Positions 1-64,000 of a stretch of 64,000 bases of DNA are shown piece by piece. Numbering within the stretch: position 1 is the first letter of the stretch; each line of letters starts with the position of its first letter. The translations under genes and the position numbers were made by a program. The DNA comes from Tetrahymena thermophila SB210 (taxonomy: Eukaryota; Ciliophora; Oligohymenophorea; Hymenostomatida; Tetrahymenidae), in assembly GCF_000189635.1 (NCBI RefSeq), contig NW_002476149.1, positions 248,001-312,000 on the forward strand, given 5' to 3'. The notes below the pieces were generated by a model. That model was not told the origin of the DNA. It saw only the letters and a program-made list of their open reading frames with translations, and made no database searches.

Positions 1-3000
1 AAATTTTCTAACATCTAAGCAAATTCATGCAAATCTAGCATTCCATCCTTTTTTTCATCAAATAATTCAAACAATTTGTCAGGCTCTGTCTTATATTTCT
101 TGCACATTTTAAGAATTTTTTCTTGAATGTCCTCAATGTTAAAAACTTAACTAATCATCCCATTAATAAAGGCTCTTTTTTTTTTTAATTTACAAAAATT
201 AAACAAGAAAATAAACTCAAAAATATTTTACATGTAATCTAGCTCTTTTTCTTTGTTATTTGAAAAGAATTTAAAAATTGCTTCCATTTCAATTGGTTTG
301 ATTTCAACACCATACTGTTTTAGTAATTTTACCCATACATGATAAGGGATAGTTCCTGTTTTGTGAATATCTCTGCTTTTCATAGCTTCTTCAATATCAA
401 ATTCAGCTTAAATAATTGCTCTTCTAATACCTCTGAGAGCTTTATTTATATCAATTTTACATTCAAATATTTTGCTTTTAAACTCATCTATCGAAATAGT
501 AAAATCCTTATTTTCATCTAAGTAGCAGAATAACTCCTCTAATTATCCTTAGTCAAAGTGAAAGCTTAGATCTCTCATCATTTTTTTAAACTGTTCAAAA
601 TTCATAATGCTATTTTCTATGTATTGTTGCTAATCCATCACATACCTCTTAAAGAAATATTCCATAGGAATATTTTAATTCTTCAAATATTCAAATATCT
701 TTTCTCTTATTTTCTAATTTTGTATAAAGATATATATATTTTACTTTTTAATGTGTATTTTAAAATAAAAATTAGGTTACCAAAAAATCAAGATGACCAT
801 CATTTAACATAGATATGAATTAATGATAACTAATGTGTTTTTTATCCTCTTTATCAAAGTACTCAAACAACGCCTTTTTGAATTATAAATATATTATAAT
901 GAATTAAAAAAAATATTTTCTTTTAAATGAGGAAATAATAAAATAATTCTTTAAAAAAATCATTCGACATTTTATCTGCAAAAAGTATTTTCGTTAAATA
1001 ATAATATTATTTACCTATATCTCTTCTTGTGTAAAACGGAAATCGATTTCTTTTAATGCTTAACTGAACTCACCAAATGCTATTGTTCCACTTTTATCTG
1101 TATCCATTTTTTCAAACTGTAATTTCATTTCTTCTTCTGTTTTCAAGTCTAAAACCTATGAAAAAGCTTTTTAAAAATTATTAACTTTTTAAAAAGGAGT
1201 TTACATTTTTAATTTTTCTTAGAAGAGGCTTTACTTGCACATCCCTTTAATCCTCAAGCACAGCTGCCTTAAATTCTGAGAAATCTATATATGTATCATG
1301 GCTTTTATCAAACTTATTAAAGACAGCCTAAACAAGCTCTAGATTAGACAAATTAATATTTGGAAATAATGTACTAACTCCTTTAATGAATTCACTAAAT
1401 GATATGTAATCATCATTTTCGATATCTAATCTTTTGAATAACACTAAAAGAGGTATATTTTCTCTACCCATATATTACTAGAATTCTTTTCTTATTTCTC
1501 TGAAAAGGTCACGTACATCTTCATTAATAATCATTCTAACCTATAATAATTTCATTATATTAAAGTTAATTATTTCTCGAAAATAAAATTTGTTTACCTT
1601 TTTACCCCCTTAGATATAATCTTCTTCTTCTTAGTTGCTTTCTTGAGTAGATAGTCTATTATCCTCTTTGAAATGCTCAAAAATGAGCTCATTCATTATT
1701 TTGTAATCTATTTTGCCATTTCTGTAAGGTAAAGATTATACTAATTATTTAGTTTATTCATACTCTATTTGAATTTATTCAACCTTAAAAGCATACCATA
1801 AATCACTTTCATAAATCCAATTATCTGTTATTTATTTGTAATATTTTTTAACTAAATCAATTACATTTATTCCTCTTTCATTCAATTTCTTCTTTAATTT
1901 TATGCAAAACTATTTGAATTCAATAGGAAAATCCTTGATAGTGATATCTTTAGTTGCTTAAACATGTCTTATTTTAGTTTCCCTTTCTATTTCTTCTAAG
2001 AGGCGCTTATAAAAAAATATCCCATCATTATTGCAGCCAAAATAATTTGCTAACTAAACAACATCTTCTAACCTAGCATATCTTTGATTTATATTAAAAA
2101 TGAAGTTACTTATTTTGTTTTGGCTATTTAAATAATTAATACCTTCCAGCTTCATTCAAAACTTTTTTAAACTCTTCTGCAGTTACCTAACCTGACCTTC
2201 TTTCTATTTTTTTTCTTGATGAAGAGTCGATTTCATCCAATTCTTTTCTGATGTAGTTATTTTTAGCTATGAATTATATTAATTCATCCAGTAAGCTTTG
2301 ATTTAAAGTGAAAGCATATTTTTTTGCTTCTAATGTCTCTAGTTTTACATTATAGTCCTATTAATTTGTAGCCTTTTTCAAATCATCTTAAGATTTATAG
2401 CCATAAATTAACCTTTCTAGATCATCCAAATTGACTAAACCAGATCCTATTTATATATTTTTTTTTCATAAATTTAAGAAAATTATTTAAAATAAATTTT
2501 ACTTGTATTAGTATTTCCTACATTATTTAGATTTTATCTTTTTAAATGTTCAAAAAATGATTTCATTTGAGCATCATCGTTTAATTCTAAATCGAAGACT
2601 AGATAGTTTCTAACTTATTATTCAGTTATTAGCTCAGAATTTTTGAGTTTTTTTGATTTAAAGATAGTATCAAAGGTATGCTTATTTCTTTACATTTCTC
2701 TTCTTATCAATTAGCCATATGCAAGTAAACTTTTTTCTTCCTGCTCAGTAATCAAACCTTTCCTTCTCAATTCTGCTTCATCTTTTTTGTATTCGAGATA
2801 GACAGATTTAAGTTCGAGAAAATATATTGTGTTTTCATCTTTCTTGATTCTGCTCAAAAGTGAATCAATCTAAAATTAGAATGATAAAATTTAGATTTTC
2901 TTAAAAATGTAATTATTTTTTTACTTTTAACTTATTTTTTTAGATATCATAACCTAAATCATTTAGTTTGGTTAGGAAATCTGATATTGAAATTATGCCT

Positions 3001-3559
3001 TTGAAATTTATATCTTTCAAATAATCTTCTAAGTTCAAGTTTTGCCTCATGAGTGCACTTTAAATTTATGTAAATAAGATCAAATTAAATTTTTAAAAGC
3101 GTTAATTGTATACATCTAAAATTCTTCGATGAATAAAGTGTGAAATTGTGTCTCATCTTCTTAAATACTTTCAGAAATTGCACCAAAGAGTGATGTTTTA
3201 AATTCACGAGCAGTAATATAACCGTCTCCAGAAAGATCTATACGCAAGAAAATATGATTGATTACTTCATCAGGTAAAGTTGGATGAATTATTTTTGCCA
3301 TTTCTCTGAATTCTTATATGTCAATAGTCGAATCATGATTAGTATTAAACCTCAAAAACAATTAGTCTATACTTATGCTTTATTATCTTGCTAATTAAGT
3401 AATTTCTTTTAATCCTTTTAAAGAAAATTCTTCTTTTTCAAGCCCTTACTTTATTTTAAGCAAAGAAGCATACTCTTTATCCTTCTAAACAAATTTCTAA
3501 AAGAAAATGTAAGCATAATCTCTTTTCAGTTTTAGTGTATTAAATATCACGTGATCCAT
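1..3559 (-). CDS. Multi-EF-hand calcium-binding protein (3' end cut by window edge)
   Basis: Large protein with a scattered array of EF-hand loops, so probably a calcium sensor or buffer. Clear loops on the minus strand include FNTNHDSTIDIQEF and IDLSGDGYITAREF near the N-terminus, LDIENDDYISFSEF and FDKSHDTYIDFSEF in the middle, MDTDKSGTIAFGEF, FDEKDKKH-like and LDENKDFTISIDEF later, and FDEKKDGMLDLHEF at the left edge. The start is the ATG at 3559 (MDHVIFN...), the first in-frame ATG after a very AT-rich spacer. Several short AT-rich introns interrupt it; one lies at about 3058-3112. No kinase or other enzyme domain was seen. The layout recalls many-EF-hand axonemal proteins such as EFCAB6, but that is inference. 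The C-terminus lies beyond base 1. Exon joins were not all resolved, and two adjacent genes cannot be fully excluded. Confidence 0.75.
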
Positions 3560-3714
3560 ATTCTAGTTTTTTTAAAATTAAAAATTATTCATATCTAATC
3601 AAAATAAATATTGAGAAAAAAAAATGATTTTTAAAACTTCAATCAGGTATTTTATGTTGTTGAGTATTTAATTTAAAAAATTTAATTAATTAAAAAAATA
3701 TATTTTATATTTAT

Positions 3715-6700
3715 TCAAAATTAGAATGTCTTTTTAATAAAGAAAACTGAAATTTGAAAATACGAGTAAAGTGATTTCATAATTGCGTTCTTCGTATCTC
3801 AAAAATGTTTTTTCAAATGTAAGATTCATTAAATTTAGCTAGCCGTATATTTAAATAAACCACTAAATAGCAAAATGTATATTTTCAAACTCTATTCCAT
3901 CTCCTTTCAAAGCATTTTTTTTGGCTCTAAGCTAATAAAAATGGTGCATAATATCACGGAATAGTTCTATATTGATATTATTGGGGTCAGAAGGTAAGGA
4001 TAAAGTAGTAATCAAATCATTTAATTCATCTTTAAAAAATGTTAAGTTTATATCCAAATCCATTAGCATATATCTTTTATTATTAAGTAGTTAGAAATAA
4101 TGTTTTATTTTACATTTTATATGTTAAAAAAATTGAAAAAACTGATAAAATCTAACTGATTGTATTAATTTTACCTGAAATTTACATTGTGAACATAACC
4201 AGAATCAGAAGCAAAATAATTATCTATAGTTTCATTCTTTTCTTCTAAAAATGATATGATTTCTTCTATAAAATTTTGATGACGATTAAATATTTTAGCA
4301 TCCATACCTTTAATCAGTTTAGTCTCTATTTCTTCTTCAAAAGACTCTACCTTAAACTAAGCAAATTATAAGAACATAATACTAGAAACGGCCTTTATGT
4401 TTAGCTTATCTAAATGTTTAAACATAGAAATACTATCTTCTTCTTTAACTTTCATGATAACTTATATTTTTTAATTGAATTCTTAAAAAGGCATTAAAGG
4501 ATCTTTCGATTTTTAGATTCTAAAAAACGCAATAACATCCTCTTGCTTGAATCTTTTCAATCTACTAGCTAACTAAGATGACAATAGACCAATTTTACCT
4601 CTAACCGTTTAAAGTTCTTCCTTTTAGGTTCTCATTTTTTTAATTAATTTCTAATCACATAGATTATCTATCTACCTAACATCATTTTCTTCACACCATT
4701 CGTAAAATTTTTAGCATGCGCTTTCAAAGTTAATTTATCCATGAATATCTTTTCTTATGCCAAGCAAATTTAAAATAAAAGCCAATTCATCTTATTTAAT
4801 ATACTGCCTAGAATCGTTTGCTATAATTTATGATAATTTAAAATTAAACTATTTTAAAATGTAAATTTAAAATAATTACTTAGCACATTAAATGATTGTC
4901 CCACTTTTTCTATTTAGATTAGCTAATGATTTTGTGGACTGCAATTGTCTTAAAATATTCTTTAAAGATTGATATTTTTTTTTTGCAGATCTTTGATGAG
5001 CCTGTTGAAGAAAGTCTTAAGTAAATCAGCAATGATTTAATTGAAAAATTAATATAAGTTTAAAAGATATATTTTTTCATCACTATTTGTCAATAAATTT
5101 TCAGAAACTAAAGAATAAAATTTTTCTGGAATGACAAAGCAAGCTTCTTCAAGAAATTCCTAAAAATCACTTTCTAAAATATATTTCTAATTTTTATTGT
5201 CATATGCTTTAAAAAAGTTTTCTAAAGTTAGATATTTTTCTCTAATAATATGAAATATTTATCTAACTACTTTAAGGTACTCATCATCGGAGACTATTGA
5301 TTTAATATGAATAAAGTTAAATAATTAAAATTCAAATTTTTTGAGGATAATTTAAATATTTTAAATTGAAAAACCGTTTAATTAATTAAAAGCTAAAAGC
5401 TTACACTTTATTCTGATTAAAGAATTTAAAATAAAATTTACCTTATGTTTATGCAATAAAATCATCAATAAATACTTAGCAAGCTATTAAACCATCATTA
5501 TTAATATTAAATTTTCTATAAATCAAGTCAAGTAAAAATTCTGGTAATTAAACCTAATTCATTTTAAATTAAAAGTTGAAATCATCCTTTTCAAGGAATT
5601 CAATACTGATTCTTTTTTTGTCTTCTAGAATTTAACTCAATAGAATGCCCTTCTTATTGAGTTCTTTATTTAATTCAAGAATGCCTTTAACGTAAGTTTA
5701 CTCATCTTACTAATTTATAATTTTTATCTTGTGCTTATCTTCTTGCTATTTATACCATAAATTATGTTCAAATTGTTTTTTTTTTAATCAATAGATTTCT
5801 TACTTCAATAGTAAATGCCTTACTATCTTCTGTGTCAATCACTATTTTTAAATTATATAAATATTTTTATTTTCTACAATAGAAATGTTTTTATATTTTT
5901 ATTTACAAGTTTAAATTTAGAGTACATTATATTTTTCACTTTGTAAGGACTTAATGAGAATTTCATATTCATAAGGTGTTAAAGAAAGCTAGAGATTCCT
6001 GATTGCTCTCTCGAAATTCTATAATTAAATAGTTTTTAAGCCTCTGTTCATATCATACTTTAAAAAATAGAGTTCGGGGGTTTTCTTTTTAGCCATGATA
6101 GCATTCAAGATTCTTTGATATATTTCGCTACATATTTTTTTATCTTTAAAATAATAATTTAACAATTTTAAATTATTTTTTTTAATATCAATAAGTACTT
6201 AAATTTTCTTAAGGTCCTTTGCCTTGAGGTCCACCAAGAAAAACATATTTTGATTGAAGATATTAAAGTACTAATTTTTTTAAACTAGAAGGGTAAGGTC
6301 TCAAAATATGATTAACATTAATCATCTTTACTATCAAGTCATGTAAATCATTATCATATCTCTATTTAATTGTTTCTAAAACCTCATCTTTGAATGACTT
6401 ATTTTTTAAAAGGTTTTACATATTTATAAAGAAAGATAATTTATTTGTAATTAGTATTTTAAAAAAAATATACTTGAGTTTCTACATTCCCTTCATATTT
6501 AAAGCATTGTAATTCTTCATTTGAAATAAATGTAGCAGCTTGAATTAGAATCAAACCTAAGCGGAACACATCAAATTTAATAGGATCATAATCTGCATGG
6601 TCTGGGTTTAGAGAGTTAAATTCTCTTCTTTTTTATGCCTCTTTAAAGGTTTCATAATTATGCATATCGAATATATCTTAAGTGTAGTTTTCTCCCTCTA

Positions 6701-7631
6701 TAATTTCTGGTACTTCCCATATTTAATTCGAATCTATATCTGTGCTTTCAAAACCATAATCACTAACTTTATAGTAATCTTCTTCAAATGTACTGCTAAA
6801 CAATATATTTGATGGCTTAAGATTAAAATGTGCAAGAGATTTATTGTCCATATATTCAAGAGCTGAAAAAGTTGATTTGACTAAGCATTTCATCTCCTTT
6901 GAAGATAAGTAATCCTCAAATCTTGACTTTTTTTATATCTTTTCCTGCAATGATTGCTGCATTGGATCTTAAAATACCATTAAATCAATAGTATCTAACC
7001 TCTAATCAATTGCGTAGTATTTATATTTATTTATAAAATTATTTTCAGGATAATCATGAGTTCTATAAATACTATAATTATTTTCTGAATCATTATCATC
7101 TTAATTCTTTAAAGATCTTGTTGCATCTAAAAATTAATACTTCTAAATTTATCTTATTGCATCTAATCTATCTTGTTTTGTTTTAAAGAACATTTTTTTC
7201 ATAACTAATTTTTCTCCCGAGTATTTTTCGCTGCATAAAAATGTGATAGAGTTAGCGTTATCACTAGATATAGATTCCTAAATTTCAAAATCTTCTACAT
7301 TTTTCTAAACAATATTCATTTCCTACTGCTAATTATATTTTTGAGTAAATTTTTTTTATTTATTTGCTTACTGATCTATAAAAACTGTCCTATAATATTT
7401 TTAATTAAGTTTGTAGTTGAATTCTTTTTTGATAAAAATTTAATAATTAGTATACCAGTAGCGCTTTATTATTTAATTATTTTTTTTATTTTTGATTACT
7501 TTAAAATCCAATAAATAATTTGCTTTTTTAAATTTTCAATTTTTAAATTTACATAACTCGAAAATATCTTTTAAATTTAGATGAAAAATCCTAAATAAAA
7601 TTCCACAATATGAATATCATGCTAAGAAAGC
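3715..7631 (-). CDS. Degenerate protein kinase with EF-hand-like C-terminal half (CDPK-like pseudokinase)
   Basis: The N-terminal third is kinase-like. It has LVMKKM in place of the VAIK lysine strand, HFNLKPSN for the catalytic loop (about 6811-6832), VSDYGF for the DFG segment (about 6755-6770), VPEII for APE, and an RP-type C-lobe helix. The catalytic Asp of HRD is Asn, and no glycine-rich loop is visible, so phosphotransfer is doubtful. Nucleotide binding remains possible because the Lys and the DYG Asp are kept. The C-terminal half has EF-hand-like stretches such as FNINNDGLIACQVF (about 5500) and YDNKNQKYILESDF (about 5190), giving a CDPK-like order. The end is the TGA at 3715-3717 after FIKKTFQF. 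The start is uncertain: ATG at about 7631 (MQLSQHDIHIV) needs a frame change by an intron, and ATG at about 7322 (MNIVQKN) is inside coding-like sequence. Several introns; joins were not all solved. Confidence 0.6.
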
Positions 7632-7892
7632 TGCATATTTAGTTTAGATTAAATAATTTAATTTTTAAAAATATATTAATTGTATTATTGATAACTCTTT
7701 TTGTTATTTACAAATAATTATATAAATAAAAACATAAAACATATAATAAATTTTTATAATTAGTTAAACATTCAAAAGAAAATAATTTATTTATAATTTT
7801 TTAATGAATAGCTTTTGCTTTCTTACTTAAAATTAATTTTTATTAAATTTTAATTTTTTTAAATGAAATAGTTTATTTTTAATTAGCTTAAT

Positions 7893-10699
7893 TTATTAAA
7901 TTAATCAACCACTACTAATCTGCAGAAAATTTTAAATTTGAATAAGATATCAAAATTTATTCTTCTATCCAGAATATTTTACATTCTTTTTTCAATATAT
8001 TCTGTGAGATCCCTAATGTTAGCCAAGAATCATCATCTTAATTGCTTAATGTGTTTATTACTAAGTTAATATTTTTTAATTTCAAGCTATAATTATTAGT
8101 TAATTTCTTTGAGGCTGCTAATTTTATCTATAAAATTTTATATGAAGGGCTTTAGATTAGGATTGCTTTGATATATTTTTTAGAGCTTGTCTTGCATTTA
8201 GTTATTTATTTAATGTGATTCACCATTTATATTATTATTGAAAACATTTTCTTTTTCATCATTTAAAAAGCTTTTTATCAAGAGCAAGACTTACTCAAGT
8301 TCTTTTACTTTTTTAGAAAATTAGAGCTGCATTTGTTCTTTTAATTTATTTACATAAATTTCTTATTGATTATTCATTTTATTTTCTTTTTTATCTTAGT
8401 TTTAGTTTATTGCACACTAACAAATGACTGAATTAGTTTAAGTTTCTTTTTCATTCTTTGTGGTTAACTAACTTGTAGTCTTTTCTTAATTTACCTGCAA
8501 ATTTTCTTAGTTTGATTAGTTTTATTTTGGCAACTAGAGTTTTTGCTTACTTTAATTTTTTTTTCTATTTATAAAGAATTGAACATATTAGTTGTAATCT
8601 GTTGATTAGTTTAACTCTTATAATTCGGTTAATAAGTGTTTAATATCATCTTATTAAATTATTTTTGACCCGAATTTTTAGAAGTCTTATTCTTTACCTA
8701 GTTTATCAATCAGAATTGTTTCATCTGTTAATTTGCTAGTTTATGGTTCTTCTAATTCTTTTATTATAGAAATATGATTAGTATTTAAACTTAGCTGTAT
8801 TTTTCTTGATTTTTGATCATCTGAAAGATCCTCCTCTTTAACACCTCCTACTTGCTCAATTATTTAAGAAAACCCTGAAAGTATGTCTTTCTCAATAATA
8901 GAAACATCGTTATTTGGATGAGTTGGATTATTACTTGAAATAAGCTGCTACAACTATGAGTTTAACTTTAGTGTTTTATTTAACTTAGCTAATATTATTT
9001 AAATTAAGCTTCTTAGCTTTTAAACTAACAAAGCAACACTAAAGCTATCCCAAACCTATAAATCTGTAACATTTTTTATAATTTAATTTATGGAATTCAG
9101 CATAATTTTATCATCTTGAGCCAACTCTAACTCAATAATAGATTCTACTTCATTCTTAAACAAGTTTTTATCAACTTTTTCCTTTAATATTAATTCTTCT
9201 ATTTATAATAAAATTTATTTCAATACATCTTCTGATTTACTATTTTTGTTATTTTAATTGTTATTGCTCAAAATATTATTATTAATAAAATCTTGATTGA
9301 TATTGCTTTAAAGTTAGCCTGAATTTTCTCTTGTATGCTTACATGAATTATACTATCTTGATTGATTGAATGAGTTATTTAGTATTTATGAATTTGATTT
9401 TTATCTTGATAGATTTTCTGATACTTCTTATTAAAGACCTATAATATTTTGTGTATCAGATTAATTTAGGCAGCCTTTTTTGCTTTCATAATTGAGTTTT
9501 TCAGTTGAAAATAAATCTGTTGCTTAGCTCATCAAATTTAAATGTTTATTTTAATACAACTCTCTGATATTTTTAATCGTTAAATAATTTCTGTTTTAAC
9601 TGTTGTTATCAATAGGAGTAGGAGAACAAGAATTTATTTTTGTTTTAAAGCTTTACATGTTTCCTTATGAAAAATAATTTGATTCAAAGCAACATCTTTA
9701 AATACAATCAGATCCCTCTGTTTTATATTTTTATATCTAGTTGTAATTATTAAAACTATTATCTAAGGATTTAGTTCTTTGAATAAAGCTATTATTATTT
9801 TAAGCACCTTTTAAAGTAGACTGTTACCTTTCTTGAGATTAAGATGAGTTTAAATGTCTTAAATCGTTATTTGCATGTTCAAGCTTATTTTTTATACTCA
9901 AATTCTCTATTTTCAAATAAGATATTTTTTTATTTAAAGCATTAGCTATATTTTTTTATTCATCACATTCCTTCTTTAATTTTAAGCTTTCGCTATTTAA
10001 AACTTCTATTTGATCCTATAAAATTTACTTTTCTTTTTTCAAATTCTAAATATCCTGAATTATTTCTCCTAATTTTTATGCAGCATCAAAATCTCCACCA
10101 TTACATTATTAAATATCACCTTTTAATTAAATTTATAAAAGCTTAATACGATTCTTCAATTCAAATAAAATAAAATATGAGTTTCAAAATAAAAAATGCT
10201 AATTACAATAATCTGCTAACTTTTATCTAATTTTTTCTTGTTCTTTCTTGCTATTTTTAAGTTTCTTTTTTTACTTCTTAAGCTATTCTTCACATTCATT
10301 TTTTTATTTTTCAAAATTTTAATATATTTTAATCACATTATAAGCATTGTTAATAGATCCTGATAATTTTAAGATGTATTCGTTTTTTTTCTAAATTTCT
10401 GAATTTTAGCTATTAATTATGTTTTCATAATTTTAAGCATTCATTCTTTCAAGTAAAACTTATTTCTTTAACAGTTCTATATCAGCATTTAATTTCTCTT
10501 ATTCTCTATAAATATCACTTCTATTGCTAGCTTAAGTCTCATTTTCATCTTATATCTTTCTAATCTACTCAGAAGATTTCATTAGCATGTACTCTAAAGA
10601 AGTTTTTTCATCTTACAGTATCTTAACCTAAGCACTAAGCTCTTCTATGAGTTTGTCTTTTGCTAAAAGTTTGCTAAAAATAGATTAATCTTCAGACAT
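7893..10699 (-). CDS. Coiled-coil protein of unknown function
   Basis: Starts at the ATG at 10699 (MSEDQSIFSKLLAKDKLIEEL) and runs about 900 codons on the minus strand. The first 300 residues are a dense heptad-type coiled coil rich in Lys, Glu, Leu and Gln. The middle is Asn/Ser/Gln-rich and low in complexity (about 9250-9900). The C-terminal third is again helical. No enzyme motif or membrane segment was seen. At least one intron is likely near 10135-10210, where the sequence turns AT-rich. The C-terminal boundary is uncertain: the frame stays free of TGA past 7893 into AT-rich sequence, so the true stop may come after a small intron. Coiled-coil ciliate proteins of this type are often cytoskeletal, but nothing here shows that. 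Confidence 0.6.
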
Positions 10700-11230
10700 A
10701 ACTAAAATTTTATATTCAGCTTATTGTTTAATTTTTGATCAAATAAAAAAAAGATTTGAATATATTTTTTATAAATAATAATAATACCATTTGAAATTAT
10801 AATTTAAATTATTTGTTTGTATTTCAGTTAAAAATTTTAAAGCATTTCTATCCAATTATATCTTTCATTTATTAATAGAAATAGTTACTTCATAATAATA
10901 TAATTAAGAATACATTTTATTTTTATTGAAAATTAAAATTTAATAAAATATTATTTTATTTTTAATAACTTGAATATTTACACTTTAATATAAAAATGCT
11001 AAAAAATTAAACTCAAGATATTTAAATTACTAAATTTGTATTCATCAAATAATTTTTCAATAATAAATAATGAGTAGGATGGGATATATTTATCTTATAA
11101 TTATTATTTAAAAGATTATAGTTTATCATTATTTAATGTAAACATTTTAATCAGACTGTTAATTATTTTTATTTATCCTTCCCTAATACAATTTATCTAT
11201 TAATAAAGTTTTTTTTTTTAAAGACTTTTA
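10700..11230. other. Intergenic spacer
   Basis: Very AT-rich spacer between the start of the coiled-coil gene and the end of the first channel gene, both on the minus strand. It should hold the coiled-coil gene's promoter. No ORF or RNA gene was seen. Confidence 0.6.
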
Positions 11231-14200
11231 TCAGTTTTTAATTAATACACTTCTATGTTTTTTACTTAGAATTAGTGATGCTACCTCAATGTGTTTAAGA
11301 TGCTTTTAATATATTTTTTTTTACTAATACTAATTGAATTGCATTAATATTATTCCTACATTAGTATGAACCATGTAATGGTTATATATACGCAAAGTAT
11401 CTGTTAAAATCTCTTCATTTCCTTCTTCTTATTTATTTTTGTCATTTTAATTTATTTGATTACTTAGTTAATTTAGCACATTTTAAATCTAACTCAAACG
11501 TACTGTTTAGCGCTTTACAGTTCTAGTTGTAGTCTTTAGCGATTGTTAAGAATCTATTTTTCTACTGCTCCCATGTTATTTATTTTAAATTCTGCCTTCT
11601 TTATCCTCTTTATGATTCTAAAAAATATTTTATTTATCAATTATGTTGGGTACTGATTGCCTTTAATTTGTTTTAGAAGAATTTTATTAAGAATTAGGTT
11701 CTATTAAATCTGTTTTATTTCTTGAAGATTTAAAAATTGTATTTTTGGCTAAATTTCTTTTTAAATGATTATTAGAATCATTATGCAGCTATTACTACTA
11801 AAGATCATATTGATTATCTTTATCTTATTTGTCAAATTTATCTTTCATATCAAACAAGTTTTTTTGATTAATTTCATGTATTTTTTCTTAAAGCTAATTT
11901 GTTGAATTAATTTACTCGTCTTCAATTTAACTAGAATCTTTTTGAGTAAATAAAGATTTATTGAAAAACTTTTAACCTTATTCATTCTTTATTGTAATAG
12001 GCGATAAAAAACTCAACTATGGTGCAATTTCAGATTGAGGTAATTCATTTCTCTCAATTGTATAGTTGTTTTCATCTTCATCTTCATCGATATTTGATAA
12101 TGATTAGAACATAGTATCAATAAATGTTTCGTTTTCATAGCAAAAATCTTAAATATCCTTTTCTACTTCTTTAACTATAGCTAATGAGTTGTATCTATTA
12201 TTTGACTTCTTTCTTAACTCTTTCTTAGATTTTTCAATTTGTTTATTAAAATCATTAATTATCCTATATTTATTTGGTTTATAGAAGAAAATCGGACAAT
12301 CTTTTATTAAATGCTAGCTACTTTTACATGAATAGCAGAAAAGGTTAACATTCTCATAACATTTATATAAATTGACCATATCTTTTTACTAGCAGTAAAT
12401 TTCCTTATCAGTTCCATTTTAATTGATTGCATCCAAAAAATCTTGTAAATCTAGAATGTGTACTGTTGTGACTCCAATACTTTTAGCATTTGTCATACAT
12501 ATCTAAGATTAAGAAACAAATTCAAACAAACCCAACGAATCATTTTATTTATAGATACTAAATGGTTTATTTTTATCTAGATTATTTGTTAATTAGCACC
12601 CAAATTTAAAACCTTTATCTAAACCAACTTCAACCTGTCCTTTAAGAATATAGTATAGCCTTGGTGGTTAATTCGAACCACTCTTCATGATAAATTCGTC
12701 AGGACCTATTTATGTATTTATTAATCATTGTTTTTAATAAATAATAAAAAAAACTAGAGAAAGTATTGTAGATAAAATATGTATTTTTATCAAAAAGTTT
12801 TAATCATCTCCTATGATTAGTTGTTATTTATTCTTTATAAAAATCTATATCATTCATGAATTTACCTAACTATTGTTAGAATTAATCTCATAAAAAAGTA
12901 CATACTTAAGATATATTATTTAAACTTGAAATAAATCTTTATTTGATTTTTTAAGGAATTTTATGAAAAAATAAAAATTTAAATATTTTTAAAATATTGC
13001 TATCAATTTTATTTCAATTTTTTTTTATAGCACAAAGCAAATGAAAAGAAAATTTCTGATAGTAAATTTATTCATTGATTGATTTATTCAATTGGTTATT
13101 TTGTATTGATTGGTAAATAATTTAATGTTTAAAATATTTACTTTTGCAAGTTATATAAAAATAAAAAAATAATGAATTGTATTGTATTATTACCATAATT
13201 AAGCTCAATCATTTTTCGAGATAGTTAAGATCTTAATTGCTGACTAAAGCATTAGAGATAAGGAATACTTTTGATTGATTTTTTAAATATATCTTCTTTA
13301 ATTTCTTCTCTTAGAGAAATGCTTAGTGAGTTCAAAGTATCACAAGGTTTTACACCTTATTAAAAACCTTAATCGTGGACATACTTTAAGTACTTTCTTG
13401 CCATTTATTGTAGTGTTGGATTTACTTCCCTGTTAAACATATAATTGTTTAGTTCTGATAACTTGTTAACATATCCTTCCTGCTTCATTTAAAATTCTCT
13501 ATACACATTTTATATATTACTAAGGATATAAGCAAATATTCCACATGAAAAGACTGCCATGCAAGTCAAGCAGCCTTTTTCTATTGAACTAACTGGAACT
13601 ATGTCTCCAAATCCTATTGTTCCAATTGTAATAACAGAAAAATAAATAGAATCTATATATTATTAGTATTAGTTATTATCACTAGTGCTATATTTTTAAA
13701 TCCAGTTTGGAGTCATTCCTTACTGAACCTGATAATTTCCGATAGAGTACCAAATGCATGCAAATAAATGACACAAAAAGACTACTTCTATGAATAGAGC
13801 GACCAAATTCACCACAAAGTTATATTTATAAGACAACTAAAATGTCTCAGCTAGTTTTTCTATAATATCATAAAACTAAAAAAATTTCAAGAGAAAAAAT
13901 ATCCTGAAAAAAGATACTCCAAAAGGATTGAGCCATAAGCAAAGATATGCAAATACTTCAAAGAATAACCTATTTTTGATTACATGAAAAAATATTTTGC
14001 TCCTTTGTTTTTCTAAAACTCCATTTTCATAGTATGCAGTGTTAAACATCATAAAGAATTCAAAAAAGAATATGAACCTACTGGCTTAAGTAATATCATC
14101 AATAGAAACAACTTAATTATTAAAAGAAAGCTCAAAAGGAATTTTGATGCAGTTAATTAGAATGAATACCATAATTATTAAATCCCATCCCCAAGAAATG

Positions 14201-15278
14201 TTTTAAAATGGCATAATTACAGGTATAGGATCAAGCACTTTTCTTAAAGTGTATAAAAATGAATTTTTCAAATTCTAGAAAGGGACAATAAATATTTTAA
14301 TTTTTTTCCTAAATATCAAATACAAAATCCTAATTCTACGAATTATTTTAAATTTGCTTCTAAAAATGTTATCTTTATTTGTTTTTTTATTTTCATGATC
14401 TTTATTTGGCTGATAAGCTTTTTAATAATTAAAAATAAACTAATAAAAACACTAAAAATGTTTAATTAAATTAGTAAAAGTAAATTAAAAAAAAAATTAT
14501 TGTTGTTAATTTTGCATTCAATTTTATTTATAAATTACTGAAAAATTAGCTTTTTATATTCTTATTTTTTAAAATTAATAATTTATATTGTTTTACTAAT
14601 GTCATTAATTGCATTTATCTAGTTGCCTTTCAACTAATTTGGTCGAAAGTAAATCAGTTTTTTTTTACTTCTAAATAAGAATCTGTTTACAAAAAAGAGA
14701 ATGTAAAAAAATCGAGTGAGCCATATCTTATCCTTATTTACTTTTTCTTTCTAAATAAATTGCTGATCTAACTGCTCTTACAAATTATTACTATTTTTAT
14801 TGTATGAAGTCCTTTTCATCTCCTCAGTTTTCTTAGTTTTTTATCTTTTCTATTAAATATCAACAATAAGATCTTCCTTCTATTAGTTGTACATCGTATT
14901 TTTCCCTCTTTTTATTTGGCTATTCATGGATACTGCATCTAAAGACTTTTATTGTTTTGAAAAACTATCTATATTACTAATTGTTGTATCTAATTTTAAA
15001 GGAACTTTGCTAAAATTATCTTAGCTTTTTGTGATGTTTGTATTTTCAAGTGGATTTACCTATTAAAAAATATATTGACTTTTTAATTTGTCAACATTTT
15101 CTTCTATCTCATCAATTGAAGAACTTGAATGTATGTAAGATTTTTAATGGAAATTATCTTGAACTAACCATTGCTATCTCTTTTAATCTCCTTGCCTAAT
15201 ATCAAAATTATTAGGCCACTAAGCAAACCTAAATTCTTTTAGAGATAAAATATTGCTATTTTCATTGCTTGATTCCAT
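11231..15278 (-). CDS. Potassium channel with cyclic-nucleotide-binding-like domain, paralogue 1
   Basis: Six-transmembrane channel of the CNG/HCN/EAG superfamily, expected to carry K+ across plasma or ciliary membrane. From the N-terminus: a charged Q-rich tail, S1 starting SWGWDLIIMVF, an S4-like stretch with few basic residues (FFRIFFLLKF), and the selectivity filter TIGFGD (about 13601-13625). A C-linker and a CNB-like domain (GPDEFIMKSG to TTVHILDLQDFL) follow, then a CCHC zinc knuckle CYSCKSSQHLIKDC (about 12300-12340), a Q/S-rich region and a tail ending in HRSVLIKN. In the phosphate-binding cassette the usual FGE reads GLFEF and the Arg position reads Lys, so nucleotide binding is doubtful. 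Intron 12706-13193 splits the codon before PDEF; another lies at about 14400-14600. Start ATG 15278 (MESSNENS), stop TGA 11231-11233. First of three tandem paralogues. Confidence 0.85.
12300..12341 (-). other. CCHC zinc-knuckle motif in channel paralogue 1
   Basis: The encoded CYSCKSSQHLIKDC fits C-X2-C-X4-H-X4-C exactly and lies just after the CNB-like domain. The same motif recurs in the other two channels, near 17045-17083 and 21632-21672. Zinc knuckles usually bind nucleic acid or protein; the role in a channel tail is not known from the sequence. Confidence 0.75.
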
Positions 15279-15967
15279 CTTTTCTGAATAATTTTCAGCA
15301 AATTACTTTTAATTTTAGCATATTGCTTCACTTAACTACATATTTTTTATTTCTTATAATGTTAGATGCCTTCTTTTAATTAAATTCTACTTATTAATTA
15401 AAAATACAGGTATTTAGTTTGCTCTTTTTCTCAAGCAAGCAAGAAAGCAATCAACTCTACTTTAATTAAAGAAGTTGATAATTTTAATATAGGAATTTAA
15501 ATTTTAAAATAACTCCTAATCCGAACAGAATAAATATAGCAATTCGAATAATATAATACTTTATAAATTAAATAAAACCAAGGATATTGATTAATATTAT
15601 AAATAATTATTTTTTTTTTGCAAAAGGATATAAAAAAATTAGTAATTAAGAAAAAAATAAAATAAAATTTTTTAATTAAATGCAAAAATATTTTTATTAA
15701 TTAATAATTAGATTAATAAACAAAAATAAAGCAAGATTATAAAAACCTGAATAAATTTTCTTATTTATATACAACTTATACCCTTAAATAAATGATATTA
15801 GTATAACGGTTTTTTAATAAGGAGTAGGATGATTTTTGAATAATGAGGGAAAAAATAAAATATACATTTTTTATTCTATATTTATTTAAGAGTCCCTAAG
15901 GTATAAAATTTAAAATCAATTTTTATGGTTTGGTTATCAAGAATAAATAAATTTTTATGTAAGCAGT
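15279..15967. other. Spacer between channel paralogues 1 and 2
   Basis: AT-rich, no gene seen. It holds the 3' region of paralogue 2 and the promoter of paralogue 1. The short standard-code ORF at 15497-15685 has no coding character. Confidence 0.6.
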
Positions 15968-18900
15968 TCAGAATTTTTGGAAAATACTTCTGTGCTAAAG
16001 ATTGTTAGAAACAATTTCTAATAACTTTTACTTTTCTCTCTCTTTCTTTTTGTTCTGATACTTATTGTATTTTTTTATTACAATAAAGGCGTTATTATTT
16101 GGCATATAGTATTTATATATCCTAATTGTATCTATAATAAGCTCTTCTTATATTTCTTCTTGAGGGTTATTCTCCTTTTTTATAATATTACTTGTAAGAA
16201 GATTTAGAAAATTTTAGATTTAGCTGTAGCGTATGCTGTTTCTTTTCTATGTTTGAATATTCTGAGTTTTTAGAGATTACAGTGATTTCATATATTTTTG
16301 TTTTTCTTTATTTGACATTATGTTTTCGTTAATTGCTTTTTAATTAATTAAATTTATGTTTTTATCTAAAATTCCCATTGATATTCTTTATGAAAGTTAA
16401 CTTTAATGAATATTATTTATCTACATAAAAGAATTTTTCTTAGAAACCAAACCACAATTGTTAAAACTGCTTCTATGAGCTTAAATTTCATTATTTTTAA
16501 TGCTTTCCCTTTTATCAACTTGTTTTTCTGCAATATTTTATTCGCTGCAAATAAAATTTTAATTTAATAAAGAATCTAACTTAAAGTCTTCATTTAATTT
16601 GCAACACTCTAAAAAGCTAGCTTCCTACTAAATTGCATTTAATTTGCTTTGTTTTTCAGATTTTTCAGATTATTTTTTCTTGAATTCATCATCAATATGC
16701 ATTATATCATCTTTTTCCTAATTTCTATCTTTTGCCATTCTTAAATTTACTTCACTCTTCGGCTTTAATGGAGATAAACTGCTTTATTAGGCTAGTATAC
16801 AATCATTAACATCAATATTTTATAATGTATCTTTTAAAGTAGACTGAGATTAATACAAAGAATCTATATCTGATTCATTCTCTTCACAAAATTGCAAAAT
16901 ATCTTGCCTTAGTTAATTAACAATAGCAAGAGAATTAAATCTGGAGTTCTATTTATTTCTGATATTCATTCTTAAGTAATTTTAACCTTATACATGTTTA
17001 TTTATTATTTTCTGCTTATTAGGTTTGTAAAAAAAGACAGGACAATCTTTAATTAGATGCTAGCTACTTTTGCACGAGTAGCAAAATAACTTTGTCTGTT
17101 CATAATTTTTGTATAGATTTATCAAATCTTTTTAGTGAAAGTATATTTCTTTATCAGAAGAATTCTAGTTTATCGCTTCTAAAAAATCATCCAAAGCTAG
17201 TACGTGAACAGTAGTAACTCCAACACTTCTTGCATTTGTCATACATAGTTGTGTCTAAGTAGTGAATTCAAATAAACCTATAATATCAGTTTATTTTTAC
17301 AAACTAAAGACTTAACTATTCAAACTATTTTACTATTATAAATTTTATTTGTCTAAGCAAACATCTACTTATCCCTTCAAAATGTAGTATAAGCGAGGTT
17401 ACTAAAATTCACCACTTTTCATAATAAATTCATCAGGACCTAATATTTTGTTTTTAAAATATTATTTATATTCCAAATAGAGACAAAAATTATTTATTCT
17501 TTTGCAAATTTTCAAAATGTATTTTTAAAATTATAATTAATAAATAAATCATCACCTATTCTTTAAAATAATACAAAAACACCATCAACAATCAACAGAA
17601 TTAATTTTTTCTATGAGCTATTTATTAAGAAAAAAAAATTTTAATTTACCGTAATTTATTTCAATCATTTTTCTTGAAAGCTAGAATCTGAGCTAAGGAC
17701 TAAATTATTATAAAAACTTAATGTTATCAATAGACTTTTTGAAGATATCTTCTTTTATTTCTTCTCTAAGAGATATGCTTAGAGAGTTAAGAGTTTCGCA
17801 GGGCATCACTCCTTACTAAAAGCCTTGATCATGAACATATTTTAAATATTTTCTAGCCATTTACTATAATGTAGGATTTACTTCTCTGTTGAACATATAA
17901 TTATTTAACTCTGATAATTTATTATTGTAACCTTCTTACTTCATTTAGTATTCTCTATACACATTTTGTATATTACTCAGTATGTACGCAAATATTCCGC
18001 AAGAAAAAATTGACATAGCTGTTAAGCAGCTTTTTTCAAGGATGCTCACTGGTACTATGTCTCCAAAACCAATCGTTCCGATTGTAACAACTGAAAAATA
18101 AATAGAATCTATATATTACTGATATTAATTATTATCATCTGCGCTATACTTTTAAATCCAATTAGGAGTCAACCCATTTTTAAATTCATAATTACCAATT
18201 GAATACCAAATACATGCAAATAAGTGGCAAAGAAGCACAACCTCAATAAATAGTACTACTAGATTTACAACAAAATGATACTTATATGATAATTAAAAAG
18301 CCTCAGCCAATTTCTCTATTGTATCATAGAGCTATATGAACTTAACTAAAAAGAACATTCTTAGAAGACTTATTCCTAAAGGATTTAACCATAGACAAAT
18401 ATAAGTGCATCCCTCTATAATTAAACGATTTTTAAGAAAATGAATAAAAATCTTACTTCTCTGTTTTTATAGAACTCCATTTTCATAATAAGCTGTATTA
18501 AACATCATAAAAAAGTCTAGAAAGAATATTAATTTACTACTAAAAGAAACGATTCCAATAGATATATCTCCGTTATTAAAAGCAAGTTCATAGGGAATTT
18601 TAATAACATTAATTAGTATCATTATCAAAATAATTAAATCCCATGAAATTGAAAAATTATGATAGGGCAAAATAACAGGAATAGGATCTAAAACTCTTTT
18701 CAGTGTTGCAATAATCTTATTTTAAAAGTTAATGAAAGGCTAAACACATAATTTAGTTTTTTTCCTAAAAATCAAATACCAAATCCTCAATCTACGTACT
18801 ATTTTAAATTTACTACGAAAAATATTATCTTTCACAATGTTTCTGTTATCAAATTCATTGTTAAACTGATATACTTTTTTATTTTAAATATATTTATTTA

Positions 18901-19814
18901 TTTACTAATTAATTTATTTATACTAAATTCAAAGGTTAATCAAAAAGATAATGAAATTACCAACTTTTTATATTAAAATTGTATTATCATTTCATTATTT
19001 TATTTATTTTTAAATTAAATATTTAAACATATATTTTTATGCTATTACCTACATCATTAATTGCTTCTGCTTAATGGCTTTGGAGTTAGTTTGGATGAAA
19101 AAATAAAAGCTTTTGTCTATTTCTTACTAAGAACCTATTTACAAACAATAAAATGTTAAAAAATCTTGATATCCACACTTTTTCCTTTTTATTTTTGTGT
19201 TTAGACTCTTGACTAAGAACATCATCCCTTTAATGATCTAAATCTCTTTCTGAGTAATAGTTTAGCTTATTTTACTATTCAACTTTTTTTGTTTTTTTTT
19301 TCTTGTAAGCTGAATCAACTATACTTTCATCTCTCTTTGGCCTGAATATTGTTTTCCTACCTTACCTTACTTTAATAACTGCTGAAGAGCTTTCTAAATT
19401 TTTTTAAATATTGCTTTCGTTCAAACAATTTTTCTCTTCATTTTACTAAAATAAATTTTTGTTATATTTTTCATCTCTACTTGCAGCAATATTTTAATCT
19501 TAAGAATATTCATCCTTTAAAATCGTATCATCTTTTTAGTGTTGAAAGTTATCCTAATCTATTGAATTTAAGCTTTATTGCACAGATTTTTAGCTGAATT
19601 TATCTTGTAGAATCCACTATTACCTTTGAAAATCTCCTAATCTGATATCAATTTTATTTAATTTTATAACCTAGCTTTTATAGCTAGCTTAATTTTCTTG
19701 TTAGGTTATTGGTGAAGTGATCTCTAATAAACCTTAACTTAAAAGCTCACTTTATTATTTTTGATATTATTGTTGACAATTTTATTCAATATATTATTTG
19801 CGATTTGAATTCAT
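15968..19814 (-). CDS. Potassium channel with cyclic-nucleotide-binding-like domain, paralogue 2
   Basis: Same architecture as its neighbours. A Q-rich N-terminus contains the shared motif DIRLGDFQRQQW. The S1 region is SISWDLIILIMILIN, the S4-like stretch is LLRMFFLVKF, and the filter is TIGFGD (about 18051-18080). A conserved C-linker (NPTLQQMARKYLKYVHDQGF), the CNB-like domain, the CCHC knuckle CYSCKSSQHLIKDC (about 17045-17083) and the tail HRSIFQKF follow. The cassette reads GLFEF with an Arg kept in MTNARSVG, unlike the Lys of paralogue 1. Intron 17440-17649 sits at the same codon (before PDEF) as in the other two copies. Start ATG 19814 (MNSNRKQYIEQ), stop TGA 15968-15970. The pore and C-linker are nearly identical to paralogue 1 while both tails diverge, as expected for tandem duplication under selection on the core. 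Confidence 0.85.
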
Positions 19815-20537
19815 CTTAGATGGAAGAACAGGACAAACAAACAAACAATTAATTAGTTAATTCTACTAAGAATATTGTTGTTAATTTTAATTAAATCAAA
19901 ATATAAAATTATAACATTAAATTTATAATAATTGTTTTTTTAGATGACAAAATAAATAATTAATAACTTATTTTTCAAAATAAATACAAAGTAGAATCTC
20001 AAAATTATTATCTTTTTTTCAAAAATTTAGACTTTATTTAATAAGAAAATTATTTCTATTTTCATTTTTACTCCAAATTGGTTTTAAGTTTTAAACCTTA
20101 TATCTAGTGCAGGATACTAAATTAATAAATATTTAAAACTAAATCAAAAGTAAAAGTTTTTTTATATAAAGGTAAATTTAAAAAAATTTAGAGAGCAAAT
20201 ATCTAAATTTAAATGTTAGTCTATCCAATTATTTTTAAATAATTAATTAATTTATAAATTTTAAATGCTTAATAAAAAAAGAAGGTCTGTATATAATCAA
20301 CTAATAAAATTAACAAAAATTAATTTTCTAAATGTTGTTTGAATAATAAATTATCTACCTTTATAATAAAAGAACTTCTTAATTATCTTACATGAAGAAC
20401 AATTACCTTAAGTTTATTCAAAGTAAACACATTTACACACATTTATGCATACTATTAGTTGAAGCTTTTTTGAGGATATAAATGTAAAATAAATTTGTTA
20501 TTAATTGCTTTAAATTCGTAACGGAAAATATTTTTTT
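19815..20537. other. Spacer between channel paralogues 2 and 3
   Basis: AT-rich sequence with no gene seen. It separates two co-directional minus-strand channel genes and should hold the promoter of paralogue 2. Confidence 0.6.
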
Positions 20538-23500
20538 TCATATTTTTTAGCATATACTTCTATATTACACTGAAGTAGAAAATACATCTAAAATTTTTTA
20601 CCTTTATATCTCCTATTTTTTATCAATGAGTAAATTTAGCTTTTCAATTACAGTTGCAGCATTATTGTGAATCATGTAATATTAGTAAGATCTAATAGTA
20701 TCTGTTATTAGTTCTTCTTAAATATCATCTTGGATATTTTTATTATCTTTTGTTACTATTGTGGTAGCCAGTAAATTTAATGCTTTTTAAATTTCAGCGA
20801 ATGAAATATTATTTTCATTCTTTAAACGTTTGTTTTAATTTTAAAATGATGTTTGAGACTTTAGTGCTTTATTATTTTCGTGCTAGATATCTTTATTATA
20901 TTTTTAATTTTCATTTAATTGCTTTTAGTTGATTTAGCTTAACACACTTTCTAGGGGTTATGTTTAAAAGCTTTCATGTGATATGTTTGATAATAATTTA
21001 TTATTTGTTGAAATAGAATTTCTTTTAGGTACTACAACAGAGATATTGAAACTTTTTCTTTATTTACCTTCAAAATTATTAAGTAGCTATATCTCTTAAA
21101 CATTTTTTTCTGGCATAGTTTTTAAATGATTTAACTATTTTTAATTTGATGAGGAGCTCACATTGAAGTCCTCATCAGGTGTTTTTAAACTCTAATATTA
21201 TTTTATTTCTTATTAAATTAAATCTATTTTTTTCACTTTATCTTTAAATTCTACTTAAATATTTTACAAATCATTTTATTCGTTGATTTAATCTTCTTCC
21301 TAAGATTTTCTATATTTAATTAGCCTTAAGTTAACTTCACTTTTAGGTTTCAAAGGAGATAAGTTACTTTATTGATGCAATAAGCCTTCATTAATATCAA
21401 AATTATGTAGAGAACACTCATTTATTGTGGATTAAGATTAGTACATTGAATTTATTTCAGACTCATTTTAATCACGAAAATCTTGAATATCTTATTTTAG
21501 GGAATTGAAAATGGCTAATGAGTTAAATCGTTAACTTGTTTTATTTCTTATACTCTTTTTTATATAATTCTATTCTTTTATATACTTATTTACAACTCTT
21601 TCCTCATTTGGCTTGTAAAAAAATAAAGGGCAATCACTAATAAGATGCTGGCTGCTCTTACAAGAATAACAAAATAATTTAACATGCTAGTAGTTATGAT
21701 ATAAGTTGATTTTATCTTTTTACTAAAAGTAAATTTCTTTATCATAACTATTTTGGTTAATTATTTCTAAGAAATCATCTAATGCTAATACATGAACTGT
21801 AGTAACTCCAATACTTCTAGCATTAGTCATACAAGTTTATGATTGAGAAGTGAACTCAAATAAACCTAATACATCATTTTATTTTTGAAGACTAAATGGA
21901 AGAGATAATGAACTATTATTTTCTTAGTAGCCATTCTTTAATCCTTTATCTAGGCAAACTTCTACTTATCCTTTTAAGATATAATATAGCCTTGGCTATT
22001 ATTGTTACCCTTTCTTCATAATAAATTCATCAGGTCCTAATAAAATAATTTCATTTTATCAAAAAATTCATTAAAATATTAAATAATCTAATTAAAATTA
22101 ATTTTTAAATAAGTTTTGAAATAAGCAATAAATTAAAAAAAAAAATAAAATTAATTTGTGATTATTCTTTTGGTAAACAGAAAAGCAAAATAAATGTAAA
22201 AAATTTTACCATAATTAATTTCTGTCATTTTTCTTGAAAGTTATATTTTAAATTAATTACTAAAGTTTGATAAGTATTTAATATTATTAATAGATTTTTT
22301 GAATATGTCTTCTTTAATTTCTTATCTTAAGGAGCTACTTAGAGAATTAAGAGTGTCGCAGGGCATAACTCCTTGCTAGAATCCTTGTTAATGGACATAT
22401 TCGAGATATTTCCTAGCCATTTATTGTAAGTTAGGATTAACTTCTCTATTAAACATGTAATTATTTAATTTAACTAGCTTACTAATATATCCCTCTTATT
22501 TCATTTAGTATTCTCTATATACATTTTGTATATTACTGAGTATGTAGGCAAAGATTCCGCAAGAAAATATAGCCATTGCTGTTAAACAAACCTTTTCAAG
22601 AGTGCTAACTGGAACAATATCTCCATATCCTATTGTACCTATTGTAACAACAGAAAAATAAATAGAATCTATGTATTACTAATATTGATTATTATTGTCA
22701 GTACTAAACTTTTAAATCCAATTAAGACCCGTTGAATTTTTTACTTCATAATTTCCTATAGAGTACCATATACAAGCAAATAAATGACACAGTAGAACAA
22801 CTTCTATTAAAAGAACTATCAGTTTTACAATAAAATTATATTTATAAGAGAGCTGAAATGCCTCAGCCAACTTTTCTATTGTATCGTAAAACTATAAAAA
22901 CTTAATTAAAAAAAATATCCTAAACAATTATATTCCAAAAGGATTAAACCATAAACAGACATAAGTGCATCCTTCAATAACTAAACGTTTTTTTAAGAAA
23001 TGAAGGAATATCTTGCTTCTCTATTTTTCAAGTACGCCATTCTCATAAAAAGCTGTGTTAAACATCATGAAGAAGTCAAGGAAAAATATAGCTCTACTTA
23101 TATAAGAAACAATTCCAACTGAAAAGTATCCATCATTAAAAGCTAATTCATAAGGAATTTTTATAACATTTATAAGGATTAAAATTAGAATAATTAAATC
23201 CCATCCTAAAGAAAAATTATTATAAGGTAAAATGACAGGTATTGGATCCAAAATATTTTTTAATAGAGATATTATCTTATTTTATAAGCTCTGAAAAGGT
23301 GAGTAGCACTATTTTGTGCTTTTTCTAAAAATCAAGTACATAATTCTCAGTTTACGAACGATTTTATATTAACTTCTAAAAATGTTATCTTTCATCATTT
23401 ATTTATTCTCATACTCATTGTTGAATTCATACGCTGTTTTTAATTAAGTACAAATTTTTAATATAGATTTTATTTAAAAATATAAGCCAAATAATTGAAC

Positions 23501-24758
23501 TACTTTTTAAGCTTTTAAATTAAAATTTTTAATTAAATATTTGCATTTTGATTTTTAGCATAAAAACTGAGTGTAATAAATTAGCCTACACAATTTTAAA
23601 TCAAAATTTCAAATTAAATGTTTGCATTTCTATTTTTAATATATTGAAAAAAGCCTTTTTTAACTTAATTTAAAATTTAAGCTAACAATTTATTTTTTTC
23701 ATTTTTTCTTGCCATTATCAACTATTTGTTTGTTGATAAAAAAAAAATAGAATTCTTATTAATTTTTTTTAAATTAATTAAATTTATAAATATTTTTAAT
23801 GTTTTTTTAAAATAATGAACAAACAAGCTAACTTAAATAATTAAACTACTAACTAATTTAGTGATAAATATTAGTTTATTGATGTAAGTTAAAGTTTAAT
23901 AAAATTATTAACGTTTATTCTACTAATTTTAAAAATAAGAATCTGAAAAGTTGTTAGATTAATTTTAAGTCTGTACAAACAAATTTTTTGGTATTTATTA
24001 AAAAGTAAAAGAATATTTGTTTTCTCATTACCTAAATCGTTGATAGCTTAAGCCTAATGACTCTAAAGCTGATTTGGATGGAAATATATAAGTCTTTATT
24101 TGTTACGAACTACAAATCTATTGATAAATGTCAAAATTTTATAGAATTTGGATACCCATATTTTTTCATTGTTAGTACCCACCTAGTTAGTTATGACCTC
24201 ATCTTGCTAATAAATTAATTCATTTTCTTCTACTTATGAGTTTCTATTTGACAAGTCTTTTCTTTTCGACTTTTTAGATTTATTTTAATATTCTGACACG
24301 GAGTCATCTCTTTTTTGTCTGTCTATAGTTTTTCTTCCTTTTCGAACTTAAATTATTGAAGACGAAAGTTCTAAGGTCTTAGAAGGCAAATTAGTGATAA
24401 AGAAACTTTTTTTATCACTAATTTGTTGAGCTAGTTGATTGTTTTAATTTTGAGCACAAGAAATATAGCTTTAATCGCTTTAGTACTCCTATTATAACAA
24501 AGATGCAATTTTATCATTTTACTGACTCTCTTACTCTTAAGAAATCCTTGTAAATTGAGGGGATTTAAAAGGTAATTTATCTTCTGAAATGGATTATTAC
24601 TACTGCAAAATATCTTCTTGTCTGAATTTTAATAATAATAAAATACTTTAATTCCTATTTTTCTTAAAACAATATATTTTTAATTACTATTGAGCTTTAT
24701 TTAGAGCCAGCTTTGACTTCATTTAATTATTAGCTTAAATATAATTTTGATTATCCAT
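20538..24758 (-). CDS. Potassium channel with cyclic-nucleotide-binding-like domain, paralogue 3
   Basis: Third member of the array. The S1 region is SLGWDLIILILILIN and the filter is TIGYGD (about 22611-22640), closer to the classical GYGD than the GFGD of its neighbours. A C-linker, a CNB-like domain with GLFEF and MTNARSIG, a CCHC knuckle with one change (HLISDC instead of HLIKDC, about 21632-21672), and a tail ending YRSICQKI follow. Intron 22037-22209 is at the shared position before PDEF. The N-terminal region ATG 24758 (MDNQNYIQANNQ) carries a conserved basic block (VRKGRKTIDRQKRD), matching VRQGRKTIFRPKRD in paralogue 2. Stop TGA 20538-20540. The filter difference suggests the copies may differ in conductance or gating, which is inference. 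Confidence 0.85.
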
Positions 24759-25462
24759 CTACTTTCTTTAAATTTATTAATACTAACTAATAGGTTCTAC
24801 TTTTTTTTATTTAAACAAACAAAAATTAATCCTAAAAAATAGAAGTTATTTAATATTATTAAATTCTTTTCAGTATTATTTTTCTTTTCATTAATTATTG
24901 ATAATTTGTAGAAAAAACATCATAAATTTAAAAACCATTAATGCAATTTTGTAATTTTAAAAATTTTTGAGTTAAATTGAGTTAATAATAATATATAAAA
25001 AGTCAATTTTTAATTTTAAAAAAAATAATTCTGAAAAATTAACCATAAGTAAATTTCATGTCTTAGATGTAATTTTAAAAAAGGTATATTATATTATTTA
25101 ATTAATTATTAATCAAATTATGCTTTTAAAATTCAAATATAATTTATAGCTTTAAAAGAATTAAATTTCTATTGTTTATTATTTTATTGTACATCTATAA
25201 ATTGACTATCATTTAATATTTAATATGAATAATTATTCTTAAATTATTTTTAGAAAGTAATTTTATTTTTATAAATTAAATAAAGAAATAAACAAAGTTG
25301 ATTAATTTTTATAAATTATAAAAAAAAATAAATAAATAAAATCTATAAAAAATTAAAATAATATTGATGGCTACTTAAATTTATTTAAGGATAAAGCTTA
25401 ATTGAGAAATATAAATATATACATTTACAAAAAGGAAAAATAACTCATAAAATAATTTTTTT
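24759..25462. other. Intergenic spacer
   Basis: Very AT-rich, between the SLOG-like gene's 3' end and the start of channel paralogue 3. It contains oligo-A and ATAAATAA runs and no recognisable gene. Confidence 0.6.
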
Positions 25463-26857
25463 TCAGTAAGGAGTAAAAGTTAAAAAGAAATGTATATATT
25501 AAGCAATATCTTCAGAGTCAAGACTATCAAGCATATAAAAGTGGCCTTTCTAAAGAAGTTCTTGCATTTCTAAAATAATTTTAAAATAATTTGATGTAAA
25601 AATAAATTTTAAAAAAATACCATCATCAACTAAGTTCCATTATTTTTCTTCTTCTTGTGCTTTAGAGTTTTTAATAATTTCATCGCATATATGACTTCCT
25701 TTACAAACTATAATTGGCAAATCATATTTCACAGCTAATCTCACTTCATCTAAATAATTTGGAGTATCAGCCAATAATACATTTACTATTTTGCACCTTG
25801 GACCCTTTTTGGATACTTTTCCTTCTGCCAACCTAACCATAATAATATTTGTTTTTGCCTTTCAAAATTAAACCTTCAAAAAGTTACTTTAATATTAATT
25901 GTATCTTAAATAAAGTTTCCTGTGACCATTGTAAAGTCTTATCCTTGTCATCTAACAAATAGATTAAAATAGAGAATCATATTTAAATATTTACTAACTA
26001 AGAATAAGTGAGTATGACCATTTGATAGCTCGTAAGGGTCTTTGTATGTTGAATTAATTTTGGGATATTTTACACAATTTTCAGGGGCTACGCCAACCAG
26101 TTTTAAATCTTTGTTTTTTATTAAATGGAATTTCTATAAAATCATAATACAATTTTATTCATTAATATAATAATAAATATATATAAAATATTATTTATAA
26201 GTATACCTCTTCTTATTACATAAGGTTCAAGTCCTGTCTCAATTGCTGAATCAACAATTATAGCTTCGCTATTGAAGCAAGCTCTGGCTAATCCAGCATA
26301 AAATTTACCTCTATTAGATTATGCAGCTCCTATCAAATTAACAATAGGATAACCTTCTGTAAGTTTAAGCTTATTCAGCAAATCTGAGAAAGGAAAATTC
26401 TTAAAATAGACATCAAATACTTTAACCTTTTTGAAAAAGTTAAAATAAATTGTTTTTCTGAATGTAATATTTAAATTAAAATCAGTTTCATCTATTTAAT
26501 TTATACTAAAAATTATTATTTATAATATTATACTAGTTTAGCAAGTCTTCCAGCAGGAAAGAGGAAATCATAAGGCTTCCACACTTATGATTCTTCCTCT
26601 TTTTTTTATAAAGTAATAAATGTTTTGTCATTTGGCTTACGAGTAGGTGAAGTTCCAACTCCGCTTTAAACCATGCTACTTTAATAATAGTTAGGAGATT
26701 GTTTCCTCTATTTTAAATTCTCCTATGATCTATTTTTTTATCTTAAATTCTCACTTGATCCCTATTTATTTGATTATTGAGGTACATTTTCTTCCTCTTC
26801 TTAATTTTTATTGTTTTCTTCTAATTCCTCTTGTGATTAAATGGTTTTTTAGCTCAT
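25463..26857 (-). CDS. Stand-alone SLOG/LSDAT-like protein (related to the TRPM N-terminal domain)
   Basis: Small Rossmann-like protein. After a Glu/Gln/Ser-rich N-terminus (MSQKTIQSQEELEE...), the core shows strand-loop segments typical of the SLOG superfamily: PIVNLIGAAQSNRGKFYAGL, EAIIVDSAIETGLEPYV, KLVGVAPENCVKYPKI, then HTHLFLV, LPIIVCKGSHICDEII and WNLVDDG. In TRPM channels and SLOG proteins these form a nucleotide or ligand pocket. No transmembrane segment is present, so this is not a channel itself. Start ATG 26857. At least four introns; the last, about 25568-25621, precedes a final exon ending in TFTPY and TGA 25463-25465. The family call rests on segment order and motif resemblance, not on an alignment. 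A TIR-like or lysine-decarboxylase-like fold is the nearest alternative. Confidence 0.55.
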
Positions 26858-26885
26858 ATCTATCTATATTTCTATCTATCTACTT
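26848..26885. repeat. Short (ATCT)n repeat at the SLOG gene start
   Basis: Imperfect tetranucleotide run of ATCT spanning the start codon and 5' leader of the SLOG-like gene. Probably a simple repeat in the leader. Confidence 0.6.
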
Positions 26886-27468
26886 GAATATATAAATTAA
26901 TAATTGATATTCACTGAAACTTTGGCAGCAATTAAAGTTAATTGTATATATTTAATTAATTATAATTTATGGAATATTGATTATCGAATCAATATTTATT
27001 TAATTTCATTATAATATTTGTAAGTTTTTCTTTTTGATAGTAATTAATTTTTTCTAATTTAATAATGTATGTAGTAAATAAATAAACTAACCAGCCATAT
27101 CATTAATAAGTATATCATTCATAAATTAACTAGGTTACGTTTTTAAAACCAAATTTTTTAAGTTCAGAATATGAAAATTTCTAAAAATAGTATTTATTAT
27201 TTTTAAATAAAATTCTAAATGCTTTTTGTCAGCAATTATTAACTCAAAAAAAAAAATAGAATTTTAAAGAACAACAGCAGGAAATTTAATTATTTTACAT
27301 AAATTGTGTTTTTATTGAATAAAATTCTTAAATCTATCTTTCTATCATTTTTTAAGTTGGAATAAACTAAATAGTAATATTGAGAGAAAGCATTTTATAA
27401 AAAAAATGAAAATACAAAATAATAACTTAAAATTGGTTTTATAAGGGGAGTTTTTATAAGAAATTTGT
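26858..27468. other. Intergenic spacer
   Basis: AT-rich, between two minus-strand genes. Promoter of the SLOG-like gene is expected here. Nothing else recognised. Confidence 0.6.
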
Positions 27469-28421
27469 TCACATAATACGAGGAGATATGTTGAGTGGAG
27501 GTGCTAAGGAATTTACCATGAAAGATGTGTTTTTAGAAGGGGAAACTGAAAGAATATTAATTTTTTTCCCTGTAGATAAATATGAAGTATTTAAATTAGA
27601 AGAAGAATGATTGACTGAGTCTGGAGGAACTTCTTCAATATGATAAGACTTATTGAGAGGAATATACTCTTCTTATTATTCTCTATGAACTATTTAATGA
27701 TCACGTACCACTTTAGCAGGAGATTTTTTTAATATTTCCTTTAAGAAAGGAGGGAGAGTTGATTGCTTCTTTTCTTAAGCCACTAAACTGTTTTTACCAA
27801 ATAATTTTAACTCATAAGCAAAGAGATTATCCATAAATCCTGGATTAGGATTTGCAATAGGTCTTTTTACTTTTAAAACCCACAATGCCTTTTCAAGAGT
27901 CCATTGCCTAGAATACATCAAATAACCAAGAATTATAGCAGAAGATCTTGAAATACCCATGTGACAATGGACTAGAACATTTCCAAATTTCATTCCATTT
28001 TCTATAAATTCGAAGGATGGTTAAAAATATGATTCAAGAATTAACTCACCACTATCACTCATGTCTAATTCTTTAATTTATGAAGGTGTATTTTAGAAAT
28101 TTGAAAAATATTTAAATATATTTTACACAAATAAAAAGGCACTAAACTAGACTAATACTAGATAGGAGTTTCTTTAGAAGCTGTCAAAACAGCTTTTATA
28201 TTATTTTAAAGCAAAAGATTCGCTTGAAGGGCTGCTTAGTAGTTTCCGATATAAAGCCCTCCTACGTTGTTTGAGTTAGGAGGAATAATGCAATTTATTT
28301 TTTCATCAACTATTACATCATTTGCATCTTTATATTTTTAATTAAATAATAAACCCAGGTTAAACTTTTTTTTAATGGAATACCCACTTGAGGACAATAT
28401 ATCATCTGAACCTGATTGCAT
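27469..28421 (-). CDS. Dual-specificity protein phosphatase (DUSP family)
   Basis: Hydrolyses phosphotyrosine and phosphothreonine or phosphoserine in target proteins. The signature VHCHMGISRSSA (about 27935-27972) holds the C-X5-R catalytic loop intact: Cys nucleophile, Arg, and Ser after Arg. Upstream are the usual DUSP start segments GGLYIGNYQAALQ and IKAVLTASK. After the loop comes ILGYLMYSRQWTLEKAL and an NPNPGF segment. A Ser/Pro-rich C-terminal tail of about 100 residues follows (KSPAKVVRDHQ, SVSPSKNTS, ending ISPRIM) and could be a docking or phosphorylation region. Start ATG 28421 (MQSGSDDILSS) was chosen as first clear Met; the frame stays open upstream, so a longer N-terminus is possible. 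Stop TGA 27469-27471. One intron lies between about 28060 and 28160. Confidence 0.85.
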
Positions 28422-29032
28422 TAAGCTACTATCTCTTTGGTATAGCCTTACAAGTATGTGATAGGAATTTGCTATATTCCTTATTATTGCTAAATAACCT
28501 ATGATTAAATCATTTTTGAGGTTGCTAAATATATTTATTTTTTTTATAAAATTAAAGGTAGAAAAAATTTGCTCAGTTAATAATTAATTATCAAAAATCT
28601 TTATATTCAATAAATTAAAAATAAAACCAGCTCGAAAATCATATGTTAAGATTCTTCAAAATAGATTTATTTATAAAATAAACAAAAAATTATCTTAAAA
28701 AACCAATCAAGTATACATATATAACAATTAAAATTAAACCATGTAAATAATTAGCTTTTTTGTACAATCTTAAAAGTAAAATAAAATATTTTTTAAATTT
28801 AATGAAAAAAAAAAAAATTTGATTGTGAAAATAAAATTATATTCAATAACAATAAAATTAAGCTAAGTATTATGTACAAAAATCAAATCGTTTTCTAAAA
28901 TCTAAAATTTAAAGGATATTTATTTATTAAATTTGTAATAAATCATTCAAAAGACTATAAATTTATATTTCTATCAAACAGAAAAGATTGATTCTAAGTA
29001 TTATAAAAAATAATAAAATTAATAAAGGTGAC
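28422..29032. promoter_or_regulatory. Divergent spacer between phosphatase and membrane-protein genes
   Basis: AT-rich region from which the phosphatase (minus) and the membrane protein (plus) are both transcribed. It must hold both promoters. No motif stands out beyond poly-A/T tracts. Confidence 0.5.
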
Positions 29033-30211
29033 ATGTTGAAAAACTTGTTTAAGTTTAACAAATTTTGGACTTTCGAACTAGTCGGAAGTCGATAAACATA
29101 GATGTTTAAATATTTAAGCGAAGTAAATTAAGAAATGTTTAAGCAAAGCATAGTAAGGAATGTAATAGGAACAGTATCATCTTTTCCTATTCATTACTAT
29201 CTTGATCCAACTATGACTTCTTACATGTTGATGGGAGTAGGAATAGTTTAATTTTATTCAATATATAAATATAAGTAATCAACTAAGATAACAGGCTATT
29301 ATAAAGACTAAAAGCATTTGTTATAAAGCTTATAGCAGAATAATTTTGAATAATAATTTAGTAACTAAAATTCTTAATATTAATAAAGTGAATACTAAGA
29401 ATTATTTAGTAAGCATTCTGAAAATTTGCAAAGTTCGAAAGAATAAGGATTGTCAAACTATGAAAAGTATTTAAAGGAATCTTAAAGCAATAACAATTCC
29501 AATATCAATAACTAATTTTCAGGATAATTTAATGATTAAGTATAAGCAAAGGATGATTAAATTAGATATATAGAAGTAGAAAATACTAATGAGCGCTTAA
29601 CCTACTACAACAGTTAATTGATGTGCATGGGTTTATTGCAAGGTGTTCTTTTAGGATCTTATATGGAAATATGGAATGACGGATATATTTACTTGATTTA
29701 ATTGAGCACATTCTTAAATTCAGTTTTAAATGGATATTTATTTCACTATTTTTATAAAACTAACTATAAAATGACAAACTTAAAAGCTCTTCTTATTGGA
29801 TCAATAACTCCCCTTCCTATAACAATTATGGCTCCCATTGTTTATAATAACGGACTAATTTAATCCAATCTATTTTAATATGCTTAAAAGTTATTTTTAT
29901 CAGAAAATATCAATTAAGATCCATCTCTATTTTTTACTTATAGAATGGGAATAAGGCTTTTTGGGTTATTGTTTTTATATTTTATTGGATTTTTAATATT
30001 ATCTGGTGATCAAGATGTAGAAGATGATGATGAGGAAGAAAGCAGTTCAGAAAATGAAAAAGATAAAAATGTTTTCGATATCTTCATCAAAATAAAATTT
30101 GATGATAAAAATTAGAATAAAAATTTAAATATTGATAACACAAATAAGAATAGCTAAACAGAAAATTAACAAATTGATAAAACAAATAAATAAAATGAAA
30201 AAGACTAATGA
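29033..30211 (+). CDS. Multipass membrane protein of unknown function, 392 aa
   Basis: Intronless and phase-checked: ATG 29033 to TGA 30209-30211, 393 codons. Hydrophobic segments lie at about residues 43-78, 195-215, 218-242, 248-272 and 304-325. They are separated by a long Q/N/S-rich hydrophilic loop (about 85-190). An acidic stretch (DVEDDDEEESSSENEKD, about 328-345) and an N/K-rich tail follow the last segment. The second half has Gly/Pro-containing helices (GLLQGVLLGSY, LIGSITPLPITIM) that faintly recall Mpv17/PMP22-type or carrier-like bundles, but no family motif is clear. I do not recognise it. Location in a membrane is the only firm inference. Confidence 0.8.
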
Positions 30212-30882
30212 GAATATTTTTATTTTTTATATAAGATATATTTAAAATGTGCTTAGTTAAACAAAATAAAATATAAAACTGATAAATATTGCTTTTATTT
30301 TAATTTTTTAAAATTTAAAAATAATTAAATTTTTATTTGTAGTTTTATTTTAAATTAAATACAATTAAAGAAGAGTAATTAAAATTAATTTTTTAGATTT
30401 ATTGAAAAAGTAAATTAAAACTCCTAAATATAAAGTTAATTTCTAATCATTCAAATGTTATTTATTTTAATACTTTTTGTTATGAAAATTTTTTTAAGTT
30501 ATCATTTATTAAATTGAGTTTTAAGAAACTATGCTTCTTTTTACAAAAGAAAGATAAAAGTTTTTATTTTATGCAATTCTAATTACAATAAAAAATGAAA
30601 GATTTTTTTAAATTATTTATAATTCAATCAAAAAAAAATAAAAAATAGATTTTATACCAAATTTTACTTCATTTTTTTTACAAATAAGAAAAACTTACAA
30701 ATTATTAATTGAATAAAAATATGTATGAGCTTCAATTTATATTTGATTCTATTTTGTAAGAAATTTATTTTAGGGTTTGTTAAATAAGTACTAATTGAAC
30801 AAATTTATGGAAGAACTATAAATTTTGTAAAATTTAAAGTAGAAAAAATAGAACTGAAATTTAAATTTAATTATTTTTAATT
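30212..30882. other. Convergent 3' spacer
   Basis: AT-rich region between two convergent genes (membrane protein, plus; RNF5-like, minus). No gene or clear terminator hairpin seen. Confidence 0.6.
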
Positions 30883-31861
30883 TCACATACAAAAAACTAA
30901 AAATAAAATACATAATATGCACAAAATGTAAAAGAATCTTTCTAAAAACGGTTGCTTTGCAACTTCCGGAGAAACATTTGCTATATTTTTAAATTATACA
31001 TGATAAATTTATTATTTTAATATTAAAACAATTTACACTCCAACTGATCTGTAATGTTATTTTTATATTGCTTTATAATAGTAAAATGTTAATATCAATA
31101 ATTTATACAAGAAGTATAATTTTTACATTTAACAAGCCATACAAAGATGGGAAGTATCCATAACCTGCAAAGCTTACTCCTAATGATAAATTTGCTGAAG
31201 AGACTCTCTTTTTCAATAAATTAAATAATAAAATGAATTTTATATTCATTTATGAATAAAGTTTACTCCTCCAAGGTGATTTTAATTTTTTTAAGGGATT
31301 TAACGAGGAGGTAATGCTCTTTTAGGTATATTTGAATCTCTTTTTATGAATATTAAAATTAAATATTATTCTAAACTGATTTTTAAATAAATTTAACCTC
31401 TATTTTTGGTGGGTATCATCTTCATTACGAGCATAAAGAGGTCTTATTAGTTCTTTTTTAATTCCATTTTTGCAATTTGGACATACTAAATACTCATTAT
31501 TTTAATTCAACCACTATAAATTATACAAAAAATTAATTACAAATCATTTAAATAAAACATTTTTTAATCTAATGCACTTTTTATTTAAAATTTTTATTAT
31601 CTTTCCATACAAATATGATGCTTTATATTTATTCCATTTAATTACCTTATAAATGCATGGCCAGCTATATTTTATAAATATATAAAATATTTAATCAATA
31701 GTATTAGATAAATAATATTACCAAAATAAATGACCGCATTCTGTGACAACAGGTTCTTTTGCAACTTCTAAACAAACTGTGCATTCGAATTTCTCTAACA
31801 AAGCATGAATATCACTTGCACTGCTTTTTTATTCTTCTTCATCATGCTATTAATGCTACAT
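30883..31861 (-). CDS. RNF5/RMA1-type ER membrane RING E3 ubiquitin ligase, 186 aa
   Basis: Seven exons, each join phase-checked: 31861-31722, 31664-31646, 31513-31398, 31339-31267, 31207-31127, 31070-31037 and 30980-30883, giving 187 codons. The RING is complete and C3HC4: FECTVCLEVA, ECGHLFCWPCIYKW, VCPNCK. It is followed by the RNF5-type IRPLYARN segment, a Pro/Gly linker, a short SLGVSFAGYGYFPSLYG stretch that corresponds to the FGIGAFPFG region of RNF5, and a C-terminal hydrophobic anchor (FYILCILCILFLVFCM) ending at TGA 30883. Human RNF5 is 180 aa with the same order. Members ubiquitinate misfolded ER proteins together with Derlin and UBE2J-type partners. It is transcribed head-to-head with a HERP-like gene. 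Confidence 0.93.
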
Positions 31862-32312
31862 TTTATTCAACCCTATTACTTAATTTTTTTTTCTGAAATC
31901 TTTAAATTGATTAATTATTAATGAATTTATTATCTATTCCTAGTTAAAAAAATATAATAAATATTTGATATAGAACTATTATGTGTTCTTTATCAGATTA
32001 ATTATTTATATGTAGATTCTCTGACAAGAAATAATTAAATTTAATATAAAATATTTTAATAAATAAAAATTAATTATGCATTATTAATTTGATTAAGAGT
32101 AGAATATTCTTATTTAAAATTCTAGTTGATATTTTAAATAAAAATTTCATACATATATGAAATTTTGTTTAAATGAATTATATATTCACACATCACTGAT
32201 AAGAATACTGCAATATTATTCAATTTCATAAACGTATAATCTTTTAAAACAAAAATTTAGTGATAAAATAAAAATTGAAATAAGAAAAGATTTTTAAAGA
32301 TTTAAAAATAAG
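31862..32312. promoter_or_regulatory. Shared divergent promoter region of the RNF5-like and HERP-like genes
   Basis: 451 bp separate two divergent start codons of genes from the same ER quality-control process. The region is AT-rich with no obvious palindromic operator. Co-regulation, for example by ER stress, is an inference from layout. Confidence 0.5.
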
Positions 32313-34031
32313 ATGAAACTATTTTCTTAAGGTAAGGAAAAGGAAGAACAAACTTTATAAAATTAGCCGAAATGTGTTGATATAACAATCAAGAATATAA
32401 ATAAGAGTATTTAAGATATTTAGGTAACTGTACCAATTCATTGGACTTTTGGTTAGCTAATGTATATTGTGTATGAGAATCACAATTAGTTAAACAATTA
32501 TAAATTTGCAGGATTAAAATTTATGCATTCAGGAAGTTATGTTGATGAAGAAGATCAAATTTAGAAATATCAAAAAGTTAATTAAAAAGAAATGATTTTG
32601 CATTTAAAAGTTGATTTGAATGTGTCAGATTAAGTAGTTGAAATTTAGCAACAAAAGATTAAGTTAAACTAAAAATATGCCGTCAATCTTTTATGGGAAA
32701 GTTATGTAGAAAAAATTAGCCCTTTTGCTTACAACCCATAAGAAGCAGTTTAGGATCAAAATATTTAAAAGTAGAAACTTGAAATAGAAATTCTTTCTTC
32801 AGTTTTTCCTCTTCTTCACAAATAGACTGAAGTGATTTTGCAATCAAATCAATCATCAGCTTAAAACAAATAACCAAATATTTAAAGAAATTAAAATTAA
32901 GATAATTAGCAACAAGATTTAGCTGGAGCTGATAATTTTTTTGCTAGAAATATCCCAGTCATGATTACAATATATTTTTTGGTTATCTCAAAGTTTGAAG
33001 GCGCCATGTATTACATCCTCCTAGGAATCTTATTTATCTATTTCTTTATAAAATACTAAGATCATAAGCATAAAATGAATTAAATAAGAGAAAGATAAGA
33101 AGGTGCTTAGAGGTAACCAAATTAGTAAGAAAATAACAATAATTAAGTAAACGGAAATAATCCTACAAATATTAATACCAATAATAATGCAGAGAATAAC
33201 AACAATATTTAAAATAATGATACTAATAACATTCAAAATAGAGCAAATAATGAAGAAAATTAAGCAGATAAATCAGAAAAATTGAAAGAAAATATTGATA
33301 ATAATGTAAACATTGAGTTAACAGGATAAATTAAAAATGAAATGTAAAACTTAGATTAAAATGCACAATTAGATAATCAATCAAATTCTTAAAGTCAGAA
33401 TATAAGTATTGATGCAACAAAGGAAATAAATATAATTGACAGTGTAGATAATAATTAAGTTTAAGATAAAAAGGATAATGAACAAATGAATCATTAGCCA
33501 AATTAAGAAATTAAGAAGACAAAGTAGAAAAAATAAAAAAGAAAAGGCTTAGTCTTACTTTTCTTTAGGATAAAGGAATTTATTTATTGTTTTATTATGA
33601 GTTTATTCCCTCTTTGGTATGTTGACTTATATAATAAAAATCACAATTAATAAAATGAAGAAGAGGAAGATGAGCAAAATTAAGTTCCCAATCAAAATTA
33701 AGCTGCACAGTAATAAACAGAAGTACAAGCAAACCAAGTAAATCTAAATGATAATTTAGTTTTTTAGCAAATAAATTAAAATTATAACAATAACAATAAC
33801 GCTGCTAACTAAAATGAAAACAATTAACCATAATAAAATGGTGGCTTATTTGATAGGTTGAATAACTACTTAGAAGAAAAGTTGAAAAAACTTGAAGAAG
33901 AAGAGAAGCAGTTAAGATAAACAATTAAAACTTATGAGGAGCAATAGGAATAAGAAGATAAACAGGCATAAGAAGATGAAGTTTACTAAGAAAACGAAGA
34001 AAAAACTGATTTCGAAAAGAAAAATGATTGA
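32313..34031 (+). CDS. HERP (HERPUD)-like ubiquitin-like ER membrane protein, 572 aa
   Basis: Intronless, phase-checked: ATG 32313 to TGA 34029-34031. Residues about 22-105 form a ubiquitin-like domain starting VDITIKNINK, with the hallmark segment LKFMHSGSYVDEED (HERP has RLIYSGKLLLD there). A hydrophobic hairpin at about residues 211-248 (VMITIYFLV to ILFIYFFIKY) is followed by a very N/Q-rich spacer. A second hydrophobic patch at about 411-440 contains FIMSLFPLWY, which lines up with FFTSLIPEGP near the HERP C-terminus. The C-terminus is an acidic, Glu/Gln coiled coil. HERP proteins recruit HRD1/Derlin complexes in ER-associated degradation. The protein is longer than human HERPUD1 (391 aa) because of the Asn/Gln expansions. 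Domain order supports the call; sequence identity is low. Confidence 0.75.
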
Positions 34032-35106
34032 AAAAATATATTAACGTTAAAAAAGTTATTTATTATTTATGGAATAAAATTTGTAAAAAATAAAATAAAT
34101 TTGATTAAATTATTATATAAATTAAGTAATACCAAAATTAAATTTATAAAAATAACATTTCTCTTTTTTTTTTCTTTCTTTTTTTAAAGGTTATTTATTT
34201 ACTTAAATTGAATTTAAATTTTAAATATTGATGGTGGTTTTTTATTTTATTTTATTAATTTTTATTCAATATTTGATTAAAAAATGCTGACAAATTTATA
34301 TTTTTTTCTCAGTTAACTTTAATATTAAAGTTACTATACTATTTAGTTATATTTTAAGTTACTTATATAAACTATAGCTTCAAATTGAATAGACTTTTTC
34401 AAAAAATAAAGGGTTACTAATACCTATTTTTAAGTTGAACTCTAGATTTTTTATTAAATATTACCTTATGGACAATCCTTTCTTAAATTATAGGCAATTT
34501 ATAATGAATTAATAGATTATTTTTATCTTGATTATTATTTTTAAGTTAAAAATATAAATATTACATGAAAACTGACAAATAATTTTTAATAGAACAAATA
34601 AAATTAGGATTTGTTTTTGTATTTAATTATAATTAAAACATAAATAACAATAGCAATAATATACTTAAATTAATTAGTTATTAATACTTTATGCTTTAGC
34701 AAAAAATTAGATACCCATCCATGCCAAGACATATATATACATATACATATAATACAAGAGAAGAACAAATAGAAAATAATAATTTATTTTTTATATATGA
34801 AATTCTTTCAGTCAGATTGTCTACGGGAGGGGAAAAGTGTTCCTAATAATTTTTGATTCAAAAATCTAATAAATTATTACTAATAAATTTTGAATAGAAT
34901 AAAAAAAACAAATAATATAAGAAAGAATTCCGTATTGACAAGATTTTCTCAATAAGTAAATCAAGTAAAACAAAGGTAGTTCATATAAAATCTGAACAAA
35001 AATAGATAGGGTTTTTTTAATCATCGTCTAAAGCAAAAAGTGTTGTACATAGATTGACTAGGAAGCTGGTAACTACGAACAATATAATATCTGATAGCAA
35101 ATAACA
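34032..35106. other. Spacer and probable 5' leader, with a small upstream ORF
   Basis: The first 700 bp are AT-rich with nothing recognised. From about 34800 the base content rises and includes a GC-richer patch (34806-34850, with CTACGGGAGGGG). A 20-codon ORF, MKFFQSDCLREG..., starts at 34797 and ends at a TGA, and may be an upstream ORF of the Q/N-rich gene. The region 34920-35106 looks like a leader. Confidence 0.45.
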
Positions 35107-37799
35107 ATGAATCTTTAAAATCCTAATAATATAAATATGAGTAATAACAATAATTATTTAAATATGAATCTCAACAACTAAAATTTAAGCATGGGAATTA
35201 ACAATAACCTAAACAACAATAACAAGAAGACTCCTTTTAGTGTGATTAAAAATGAGAGTCTCCTTCCCAACACCAATTAAATAACTTAAATGAGCAACTA
35301 GTAGCAAAGTTTAAATGTGAAGCGAACATTTGAAGCCATGGGTCAGAATTACTCAGACATGATGCAAGGCGCTTCTCATTTAAATTAGTTTGCACCAATG
35401 GCAAACGACCCAAGTTAAATTACGCTTAATCCGCAGAGAAAAAATAATAAAGACTTTCAAGGAATAGGAGATGACCGTGGCGCTGAAAGAGAAAAGTAAG
35501 TGCAATAACTTTTAAAAGATTACGATGGAAATAATTTTAAATATACCTCTGACTCATTTACATATCAAGCCAATTAATTCCTCAAGAGAATAGCTTCTGA
35601 GTCGCATGCTAGCAAAATAGCTTCAAAATACCCTCTTTTCAAAATGTTGCGTTCAATAGTTAAGAAGTTTCTTTTTAACGAGCTAGAAATAGTTTTCTTT
35701 GCTTACATTTTGAGAGAAAATTAATGGAAGTAATTATGTTCAATTATTTTATTTGTTGGTATCTCCAAAGATATTATTAAAATAGCCCCTCATATTATAT
35801 CAGTTTTTTATTAAATTTTTTAATAAGGGGCACCGCCTAACATAGCTTTTTTGAAAGAAGAATTATAATTCTTTGTTTCCTAATAAAATACCACTCTATA
35901 ATTGATTATAGTGGCTAATTAATTTGCAATAACTTTCATCATTTTACTAATAATTTATTAATTAATAAATTTTTTCTTCATAATATAAATGTGGAAAGCT
36001 CTTATTTATTGTTATTAGTTTTTTATTTTTATTAAACAATAACAATCTATTAATCCCTTTTAAATTCTCTCAAAGTTTTTTGATTAATTATTTTGGTATG
36101 CCATTTAGTATTTTAAATTGAATTAAGCAGAAAAGCAGAGTTTCTTAATTTAAAATGATTAAATTTAGTGGTTAAAAGTTTAAAATAAAAATGTTAATTC
36201 AATCAAGTATTAGTTCATTTTAAAAGAGTTTATGGATACTTAAAATAGATAGTGAGATATATATATATTTATTTAGATATGTTAGGAGATAATTAATTTT
36301 TAGTATAGAATGATTATAAAATTTATAATATAATATATTATAGGATTGATGATGAAAGAATTAAATTAGCAGCACCTAAAGTGAAAGATTTTATGAACCA
36401 AAACGAAGTACATGATCATAGTGAGTACTTGCAACTGCTATTGTATTTAATACTTAATGCTTATGCAGTTAAGTATTATTTAAATGATATGAGTGAGATG
36501 GAAATGTACGAGGCTCATATCCAAACAATAGTTCCTGAATTTTCTACTCTTTTTTCATATTGGTCAAAAAAATTTGCCACAACTTCACTTAAAATAAATC
36601 CAAAAGTTCTTAATAAAGTATTTTAAAGCTTATCTGTAAAATCTACAGATAATTAAAAGAAAGTCCATGAAGATTACAATTAGCTTGTAGATAATATCAT
36701 TTAAATCTCTCCACCTTATAATAATAGCGAAAAGTAGGGTGAATAAAATGTAACCAAAAAAGATCAAAGCAATTAGTAAGGAAATGGGGCTAATTAGAGT
36801 GCCTCTGGAAATGCTGGAGGACTATCCAACGCTAGTAACTAAGCCAATGCTAACTCTATGGCATTCTTAAATAATTTATATTTCAAAAAAGTATAGTAGT
36901 AGTAATAACAATAATAGCAATAACAACAGGGATAGTAAGGAGGCTCTAACGGAAGCTAATTAAATAATATTGGTACAGGATTAGGAGGTAATGGAAACAG
37001 TATTTCAGGAAACAATTAAAATTCAGGAAATACTGGTTTAAGTGGCTTGGGAAACAACGGCTCAGGCCTCAATATGAATAGTAATTTCTAATAACCTATT
37101 ATTAGCTAGCAAGCTGGATAAAATTAAGGCAATTAGAATAATTATTAAAATGTAAATAGCTATAATTTCGGCTAGAGCGAATACATAAGCGGCATCAGTG
37201 CTGCTCCAGATAGCTTCAAAGAACTACGCTTCAATTAAAATTAAAAAAATAACTAATATGATACTTTTAATTCTTTAGCATTAGATAATAATTATGATTC
37301 TCAAAAATCTTAAATGGATATTCCTATTTTAAAAAATTAAAGTTCTTTCCAACCTTCTTTGCACACCAATCTAGATAAGATAATTGATTCCTCAGGTGCT
37401 GCAAATGTTTAAAGTTAATTTAATCGTTTTAACACAGGTTCTATATTTTCTAGCAATGGATAACTTCTAAGCAATTTAGGAACTTCGTAGTTCCCAACTT
37501 CTGGAAACTAATTCAATATAGGAAACAGTAGCAACTTTTCCAATTCTATATTATAATCCTAAGGATTTAACAACCTAGGTGGAAACGATTTCCATATTGG
37601 AAAAGGTAATGTGATAGTCCCCAAGCCTAACAAAATTAGTGGAATAGGAGATAGTTTTATGTAACATGGTCATAAATTAGAAGAAGACGGAAACTTATAA
37701 TAACAACTTCTTTAATAAAATTTATAACAACAAGATATGATTAACCATTCAAAGAAAATATAGTCAAGCACTTCTGCTTTCATGAATCATGACTAATGA
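35107..37799 (+). CDS. Q/N/G-rich protein with helical hydrophobic core, 866 aa, family unknown
   Basis: Two exons, 35107-36251 and 36344-37799, phase-checked (867 codons); the intron at 36252-36343 splits a TAG glutamine codon. The N-terminal 100 residues are Asn-rich. A structured region of about 400 residues follows, with segments such as YPLFKMLRSIVKKFLFNELE and IVFFAYILRENQW, then several strongly hydrophobic stretches (AITFIILLIIYQLINFFFII). A soluble helical part (HDHSEYLQLLLYLILNAYAV) precedes a C-terminal half that is low complexity: a run of 11 or more Gln encoded mostly by TAG/TAA near 36895, Gly/Asn repeats, and Ser/Asn repeats. I do not recognise the conserved core. It could be a membrane-associated scaffold, or an armadillo-like helical domain. 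The prion-like tail suggests a condensate-forming region, which is inference. Confidence 0.75.
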
Positions 37800-38876
37800 A
37801 GAGGCTACATTGCTGCTAATAAATACACCATAAAAAGAGCTATTTTGAAAATAAATTAACCAAATTCAAAAAATATTTTTATAAATAAATCTTATAAAAA
37901 TTAATAAATAAACTAAAGCAATCAATTATTTATTTCTTCAGTCCATTAAGCTGAATTAAAAAATGAATAACGAAAATCTCTTCATTTCTCATAATAACTT
38001 TAAAATATTTCAGGTTTAAAATAATTATCTAAAATTATTTAATATCAACTTATTCTTTAAATTTAATATGAGATAAAGTTTCAAATTTTTTATTGTTTTT
38101 ACTCTCAAAATTATTTTATTATTATTATTATGTTATTTATTCCATCATCGTTCTCTAATTTAATTTGTCTCATTTAATTATTCTTAATATAATAATAATT
38201 TATTATATTATATTATAAACTCAAGTCAAGTCAACTGGCTCTCTTATTAAAATTAAAAAATATAAAATAAATGAATTTCTTCTTATTTGAGTTGAAATAG
38301 CTAGACAATTTAAAATCTTGGTTTTAATCAGATTTCAATTTTATAAAAAAAAAACTAATACTCAAATTCAACCCTTCTTATTACTCAAAAATGATTTCTT
38401 TAACTCTATAATCATAATAAAAAATAACATTAGAACTTCTTTAGATAATAAAAACAAATAAAATATATTTTGGTAAAGCTAGCTTCTTTATCTTTCTTTA
38501 TATTGCTTTAAAATTTTTAAACTTACTTACATTTTAATTTGATATATCATTATCATAAATATAAATCTATGATTTTATTCATAATACATATGCTCATTCG
38601 TCTATTATATTTTCCATAAAAACTAGATGTTAATAAACCATAGAAAAGTTAAAGATTTTGTATGCATTTGTGTCTCTATCAAGAAAATACTGATTAAAAC
38701 TTTCAATTATAGAAGATTTTTTTGATGGAGACAAAAATTTATATGAGTTATTCAATTTCTTTAAATATTAATTGACAATTAAATTCTGGTTTTGAATAAA
38801 ATCCTATAATTATAAAATTAACAAACAAAACTGAAAAGCAAAACAATATAAAATAAAACTCAAATAATAAGTAAAT
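37800..38876. other. Intergenic spacer
   Basis: AT-rich 1.1 kb between two plus-strand genes. It should contain the 3' end of the Q/N-rich gene and the promoter of the vWA gene. No gene seen. Confidence 0.6.
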
Positions 38877-40772
38877 ATGGGAAATAATAACTCAGCAGGA
38901 AGCAAATCAAGATCTAAATCCAACTCACCAAAATAATCTTCTAATTAGTAACAATAAAATTTGTAAAAATAAAAAGAGGACTTATAATAGAAATTAGCAA
39001 GTGTAAATCTTAGATGCTAAAACAAGTTAAATGATAAAAGTTTGCATGACTAAAGATCAAACTTTTGTTTAGAAAGAGAAAACAGTGTTAATAAAGAATT
39101 TTTGTCAAAAACAGTCCATTAAACTTAACAAAGTGAAAATGAAAACAATAACAAAAATTTAAGCAGTTAATAAGTTGAAGAAATAATTCAATTTAACTTA
39201 ATTAGTGAAACTAATGAAGTTTCAATTAAGAAATCTGCTAGTTTTGTCTGTGGAGTCAATTTACATGTTAAACAACCTAAGGAATAAAGTGAAAGAGTTC
39301 CTATGGATTTAATCTGTGTAATTGATGACAGTGGTTCAATGTCTGGTAAAAAAGCTCAATTAGTTAGAAAATCTCTCAAATATCTTCTTAAAATTATGAA
39401 TGAGAACGATAGAATTTGCCTAATTAGCTTTGATAGTGTTGAAAAAATTTTAACTCCCTTTTTAAGAAACAATTTGGAAAACAAATCTGAGTTAAAAAAG
39501 GCTATAAAGAACATAGTAGGCAGAGGATCTACTAATATTGAAGCAGGTATGGAAGCAGGTTTATGGATGATTAAAAATAGAAAAGAAAAAAATCCTATCA
39601 CTTGCATGTTTTTGCTCTCTGATGGTTAAGACGATTCTCCTTAAGTAGACTTAAGAGTATAAAAGCTTATATAATCTTATGATATATAAGATACTTTTAT
39701 TGTAAACACTTATGGATATGGAGCCGACCACGACGCTACTTAAATGAGAAACATAGCTGAAACACACAAAGGAGGTTATTATTACATTGAAGATGTTAAA
39801 AAGGTTTCTGAATGGTTTGTACTTTCTATAAGTGGTCTCTTAAGTGCAGTTGGTGAAGATGTTAGAATTAGAATTAAGTCTTAAAATAGTTAACAAACAA
39901 AATTAGCAATTACTCAAGTTTATGGAGGTGATTAACTTTGGGTGAAGTAGGATTATGAGAAAGGCGTCTTTGAGATATATCTACCTCATTTAGTAATTGG
40001 AGATAACAAGTTCTTTGTTTTTGATTTGCAGTTTAATTCTGAACAGTTCAAATTAACTGATCAAAACAGATCTCTTGCAGCTCTTGAAGCTGAATTAGAA
40101 ATTAAAGCTGTTAAGGAGGAATACATTATCCGTAAAAATGATACACTTTAAATTGATTTTAAGGATGCTGATTAGGATTAAATTAAGAATAACTCTACAC
40201 AAGCATACTATGAAGAAATGATGGTTACTCATTCCAGAGCAGTTGGAGGATTAAAAATTAAATAGGCAAATCAACTTATCAATTAAAAGAAAGATTATAC
40301 TTAGGCAAAGGCAATCCTTTAGCAATATAAAGATGAAATGATCTCTAAAAATGCAATGCTTAAGGATAATAATGGCATAAAGCATCTTGACGAAGATCTA
40401 GATGAAGCTATTGGAAAATGTGCTCCATAACTCTACAGGTAGGCCTCCTTTGATAAAATGGAAGTTATTCACTGTTAGAGACGTAATTCTATTTGCCACT
40501 AAGAAGATTGGAATGAATGTCAACAAGAAATTATGGGTAAATTTAAAAATAATGATATTTGTTTGAGTGATGATTCTTGCTCAGATGATGAAAGTGATCA
40601 AAAAAAGAAACCTTCTTAAGTTAATTCTTAAAAACGTAATCCAACTCATATGTAACAATATTCTGATGAATATTAATCAGACTCTGATGAGGAAGATACT
40701 TAATAAAATTAATAAATTTCTCAATAATAATAAAACTTAAATTAAATTAAATTATAAAGAAGATTTTCTTGA
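38877..40772 (+). CDS. von Willebrand factor A-domain protein with predicted N-myristoylation, 631 aa
   Basis: Intronless, phase-checked: ATG 38877 to TGA 40770-40772. The N-terminus MGNNNSAG fits the myristoylation rule (Gly2, Ser6), followed by a Ser/Lys/Gln-rich linker. The vWA domain starts near residue 143 as MDLICVIDDSGSMSGKKAQL. The MIDAS motif DDSGS is intact, the second MIDAS Thr lies in GRGSTNIEAGM, and the Asp lies in FLLSDGQDDSP. A beta-rich domain (about 330-430) follows, similar to the C-terminal part of the Vwa/VIT family of ciliates and plants. The tail has HCQRRNSICHQEDW and an acidic, Ser-rich end. Metal-dependent ligand binding at a membrane is the likely role. The ligand is unknown. 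Confidence 0.85.
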
Positions 40773-41782
40773 TTTATTCTAACTTATTTTATATTCATAA
40801 TTTCATTTATTTGTAATAAATTAATGTTTTTATCGTTCATTAATCCCTTAAATAAATTAGAATTTTATTTTATAAATCAAATTAAATTCTTCTAAATAAA
40901 TTAAAAATATGTCAAATATTAAGTAAAATAGAGTGCTTAATACCGAATAATTTAATGTTTATATTTTTTTTATTTAATTTTTTGTAAGATGAGCACTAAA
41001 AAAAATATGCTTAAGAAAAATCTAATGAATAAATTAAGGTTATTTGTTAAAACTAAATAAAAGTATTTAAGAATATTTCTTTTTTTTATTTAATGTTACT
41101 TACTTTTTTGAATATATTTGGTCGAATATTCAGTGTATGCCTATTAAAAAATTAACTAATTAGTTAAAAAACCACAAAAAAATATTTATTTTTTTGTGTA
41201 TCAAAAAATAATTTATAATCAAATATTTTTTTAAAAACTAACATATATATATATATTTTTATTTGAAAATTAATATGTTTATACAATAAAATATCTTACA
41301 TACTTTTAGTTATGTTGATTCTAAAAATTACATTCAAAAAAAATTAATGAATTAATTAAAATTCTTTATTTTAATAACTATTTTTTAGTAAATTAATTTT
41401 TTGAAATTAATCTTAACATAATCTAATTTTTATAAATTAAATTTAATATTAATATAATTATTAATTATGCTTGAGGAAATTGGCTTTGTTTCACACAAAT
41501 GGCAGAATTATCTTTCTTTAAAATATTTGGTGGGTTAATGATCTAAAGTTACTTTTTAATTTACATGTAAATTTGAAATTTCTCATGATATTTTTAATCT
41601 TCTAGAACTTAACTATCAGATAAAATGCAATATACTTTGGAAATATCCTACTCTACTTTTTATATCCAAAATAAGTAATAAAATCACTGCTTAATTCGTC
41701 ACTAAAGTCTTCTTAATATACAAATAAAAATAATTAAATATACAAATATAAATCTGTAAAAATAAACTGTAATTTAAATAAA
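40773..41782. other. Intergenic spacer
   Basis: AT-rich 1 kb spacer with a short TA repeat near 41243-41257. No gene recognised. Promoter of HMG-CoA lyase is expected in its right end. Confidence 0.6.
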
Positions 41783-43045
41783 ATGGCTAGCACTCTTACT
41801 AAAGCATAAAGACTTAAAAATTTAAATGACTTGCTCTCTCAATTTAGCGTAATTGATTTATATCTGAGAATAAGGCATTTTTAAATAATTTATAAAATTA
41901 GAATAAAGTAAAATAGAACAATATTAAATTGCCAAAATTCGTAAAAGTTGTTGAAGTTGGTCCAAGAGACGGTTTACAAAATGAAGCAACCCTTCTTCCT
42001 GCAAAGGATAAAATTGATTTAATTAACAGGTAAATTGTTAAGAATTATAAAAATAATAATTGCTAACAAATCGTAAAAAATAAGGTTGAGTGATAGTGGC
42101 TTGAAAACTGTTGAAACTACAAGCTTTGTTTCACCAAAATGGGTTCCTCAAGTAATTGACAAGCTTTAAATATATTTTTTTCGCTTATTTGTAAATTTAA
42201 AATGATATAAGATGGGAGATAATATGGAAGTTTTTGCAGGAATAAACAAGTACCCAAATGTTTCTTATCCTTGCTTAGTTCCTAATGTTAAAGGTCTCGA
42301 ATAAGCTTTGAAAGTAGGTGTAAAGGAAATAGCAGTTTTTGGAGCTGCTTCTGAAGGCTTTACTTAGAAAAATATTAATTGTTCAATAGTAAATAACCAA
42401 TTTTTAAAATATTAATCAGCAAGTAGAAATTTAACTTATTCTAAAATAAAATAGGCTGAAAGTTTAGAAAGATTTAGAGCTGTCATTGAGGAAGCAAAAA
42501 AGCATAATTTATTAGTTAGAGGGTAATCATTTTATGTCTTTTAGATAATTAAATATTTTAAAAAATTTTATAACCTTCTTAGTTATGTTTCTACTGTTAT
42601 GGGATGCCCCTATTAAGGTGATGTTGATCCAGAAAAGGTAGCTGAAGTCAGTAAAATTTTGTATGACATGGGTTGCTATGAAATAAGTTTAGGAGATACT
42701 ATTGGAATTGGTACTCCTGAAAAAACTGATAAAATGTTAACTGCAGTAAAGAAATAAGTCCCTGTTGAAAAACTTGCAGCTCATTTCCATGATACTTTTG
42801 ATAAAGCTATTTCAAATATCTTAGTTGCCCTTGAGCATGGAGTAAGTGTTGTGGATTCAAGCATTGCAGGTCTTGGAGGTTGCCCTTATGCTAAAAAATA
42901 AGCTGGTAATGTTTGCACTGAAAATGTTGTATACTCTCTTCAATAATTAGGTATAGAAACAGGAATAGATTTATTAAAGTTGAAGCAAATAGGTTCTGAC
43001 ATAACCACAAAATTAAAAAGAGATAACATGTGCTTATTGGAGTGA
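41783..43045 (+). CDS. HMGCL: Hydroxymethylglutaryl-CoA lyase, mitochondrial
   Basis: Cleaves HMG-CoA to acetoacetate and acetyl-CoA at the end of leucine degradation and in ketone body formation. The N-terminus [20 protein letters not shown] is basic and Ser/Leu-rich, as in mitochondrial presequences. The first intron at 41849-41901 precedes the core, which opens [14 protein letters not shown]. Family motifs follow in order: [44 protein letters not shown] (metal ligands) and GLGGCPYA with the catalytic Cys. Further introns fall after LINR, WVPQ, INCS and LLVRG; their sequences are AT-rich and start GTAA or similar. Stop TGA 43043-43045 after DNMCLLE. The family is about 300-325 residues, and this fits. 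It has no peroxisomal C-terminal signal. Confidence 0.93.
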
Positions 43046-43808
43046 AAAATCTATTTATAAAAAAATAAAGCATTTATTAATGAAGAAAATAATTTTAAAG
43101 TTTTTATGTTTATTTCTTTAAAAGTAAAAATAAATAAAAACAAAATTCCAAATACTCCAAATTTCATATTTTCTAATGCATTTATCAATCAATATATTTG
43201 CTTTAAAAATTAATAATTTTATTAAATTAAAATCTAAAATGGCAGGAAAATAAAATAAGCTTTTTGTATAAAAAACAATAAAAATAAAAAATGTACTGTG
43301 AATATAAATGAATGAATGATGATTTAATAAATGGATGGATGAATAAATGATCAAATTTTATATTCATCAATCAAAAAAGTTTGAATTATTTTAAATTTTC
43401 AAAAATCTTTAAATTTTTGAATGAAAATAAATTACCTTATTCATTCATTTATGGGGTTGTAAGAAGATAAAAAATTTATATAGAAATTTCATTCATATCT
43501 TTGGTTATTTTAAATGAATCAAAGACTGATATAATCAGCAAGCTATAGTAGCTGCATTGATTAATATCAGAATTGTGTTATTAATATGTTTAAAATAATA
43601 AACAAAATCATTTAAAAAATTTCAATTTAATATTTTGCAATAAATATTTGGCAATAAAAATTCAAAAAATACAATTTTCTCAGTCTTTATAAGCAGAATT
43701 TAAAAATTCTATAGCAAACAAACTGATCATTTATTTCGATAACTTAATATTTAGTATACTAAGAATAGCAAAAGAAAAAATTACCATTAATAAATAAATA
43801 ATATTATT
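43046..43808. other. Intergenic spacer with short tetranucleotide repeats
   Basis: AT-rich spacer between HMG-CoA lyase and PP2A. A stretch at about 43300-43360 is a drifted ATGA/ATGG repeat. Standard-code ORFs on the minus strand here have no coding character. Confidence 0.55.
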
Positions 43809-45024
43809 ATGAGTTAGAAACTTTCATAAGCAGAAGTATAAAATTTGGATTAGCAAATAGATTTATTATATGATGGCAAGCAATTATCTGAAAACGAAGT
43901 TAAGTTTTTATGTGAAAAAGCTTAGGAAATCTTACAACACGAATCAAATGTTTAGCCAGTTAAATGCCCAGTAACGATTTGCGGTGATATTCATGGACAA
44001 TTCCATGATTTGATGGAACTTTTTAGAATAGGAGGTAAAATTCCTGACACTAATTACCTCTTTTTAGGAGATTACGTAGATAGAGGTTATTTTTCTGTAG
44101 AATGTGTGACCCTTCTTATTGCTCTTAAAGTCAGATATAAAGACCGTATTACTTTGCTTAGAGGTAACCACGAATCTCGTTAAATTACATAAGTTTATGG
44201 CTTTTATGATGAATGCCTTCGTAAATATGGTAATGCCAATGTATGGAAATACTTTACAGATTTGTTTGATTACCTTCCTTTAACAGCTCTAGTTGAAAAC
44301 TCTATTTTTGGTCTCCATGGTGGTCTTTCTCCCAATATTTAAACTTTAGATGAAATTCGTTAGATTGACAGAGTTTGCGAAATCCCTCATGAAGGTATGA
44401 ATATTATTTTACTACTTTAAAAATAGATAAAAATATATGAAAAATACCTTCCAACCATATTTTTAGTTAATAATTATAAATAAAATTTTTGAAACTAAGA
44501 AAAATCTTTAAATTTACAAAAGCAATTTATGAAAAAGCAATCGAATTCGTTTATTTAAATTTGAAAAATGAATTCCTTTCAAATTTTAATAAAATATAAA
44601 AGTTATTAAAAATAGCCATGAAAATAATATTTGCATTCAAGATTAATAAACTTTTTAATTAAATATTTTAGGACCTATGTGTGATTTACTGTGGAGTGAT
44701 CCTGAAGAAGGTTCAGGTTTTAATCGTAGTCCTAGAGGTGCTGGTTTTGTCTTTGGTTAAGATATGTCAGAGAAGTTCTTAAAATTTAATGGTATCAACT
44801 ATATATACAGAGCACATTAACTTGTCATGGAAGGATATTAATAAACACATGATAAAAAAGTAGTGACACTATTTTCAGCTCCTAATTATTGTTATAGATG
44901 CGGTAATTAAGCAGCCATTATCGAAGTAGATGAAAAAATGAATATTACATATTTATAATTTGATCCTGCTCCTCGTAGAGGTGAACCTCATGTAACTAAA
45001 AAAACTCCTGACTATTTCCTTTGA
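43809..45024 (+). CDS. PPP2C: Protein phosphatase 2A catalytic subunit, 312 aa
   Basis: Serine/threonine phosphatase core enzyme. Exons 43809-44394 and 44672-45024 give 313 codons (phase-checked). All PPP signature motifs are intact: [28 protein letters not shown] and RAHQL. The C-terminus ends TPDYFL, the strictly conserved PP2A tail whose last Leu is carboxymethylated to control holoenzyme assembly. Length matches the usual 309. The single 277-bp intron (44395-44671) splits a Gly codon before [11 protein letters not shown] paralogue with the same intron position follows 600 bp downstream. Likely housekeeping. Confidence 0.97.
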
Positions 45025-45620
45025 TTTACTTGATATATTATATCAGCTATCTATCTATCAATCATTTAATTTTAACATGATTTCTCTTAAATAATTAAAT
45101 AAATTGTTTGATTTTATTAAAGGCTTGATTTATTTATATAAATATATATGTGTGGTTATATTAAATAATCTTTCCTTTAATTTATTAAAGTTATTCTATC
45201 ATTTTATCAAAAATAAATACCTTATTTCCAATCATTTTTTGTTTTCTATAATTTTGAGACCACTTCTTTTTACATTCAGTATAATAGTTTATTGATTAAT
45301 TTGGATGTGTTTTACTAACTTATATCAACTTTTAGAAAAATTAATGCATTATTATTAATTATGATTTTGACTTAAAATTATTTAAATTGATTTACTGTTT
45401 TTGAATACGCAATTTAGAGAGTCCTATTTTTTAAAAATTGTAAATTTTATATTAACCACAAACTAAAAATTTTCATTTTATTGAACTAGATTAAGAATCT
45501 GAAAATTGTAAAAACTAATTATTTTTATAGTGAATTTGATTGTTAAGTAAATCTAAGATAATTAATAGAGAGATATTTAAGCTTTAATCTATCTTTAAAA
45601 ATATTTTTCGTAGTAGTGAT
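45025..45620. other. Intergenic spacer between PP2A and its paralogue
   Basis: AT-rich, holds the PP2A 3' region (with a short CTAT repeat near 45048) and the promoter of the paralogue. No gene seen. Confidence 0.6.
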
Positions 45621-46657
45621 ATGGAACAAGAGGAATCTATTCATATGATTAAAAATGATCTTGACTAAATCATATCTGCAATAACTAATAATAGAAAATT
45701 ACCAAAAAAAGCGTTGCTTTATCTTTGCGAATGTGCCTTAGAATAATTATAAAACTAAGATAAGTTAATCAATCTGAAAAGTCCTGTTACAGTAGTGGGT
45801 GACTTAAATGGACAATTTTAAGATCTATAGGAAATATTTTAGATAGGAGGCAGAGTTCCTGATACTAATTATTTGTTTTTAGGTAATTACATAAATAAAG
45901 GTCATTATTCAATTGAATGCTTTTCGTATCTGATAGCATTAAAGCTAAGATATCCTAGTAGAATTACATTACTTAGAGGCAGCCATGAAACAACGTCAAC
46001 TTCAAAAATATATGGATTTTATGATGAATGTAATAATAAATATGGGTCTATTGACATTTGGAAAGCATTTTTATCTGTTTTTGAGTGTCTTCCACTTTCT
46101 GCTGTAATTGAAAACGAGGTATTTTGTGTTCATGCAGGTCTATCACATTAAATTAATGATATAAGTCAGATATTAAATGTAAAAGATGATGAAAGTAGTC
46201 TAGTGCAATAAGGTAAAAATTGAGATTTTCATTTAAATAAAAAGTTAAATTAGTTACTAAAAAAGGACCTGCTTACCACTTGCTATGGAATGAGCCAGAA
46301 GAAAGTGAAGGGTAATGGACATTTTCAGAATCCATCTCTCAAATATATTTTGGTAAATAAGTAACAAAGAAGTTTTTACACAAAAATAACCTTAAATTAA
46401 TTTTGAGAGCTCATGAGTACTAAAAAAATGGCTATAACTTTATGCATGATAAAAAACTTTGCTCTATTTTTTCTGCTCCTAATTAAGATGCTAGCTCAAA
46501 ATCTTTAGGTTCTTTTGTAGAATTCGATGATTAAATGGACATGAATATTTAATAGTTTTAACCAATTTTAAATAAACAATAGTATAATTAACACATTTAA
46601 GATAAAAGAATTAACTCAATTCTACTTGATTAAGATTACTGTATGAATTTAGAATGA
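45621..46657 (+). CDS. PP2A-like pseudophosphatase, 327 aa
   Basis: Tandem paralogue of the PP2A catalytic subunit with damaged active site. Exons 45621-46212 and 46266-46657 give 328 codons (phase-checked), with no in-frame TGA. Compared with PP2A: GDIHGQ reads GDLNGQ (metal-ligand His lost), GDYVDRG reads GNYINKG (metal-bridging Asp, second Asp and Arg all changed), and GNHE reads GSHE (catalytic Asn lost). The later His motifs remain in VHAGLS and LRAHEY. The fold-defining segments [34 protein letters not shown] and IFSAPN are kept, so the protein should fold but probably not catalyse. The DYFL tail is replaced by an unrelated end (LDQDYCMNLE). The intron is at exactly the same codon as in PP2A. 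The open frame suggests selection for a non-enzymatic role. Confidence 0.9.
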
Positions 46658-46999
46658 GCATTTTATATTGTTTAGATATTTTTTATTTTGTTATTCATTT
46701 AATTAAATAAAATAAAATCTCTTTACCCTTAAAAGTTAAACAAATGATGTATGCTTGCTTTTATATTTATGCATGTATATGAAAACTGAAAATTGTGCAT
46801 TTAATTTATCAATCTTATCTTAATTAAGTTCTTATATTTATCTAAATAAGTAAATTTTAATATCAGAAATAAATCATATTTTACTCACAATACATAAAAT
46901 CACATTTTACACAAAATGTATATTTATATAATAATTATCTAAATTTTATAAGCAATAAATATGCAATTTTATTTATTCATATAAAAAAAATAAATAAAA
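46658..46999. other. Convergent 3' spacer
   Basis: 342 bp of AT-rich sequence between the convergent pseudophosphatase (plus) and coiled-coil (minus) genes. Nothing recognised. Confidence 0.6.
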
Positions 47000-48031
47000 T
47001 CACTAAATCTAATTCTTTTAAAGAATTTATTGTACGTAATTATTATTTTGTTCTTATAGGTTTTAGATGACCATCTTTAATTGATTTAAGTCATTTCTAA
47101 GCTTTTGCTCGTTTTCTTCTTTTTCTTACATGACTTAAACCAAAGTTTATTCTAACTATCTAATTCTTGTGTAGCATTAACTATGCTCATGAGACACATT
47201 TTCCAGCATTTATTCTTTGAATTTTAGCTGATCATCTATTAAGCTTCTTTAAAGCTCTAAAACTTCTACTTTCTTTTTTAGGTTCTTTTCTTTTGGGTCA
47301 AAGTTTTAATTATCATTAGAGTATGTATGTAATCTCACTCTTTCTTAAGAGTATTACCTATCTTGACACTTTTCATTTTCTTCGTTGTTCATCCTTTCTT
47401 GTAGCTATGAGAAGCTTAAATGATTGTCTCTTCTTCTTGTTGGAGTATTGAAACCACTATTAGACTATCTTGGAGAATAGCTGTCATATTGATTATTTTA
47501 GTTAGGGAAACCCTTAGCAAAATTATGAGAATTGGATCTTATTTTTGAATATCCATTTTACTAGTTAAATTGTTAATTATCATGATGTTGATAGTTGTAA
47601 TTATTCTAATATGCTGACATATCTTGATTAGTCTAGTAAATCACTCTTTAAGGACTGACATCATTTCTAATCACAATTCTTTAAGAATTAAATGGGTTGC
47701 TTTCAAATTAATTCTAATTCATACTTTGAGCTATGAATGATGAATTATTAGCACTTTAAGCAGGTACACAGAAGGTTACGTTTCTTGGAGTTTCATTTTA
47801 GTAATTAACTCTGCTAGTGCTTATTGCTGTACTTCTAGATTGGTTCAAAAAGTTCTAATCATTAAAGTTATTCTAAATAGGTAGAACTTGTTAAGAAACT
47901 GGAATTATTTGAGGGCTACTAGTGACAAACTACATTACAGGAACAGTTTATTGAGCTATAGGATTGTAAGTTTGTGTAAGATGTTGACTCTCCACCAACT
48001 AAGGTCTACTAACAGTAACTAAATTAAGCAT
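47000..48031 (-). CDS. Q/N-rich protein with C-terminal coiled coil, 343 aa
   Basis: Intronless, phase-checked: ATG 48031 (MLNLVTVSRPQLVES) to TGA 47000-47002. The first 220 residues are low complexity, rich in Asn, Gln, Ser and Tyr (NYNYQHHDNQQFNQQNGYS), with basic/Ser motifs such as TPTRRRDNHLSF that look like kinase sites. The last 110 residues form a Lys/Glu/Leu/Gln coiled coil (KEKNLKKKVEVLELQ, HEHSQCYTRIRQLEQ). No enzymatic motif. Not recognised as a family; a cytoskeletal or basal-body component is possible. Confidence 0.75.
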
Positions 48032-49623
48032 TGATGTGTATTTGTTTTTAGTTTTTTTTTCTTTGTTTTAAAGTTCTATTTTCTTTTAGATTTTTATTTT
48101 ATTAATTATTTTTTAATTTGTTTTGAAATTAATTAGGTTTTAAACAGAATTAATTCCAAGACCCAAAATTCTATTTCTGTACAAATCAAATTTCTTTAAA
48201 TTACAAAAATTGAAAAGAGGGTAATAAAAAACAACCACAAGTTAGTTCATAAATGTTAAATTGAAAATTTTAATGTAATTTCTTAAAAATATTAGTTTTT
48301 ACATCATAAAAACCATTTTTAAAAATGGTAATTAAATTAAATCAATAATATTTACATTTGTGGTAGATATATGTTTTATTTTATAATGTAGTTTATAATA
48401 TAAATAAGCAGCAACATTTTTTACTTTGAGAATAATATTTCTATTAATGTGAGATGCTAATATTAGATTGATGGATTTTAATTTTAAAATTAAAATTAGT
48501 TATTAATTATAACCATAAAAAACAAAAGAAATTGAAGTTTTATTGCTTATATAGAGATAATACATCAGAATTAAGTTTTGTCAATTTTTAAAATAAGGCA
48601 TTAAAAAAGTGAGTAAAAACTAAATCAATTTAGGTTTGTTATCTTAATTTTTTTATTTTATTAAACAACATTTAAGACTGATAAATAAAGTCAATACCCA
48701 CAATTTATTTATTACAATTAAGTACTTATGTTTGATCTTAATTTGTAAAATAATAAAGCCTAAAAATATACTCCACAGATAATAAAAAAAAAGTCAGCTT
48801 AACAATTAAAAACTTTATTTCATTTATTTAAATTACATTAAAGAATCTTTGAATACAAGTTAAAATCATAAGTAAAAACCATTAAAAATACTTAACAAAA
48901 ACAAATTTTTGTAAAATTATTATCAAAACTCCTAACAGACTAAATATTTTTTAAATTAAGTCACAACAACCAAATAAATTTTTAGTTAATATAATAATAC
49001 GATATTATCATTGTTGGTTATTTTAATTGTTAATAAATCATCACTAGATTAAAAAAATAGCCACAAAAAAATTTAAATATATTAACTTTATTTATTTTCC
49101 TTTAATTGAAGTCTACTCAGTAAACATATTTTTTAAAAACTGTAAAATGCTGATTTAAAAAAATAGAAAACTAGAATAAAAATAATATTTTTTATTATTC
49201 TTGCATGATTAGGTTTCATTTCGAATAACCCAATCATAAAATAAAGTGATTATAAATTTTTACCTTTTTAAATATATTTTTATTAAATTTCACATATTTA
49301 TTAGATGTTTATAGAAGTTTAGATAAAACTTTTATCTTTATTTAGTATGTTAAAATATGCATTGAATTTTTAACCTAAAGTACAACTAAATATAGCAAAA
49401 TAATGTGCTTGAAGTTAGTTAATTCTCTTCTAATTGTATTTTTAGACATGATGTATAAAGATTGTATTATATATAAGAAAATGAAATACAGATAAACAAT
49501 AAATTTAAATAATTTTTATCTTTTTATCCAATTATGTTTTTAAAAATGTTCACATTTTGTTAATTAATTCTATTTGAAGTTCTAAAATGCTTTATTATAT
49601 TTAAAAGTGCTCAATAATGCCAA
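48032..49623. other. Long AT-rich spacer without genes
   Basis: 1.6 kb between two minus-strand genes. It has no coding-like composition in any frame and no RNA gene that I can recognise. It should contain the promoter of the Q/N-rich coiled-coil gene. Confidence 0.55.
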
Positions 49624-50370
49624 TCAAAGCATCTTTTTCAAAATATAACAGGCTTTAGGACTAATATCAGTGTAATAATTATCTATAGTTTCTGCAATTT
49701 CAAATCCAAATCTTTTGTAAAACTATAGACCAACTTCGTTGTTCACTTACATGTGTAAATAAATAAACTTAATTTCTGGATCTTGTTTAACTAATTTTAA
49801 TAATTCGTCCATCAATTGTGATCCTATAATAATTTTATTAATTATGGATTAGTTTAATTATAAAAAAACATATCTTTTAATTGTTTATATAAAAATGAAT
49901 ATATTACCAATTTTATGCTTTCTATAGGCATCTAATACTCCAATAGTTAAAATATAAAGACTTTATTATCCATCCTTTTCTTCTTGTCTGCATGTCATAG
50001 CTCCAACAAGAATATCATTATAAAAAGCTAGAAATAATTAAAATAAATTGATATAATCATTATAAAAACGGTTTTTAAATATATGAATAAGTATTTTGAA
50101 TTGAGTTAATAATGAAATATTATTAATGGTATTTTGCTTAATTAATAATATGAATATTTTGCTAATTTTCTTGGTAGAAGTTAATAATTTGAAATATTTC
50201 ATGTATGAATATGTCTGCTATTTACCTAACCTTGAGTATTTGTTATAAGTCAACACCTTATTGTAAAATGATAAAGTGTACTAAACTGGGAATGTTACAG
50301 AATTCAAAGTTCTTAACAATTCATAATTTTTTTCATTAACGTCACCAAATTAAACTTTTATTTCTGACAT
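49624..50370 (-). CDS. NAA50: N-alpha-acetyltransferase 50-like GNAT acetyltransferase, 153 aa
   Basis: Acetylates N-termini of proteins beginning with Met plus hydrophobic residues, often in the NatA/NatE complex. Three exons, 50370-50226, 50034-49918 and 49823-49624, phase-checked (154 codons). Motifs match NAA50 in order: FGDVNEKNYELLRTLNSVTF, PVQYTLSFYNKVL, RLAFYNDILVGAMTCR, LYILTIGVLDAYRKHKIGS (the acetyl-CoA binding R/Q-x-x-G/A loop, here RKHKIG), IYLHMQVNNEVGLQFYKRFGF and ETIDNYYTDISP. The last four segments align with human NAA50 almost without gaps. The C-terminus YILKKML matches the family length. Stop TGA 49624-49626. Confidence 0.92.
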
Positions 50371-51645
50371 TTTTCTAAATGATTTATTTTACTAAAAAGT
50401 ATTTGCTTTGTTGTTTCTTTTTTATTAAATATTTTTCTTAAAAATAAAAAATTTTTAGATTTGAGAGAATTTGGCATATCTTAAAATATTTAAATATTAA
50501 CAAAAATATATAAATATTTAATATCTAGTCTCACAAACAAACAGAAAATACGAACCATTTCTTTTATAGATAAAATTAAATATCTTAAAATTTTACAATC
50601 TACTACACGAAAATGAAAGATTTTTAGAAATTATTTACAATAAATAATTTAAAATTTTGAACTATTTAAATTTGTAAAAATAAGATAAATACTTTTGAAT
50701 TAAGCTTGAGTTATATATTTAGCATATTTCATAGGGAGGAGATAGGCAATGTTAATATAATTTGATAATTTTAAATAATCAAAAGGTAAACATGCATGGT
50801 TGGTTAATTTTATAAATATCTTACAATGTTAAATTAAAGTGGTTGGTTTATATAATTTGTTAATATTAAAATTTATTTTATTTTATATGTTCTTGATGTT
50901 ATAAATGATTGATAATAATTTATCAGGGATATTTTTCATTTGTTAATAATTAATATATATGTACTCAACAATTTTATATTCTGAAATGCATATCTTATGT
51001 TAAAAACTTATTTTTGTATTCTTGGTTTCTAATTAATTTGTAAAATAATCTTGCAGCCATACTAAATATAAAATATATCAAATTTTTATAATAAAATGCC
51101 ACAATTGCACATTTAATCCTCCTGCTTAAATAAAAATAAATAGTTTGAAGTGCTGGTAATAAATAGATCTTTAAAAAATTGTTGAGCATTTTTGATGGTT
51201 GTTGAAAAATATGCAAATTTTAGGAGGTTCGTTTTGCCAAAAAAAAAAAAATCAATAATAAAATCCCAAATATTTAAATTATAAAATATAAAGTTAAAAT
51301 TTTATCTAGTTTCAAAAAATGTGCACTTAGTTAGTTATTTGTTTGCTTGCTAGCTAGCTAGTAAGATATTTAGGATACTGTTGATTTTTGGTGAAATAAG
51401 TAGGAAATAGATTTGAAAAATATTTTAGCAAAATTGAGTTTAAAAATATGAATGAATGAATTAAGTAATTGATTATATCAAAAGGCAAATAAAAACCTAG
51501 TCTAATACTATATTAGTTTAAATAATAGATTTGTATTAAATATGAAGTTTAACATACAAATCTTGTAAATATATTAAGCGAAGCAAAAGTAATTAAGAAC
51601 TAGTTTATTATTATCTTATTTTAATTATATAAATAATCAGTTCGT
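50371..51645. other. Intergenic spacer
   Basis: 1.3 kb AT-rich spacer with a short GCTA/TAGT tetranucleotide stretch at about 51330-51365. It contains the NAA50 promoter and the 3' region of the RPS27A gene. Standard-code ORF at 50995-51216 is not coding-like. Confidence 0.55.
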
Positions 51646-52215
51646 TCATTTTTTACCCTTCTTTCCCTTCTTAGCGTCCTTCTTACCTGCACCACCGGCA
51701 CCAGCATCGGTAGCAGCAGCACCAGATTTCTTAGCATCTTGCTTTTTCTTTAATTCTTCTAAGTTCTTCTTAGCAGTTTCAGCATCGATCTTCAAGGTAA
51801 GATGGCATTTACCGCAGTAATGTCTATCGTAATGCTTGGCCATGAAGATACCAGGACCGCACTTGGGACAACCCTTTTGTTACAAAGAGACCTTACCGTT
51901 GTTTTCAAGCTTGTAGAAAGCAAGAGCACCTAACTTGGTATGGACGTGTCTATGTTTGGTTTTCTTCTTGGTGGTGTAAGATTTTTTTTTCTTCTTCTTC
52001 TTACCACCCAATAACTTAAGGGAAAGATAATAGGTGACATCGTCAGTAACCAATTCGGTGTTGGGAGCGATGAAACCGTTGTTAACCAAAGTCATCATGT
52101 CGATTTCAAATCCCATATCCTAGGAAATTTAGCTTTTTAAGTCCAAGACGCTAGTACCTTGCTCTAAGGTATAGATCTTGGTCTCACCTTCTAAGGTTTT
52201 AACCTAAACCTACAT
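51646..52215 (-). CDS. RPS27A: Ubiquitin-like/ribosomal protein eS31 (RPS27A) fusion, 189 aa
   Basis: Precursor of small-subunit ribosomal protein eS31. Intronless, 190 codons. Residues 1-71 are a divergent ubiquitin: it begins [20 protein letters not shown] and ends LKLLGG at 66-71, against 76 residues and LRLRGG in ubiquitin. A Lys-rich junction ([11 protein letters not shown]) leads into eS31, with zinc ligands Cys116, Cys119, Cys134 and Cys137 in CPKCGPGIF and HYCGKC. A Lys/Ala/Gly-rich C-terminal extension covers about 139-189. Codon use is much more GC-rich than in any neighbour, as expected for a strongly expressed gene. TAG/TAA still serve as Gln in the first codons (Met-TAG-Val-TAG). 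The diverged ubiquitin probably acts as a chaperone for eS31 and is unlikely to serve as free ubiquitin. Start ATG 52215, stop TGA 51646. Confidence 0.95.
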
Positions 52216-52560
52216 ACTTTTTTTTTTCTTTTATTTTATATTTTCTTAATATTATTTAATTAAATTTCGCCTTCTCTCAAGCTCTTTTTTCACATCTATT
52301 CTCCTTTCCTTTTATTTTTAACTTTTCCTTTATTTAAGCCCTTTTTTTCATTTCTTCTTTTGCAATTTTTGTTTGATTTTTAATTTGCCCACTATATTTT
52401 GTATTGCTTTGCCATTTATTTTTAATTATTTTTTTTTTTATACATGCTTTTTCATTCATTTTTGCTTTAAAATATCTTTATCTCTTGCTTTCTCTAGACC
52501 TTAAATCATTTTACCTTTAACATCAAAATGTTGTTTGAACAAAAAGCATCTGTGTGCCAT
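52216..52560 (-). promoter_or_regulatory. Polypyrimidine-rich region upstream of RPS27A
   Basis: On the plus strand this stretch is T/C-rich, with repeated CTTTTT and TTCTTT blocks. It is therefore purine-rich on the coding strand. It differs from other spacers, which are A/T-balanced. It probably holds the promoter and leader of a highly expressed ribosomal gene. Confidence 0.5.
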
Positions 52561-53588
52561 TTTTAAAATACTTCTCTGTAAATTATAATAATTCTTTTTT
52601 TTAAATTATATTATTATTTTATCAGAAATTATAATTTATTCTCATAATAAAATTTAAAACTTAAAAATATTTCTTATTTATTATTCCCAAAAGCATCTAG
52701 TTATTAATAAGAATTTAGTAGAATCATTTATTTATTATCCATCTTATTAAAGAATAGTTATTTATAAATTATAAAGTAGTGTTTGCAAAGGATCTAGAGG
52801 TGTTCTACTCTTGATAATTAGCTATTTCCATAAATAATCAAGACGAAGTTTAAAAAATAATGGAGAATACGAGTTTTACCTAACTACACTAGTGAATTAA
52901 TTTAAAAGCTATAGACAGACTGGTAGTTAACAAAAATGTAAATAAAATAAAAATTTTGTTTAATTTAAAATTTATTTTCATTTAAATGTTTTTTTTGATT
53001 AGATAATTTAATCGTATTGTAAATATTTTATTATATTTAATAACACTTGAAATTAAAAAAATAATTTCATTAGAGTTATTCAAAAGGATATTAACTTTTT
53101 ACATTTGTTTTTAAAATATTTTATTGAAATTTTGATTAAATTATTTTAGGCAATACAAATTAAAGTGTTTTATCTAATTAATAACAAATACCGCGAATAT
53201 TAACTCTTAGTTAAACAATTATAGTTAAATAAAAATGTCAAAGGACTAAAGTATTTAAGCTAAACAAACATGAGAAGAAAAAGCAGTAATTTAATTTTAC
53301 TTAAACATTCCAAATGTACAGTTTATTAACAAAATAAAAATTGATTTGTTTTTCTAAAATTTAAAAATATTTATTTATATAATAAATTGAAAATATAAAT
53401 TTATTATTATATAAATTCATATAAATAATTGAATATCTAAAAAAAAAAAATGCCAAATCATGAAGAAAAAAGAAAAATATATATTAACTAATTAATTATT
53501 ATTTTTAATTGATTAAATAAATAAATACATATATGCTTTTAAATTACTTTTATATTATAATTATATATATTTATTTGTAATCAAATTA
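52561..53588. other. Intergenic spacer
   Basis: AT-rich sequence between divergent genes. No gene was seen; a tiny ATG-headed frame at 53450 soon meets a TGA. Confidence 0.55.
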
Positions 53589-55217
53589 ATGGCATTGAAA
53601 TAAGCTAGCTAAATGATTTACAAAAAAAAATATGGTTGTTAATTTTTATTAAGAAAATTTGATTATTATTTGAAAATTAACTAACTAAGTTGTTTGTTTA
53701 TTCTTTGGTTAAGATTATTTTAATTCAAAAAGATTTAATAAAATTTGATATTTTAATATTTCAAATCAAAGCTATTTCACATTAAAATTAAGCTATTTAT
53801 TTTAGGTGCTTACACTACCTTAGCCATTTATATAACTTTTATAAAGAAATAAGAATTTAAATAATTTGGAAAATTTATGGAACACTATAAATACATTTTA
53901 AAAGTAGCAGAAGAACTTCTCTATAATGCATGCCCATAAGATCTAATCTAAAAATATGAAATGTTGAAATAAATATCTTTGCAAAAAGCGAACATGCTCT
54001 AAAACTCTAATTCAGATGTTAACTCACTGTTCAATAATTAAAATTAATTAACAAACCAAAATTTATAAAACTCTTAGTAGCAGTAATCAGAAAAATTTTG
54101 TTAGTAACTACTAGATTCTGTAATGGAAACAATTGGTCTGTTTTTAGATGTGTTTTAAACAATTAATTATTCAGGATCGTAGTATTAAAATTTTTCTCAT
54201 AAAATATCAGAATTCAATGAAATAACTTCTAAAATTTTGGTATCTTAACAGTAAAAGTAGCATCAGTTGTAGCTAAAAGAGCCTTACATTAATAAAAATA
54301 TTTACTCTTTCGATAAAATTACTTAAAATATGGTTAGAGCTTTATACGACCTCGATAACTATATAGTTTAGAATGAGAAACATATAAATTAGTAAAACGA
54401 GATTATAAATAATTAATAATAGCAATTAAAAAAAATAAATATAGATTTTGAGATACAAAGCCAGAGATCTCTTTAAAAACAGCAAATAGAAAATTTTGAA
54501 CTTTTGGAAAAGGTGAAAACTCTTTCATCTGAAAATGAATCTCTTGCATTATAGCTAAATGAGAAAAAAAAGAATATTGACAGACTAGAAATACAAATTG
54601 AATCCCAGTGTATTAAAATTTCAGATTACTAGTAATTGATAGAAGATTAAAGGCAGAAAATATAAAGCTTAGAAAGGGATTTGCATGAAAAATCAGTTTA
54701 AATTAAAACTTCTTAAAATAATTTATCTTCTGAAATTTTCCATAAAAGAATTGATGATCTTAATATTTAAATAAACAATTTGAATAAACAGTCTCTTGAA
54801 CTCAATCATTTTAGCAAGACTTTTAAGGATGAATTTAATATTTATGTAACCAAATATAAGGAGGCTTATGATGAGTTCTAAAAAAAAAGCAATTAGACTA
54901 TTATTCAAGATGAAAGACTCAATTTATTATTATTTATAGCATATCTCTTTTAAAAATTTGAGGGAGATAATATGTGGCTAGTAGAAAGACTTACTGAATT
55001 TGGCAAGGAAAATGATAATCTAAAGAAATAAAACAATGAGATATTTAATGAAATAAGCAATCTTCAGCACTCTATAAAAAACTCTAATAGCCTAGAAAAT
55101 TTACACCTTCAGCTATAAAGAGAAATAGATCTATCTTCTAAACAATTATATTAATTTAATGATTCAAAGCAAAAGCTTAAGGTAATTTTTATAAATTTTA
55201 TTAAGATTAAAAAATGA
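53589..55217 (+). CDS. Coiled-coil protein, 485 aa
   Basis: Exons 53589-53634 and 53806-55217, phase-checked at 486 codons. The N-terminus MALKQASQMIYKKKYG joins AYTTLAIYITFIKKQEF across the intron; the conserved-looking start supports the first exon. The segment KQFGKFMEHYKYILKVAEEL follows. The rest is a long coiled coil rich in Gln, Asn, Lys and Glu, with KVKTLSSENESLALQLNEK and similar heptads. No enzyme motif. Stop TGA 55215-55217; the final 24 bases before it could be read as a tiny intron without changing the frame. A structural or cytoskeletal role is possible but unproven. Confidence 0.75.
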
Positions 55218-56262
55218 AAAAATAAAAATTAAATAAACCGCTTTAGAGAGATCAGCCATATTTATTTATTATTAATTTTTAACTAAATTCAAATAGTATT
55301 TTTAAGAAACAAAAAAGCTGCATCAAATATGATTTATTAAACTTAATAAATAAATTTAGCTTTTCTAAATTTAAAAAAATTAACTTAACTAAATGATTAA
55401 GAATAGCATCAGATATAAAAAAAATGAAATAAATCCAAATAACTTAAAATTAAAATGAATGAAAATTAAAAAAAAGCTAAAACATAAATTGAAATAACTT
55501 CAATATTACAAATAAATAACTAAGTTAAACTATCTTTTTATTTATAAAAAATTATGTAGATGATTCATCATTAATTTTAAAAAATTTTTATAATGAATGG
55601 TTATTTTTTTAGTTCATTTTTGATTGATTTGTTGAATTGAAATTTAACTTTATTAAAAATATATTTTATTAAAAAAGGAATTTCTTTTAAATAGCGAGAA
55701 AAAATAATCTTAGTCCACTTACTAATCTTAAAAATGAAATTATAATAGTTTATATATTTTATAAAGTTTTAGAATCAGACAAGTATTTATTTATAGTTTG
55801 AGAAAGCAACAAGATAATTTAATCAATTTTATGTCTAAGATTTATAATACTAAAATAGCTTATTTCAAAATTATTCATCTTTAGAATTTTTGCTATATTA
55901 TAAAATTAAAGGCAGGAGAAGAAATATTATACTCACATTCATTAAAAGATATGATATAAATTTATATAGTCTTTAATTATATTTATATTTTATAATAAAC
56001 TTATTAATTGTTAATATATTTGAAATTGTATAATGTATACATTTATTTATTTATTTAGTTATTTATATATCAATTAAATAAATTTATTCTTGTATTTCAT
56101 CTATAATTAATTTATTAGTTAATCAATCTATTGATTCATTTTTAGTTTAAAATAAGAAAGTAGTAATTTATTATTTTATTCATTCATTTATTTGATTGTT
56201 TGTTTGTATCTTATTTACTTATTTTTAGTTTTTATGCATTATTAAAATATTGATGATTTTTT
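55218..56262. other. AT-rich spacer with (TTTA)n simple repeats
   Basis: 1 kb between convergent genes. From about 56040 to 56220 it holds TTTA/ATTC tetranucleotide runs. No gene seen. Confidence 0.6.
56041..56222. repeat. Degenerate (ATTT/ATTC)n tetranucleotide repeat
   Basis: Visible tetranucleotide-rich block: TTTATTTATTTATTTAG, then ATTCATTCATTTATTTG and similar units. Low-complexity sequence in the 3' spacer of the carrier gene. Confidence 0.6.
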
Positions 56263-57162
56263 TCAGTGCAATTTTAAGGAGTCAACTCTTCTTTTATTTA
56301 ACTATTCATAAAGAGTCCAGGTTAGGGCTCCACTTGTACATTTTTTCAATAGACGTGGGAGATATCCTTTATAAAAACCAAAAAATCCTTGCTCTGTGTA
56401 TACTTATTTCATTAAAGTTCCCATAGAACGAGTCTCTAGTTTCTTTCCTTGATATCTAACACGAATGTTGTCGAAAGGATAAACCATAAGCAGGGAAAGG
56501 CCACTTGAAACAGCACCAACAAAAAAAACATATGAAGTATTATCTTAGGCACGTTACTAAAAGACATAGTCATAAGATTAAATCATGGAGCTATATATAG
56601 CAAATTAAAGACCACTCCATGGTATGTCTCTCATTAATGTAGGAAGAATACCTCTGTAAAATCCAATAAAGCCCTCTTCTTTAGTAATTTTAGCAACAGT
56701 AGATAATATTGATTTATATTCATTTTATCCAACAACTTCAAATCTTGTTTTCATAACATTAATTGGAGACAAAATCATAGAAGTTACTAACTTAGCAGAA
56801 GAAGCACTTAAGAAATTTAAAAACTACTGCAAATAAGGGTTTTTTGCATTTTAAGCATTGAAGATATAACGAATATTTTCTAAGCCTGTAAAAAATATAC
56901 CACATCCTATTGTGCTCTTCAAAATTGCTAATACACCTCCTCTATAAAAACCCTTATAGCCTTCTGATTTCCAAATTTAGATAATTTGCTTACCTAAATC
57001 TTAGAAATTGGTACCATGGTTATTTGTTTTGTTTATAATAGAACTAGTTCTAAGAACCTCAAAAGGCTGAGTTGCAAAACTAAGACAAGTGCCTACCAAA
57101 AAGTTATTCCAGTTTATTTTCTTAACTTTCTTTTATGGCTTTTACAATTAAACTGCTTCCAT
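56263..57162 (-). CDS. Mitochondrial carrier, SLC25A38-like (glycine/heme synthesis), 299 aa
   Basis: Intronless, phase-checked: ATG 57162 (MEAVQLQKPQKK) to TGA 56263-56265, 300 codons. Three carrier repeats are visible. Repeat 1 has QPFEVLRT and GFYRGGVLAILKSTIGCGIF. Repeat 2 has SPINVMKTRFEVVG, EGFIGFYRGILPTLMRDIPW and SGLQFAIYSSM. Repeat 3 has YPFDNIRVRYQG, GFFGFYKGYLPRLL and GALTWTLYEQL. The P-x-[DE]-x-x-[RK] motifs are partly degenerate: repeat 2 has PINVMK, as in human SLC25A38 (PITVIK). The second and third repeats line up well with SLC25A38 (RDAPFSGIY; AMAWTVYEEM). That family supplies mitochondrial glycine or an isopentenyl-type cargo for heme or coenzyme Q synthesis. The family assignment is likely but other SLC25 members cannot be excluded. 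Confidence 0.8.
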
Positions 57163-58194
57163 TTTTTAAATTTACTAATTTGGGCTTTAATACTTTTTTT
57201 AAAAACTTCTAGTTTTTGTAGCTAAAATAATTAATAATCTATTGTGTTCTACTTTTTAGGTTTGTAAAATATCTAAAGATTGATCTTATTAAATTTATTT
57301 AATTATTTAACAAATCTATAAATATTCAGAAAATTTAATTTTAAATTAATTATACAAGAATCTAGGAGGTGCCCACAAAAATCTGCTTATCTCCACTAGA
57401 ATTTTCTATTCTTTTCTATCCAAATATATTCATAAATGTATGTATGTATATATTATCTACAAAATCTTTTTTTATTTTTTAAATTTGGCTATCTCCAATT
57501 ATTAATCAAAATTATTTTTTTTATCACATAAAAAATGTAAGCTTTATTTTGAATAAAAAGTTTTATTTTTAAGTTATTCATTCCTTGTTACGAGAAAATT
57601 CTTCGTATAATATTTAAACTATTTGTTTTCAAATAAGTTTTTAAGCTTAGCTCCTTTAATGGAAAGTTCTTGAATATATATGCATTATTTTTTTACTGTT
57701 TGTAATGTAAATTTGCATTATTTTTTTGTATTGAGAATATTTATATATATTTTTTTAAAATTAAAACATAAATCAGATTTCATATTGTTAAAGTCAATTT
57801 CAAAGTGAAAAATAATCACATTTTATATGAAGAGTAATGGTTTAACTTCATCAGACTCTTAAACCACAATTACAAGCTTAAAGCAATTTATTTGTGAAAA
57901 TTAAATATCTATAAATATGGTAATATTTTAATAAAAAAGTTCATTTTTGTAATAGTGCGAATTTTAGAATTAAACAAGATTGATTGATTAGTAAGTATCA
58001 TAACTATTTCAAAACCTAAAATAGCTATAATTATTAGAAACGATTATGTTGAGTAAACACATTTTAATTAATTATAAGATTATCTATTAAATCAAAAAAA
58101 TAAAATTTTATCTGATCAATCTTCAAAATTTGGATACATTCTTTTAATTACTTTAACATAAATTAAAAATTTTATAAACACAATAAATAGGGTT
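57163..58194. promoter_or_regulatory. Divergent spacer between carrier and HIT-protein genes
   Basis: 1 kb AT-rich spacer between a minus and a plus gene, so both promoters should lie here. No motif was recognised. The overlapping short ORF at 57016-57225 is a shadow of the carrier gene. Confidence 0.5.
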
Positions 58195-58854
58195 ATGATT
58201 AATAAATTTATCAGCTTTAGCAATCAAACTAGCTTCAAAAGTTTATCTAGATTGGTTTAAATACCTTTTTCTTCTTCTCATAGCCATCATAATTCGCATC
58301 ATCATAACCATCATCAATTCACAATTTTTGATAAAATTATTAAAAAAGAAATTCCTGCTTAAATCGTTTATGAAGATGACAAAGTAAATTATTATTTAAT
58401 GATAAAAAGTTTTATTAATAGTCTATTTTTTAAAAAATAGTGTCTTGCATTTAAAGATGTTTCACCATAAGCTCCTGTTCATATCCTTTTGATTCCTAAG
58501 GTAAAAGACGGGCTTACATAACTTTAGAAGGTAATTTAATAAAAAAGTTTAAAATCTAATTTAGCTCTAAAAAAAGGCTGAAGAGCGTCACAAGGATATT
58601 TTAGGACATCTGATGCTAAAAGTAGCTGAAATAGCTTAATAAAATAATCTTTAGGAAGGTTATAGAGTAGTGATTAATGATGGAAAACTAGGATGTAAAA
58701 TTTATTGTCTAATTTTTTTATTTAATTTAGTATTATCAATTAATTAGGTTAGTCTGTATACCATTTACACTTACATATTCTAGGTGGTACTTAAATGGGA
58801 TGGCCACCTGGTGTTTTAGGAAAATCAGAAACCATAAAACCAGGCAGTTAATGA
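58195..58854 (+). CDS. HINT-type HIT-domain nucleotide hydrolase, probably mitochondrial, 171 aa
   Basis: Purine nucleoside phosphoramidase of the histidine triad superfamily. Four exons, 58195-58383, 58441-58530, 58565-58694 and 58748-58854, phase-checked (172 codons). After a Ser/Phe/Arg-rich N-terminus (MINKFISFSNQTSFKSLSR), which suits a mitochondrial presequence, there is a His-rich linker HSHHNSHHHNHH. The HINT core follows: IFDKIIKKEIPAQIVYEDD, LAFKDVSPQAPVHILLIPK, GYRVVINDGKLGCQSVYH, and the triad HLHLHILGG followed by QMGWPPG, the HINT1 C-terminal signature (human reads QMHWPPG). The family needs the H-x-H-x-H triad, and it is intact. The second intron is only 34 bases long. A short tail (VLGKSETIKPGSQ) extends past the usual end. 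Stop TGA 58852-58854. Confidence 0.93.
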
Positions 58855-60068
58855 AAAATATTTTTTTTAATTTTAAAATCATAATTAGTAAAAAAATTCA
58901 AATAAATATCTAACTAACTAATTATTGTAAACTTGTAATTCTAAAATTTTGTAAAAAAACTAATAAAGTTATTTATAGCAGAAATAAATTCTTGTTTTTT
59001 AATAGTTTTCATTTGCAAAAAATAAAAAAATATTTTATTATCAGCTTTAAAAATCATAAAAAATAATGCAATCAACTAGATTTTATCAAATGAATATTTA
59101 TTTAATTATCAGATAAATAATATATTTTATTTAAGTGCATTGTAATCTTTTAAGTTTATCTTGTTTCAGAAATTAGGTAACTTGTTTCGCATTAATAAGT
59201 ATTCATAAAAAATCATATAAGTATTTATAAAATTTCTTCAATTATATAAATAGATTATTAATTTCAAAATAAAGAATTAATTGAAATTTTCTAAATTTAT
59301 GAAATATTTTTAATTTAACTTGAATTTTATTTTACTTCTCTTCAATTTATTAGATTGCAAATATATTCAAATTTTTAAAATAAATAATTAAAATCTTTTT
59401 TTTGATAAATATATTTTTATTTTGATTATATATATTTATTGACTGAATCTAATCACTTATAACATTAAAACTAATAATTAGATGAAGTTTTTTAATATAT
59501 TTTTAAACATTTAATAAAATAAAGTATTTATAAAATGTATTCAATTATTTAAATAGATTTTTAATTTCAAAGTAAGGAATTAATTGAAATTTTCTAAATT
59601 AATGAAATATTTTTTAATTTAACTTAATTTTTATTTTACTTCTATACTTGGTTGTAAATTGATTCAAAATTTAAAAAATAAATAATTAAATGAAATCTTT
59701 TTTTTGATAAATATATTTTTATTTTGATAAAATTTATTTATTGACTGAATATAATCACTTATAACATTAAAACTAATAATTAGATGAAGTTTTTTAATAT
59801 ATTTTTATAAAACATTTAATAAAATAAACCAAATATATTTTCTAATAAATTTAATTTTTATTTTAATTTAAAAATATTCTTTTACAAATCATTTCATAAA
59901 TTAAAAAAATCAATAATCAAAATTTTCAAAAGGTTTTAGAATAGCTTTTAATAAATGAGTGACATACTTTTTAAACATAATCTACTTTTTATTTTAATGA
60001 AATTATATAATTAAAGCCTATTATGATAAAAAGCATCTACATTTTTTCAAGTAATGAGATTAATTTAA
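58855..60068. other. Convergent spacer containing a tandem duplication
   Basis: 1.2 kb AT-rich 3' spacer between the HIT gene (plus) and the EF-hand gene (minus). The central part is a two-copy tandem repeat, described separately. No gene seen. Confidence 0.65.
59221..59827. repeat. Two-copy tandem direct repeat, about 303 bp per unit
   Basis: Unit 1 starts at 59221 and unit 2 at 59524, both with GTATTTATAAAAT. The two units stay collinear throughout, for example TTAATTGAAATTTTCTAAAT, TTTTTTTTGATAAATATATT and ACTTATAACATTAAAACTAA appear in both, with small indels and scattered substitutions. Similarity is high over the whole unit, so this is a segmental duplication and not a simple repeat. 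No coding potential seen. Confidence 0.9.
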
Positions 60069-61698
60069 TCATTTTGATTTAGCCTAACTAACAGAATTTT
60101 AATATCTATCTTATTGATTTGGAGTGAGAAAGTTTGAATTCATGTTGAAATTTAAAATTTATTTTTTAAAATTAGGCTCTACATTTTAAGGATTTTTTAA
60201 AGACCTTGGTATATTATTTCTTTTTTTAATTTACTATTATATACCTTATTATAATTATTTTGAATAGCTTTATAAATTAGAATTATCTATTCTAGGACTA
60301 ATCATATCTTAATTTTTTGGAGAATTAGGCTGAAGAGATTATATTGGAAATCTTTGTTTTTTACCATCTACAGATTTAGGATTAATCATATTTTATTCAT
60401 CAATTTTATCAAATGTGTATGGGTTGTTTGTAAATGGTTATTTTATATAAAGCTATGAGTTTACTCTTTTTAGCTGAGGCATATCGAGTGTTGGAAATTC
60501 AAGCTTCTTCATTTCATCACCATAGTACATAGATTCTTCTCTTACCTGCCTATTCATAGATTTTAATGGGAGGAAAACAGAATCAACCATACCATCTGAC
60601 ATTCTTCTTTGATTGATCACGCTTTTGTAATCAATAAGAATAAGGTCTTAGTTTTGAGTTGTTTAAATTCTTTATACAGAATTACTCTTTGGATATTTAT
60701 AGGTCCTTTCTAATAAACTGATTCTGGTATTTTATAAAAAATTAGGCTTGAAAATATTTTAATCTATTTTTTTATTCTAAAACTGTTATTAAAAGTTTTA
60801 TTCTTTTTTAGCAAGCTCTATTTTTTTCTTTTTATTCACTTGTTCATCTATGATTTCTTACTGCTTTTATTTTTCCCTTTCTTGTTCCTATTGAATGTTA
60901 AAAAATTTTATATTCAAATGTTTTATTTTTTAATTTTTATAATTTCTTAGTTTACTTATTACAAGATAGCCTGAAATACCTTCTTCCAAAATGTATTCCC
61001 TTTGATCTATTCTTTGAAAATTTATTATAAACGAAAAGCTGGATAGCATAGGAAAGGAATTTATTGCTCTATTCTTTTAAATTATTCGAATTTTATTCTA
61101 TCAGCCCTATCAACATCAAGAAGTTCAATTGCTCTAACTTAGTTAAAAGGAAATACTTTTTCTCCATACCTTTCTTTGACTAGAAATTTTATAATGTCTT
61201 TTTTAGAAATTACTTCATCATGATCATCATCAATCATACAAAAGACAAATTTGATAATTTGTTCATGAGTAAAAAGGCAAAATGCGCATATTGCAGGCAC
61301 CCATTCTATAAAACAAACTCTATCTGGTATTTCTTTTTCGATAAGCTAGAAAAGTTTGGTGATATAAGGTGACAAAACACTAGTTTTCTCTTCTTATACA
61401 AACTCAAACATATTATCTTCAGAAATGTAACCATTACCTAACTTATCCCTATAAAATTTTAATGTAAATAAGTATTTTCAAACTGCTTAATTTAAGAAAT
61501 ACTAATCAAAATGATTATCACAATTTATATCAAATTGCTCAAATAATATCACATTTTTCTGAAAACTGAATGAAAAAATATCATGTCCTAAGGCGACAGC
61601 AAGAATTTCTTAGCTATTTCTTCAACCTGCTTATTCTTAAAAGGCATTTCAGTTGTTTTTTCTTTTTTAATTTGCAAAAAAGAGAGATAATTTCCCAT
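60069..61698 (-). CDS. EF-hand protein with N-myristoylation-type start and long charged tail
   Basis: Starts at ATG 61698 with MGNYLSFLQIKK, fitting the myristoylation consensus (Gly2, Ser6), as in recoverin- or calcineurin-B-type sensors. EF-hand segments include LFEQFDINCDNHFDQYF, DKLGNGYISEDNMFEF and IDDDHDEVISKKDIIKFL, and a fourth LLDVDRADRIKFEQF. A C-terminal half of about 240 residues is Lys/Gln/Ser-rich, with a coiled-coil stretch (EREKQKQQEIIDEQVNKKKK) and SP/TP motifs. Stop TGA 60069-60071 after VSQAKSK. An intron of 68 bases near 61561-61628 is needed to join the MGNYLS exon to the EF-hand frame; this was inferred from frame, not phase-checked across the whole gene. Other introns lie near 60900 and 61450. 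Probably a membrane-tethered calcium sensor. Confidence 0.75.
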
Positions 61699-62436
61699 CA
61701 ATAAATCCTTTTTTGTATTTAATTAGTATTTTTAATATTCAAAAAATCCTAGTTTTGAATTATCTCTAATTAATTAATTAGTTGTCGTCTGTTTGTCTGT
61801 TTATAATAATATATGTTATACAAATATTCTGAAATCTTATTTCTTCCTTCTCTCACTAAATTCTACTTGAAAATTCTTACTTATTTATTTTGAAAAACCT
61901 AATTTTAGTTATTTTTTAAATATTCACTCCATTTAATCACAAATATTATGAATAACTAATTAATTTATTTAACAAATTAAAATATTTTATTTTTTTTTAT
62001 CATGATATCAATTCTATTAAAAATAAGCTGAAAATATTATTCATTATTGAGTCCAAAGATCTTTTCTTATAGAAAAAAATTACTAATTTAGTATTTGTTT
62101 CAATATTAACTTTGTTTGAGTAATGAGTATTTATTTGAATTAGTTGAGAAAATTAAGAAGTTGATTGAATCTTATTATTATAAAATAAAAAAATATACTT
62201 GTTATTTTGAAATGATAAGCTAGCTACGATTAGAATTTGAGACTATAAGAATTTATACTATTCTCTTTTCTTGAATTAGAAAAGAAAGAATATAGAGGAA
62301 TCTCTTCAAAATTTTATCTTTCAATGCTTTCTTTTTAAGATTTGAATTTAGAAAAATAATTATTAAATTTTAGATAAATTATAATAATAATAAAAAAGTC
62401 AAGTCAAGCAAAGTTCAACATAGGGATCAGTCGGTT
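61699..62436. promoter_or_regulatory. Divergent spacer between EF-hand and UBC-like genes
   Basis: AT-rich 0.7 kb between a minus and a plus gene. A TTAATTAATTAG stretch and GTCTGTTTGTCTG repeat occur near 61770-61800. No gene seen. Confidence 0.5.
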
Positions 62437-63995
62437 ATGAGCTAGCAGTAAATTAAACAATTTGTCAGTCAAATATATAAAAATGACACATAGGTCAAAA
62501 GAATTCTCAAAGGTATTAATTTAGTTATTTGCCACTTACTAAATAAAAAAGCAATTAGCATTAGTGCAGACACAGTCTCATATTGCCAATTAAGTATTTT
62601 CAAATTTATAAAAAAAAAGAAATTGAACAATTGAATTAGCTAGACAAGAAATTGTTTAGAGTTTAACTTACTTAATATGGCCTTGGCTTAAAAATTATGG
62701 TAATATATTCATTCAATCAAATCTAATTCCAAGCATTACTTTAGTTATTTTTTAAAAATTGATTTTATATTTTTTATCTAAAGGTAACAATCGAATAAAG
62801 CTTACTGAATCATTAAAGTCTTAGCGAACTTAAAAGATTTTAGCCAATTTTATTTGATATTTTACTAGATACCAAATTCCCATTTACTCATCCTAAAGTT
62901 ATTTGCAACACTTAGGTAAAACTTCTAAATCTCTATAGAAATAGCATTAGTAACTAACTATTCATATATTTTAACAGTTTACATATCCCTCTTTTGCGGA
63001 TGGTAGAAATCTAACTGTGGATATAATTACTTAGCCATGGGCTCCTTCAGTTCTATTAGCCAAAATCATCTAATAGATTCCTCAATTTTTAGTAATTTAA
63101 CTTCTTTAAATAAATAATTCTAGAAAAAAATGAAATTAGTTTAATTCTACTTGCAAACTGGCATGAAAAATAACATTTATTTTAAAATATAAGTCTAACG
63201 TAATTGTAAATGCTAATGACAGAGAATATATTATCTAGTTAGGTAGCTTTTAAGTAGGAGATGAATATGATTTGGAACTATTCTTAAATATAAAATGCGT
63301 TAATGCATTCTTGGTATAAGAACAAATAAATTAAAAAACATTAGTGCCAAAGTAAAAATATCAAAATTAAATTGATTTTAAATTTATTAATAAAAAGCTT
63401 TATAATTAAAATAGATATATTCTAATGACAGATACACATTTTTTGAACTTTAGCATTTTGAATCAAAAAGAAAGTATTGTCTAACTCGATAAGTAATTCT
63501 ATTTGTAGTAGGTTGCCACTGTTAAGAAACTCTAAGAGGCTCAATAATTTGTTGTCTTTTAGCTAGATTTTAACTCTGAAACCAATGAAGGAGTATATCA
63601 TTTGTTAATTTAGAATTTTATTTACATTTAATAAATTTAAAATAAAGAATTAAATGATTTTACAAGTCAAAGAGCATTAAAAATTCATCGATGTCCTCAA
63701 ATTTAATGTTCAAAAGCTAAATTAGAATTTCAATGATCCATAATAAAAAGCTTAATCTAGTAAAAAGAAAATTGAAATTGCTGAAGATGATGTCACAATT
63801 AAAGCCTACTAAGGAACTGATATATAAAAGATAGAACACAATATTGCTATCTTCCGCTCTAGATTAGATGATGATCTTTCTCTCTATAATATCAATAGTT
63901 TAACAGAACTTTACTAAAAAGCTATAGAATATTATTCAGCTATCGAAGATGAGAGATTTATGAGTATATTATAAAATATAATAAAAATAACATGA
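62437..63995 (+). CDS. Ubiquitin-conjugating-enzyme-fold (UBC-like) protein with a PH-like region
   Basis: Segments typical of an E2 fold: a helix with KKKEIEQLNQLDKKL, the strand FDILLDTKFPFTHPKVICNT, then FTYPSFADGRNLTVDI and TQPWAPSVLLAKIIQQIPQFL. In an active E2 these read HPNV..DG.ICLDI followed by W.P. Here the HPN His is Tyr and no Cys sits at the active-site position, so it looks like a UEV-type inactive E2. A second domain of about 130 residues follows, with ILMTDTHFLNFSILNQKE, FYLQQVATVKKLQEAQQFVV and EHQKFIDVLKFNVQKL, a strand-strand-helix order like a PH domain. A short helical tail (LYQKAIEYYSAIEDERFM) ends at TGA 63993-63995. At least four introns were placed, for example 62699-62782 and one ending before FTYPS. 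The start is uncertain; the ATG at 62437 is the best candidate but its exon join to the KKKEIEQL frame was not solved. Confidence 0.6.
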
Positions 63996-64000
63996 TTTTT

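Follow-up and report, generated by a model that had tools for sequence, protein, structure and literature searches.

A study from 2023 called PfPPP8 the first experimentally characterised pseudophosphatase of the PPP family (PMC10317984). It describes PfPPP8 as essential although catalytically dead, reports no activity and proposes trapping of phosphate; relatives are listed for Apicomplexa, Vitrella and Chromera (PMC10317984). The words Tetrahymena, Paramecium and ciliate are absent from its main text. Kinetoplastids, too, have PPP paralogues in which catalytic residues are replaced; these pseudophosphatases comprise kPPP and PP2B-like proteins, and several of them lie on long branches (PMC2175518).

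Here we analysed psi, our name for a 327-aa PP2A-like paralogue located behind a PP2A catalytic gene. With PfPPP8 and the kinetoplastid kPPPs already described, psi is a further case of a known kind. Like PfPPP8, it carries Asn in place of both Asp residues of the GDxxDRG motif (GNLINRG in PfPPP8, GNYINKG in psi). The changed residues of PfPPP8 are, however, Asn 1311 and 1314 of a far longer protein, whereas psi is a single domain; the positive residues of the other PfPPP8 motifs are reported as unmodified, while psi also lost H59, R89, N117 and R214 (PMC10317984). The kinetoplastid proteins resemble psi in being PPP paralogues with altered catalytic residues, but they are described as kinetoplastid-specific, some as BSU1/BSL-like, and as a second PP2B cluster, and not as derived from PP2A (PMC2175518). 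PP2A-C (PPP2CA type) was the best match of psi by sequence and by fold. Unlike PP2A-C, psi has a dead catalytic centre, shows only 40-42% identity and lacks the TPDYFL tail.

The gene pair and the catalytic centre of psi

The window, which is the whole stretch of 64,000 nt that was analysed, is ciliate nuclear DNA from a 101-Mb assembly of 445 contigs and was read with genetic code 6, in which TAA and TAG encode Gln. An earlier note on this DNA had placed psi at 45621-46657, directly behind an intact PP2A catalytic gene. With code 6, a + strand gene running from ATG to TGA has exactly these coordinates, and the neighbour (43809-45024, +) is indeed intact, encoding 312 aa with the C-terminus TPDYFL. 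Both genes lie on the same strand, and a spacer of 596 nt separates the stop codon of PP2A from the psi ATG. The features of the pair are as follows.

43809..44394, + strand: PP2A catalytic subunit gene, exon 1 (gene model; human PP2A-C match, E 2.1e-165)
44395..44671, + strand: PP2A gene, intron (in phase 1 at residue 196)
44672..45024, + strand: PP2A gene, exon 2, ending with TPDYFL and TGA
45621..46212, + strand: psi exon 1 (PF00149, E 2.5e-22; best PDB sequence matches PP2A-C)
45798..45815, + strand: GDLNGQ for GDIHGQ (H59N)
45882..45902, + strand: GNYINKG for GDYVDRG (D85N, D88N, R89K)
45978..45989, + strand: GSHE for GNHE (N117S; H118 kept)
46131..46139, + strand: HAG for HGG (H167 kept, G168A)
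46213..46265, + strand: psi intron in the homologous-position model (in-frame alternatives: intron end 46253, donor 46195)
46266..46657, + strand: psi exon 2, ending with MNLE and TGA, without the TPDYFL tail

Elsewhere in the window, an HMG-CoA lyase-like gene lies upstream of the PP2A gene (42206-43042, +), and a VWA-domain protein (38835-40769, +) and a mitochondrial carrier (56266-57429, -) are encoded. ORFs for ion channels (PF00520) follow one another at 13075-14517, 17588-18928 and 22019-23608 (-), and the three look like a tandem array; a cyclic-nucleotide-binding match below the Pfam cut-off was found amid them (20541-22058).

The frame of psi is open over 327 residues, as claimed before, with neither a TGA nor a frameshift in 981 coding bases. 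The open frame is weak evidence, because TGA is the sole stop: when 3,408 frames of 981 nt were sampled from the window irrespective of coding, 125 were free of it. With the donor at 46213 and the intron end at 46265 splicing keeps the frame and yields a product of 327 aa, the intron lying at residue 196 and in phase 1 as in PP2A. An intron end at 46253 is also in frame and results in 331 aa; the splice aligner, when left free, selected donor 46195 and end 46253. The proposed identity of the intron positions in both genes holds for one of these three in-frame models. Since an intron at this position and phase is also present in the PPP genes L063, L064 and L067, it is not diagnostic of PP2A, and it is absent from the PP2A-like genes L056, L058, L059 and L060. 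The stops, frameshifts or loss of the intron that mark a processed or disrupted pseudogene were not seen in psi.

The PPP domain of psi was recognisable with PF00149 on exon 1, by the match to PP2A-C (6.7e-79) and in the fold search. Exon 2 is poorly conserved, and its PF00149 match (E 0.0064, 17.4 bits) stays below the Pfam cut-off of 21.5. The marks of a functional PP2A catalytic subunit, GDxHG, GDxVDRG, GNHE and the C-terminal TPDYFL, are missing, and the three motif replacements named in the earlier note were all found (see the features above). In human PP2A numbering the changes are H59N, D85N, D88N, R89K, N117S, R214S and Y265Q; D57, H118, H167 and H241 are retained. Residues H59, D85, D88, R89, N117 and Y265 do not vary among 16 sequences used for comparison (human PP2A and 15 genes of the same genome, without the odd L054, L055 and L063), while the invariance of R214 is limited to the 13 PP2A/4/6-like sequences among them.

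The metal ligands are the six residues D57, H59, D85, N117, H167 and H241. The earlier statement that the metal ligands and the catalytic Asn were lost applies to H59, D85 and N117, which is three of six ligands, but D57, H167 and H241 remain, together with H118. In PPP chemistry both metals are bridged by D85, the phosphate is bound by the arginines R89 and R214, and H118 is the proton donor with D88 as its His partner. With these roles, psi is very probably inactive as a phosphatase, because the bridge between the metals and the arginines that hold the phosphate are gone. Phosphate trapping, as put forward for PfPPP8, is disfavoured for psi, which has lost R89 and R214.

Origin of psi and other divergent PPPs of the genome

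When the genome was searched with the protein sequence of PP2A, 60 matches at exon level were obtained, which we grouped into 22 PPP genes, the two described here and L051-L070. PP1-, PP4- and PP6-like labels were assigned by eye, and the tree was built without PP4, PP6 or PP1 references. The partial models L066, L067 and L069 were kept outside the tree and the residue counts; their visible motifs are intact as judged by eye, the first motif of L067 lying outside its model.

Psi and the neighbouring PP2A share 130 of 312 aligned residues in the pairwise comparison and 40.1% in the multiple alignment. The best sequence match of psi was human PP2A-C with 269 bits, followed by calcineurin (243) and PP1 (225). 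Within the genome, L051, a paralogue without introns, was the best non-self match (37% identity, E 4.3e-61) and the next was exon 1 of the neighbouring PP2A (E 4.4e-57, 48% identity); no second copy of psi was found in this search. A search for orthologues gave none: in viral contigs psi had no match, and in bacterial and archaeal contigs none of 8 pattern matches was confirmed, although such collections say little for a ciliate gene. A literature search gave no publication that we recognised as dealing with the psi gene among the matches listed.

In a tree of 19 sequences of the genome and human PP2A, psi formed a branch of length 1.39 and joined L054, L055, L070, L064 and L068 with a support of 94.6/90. 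We read this placement with divergent PPPs as long-branch attraction; it still counts against an origin from PP2A. When these five genes were removed, leaving 15 sequences for the AU test, a position of psi inside the PP2A group had p 0.76 and one as tandem sister of its neighbour p 0.48. Placements with the genes labelled by eye as PP4-like (p 0.06) or PP6-like (p 0.12) and with L065 (p 0.08) were weaker and not formally rejected.

Adjacency, the best match to PP2A-C and an intron position absent from four other PP2A-like genes (though present in L063, L064 and L067) argue for a tandem origin. At second codon positions psi and its neighbour are 68% identical, at third positions 45%. A recent tandem duplication was rejected, because the third positions are as diverged as those of seven old paralogues, which show 43-52% identity to the same PP2A. 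Psi also has 6 of the 37 residues that are unique to its neighbour, and the same type of sharing amounts to 7/43 (L058), 3/35, 6/59, 9/73 and 3/28 for five other PP2A-type sequences. The designation as a tandem copy is based on adjacency, best match and intron position, but the copy would not be recent, with about 40% protein identity and saturated third positions.

Further PPP genes of the genome have altered centres. L054 (G000:C411; also L007, 1225-3174, -) encodes a Kelch-PPP with D57N, D85N, N117A and H241K, the Kelch repeats being in the same reading frame as the PPP, and is a likely pseudophosphatase. L055 (G000:C312; also L006, 1-606 + and 1240-2445 +) has GSINGQ, GNYVGRG and GNME, with D57S, H59N, D85N, D88G and H118M, and is a likely pseudophosphatase as well; its Kelch stretch is a separate upstream frame that is inferred to belong with the PPP. 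In the tree both cluster with L070, a Kelch-PPP, at a support of 100/100. These PPKL-like genes share the loss of metal ligands with psi but differ from it by the Kelch repeats in or beside the gene and by their grouping with L070. L063 (G000:C179), PP4-like by our own label, has GDYVNRG (D88N) with all six metal ligands kept and is possibly a weakened enzyme, as judged from its sequence. Altogether 3 of 22 PPP genes look dead (psi, L054 and L055), 19 of the 22 being tabulated and three judged by eye.

Constraint on psi and its predicted structure

A codon-branch test with 8 sequences and 304 codons was performed on a fixed tandem-sister tree. An omega of 1 over the whole psi branch was rejected (2dlnL = 44.7), and a single omega shared by the entire tree was not (p 0.84), both with saturated synonymous lengths. 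Psi retains 76 of 82 always-hydrophobic core columns, and 50 of the 80 invariant residues are also present. When neutral drift was simulated to a matched identity with flank composition (d 0.38, 2,000 runs), the result was a mean of 62.4 and a maximum of 75 hydrophobic columns and a mean of 28.6 and a maximum of 44 invariant residues. With coding composition (d 0.45, 2,000 runs) the maxima were 72 and 45, and with less drift (identity 45-52%) they were 76-78 and 47-56, respectively.

The fit of a three-class codon model was best when the branch ended in a neutral stretch that amounted to 0.4 substitutions per codon (lnL -6308.6 versus -6312.8 without it; iterations were limited and the zero-tail fit hit a bound). 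This optimum corresponds to 0.13 substitutions per nucleotide and was the best among seven values tried. Losses at the active site were not significantly more frequent than at other invariant residues (7/11 versus 23/69, p = 0.09), and this was also the case in a second comparison (6/10 versus 10/36, p = 0.07). For neutral decay, which the earlier note had named as evidence against its interpretation, the results are mixed: neutrality over the whole branch was rejected and the core exceeds the matched simulations, but a late neutral tail fits better than none. In our reading these data suggest, but do not prove, that psi was retained under relaxed constraint.

AlphaFold2 prediction for psi exon 1 with 2 sequences gave one model with a mean pLDDT of 64.2, the other four reaching 36.7-48.2. 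In the best model residues 11-40, 101-120 and 131-160 had values of 75-89 and residues 161-197 stayed below 35. The 27 best PDB matches of this half-domain model in Foldseek were PP2A-C chains (TM about 0.6 by query length, rmsd about 6.4). Since exon 1 of the intact PP2A, used as a control at equal depth, failed with only 42.5, the evidence from AlphaFold2 is noisy and counts little.

Possible explanations for psi

We consider it probable that psi, an old PP2A-like paralogue, has lost its catalytic centre but was kept in the form of a folded non-enzymatic protein during at least the greater part of its history. With D85, H59, N117, D88, R89 and R214 lost and the hydrophobic core retained, psi would not hydrolyse phosphoesters and would also trap phosphosubstrates poorly, because the arginines are gone too. 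It would most likely serve as a protein-binding module in a complex that needs no PP2A tail, making its contacts through parts of the PPP surface remote from the active site. A phosphatase that is still active with an altered metal site is highly improbable: D57, H118, H167 and H241 are kept, but the bridging ligand D85 and both arginines that bind phosphate were lost together. Psi could also be a decaying pseudogene, an old paralogue that was long constrained as an enzyme, lost its function late and is now drifting. The improved fit with a neutral tail and the lack of significant enrichment of active-site losses are in line with such decay, and D85N, D88N and R89K are, in our reading, favoured by AT-biased mutation. 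The coding GC of psi is 28.0%, compared to 32.8% for PP2A and 15-18% for the flanks, and under the fitted tail the probability of finding no TGA is 0.14, which is not small. The third-position GC of psi (20.2%), however, equals that of PP2A, the intron is still removable in frame, and the probability of finding no frameshift in 981 coding bases under the tail is 0.17, 0.013 or 2.8e-5 at assumed indel:substitution ratios of 0.02, 0.05 and 0.12. We regard decay as rather unlikely.

Less likely again is the role considered in the earlier note, in which psi would act as a decoy for the catalytic subunit and compete for the scaffold or the regulatory subunits of PP2A. The best match to PP2A-C, the kept core and a descent from the PP2A group that was not rejected are compatible with it. 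Of 17 residues specific to PP2A, 5 are present in psi (3 of 6 in a stricter set), and some PP2A-specific surface may persist on it because of these residues; the ten non-PP2A paralogues keep fewer, 0-4 of 17 and 0-2 of 6, at sites that were defined from four PP2A sequences and chosen as rare in these ten. But 12 of the 17 residues are changed, and E42, the alpha4 contact, is Q in psi. The tail is lost as well. The assembly of PP2A-C into holoenzymes is directed by methylation of its C-terminal leucine (PMC8630191, PMC9707111). Removal of this leucine from PP2Ac-beta reduced B55 binding to below 5% and scaffold binding 2- to 4-fold (PMC8630191), and binding of B56 and B72 was also lower; striatin binding was less affected in some cells, which speaks for the decoy (PMC8630191, PMC9707111). 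The PP2A-C variants R89A, H118Q and T301Stop, in contrast, had a methylation of less than 0.15 of normal (PMC9707111). As judged from its residues, psi is unlikely to be a decoy for the usual PP2A trimers, because the methylated-leucine tail and most PP2A-specific residues are missing; a scaffold-only or striatin-type association may occur. In our view, a structural role like that of PfPPP8 would be somewhat more likely than displacement of the PP2A catalytic subunit. Of the proposed retained non-enzymatic regulator, the loss of catalysis is well supported by sequence, and there is support for psi having stayed a folded protein during most of its past; subunit competition is not supported, and a late neutral phase may have occurred.

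PPP pseudophosphatases are rarely described, and psi adds a single-domain, PP2A-like case from a ciliate. A wider and doubtful idea is that ciliates, like apicomplexans, repeatedly turned PPPs into parts that are structural or regulatory and not enzymatic; psi would then be derived from PP2A, would have reached the PfPPP8-like pair of Asp-to-Asn changes independently, beside two Kelch-PPKL cases, and may tune the assembly of PP2A-type complexes. The presence of three likely dead PPPs in one genome suggests that reuse of the PPP fold without catalysis is commoner than known.
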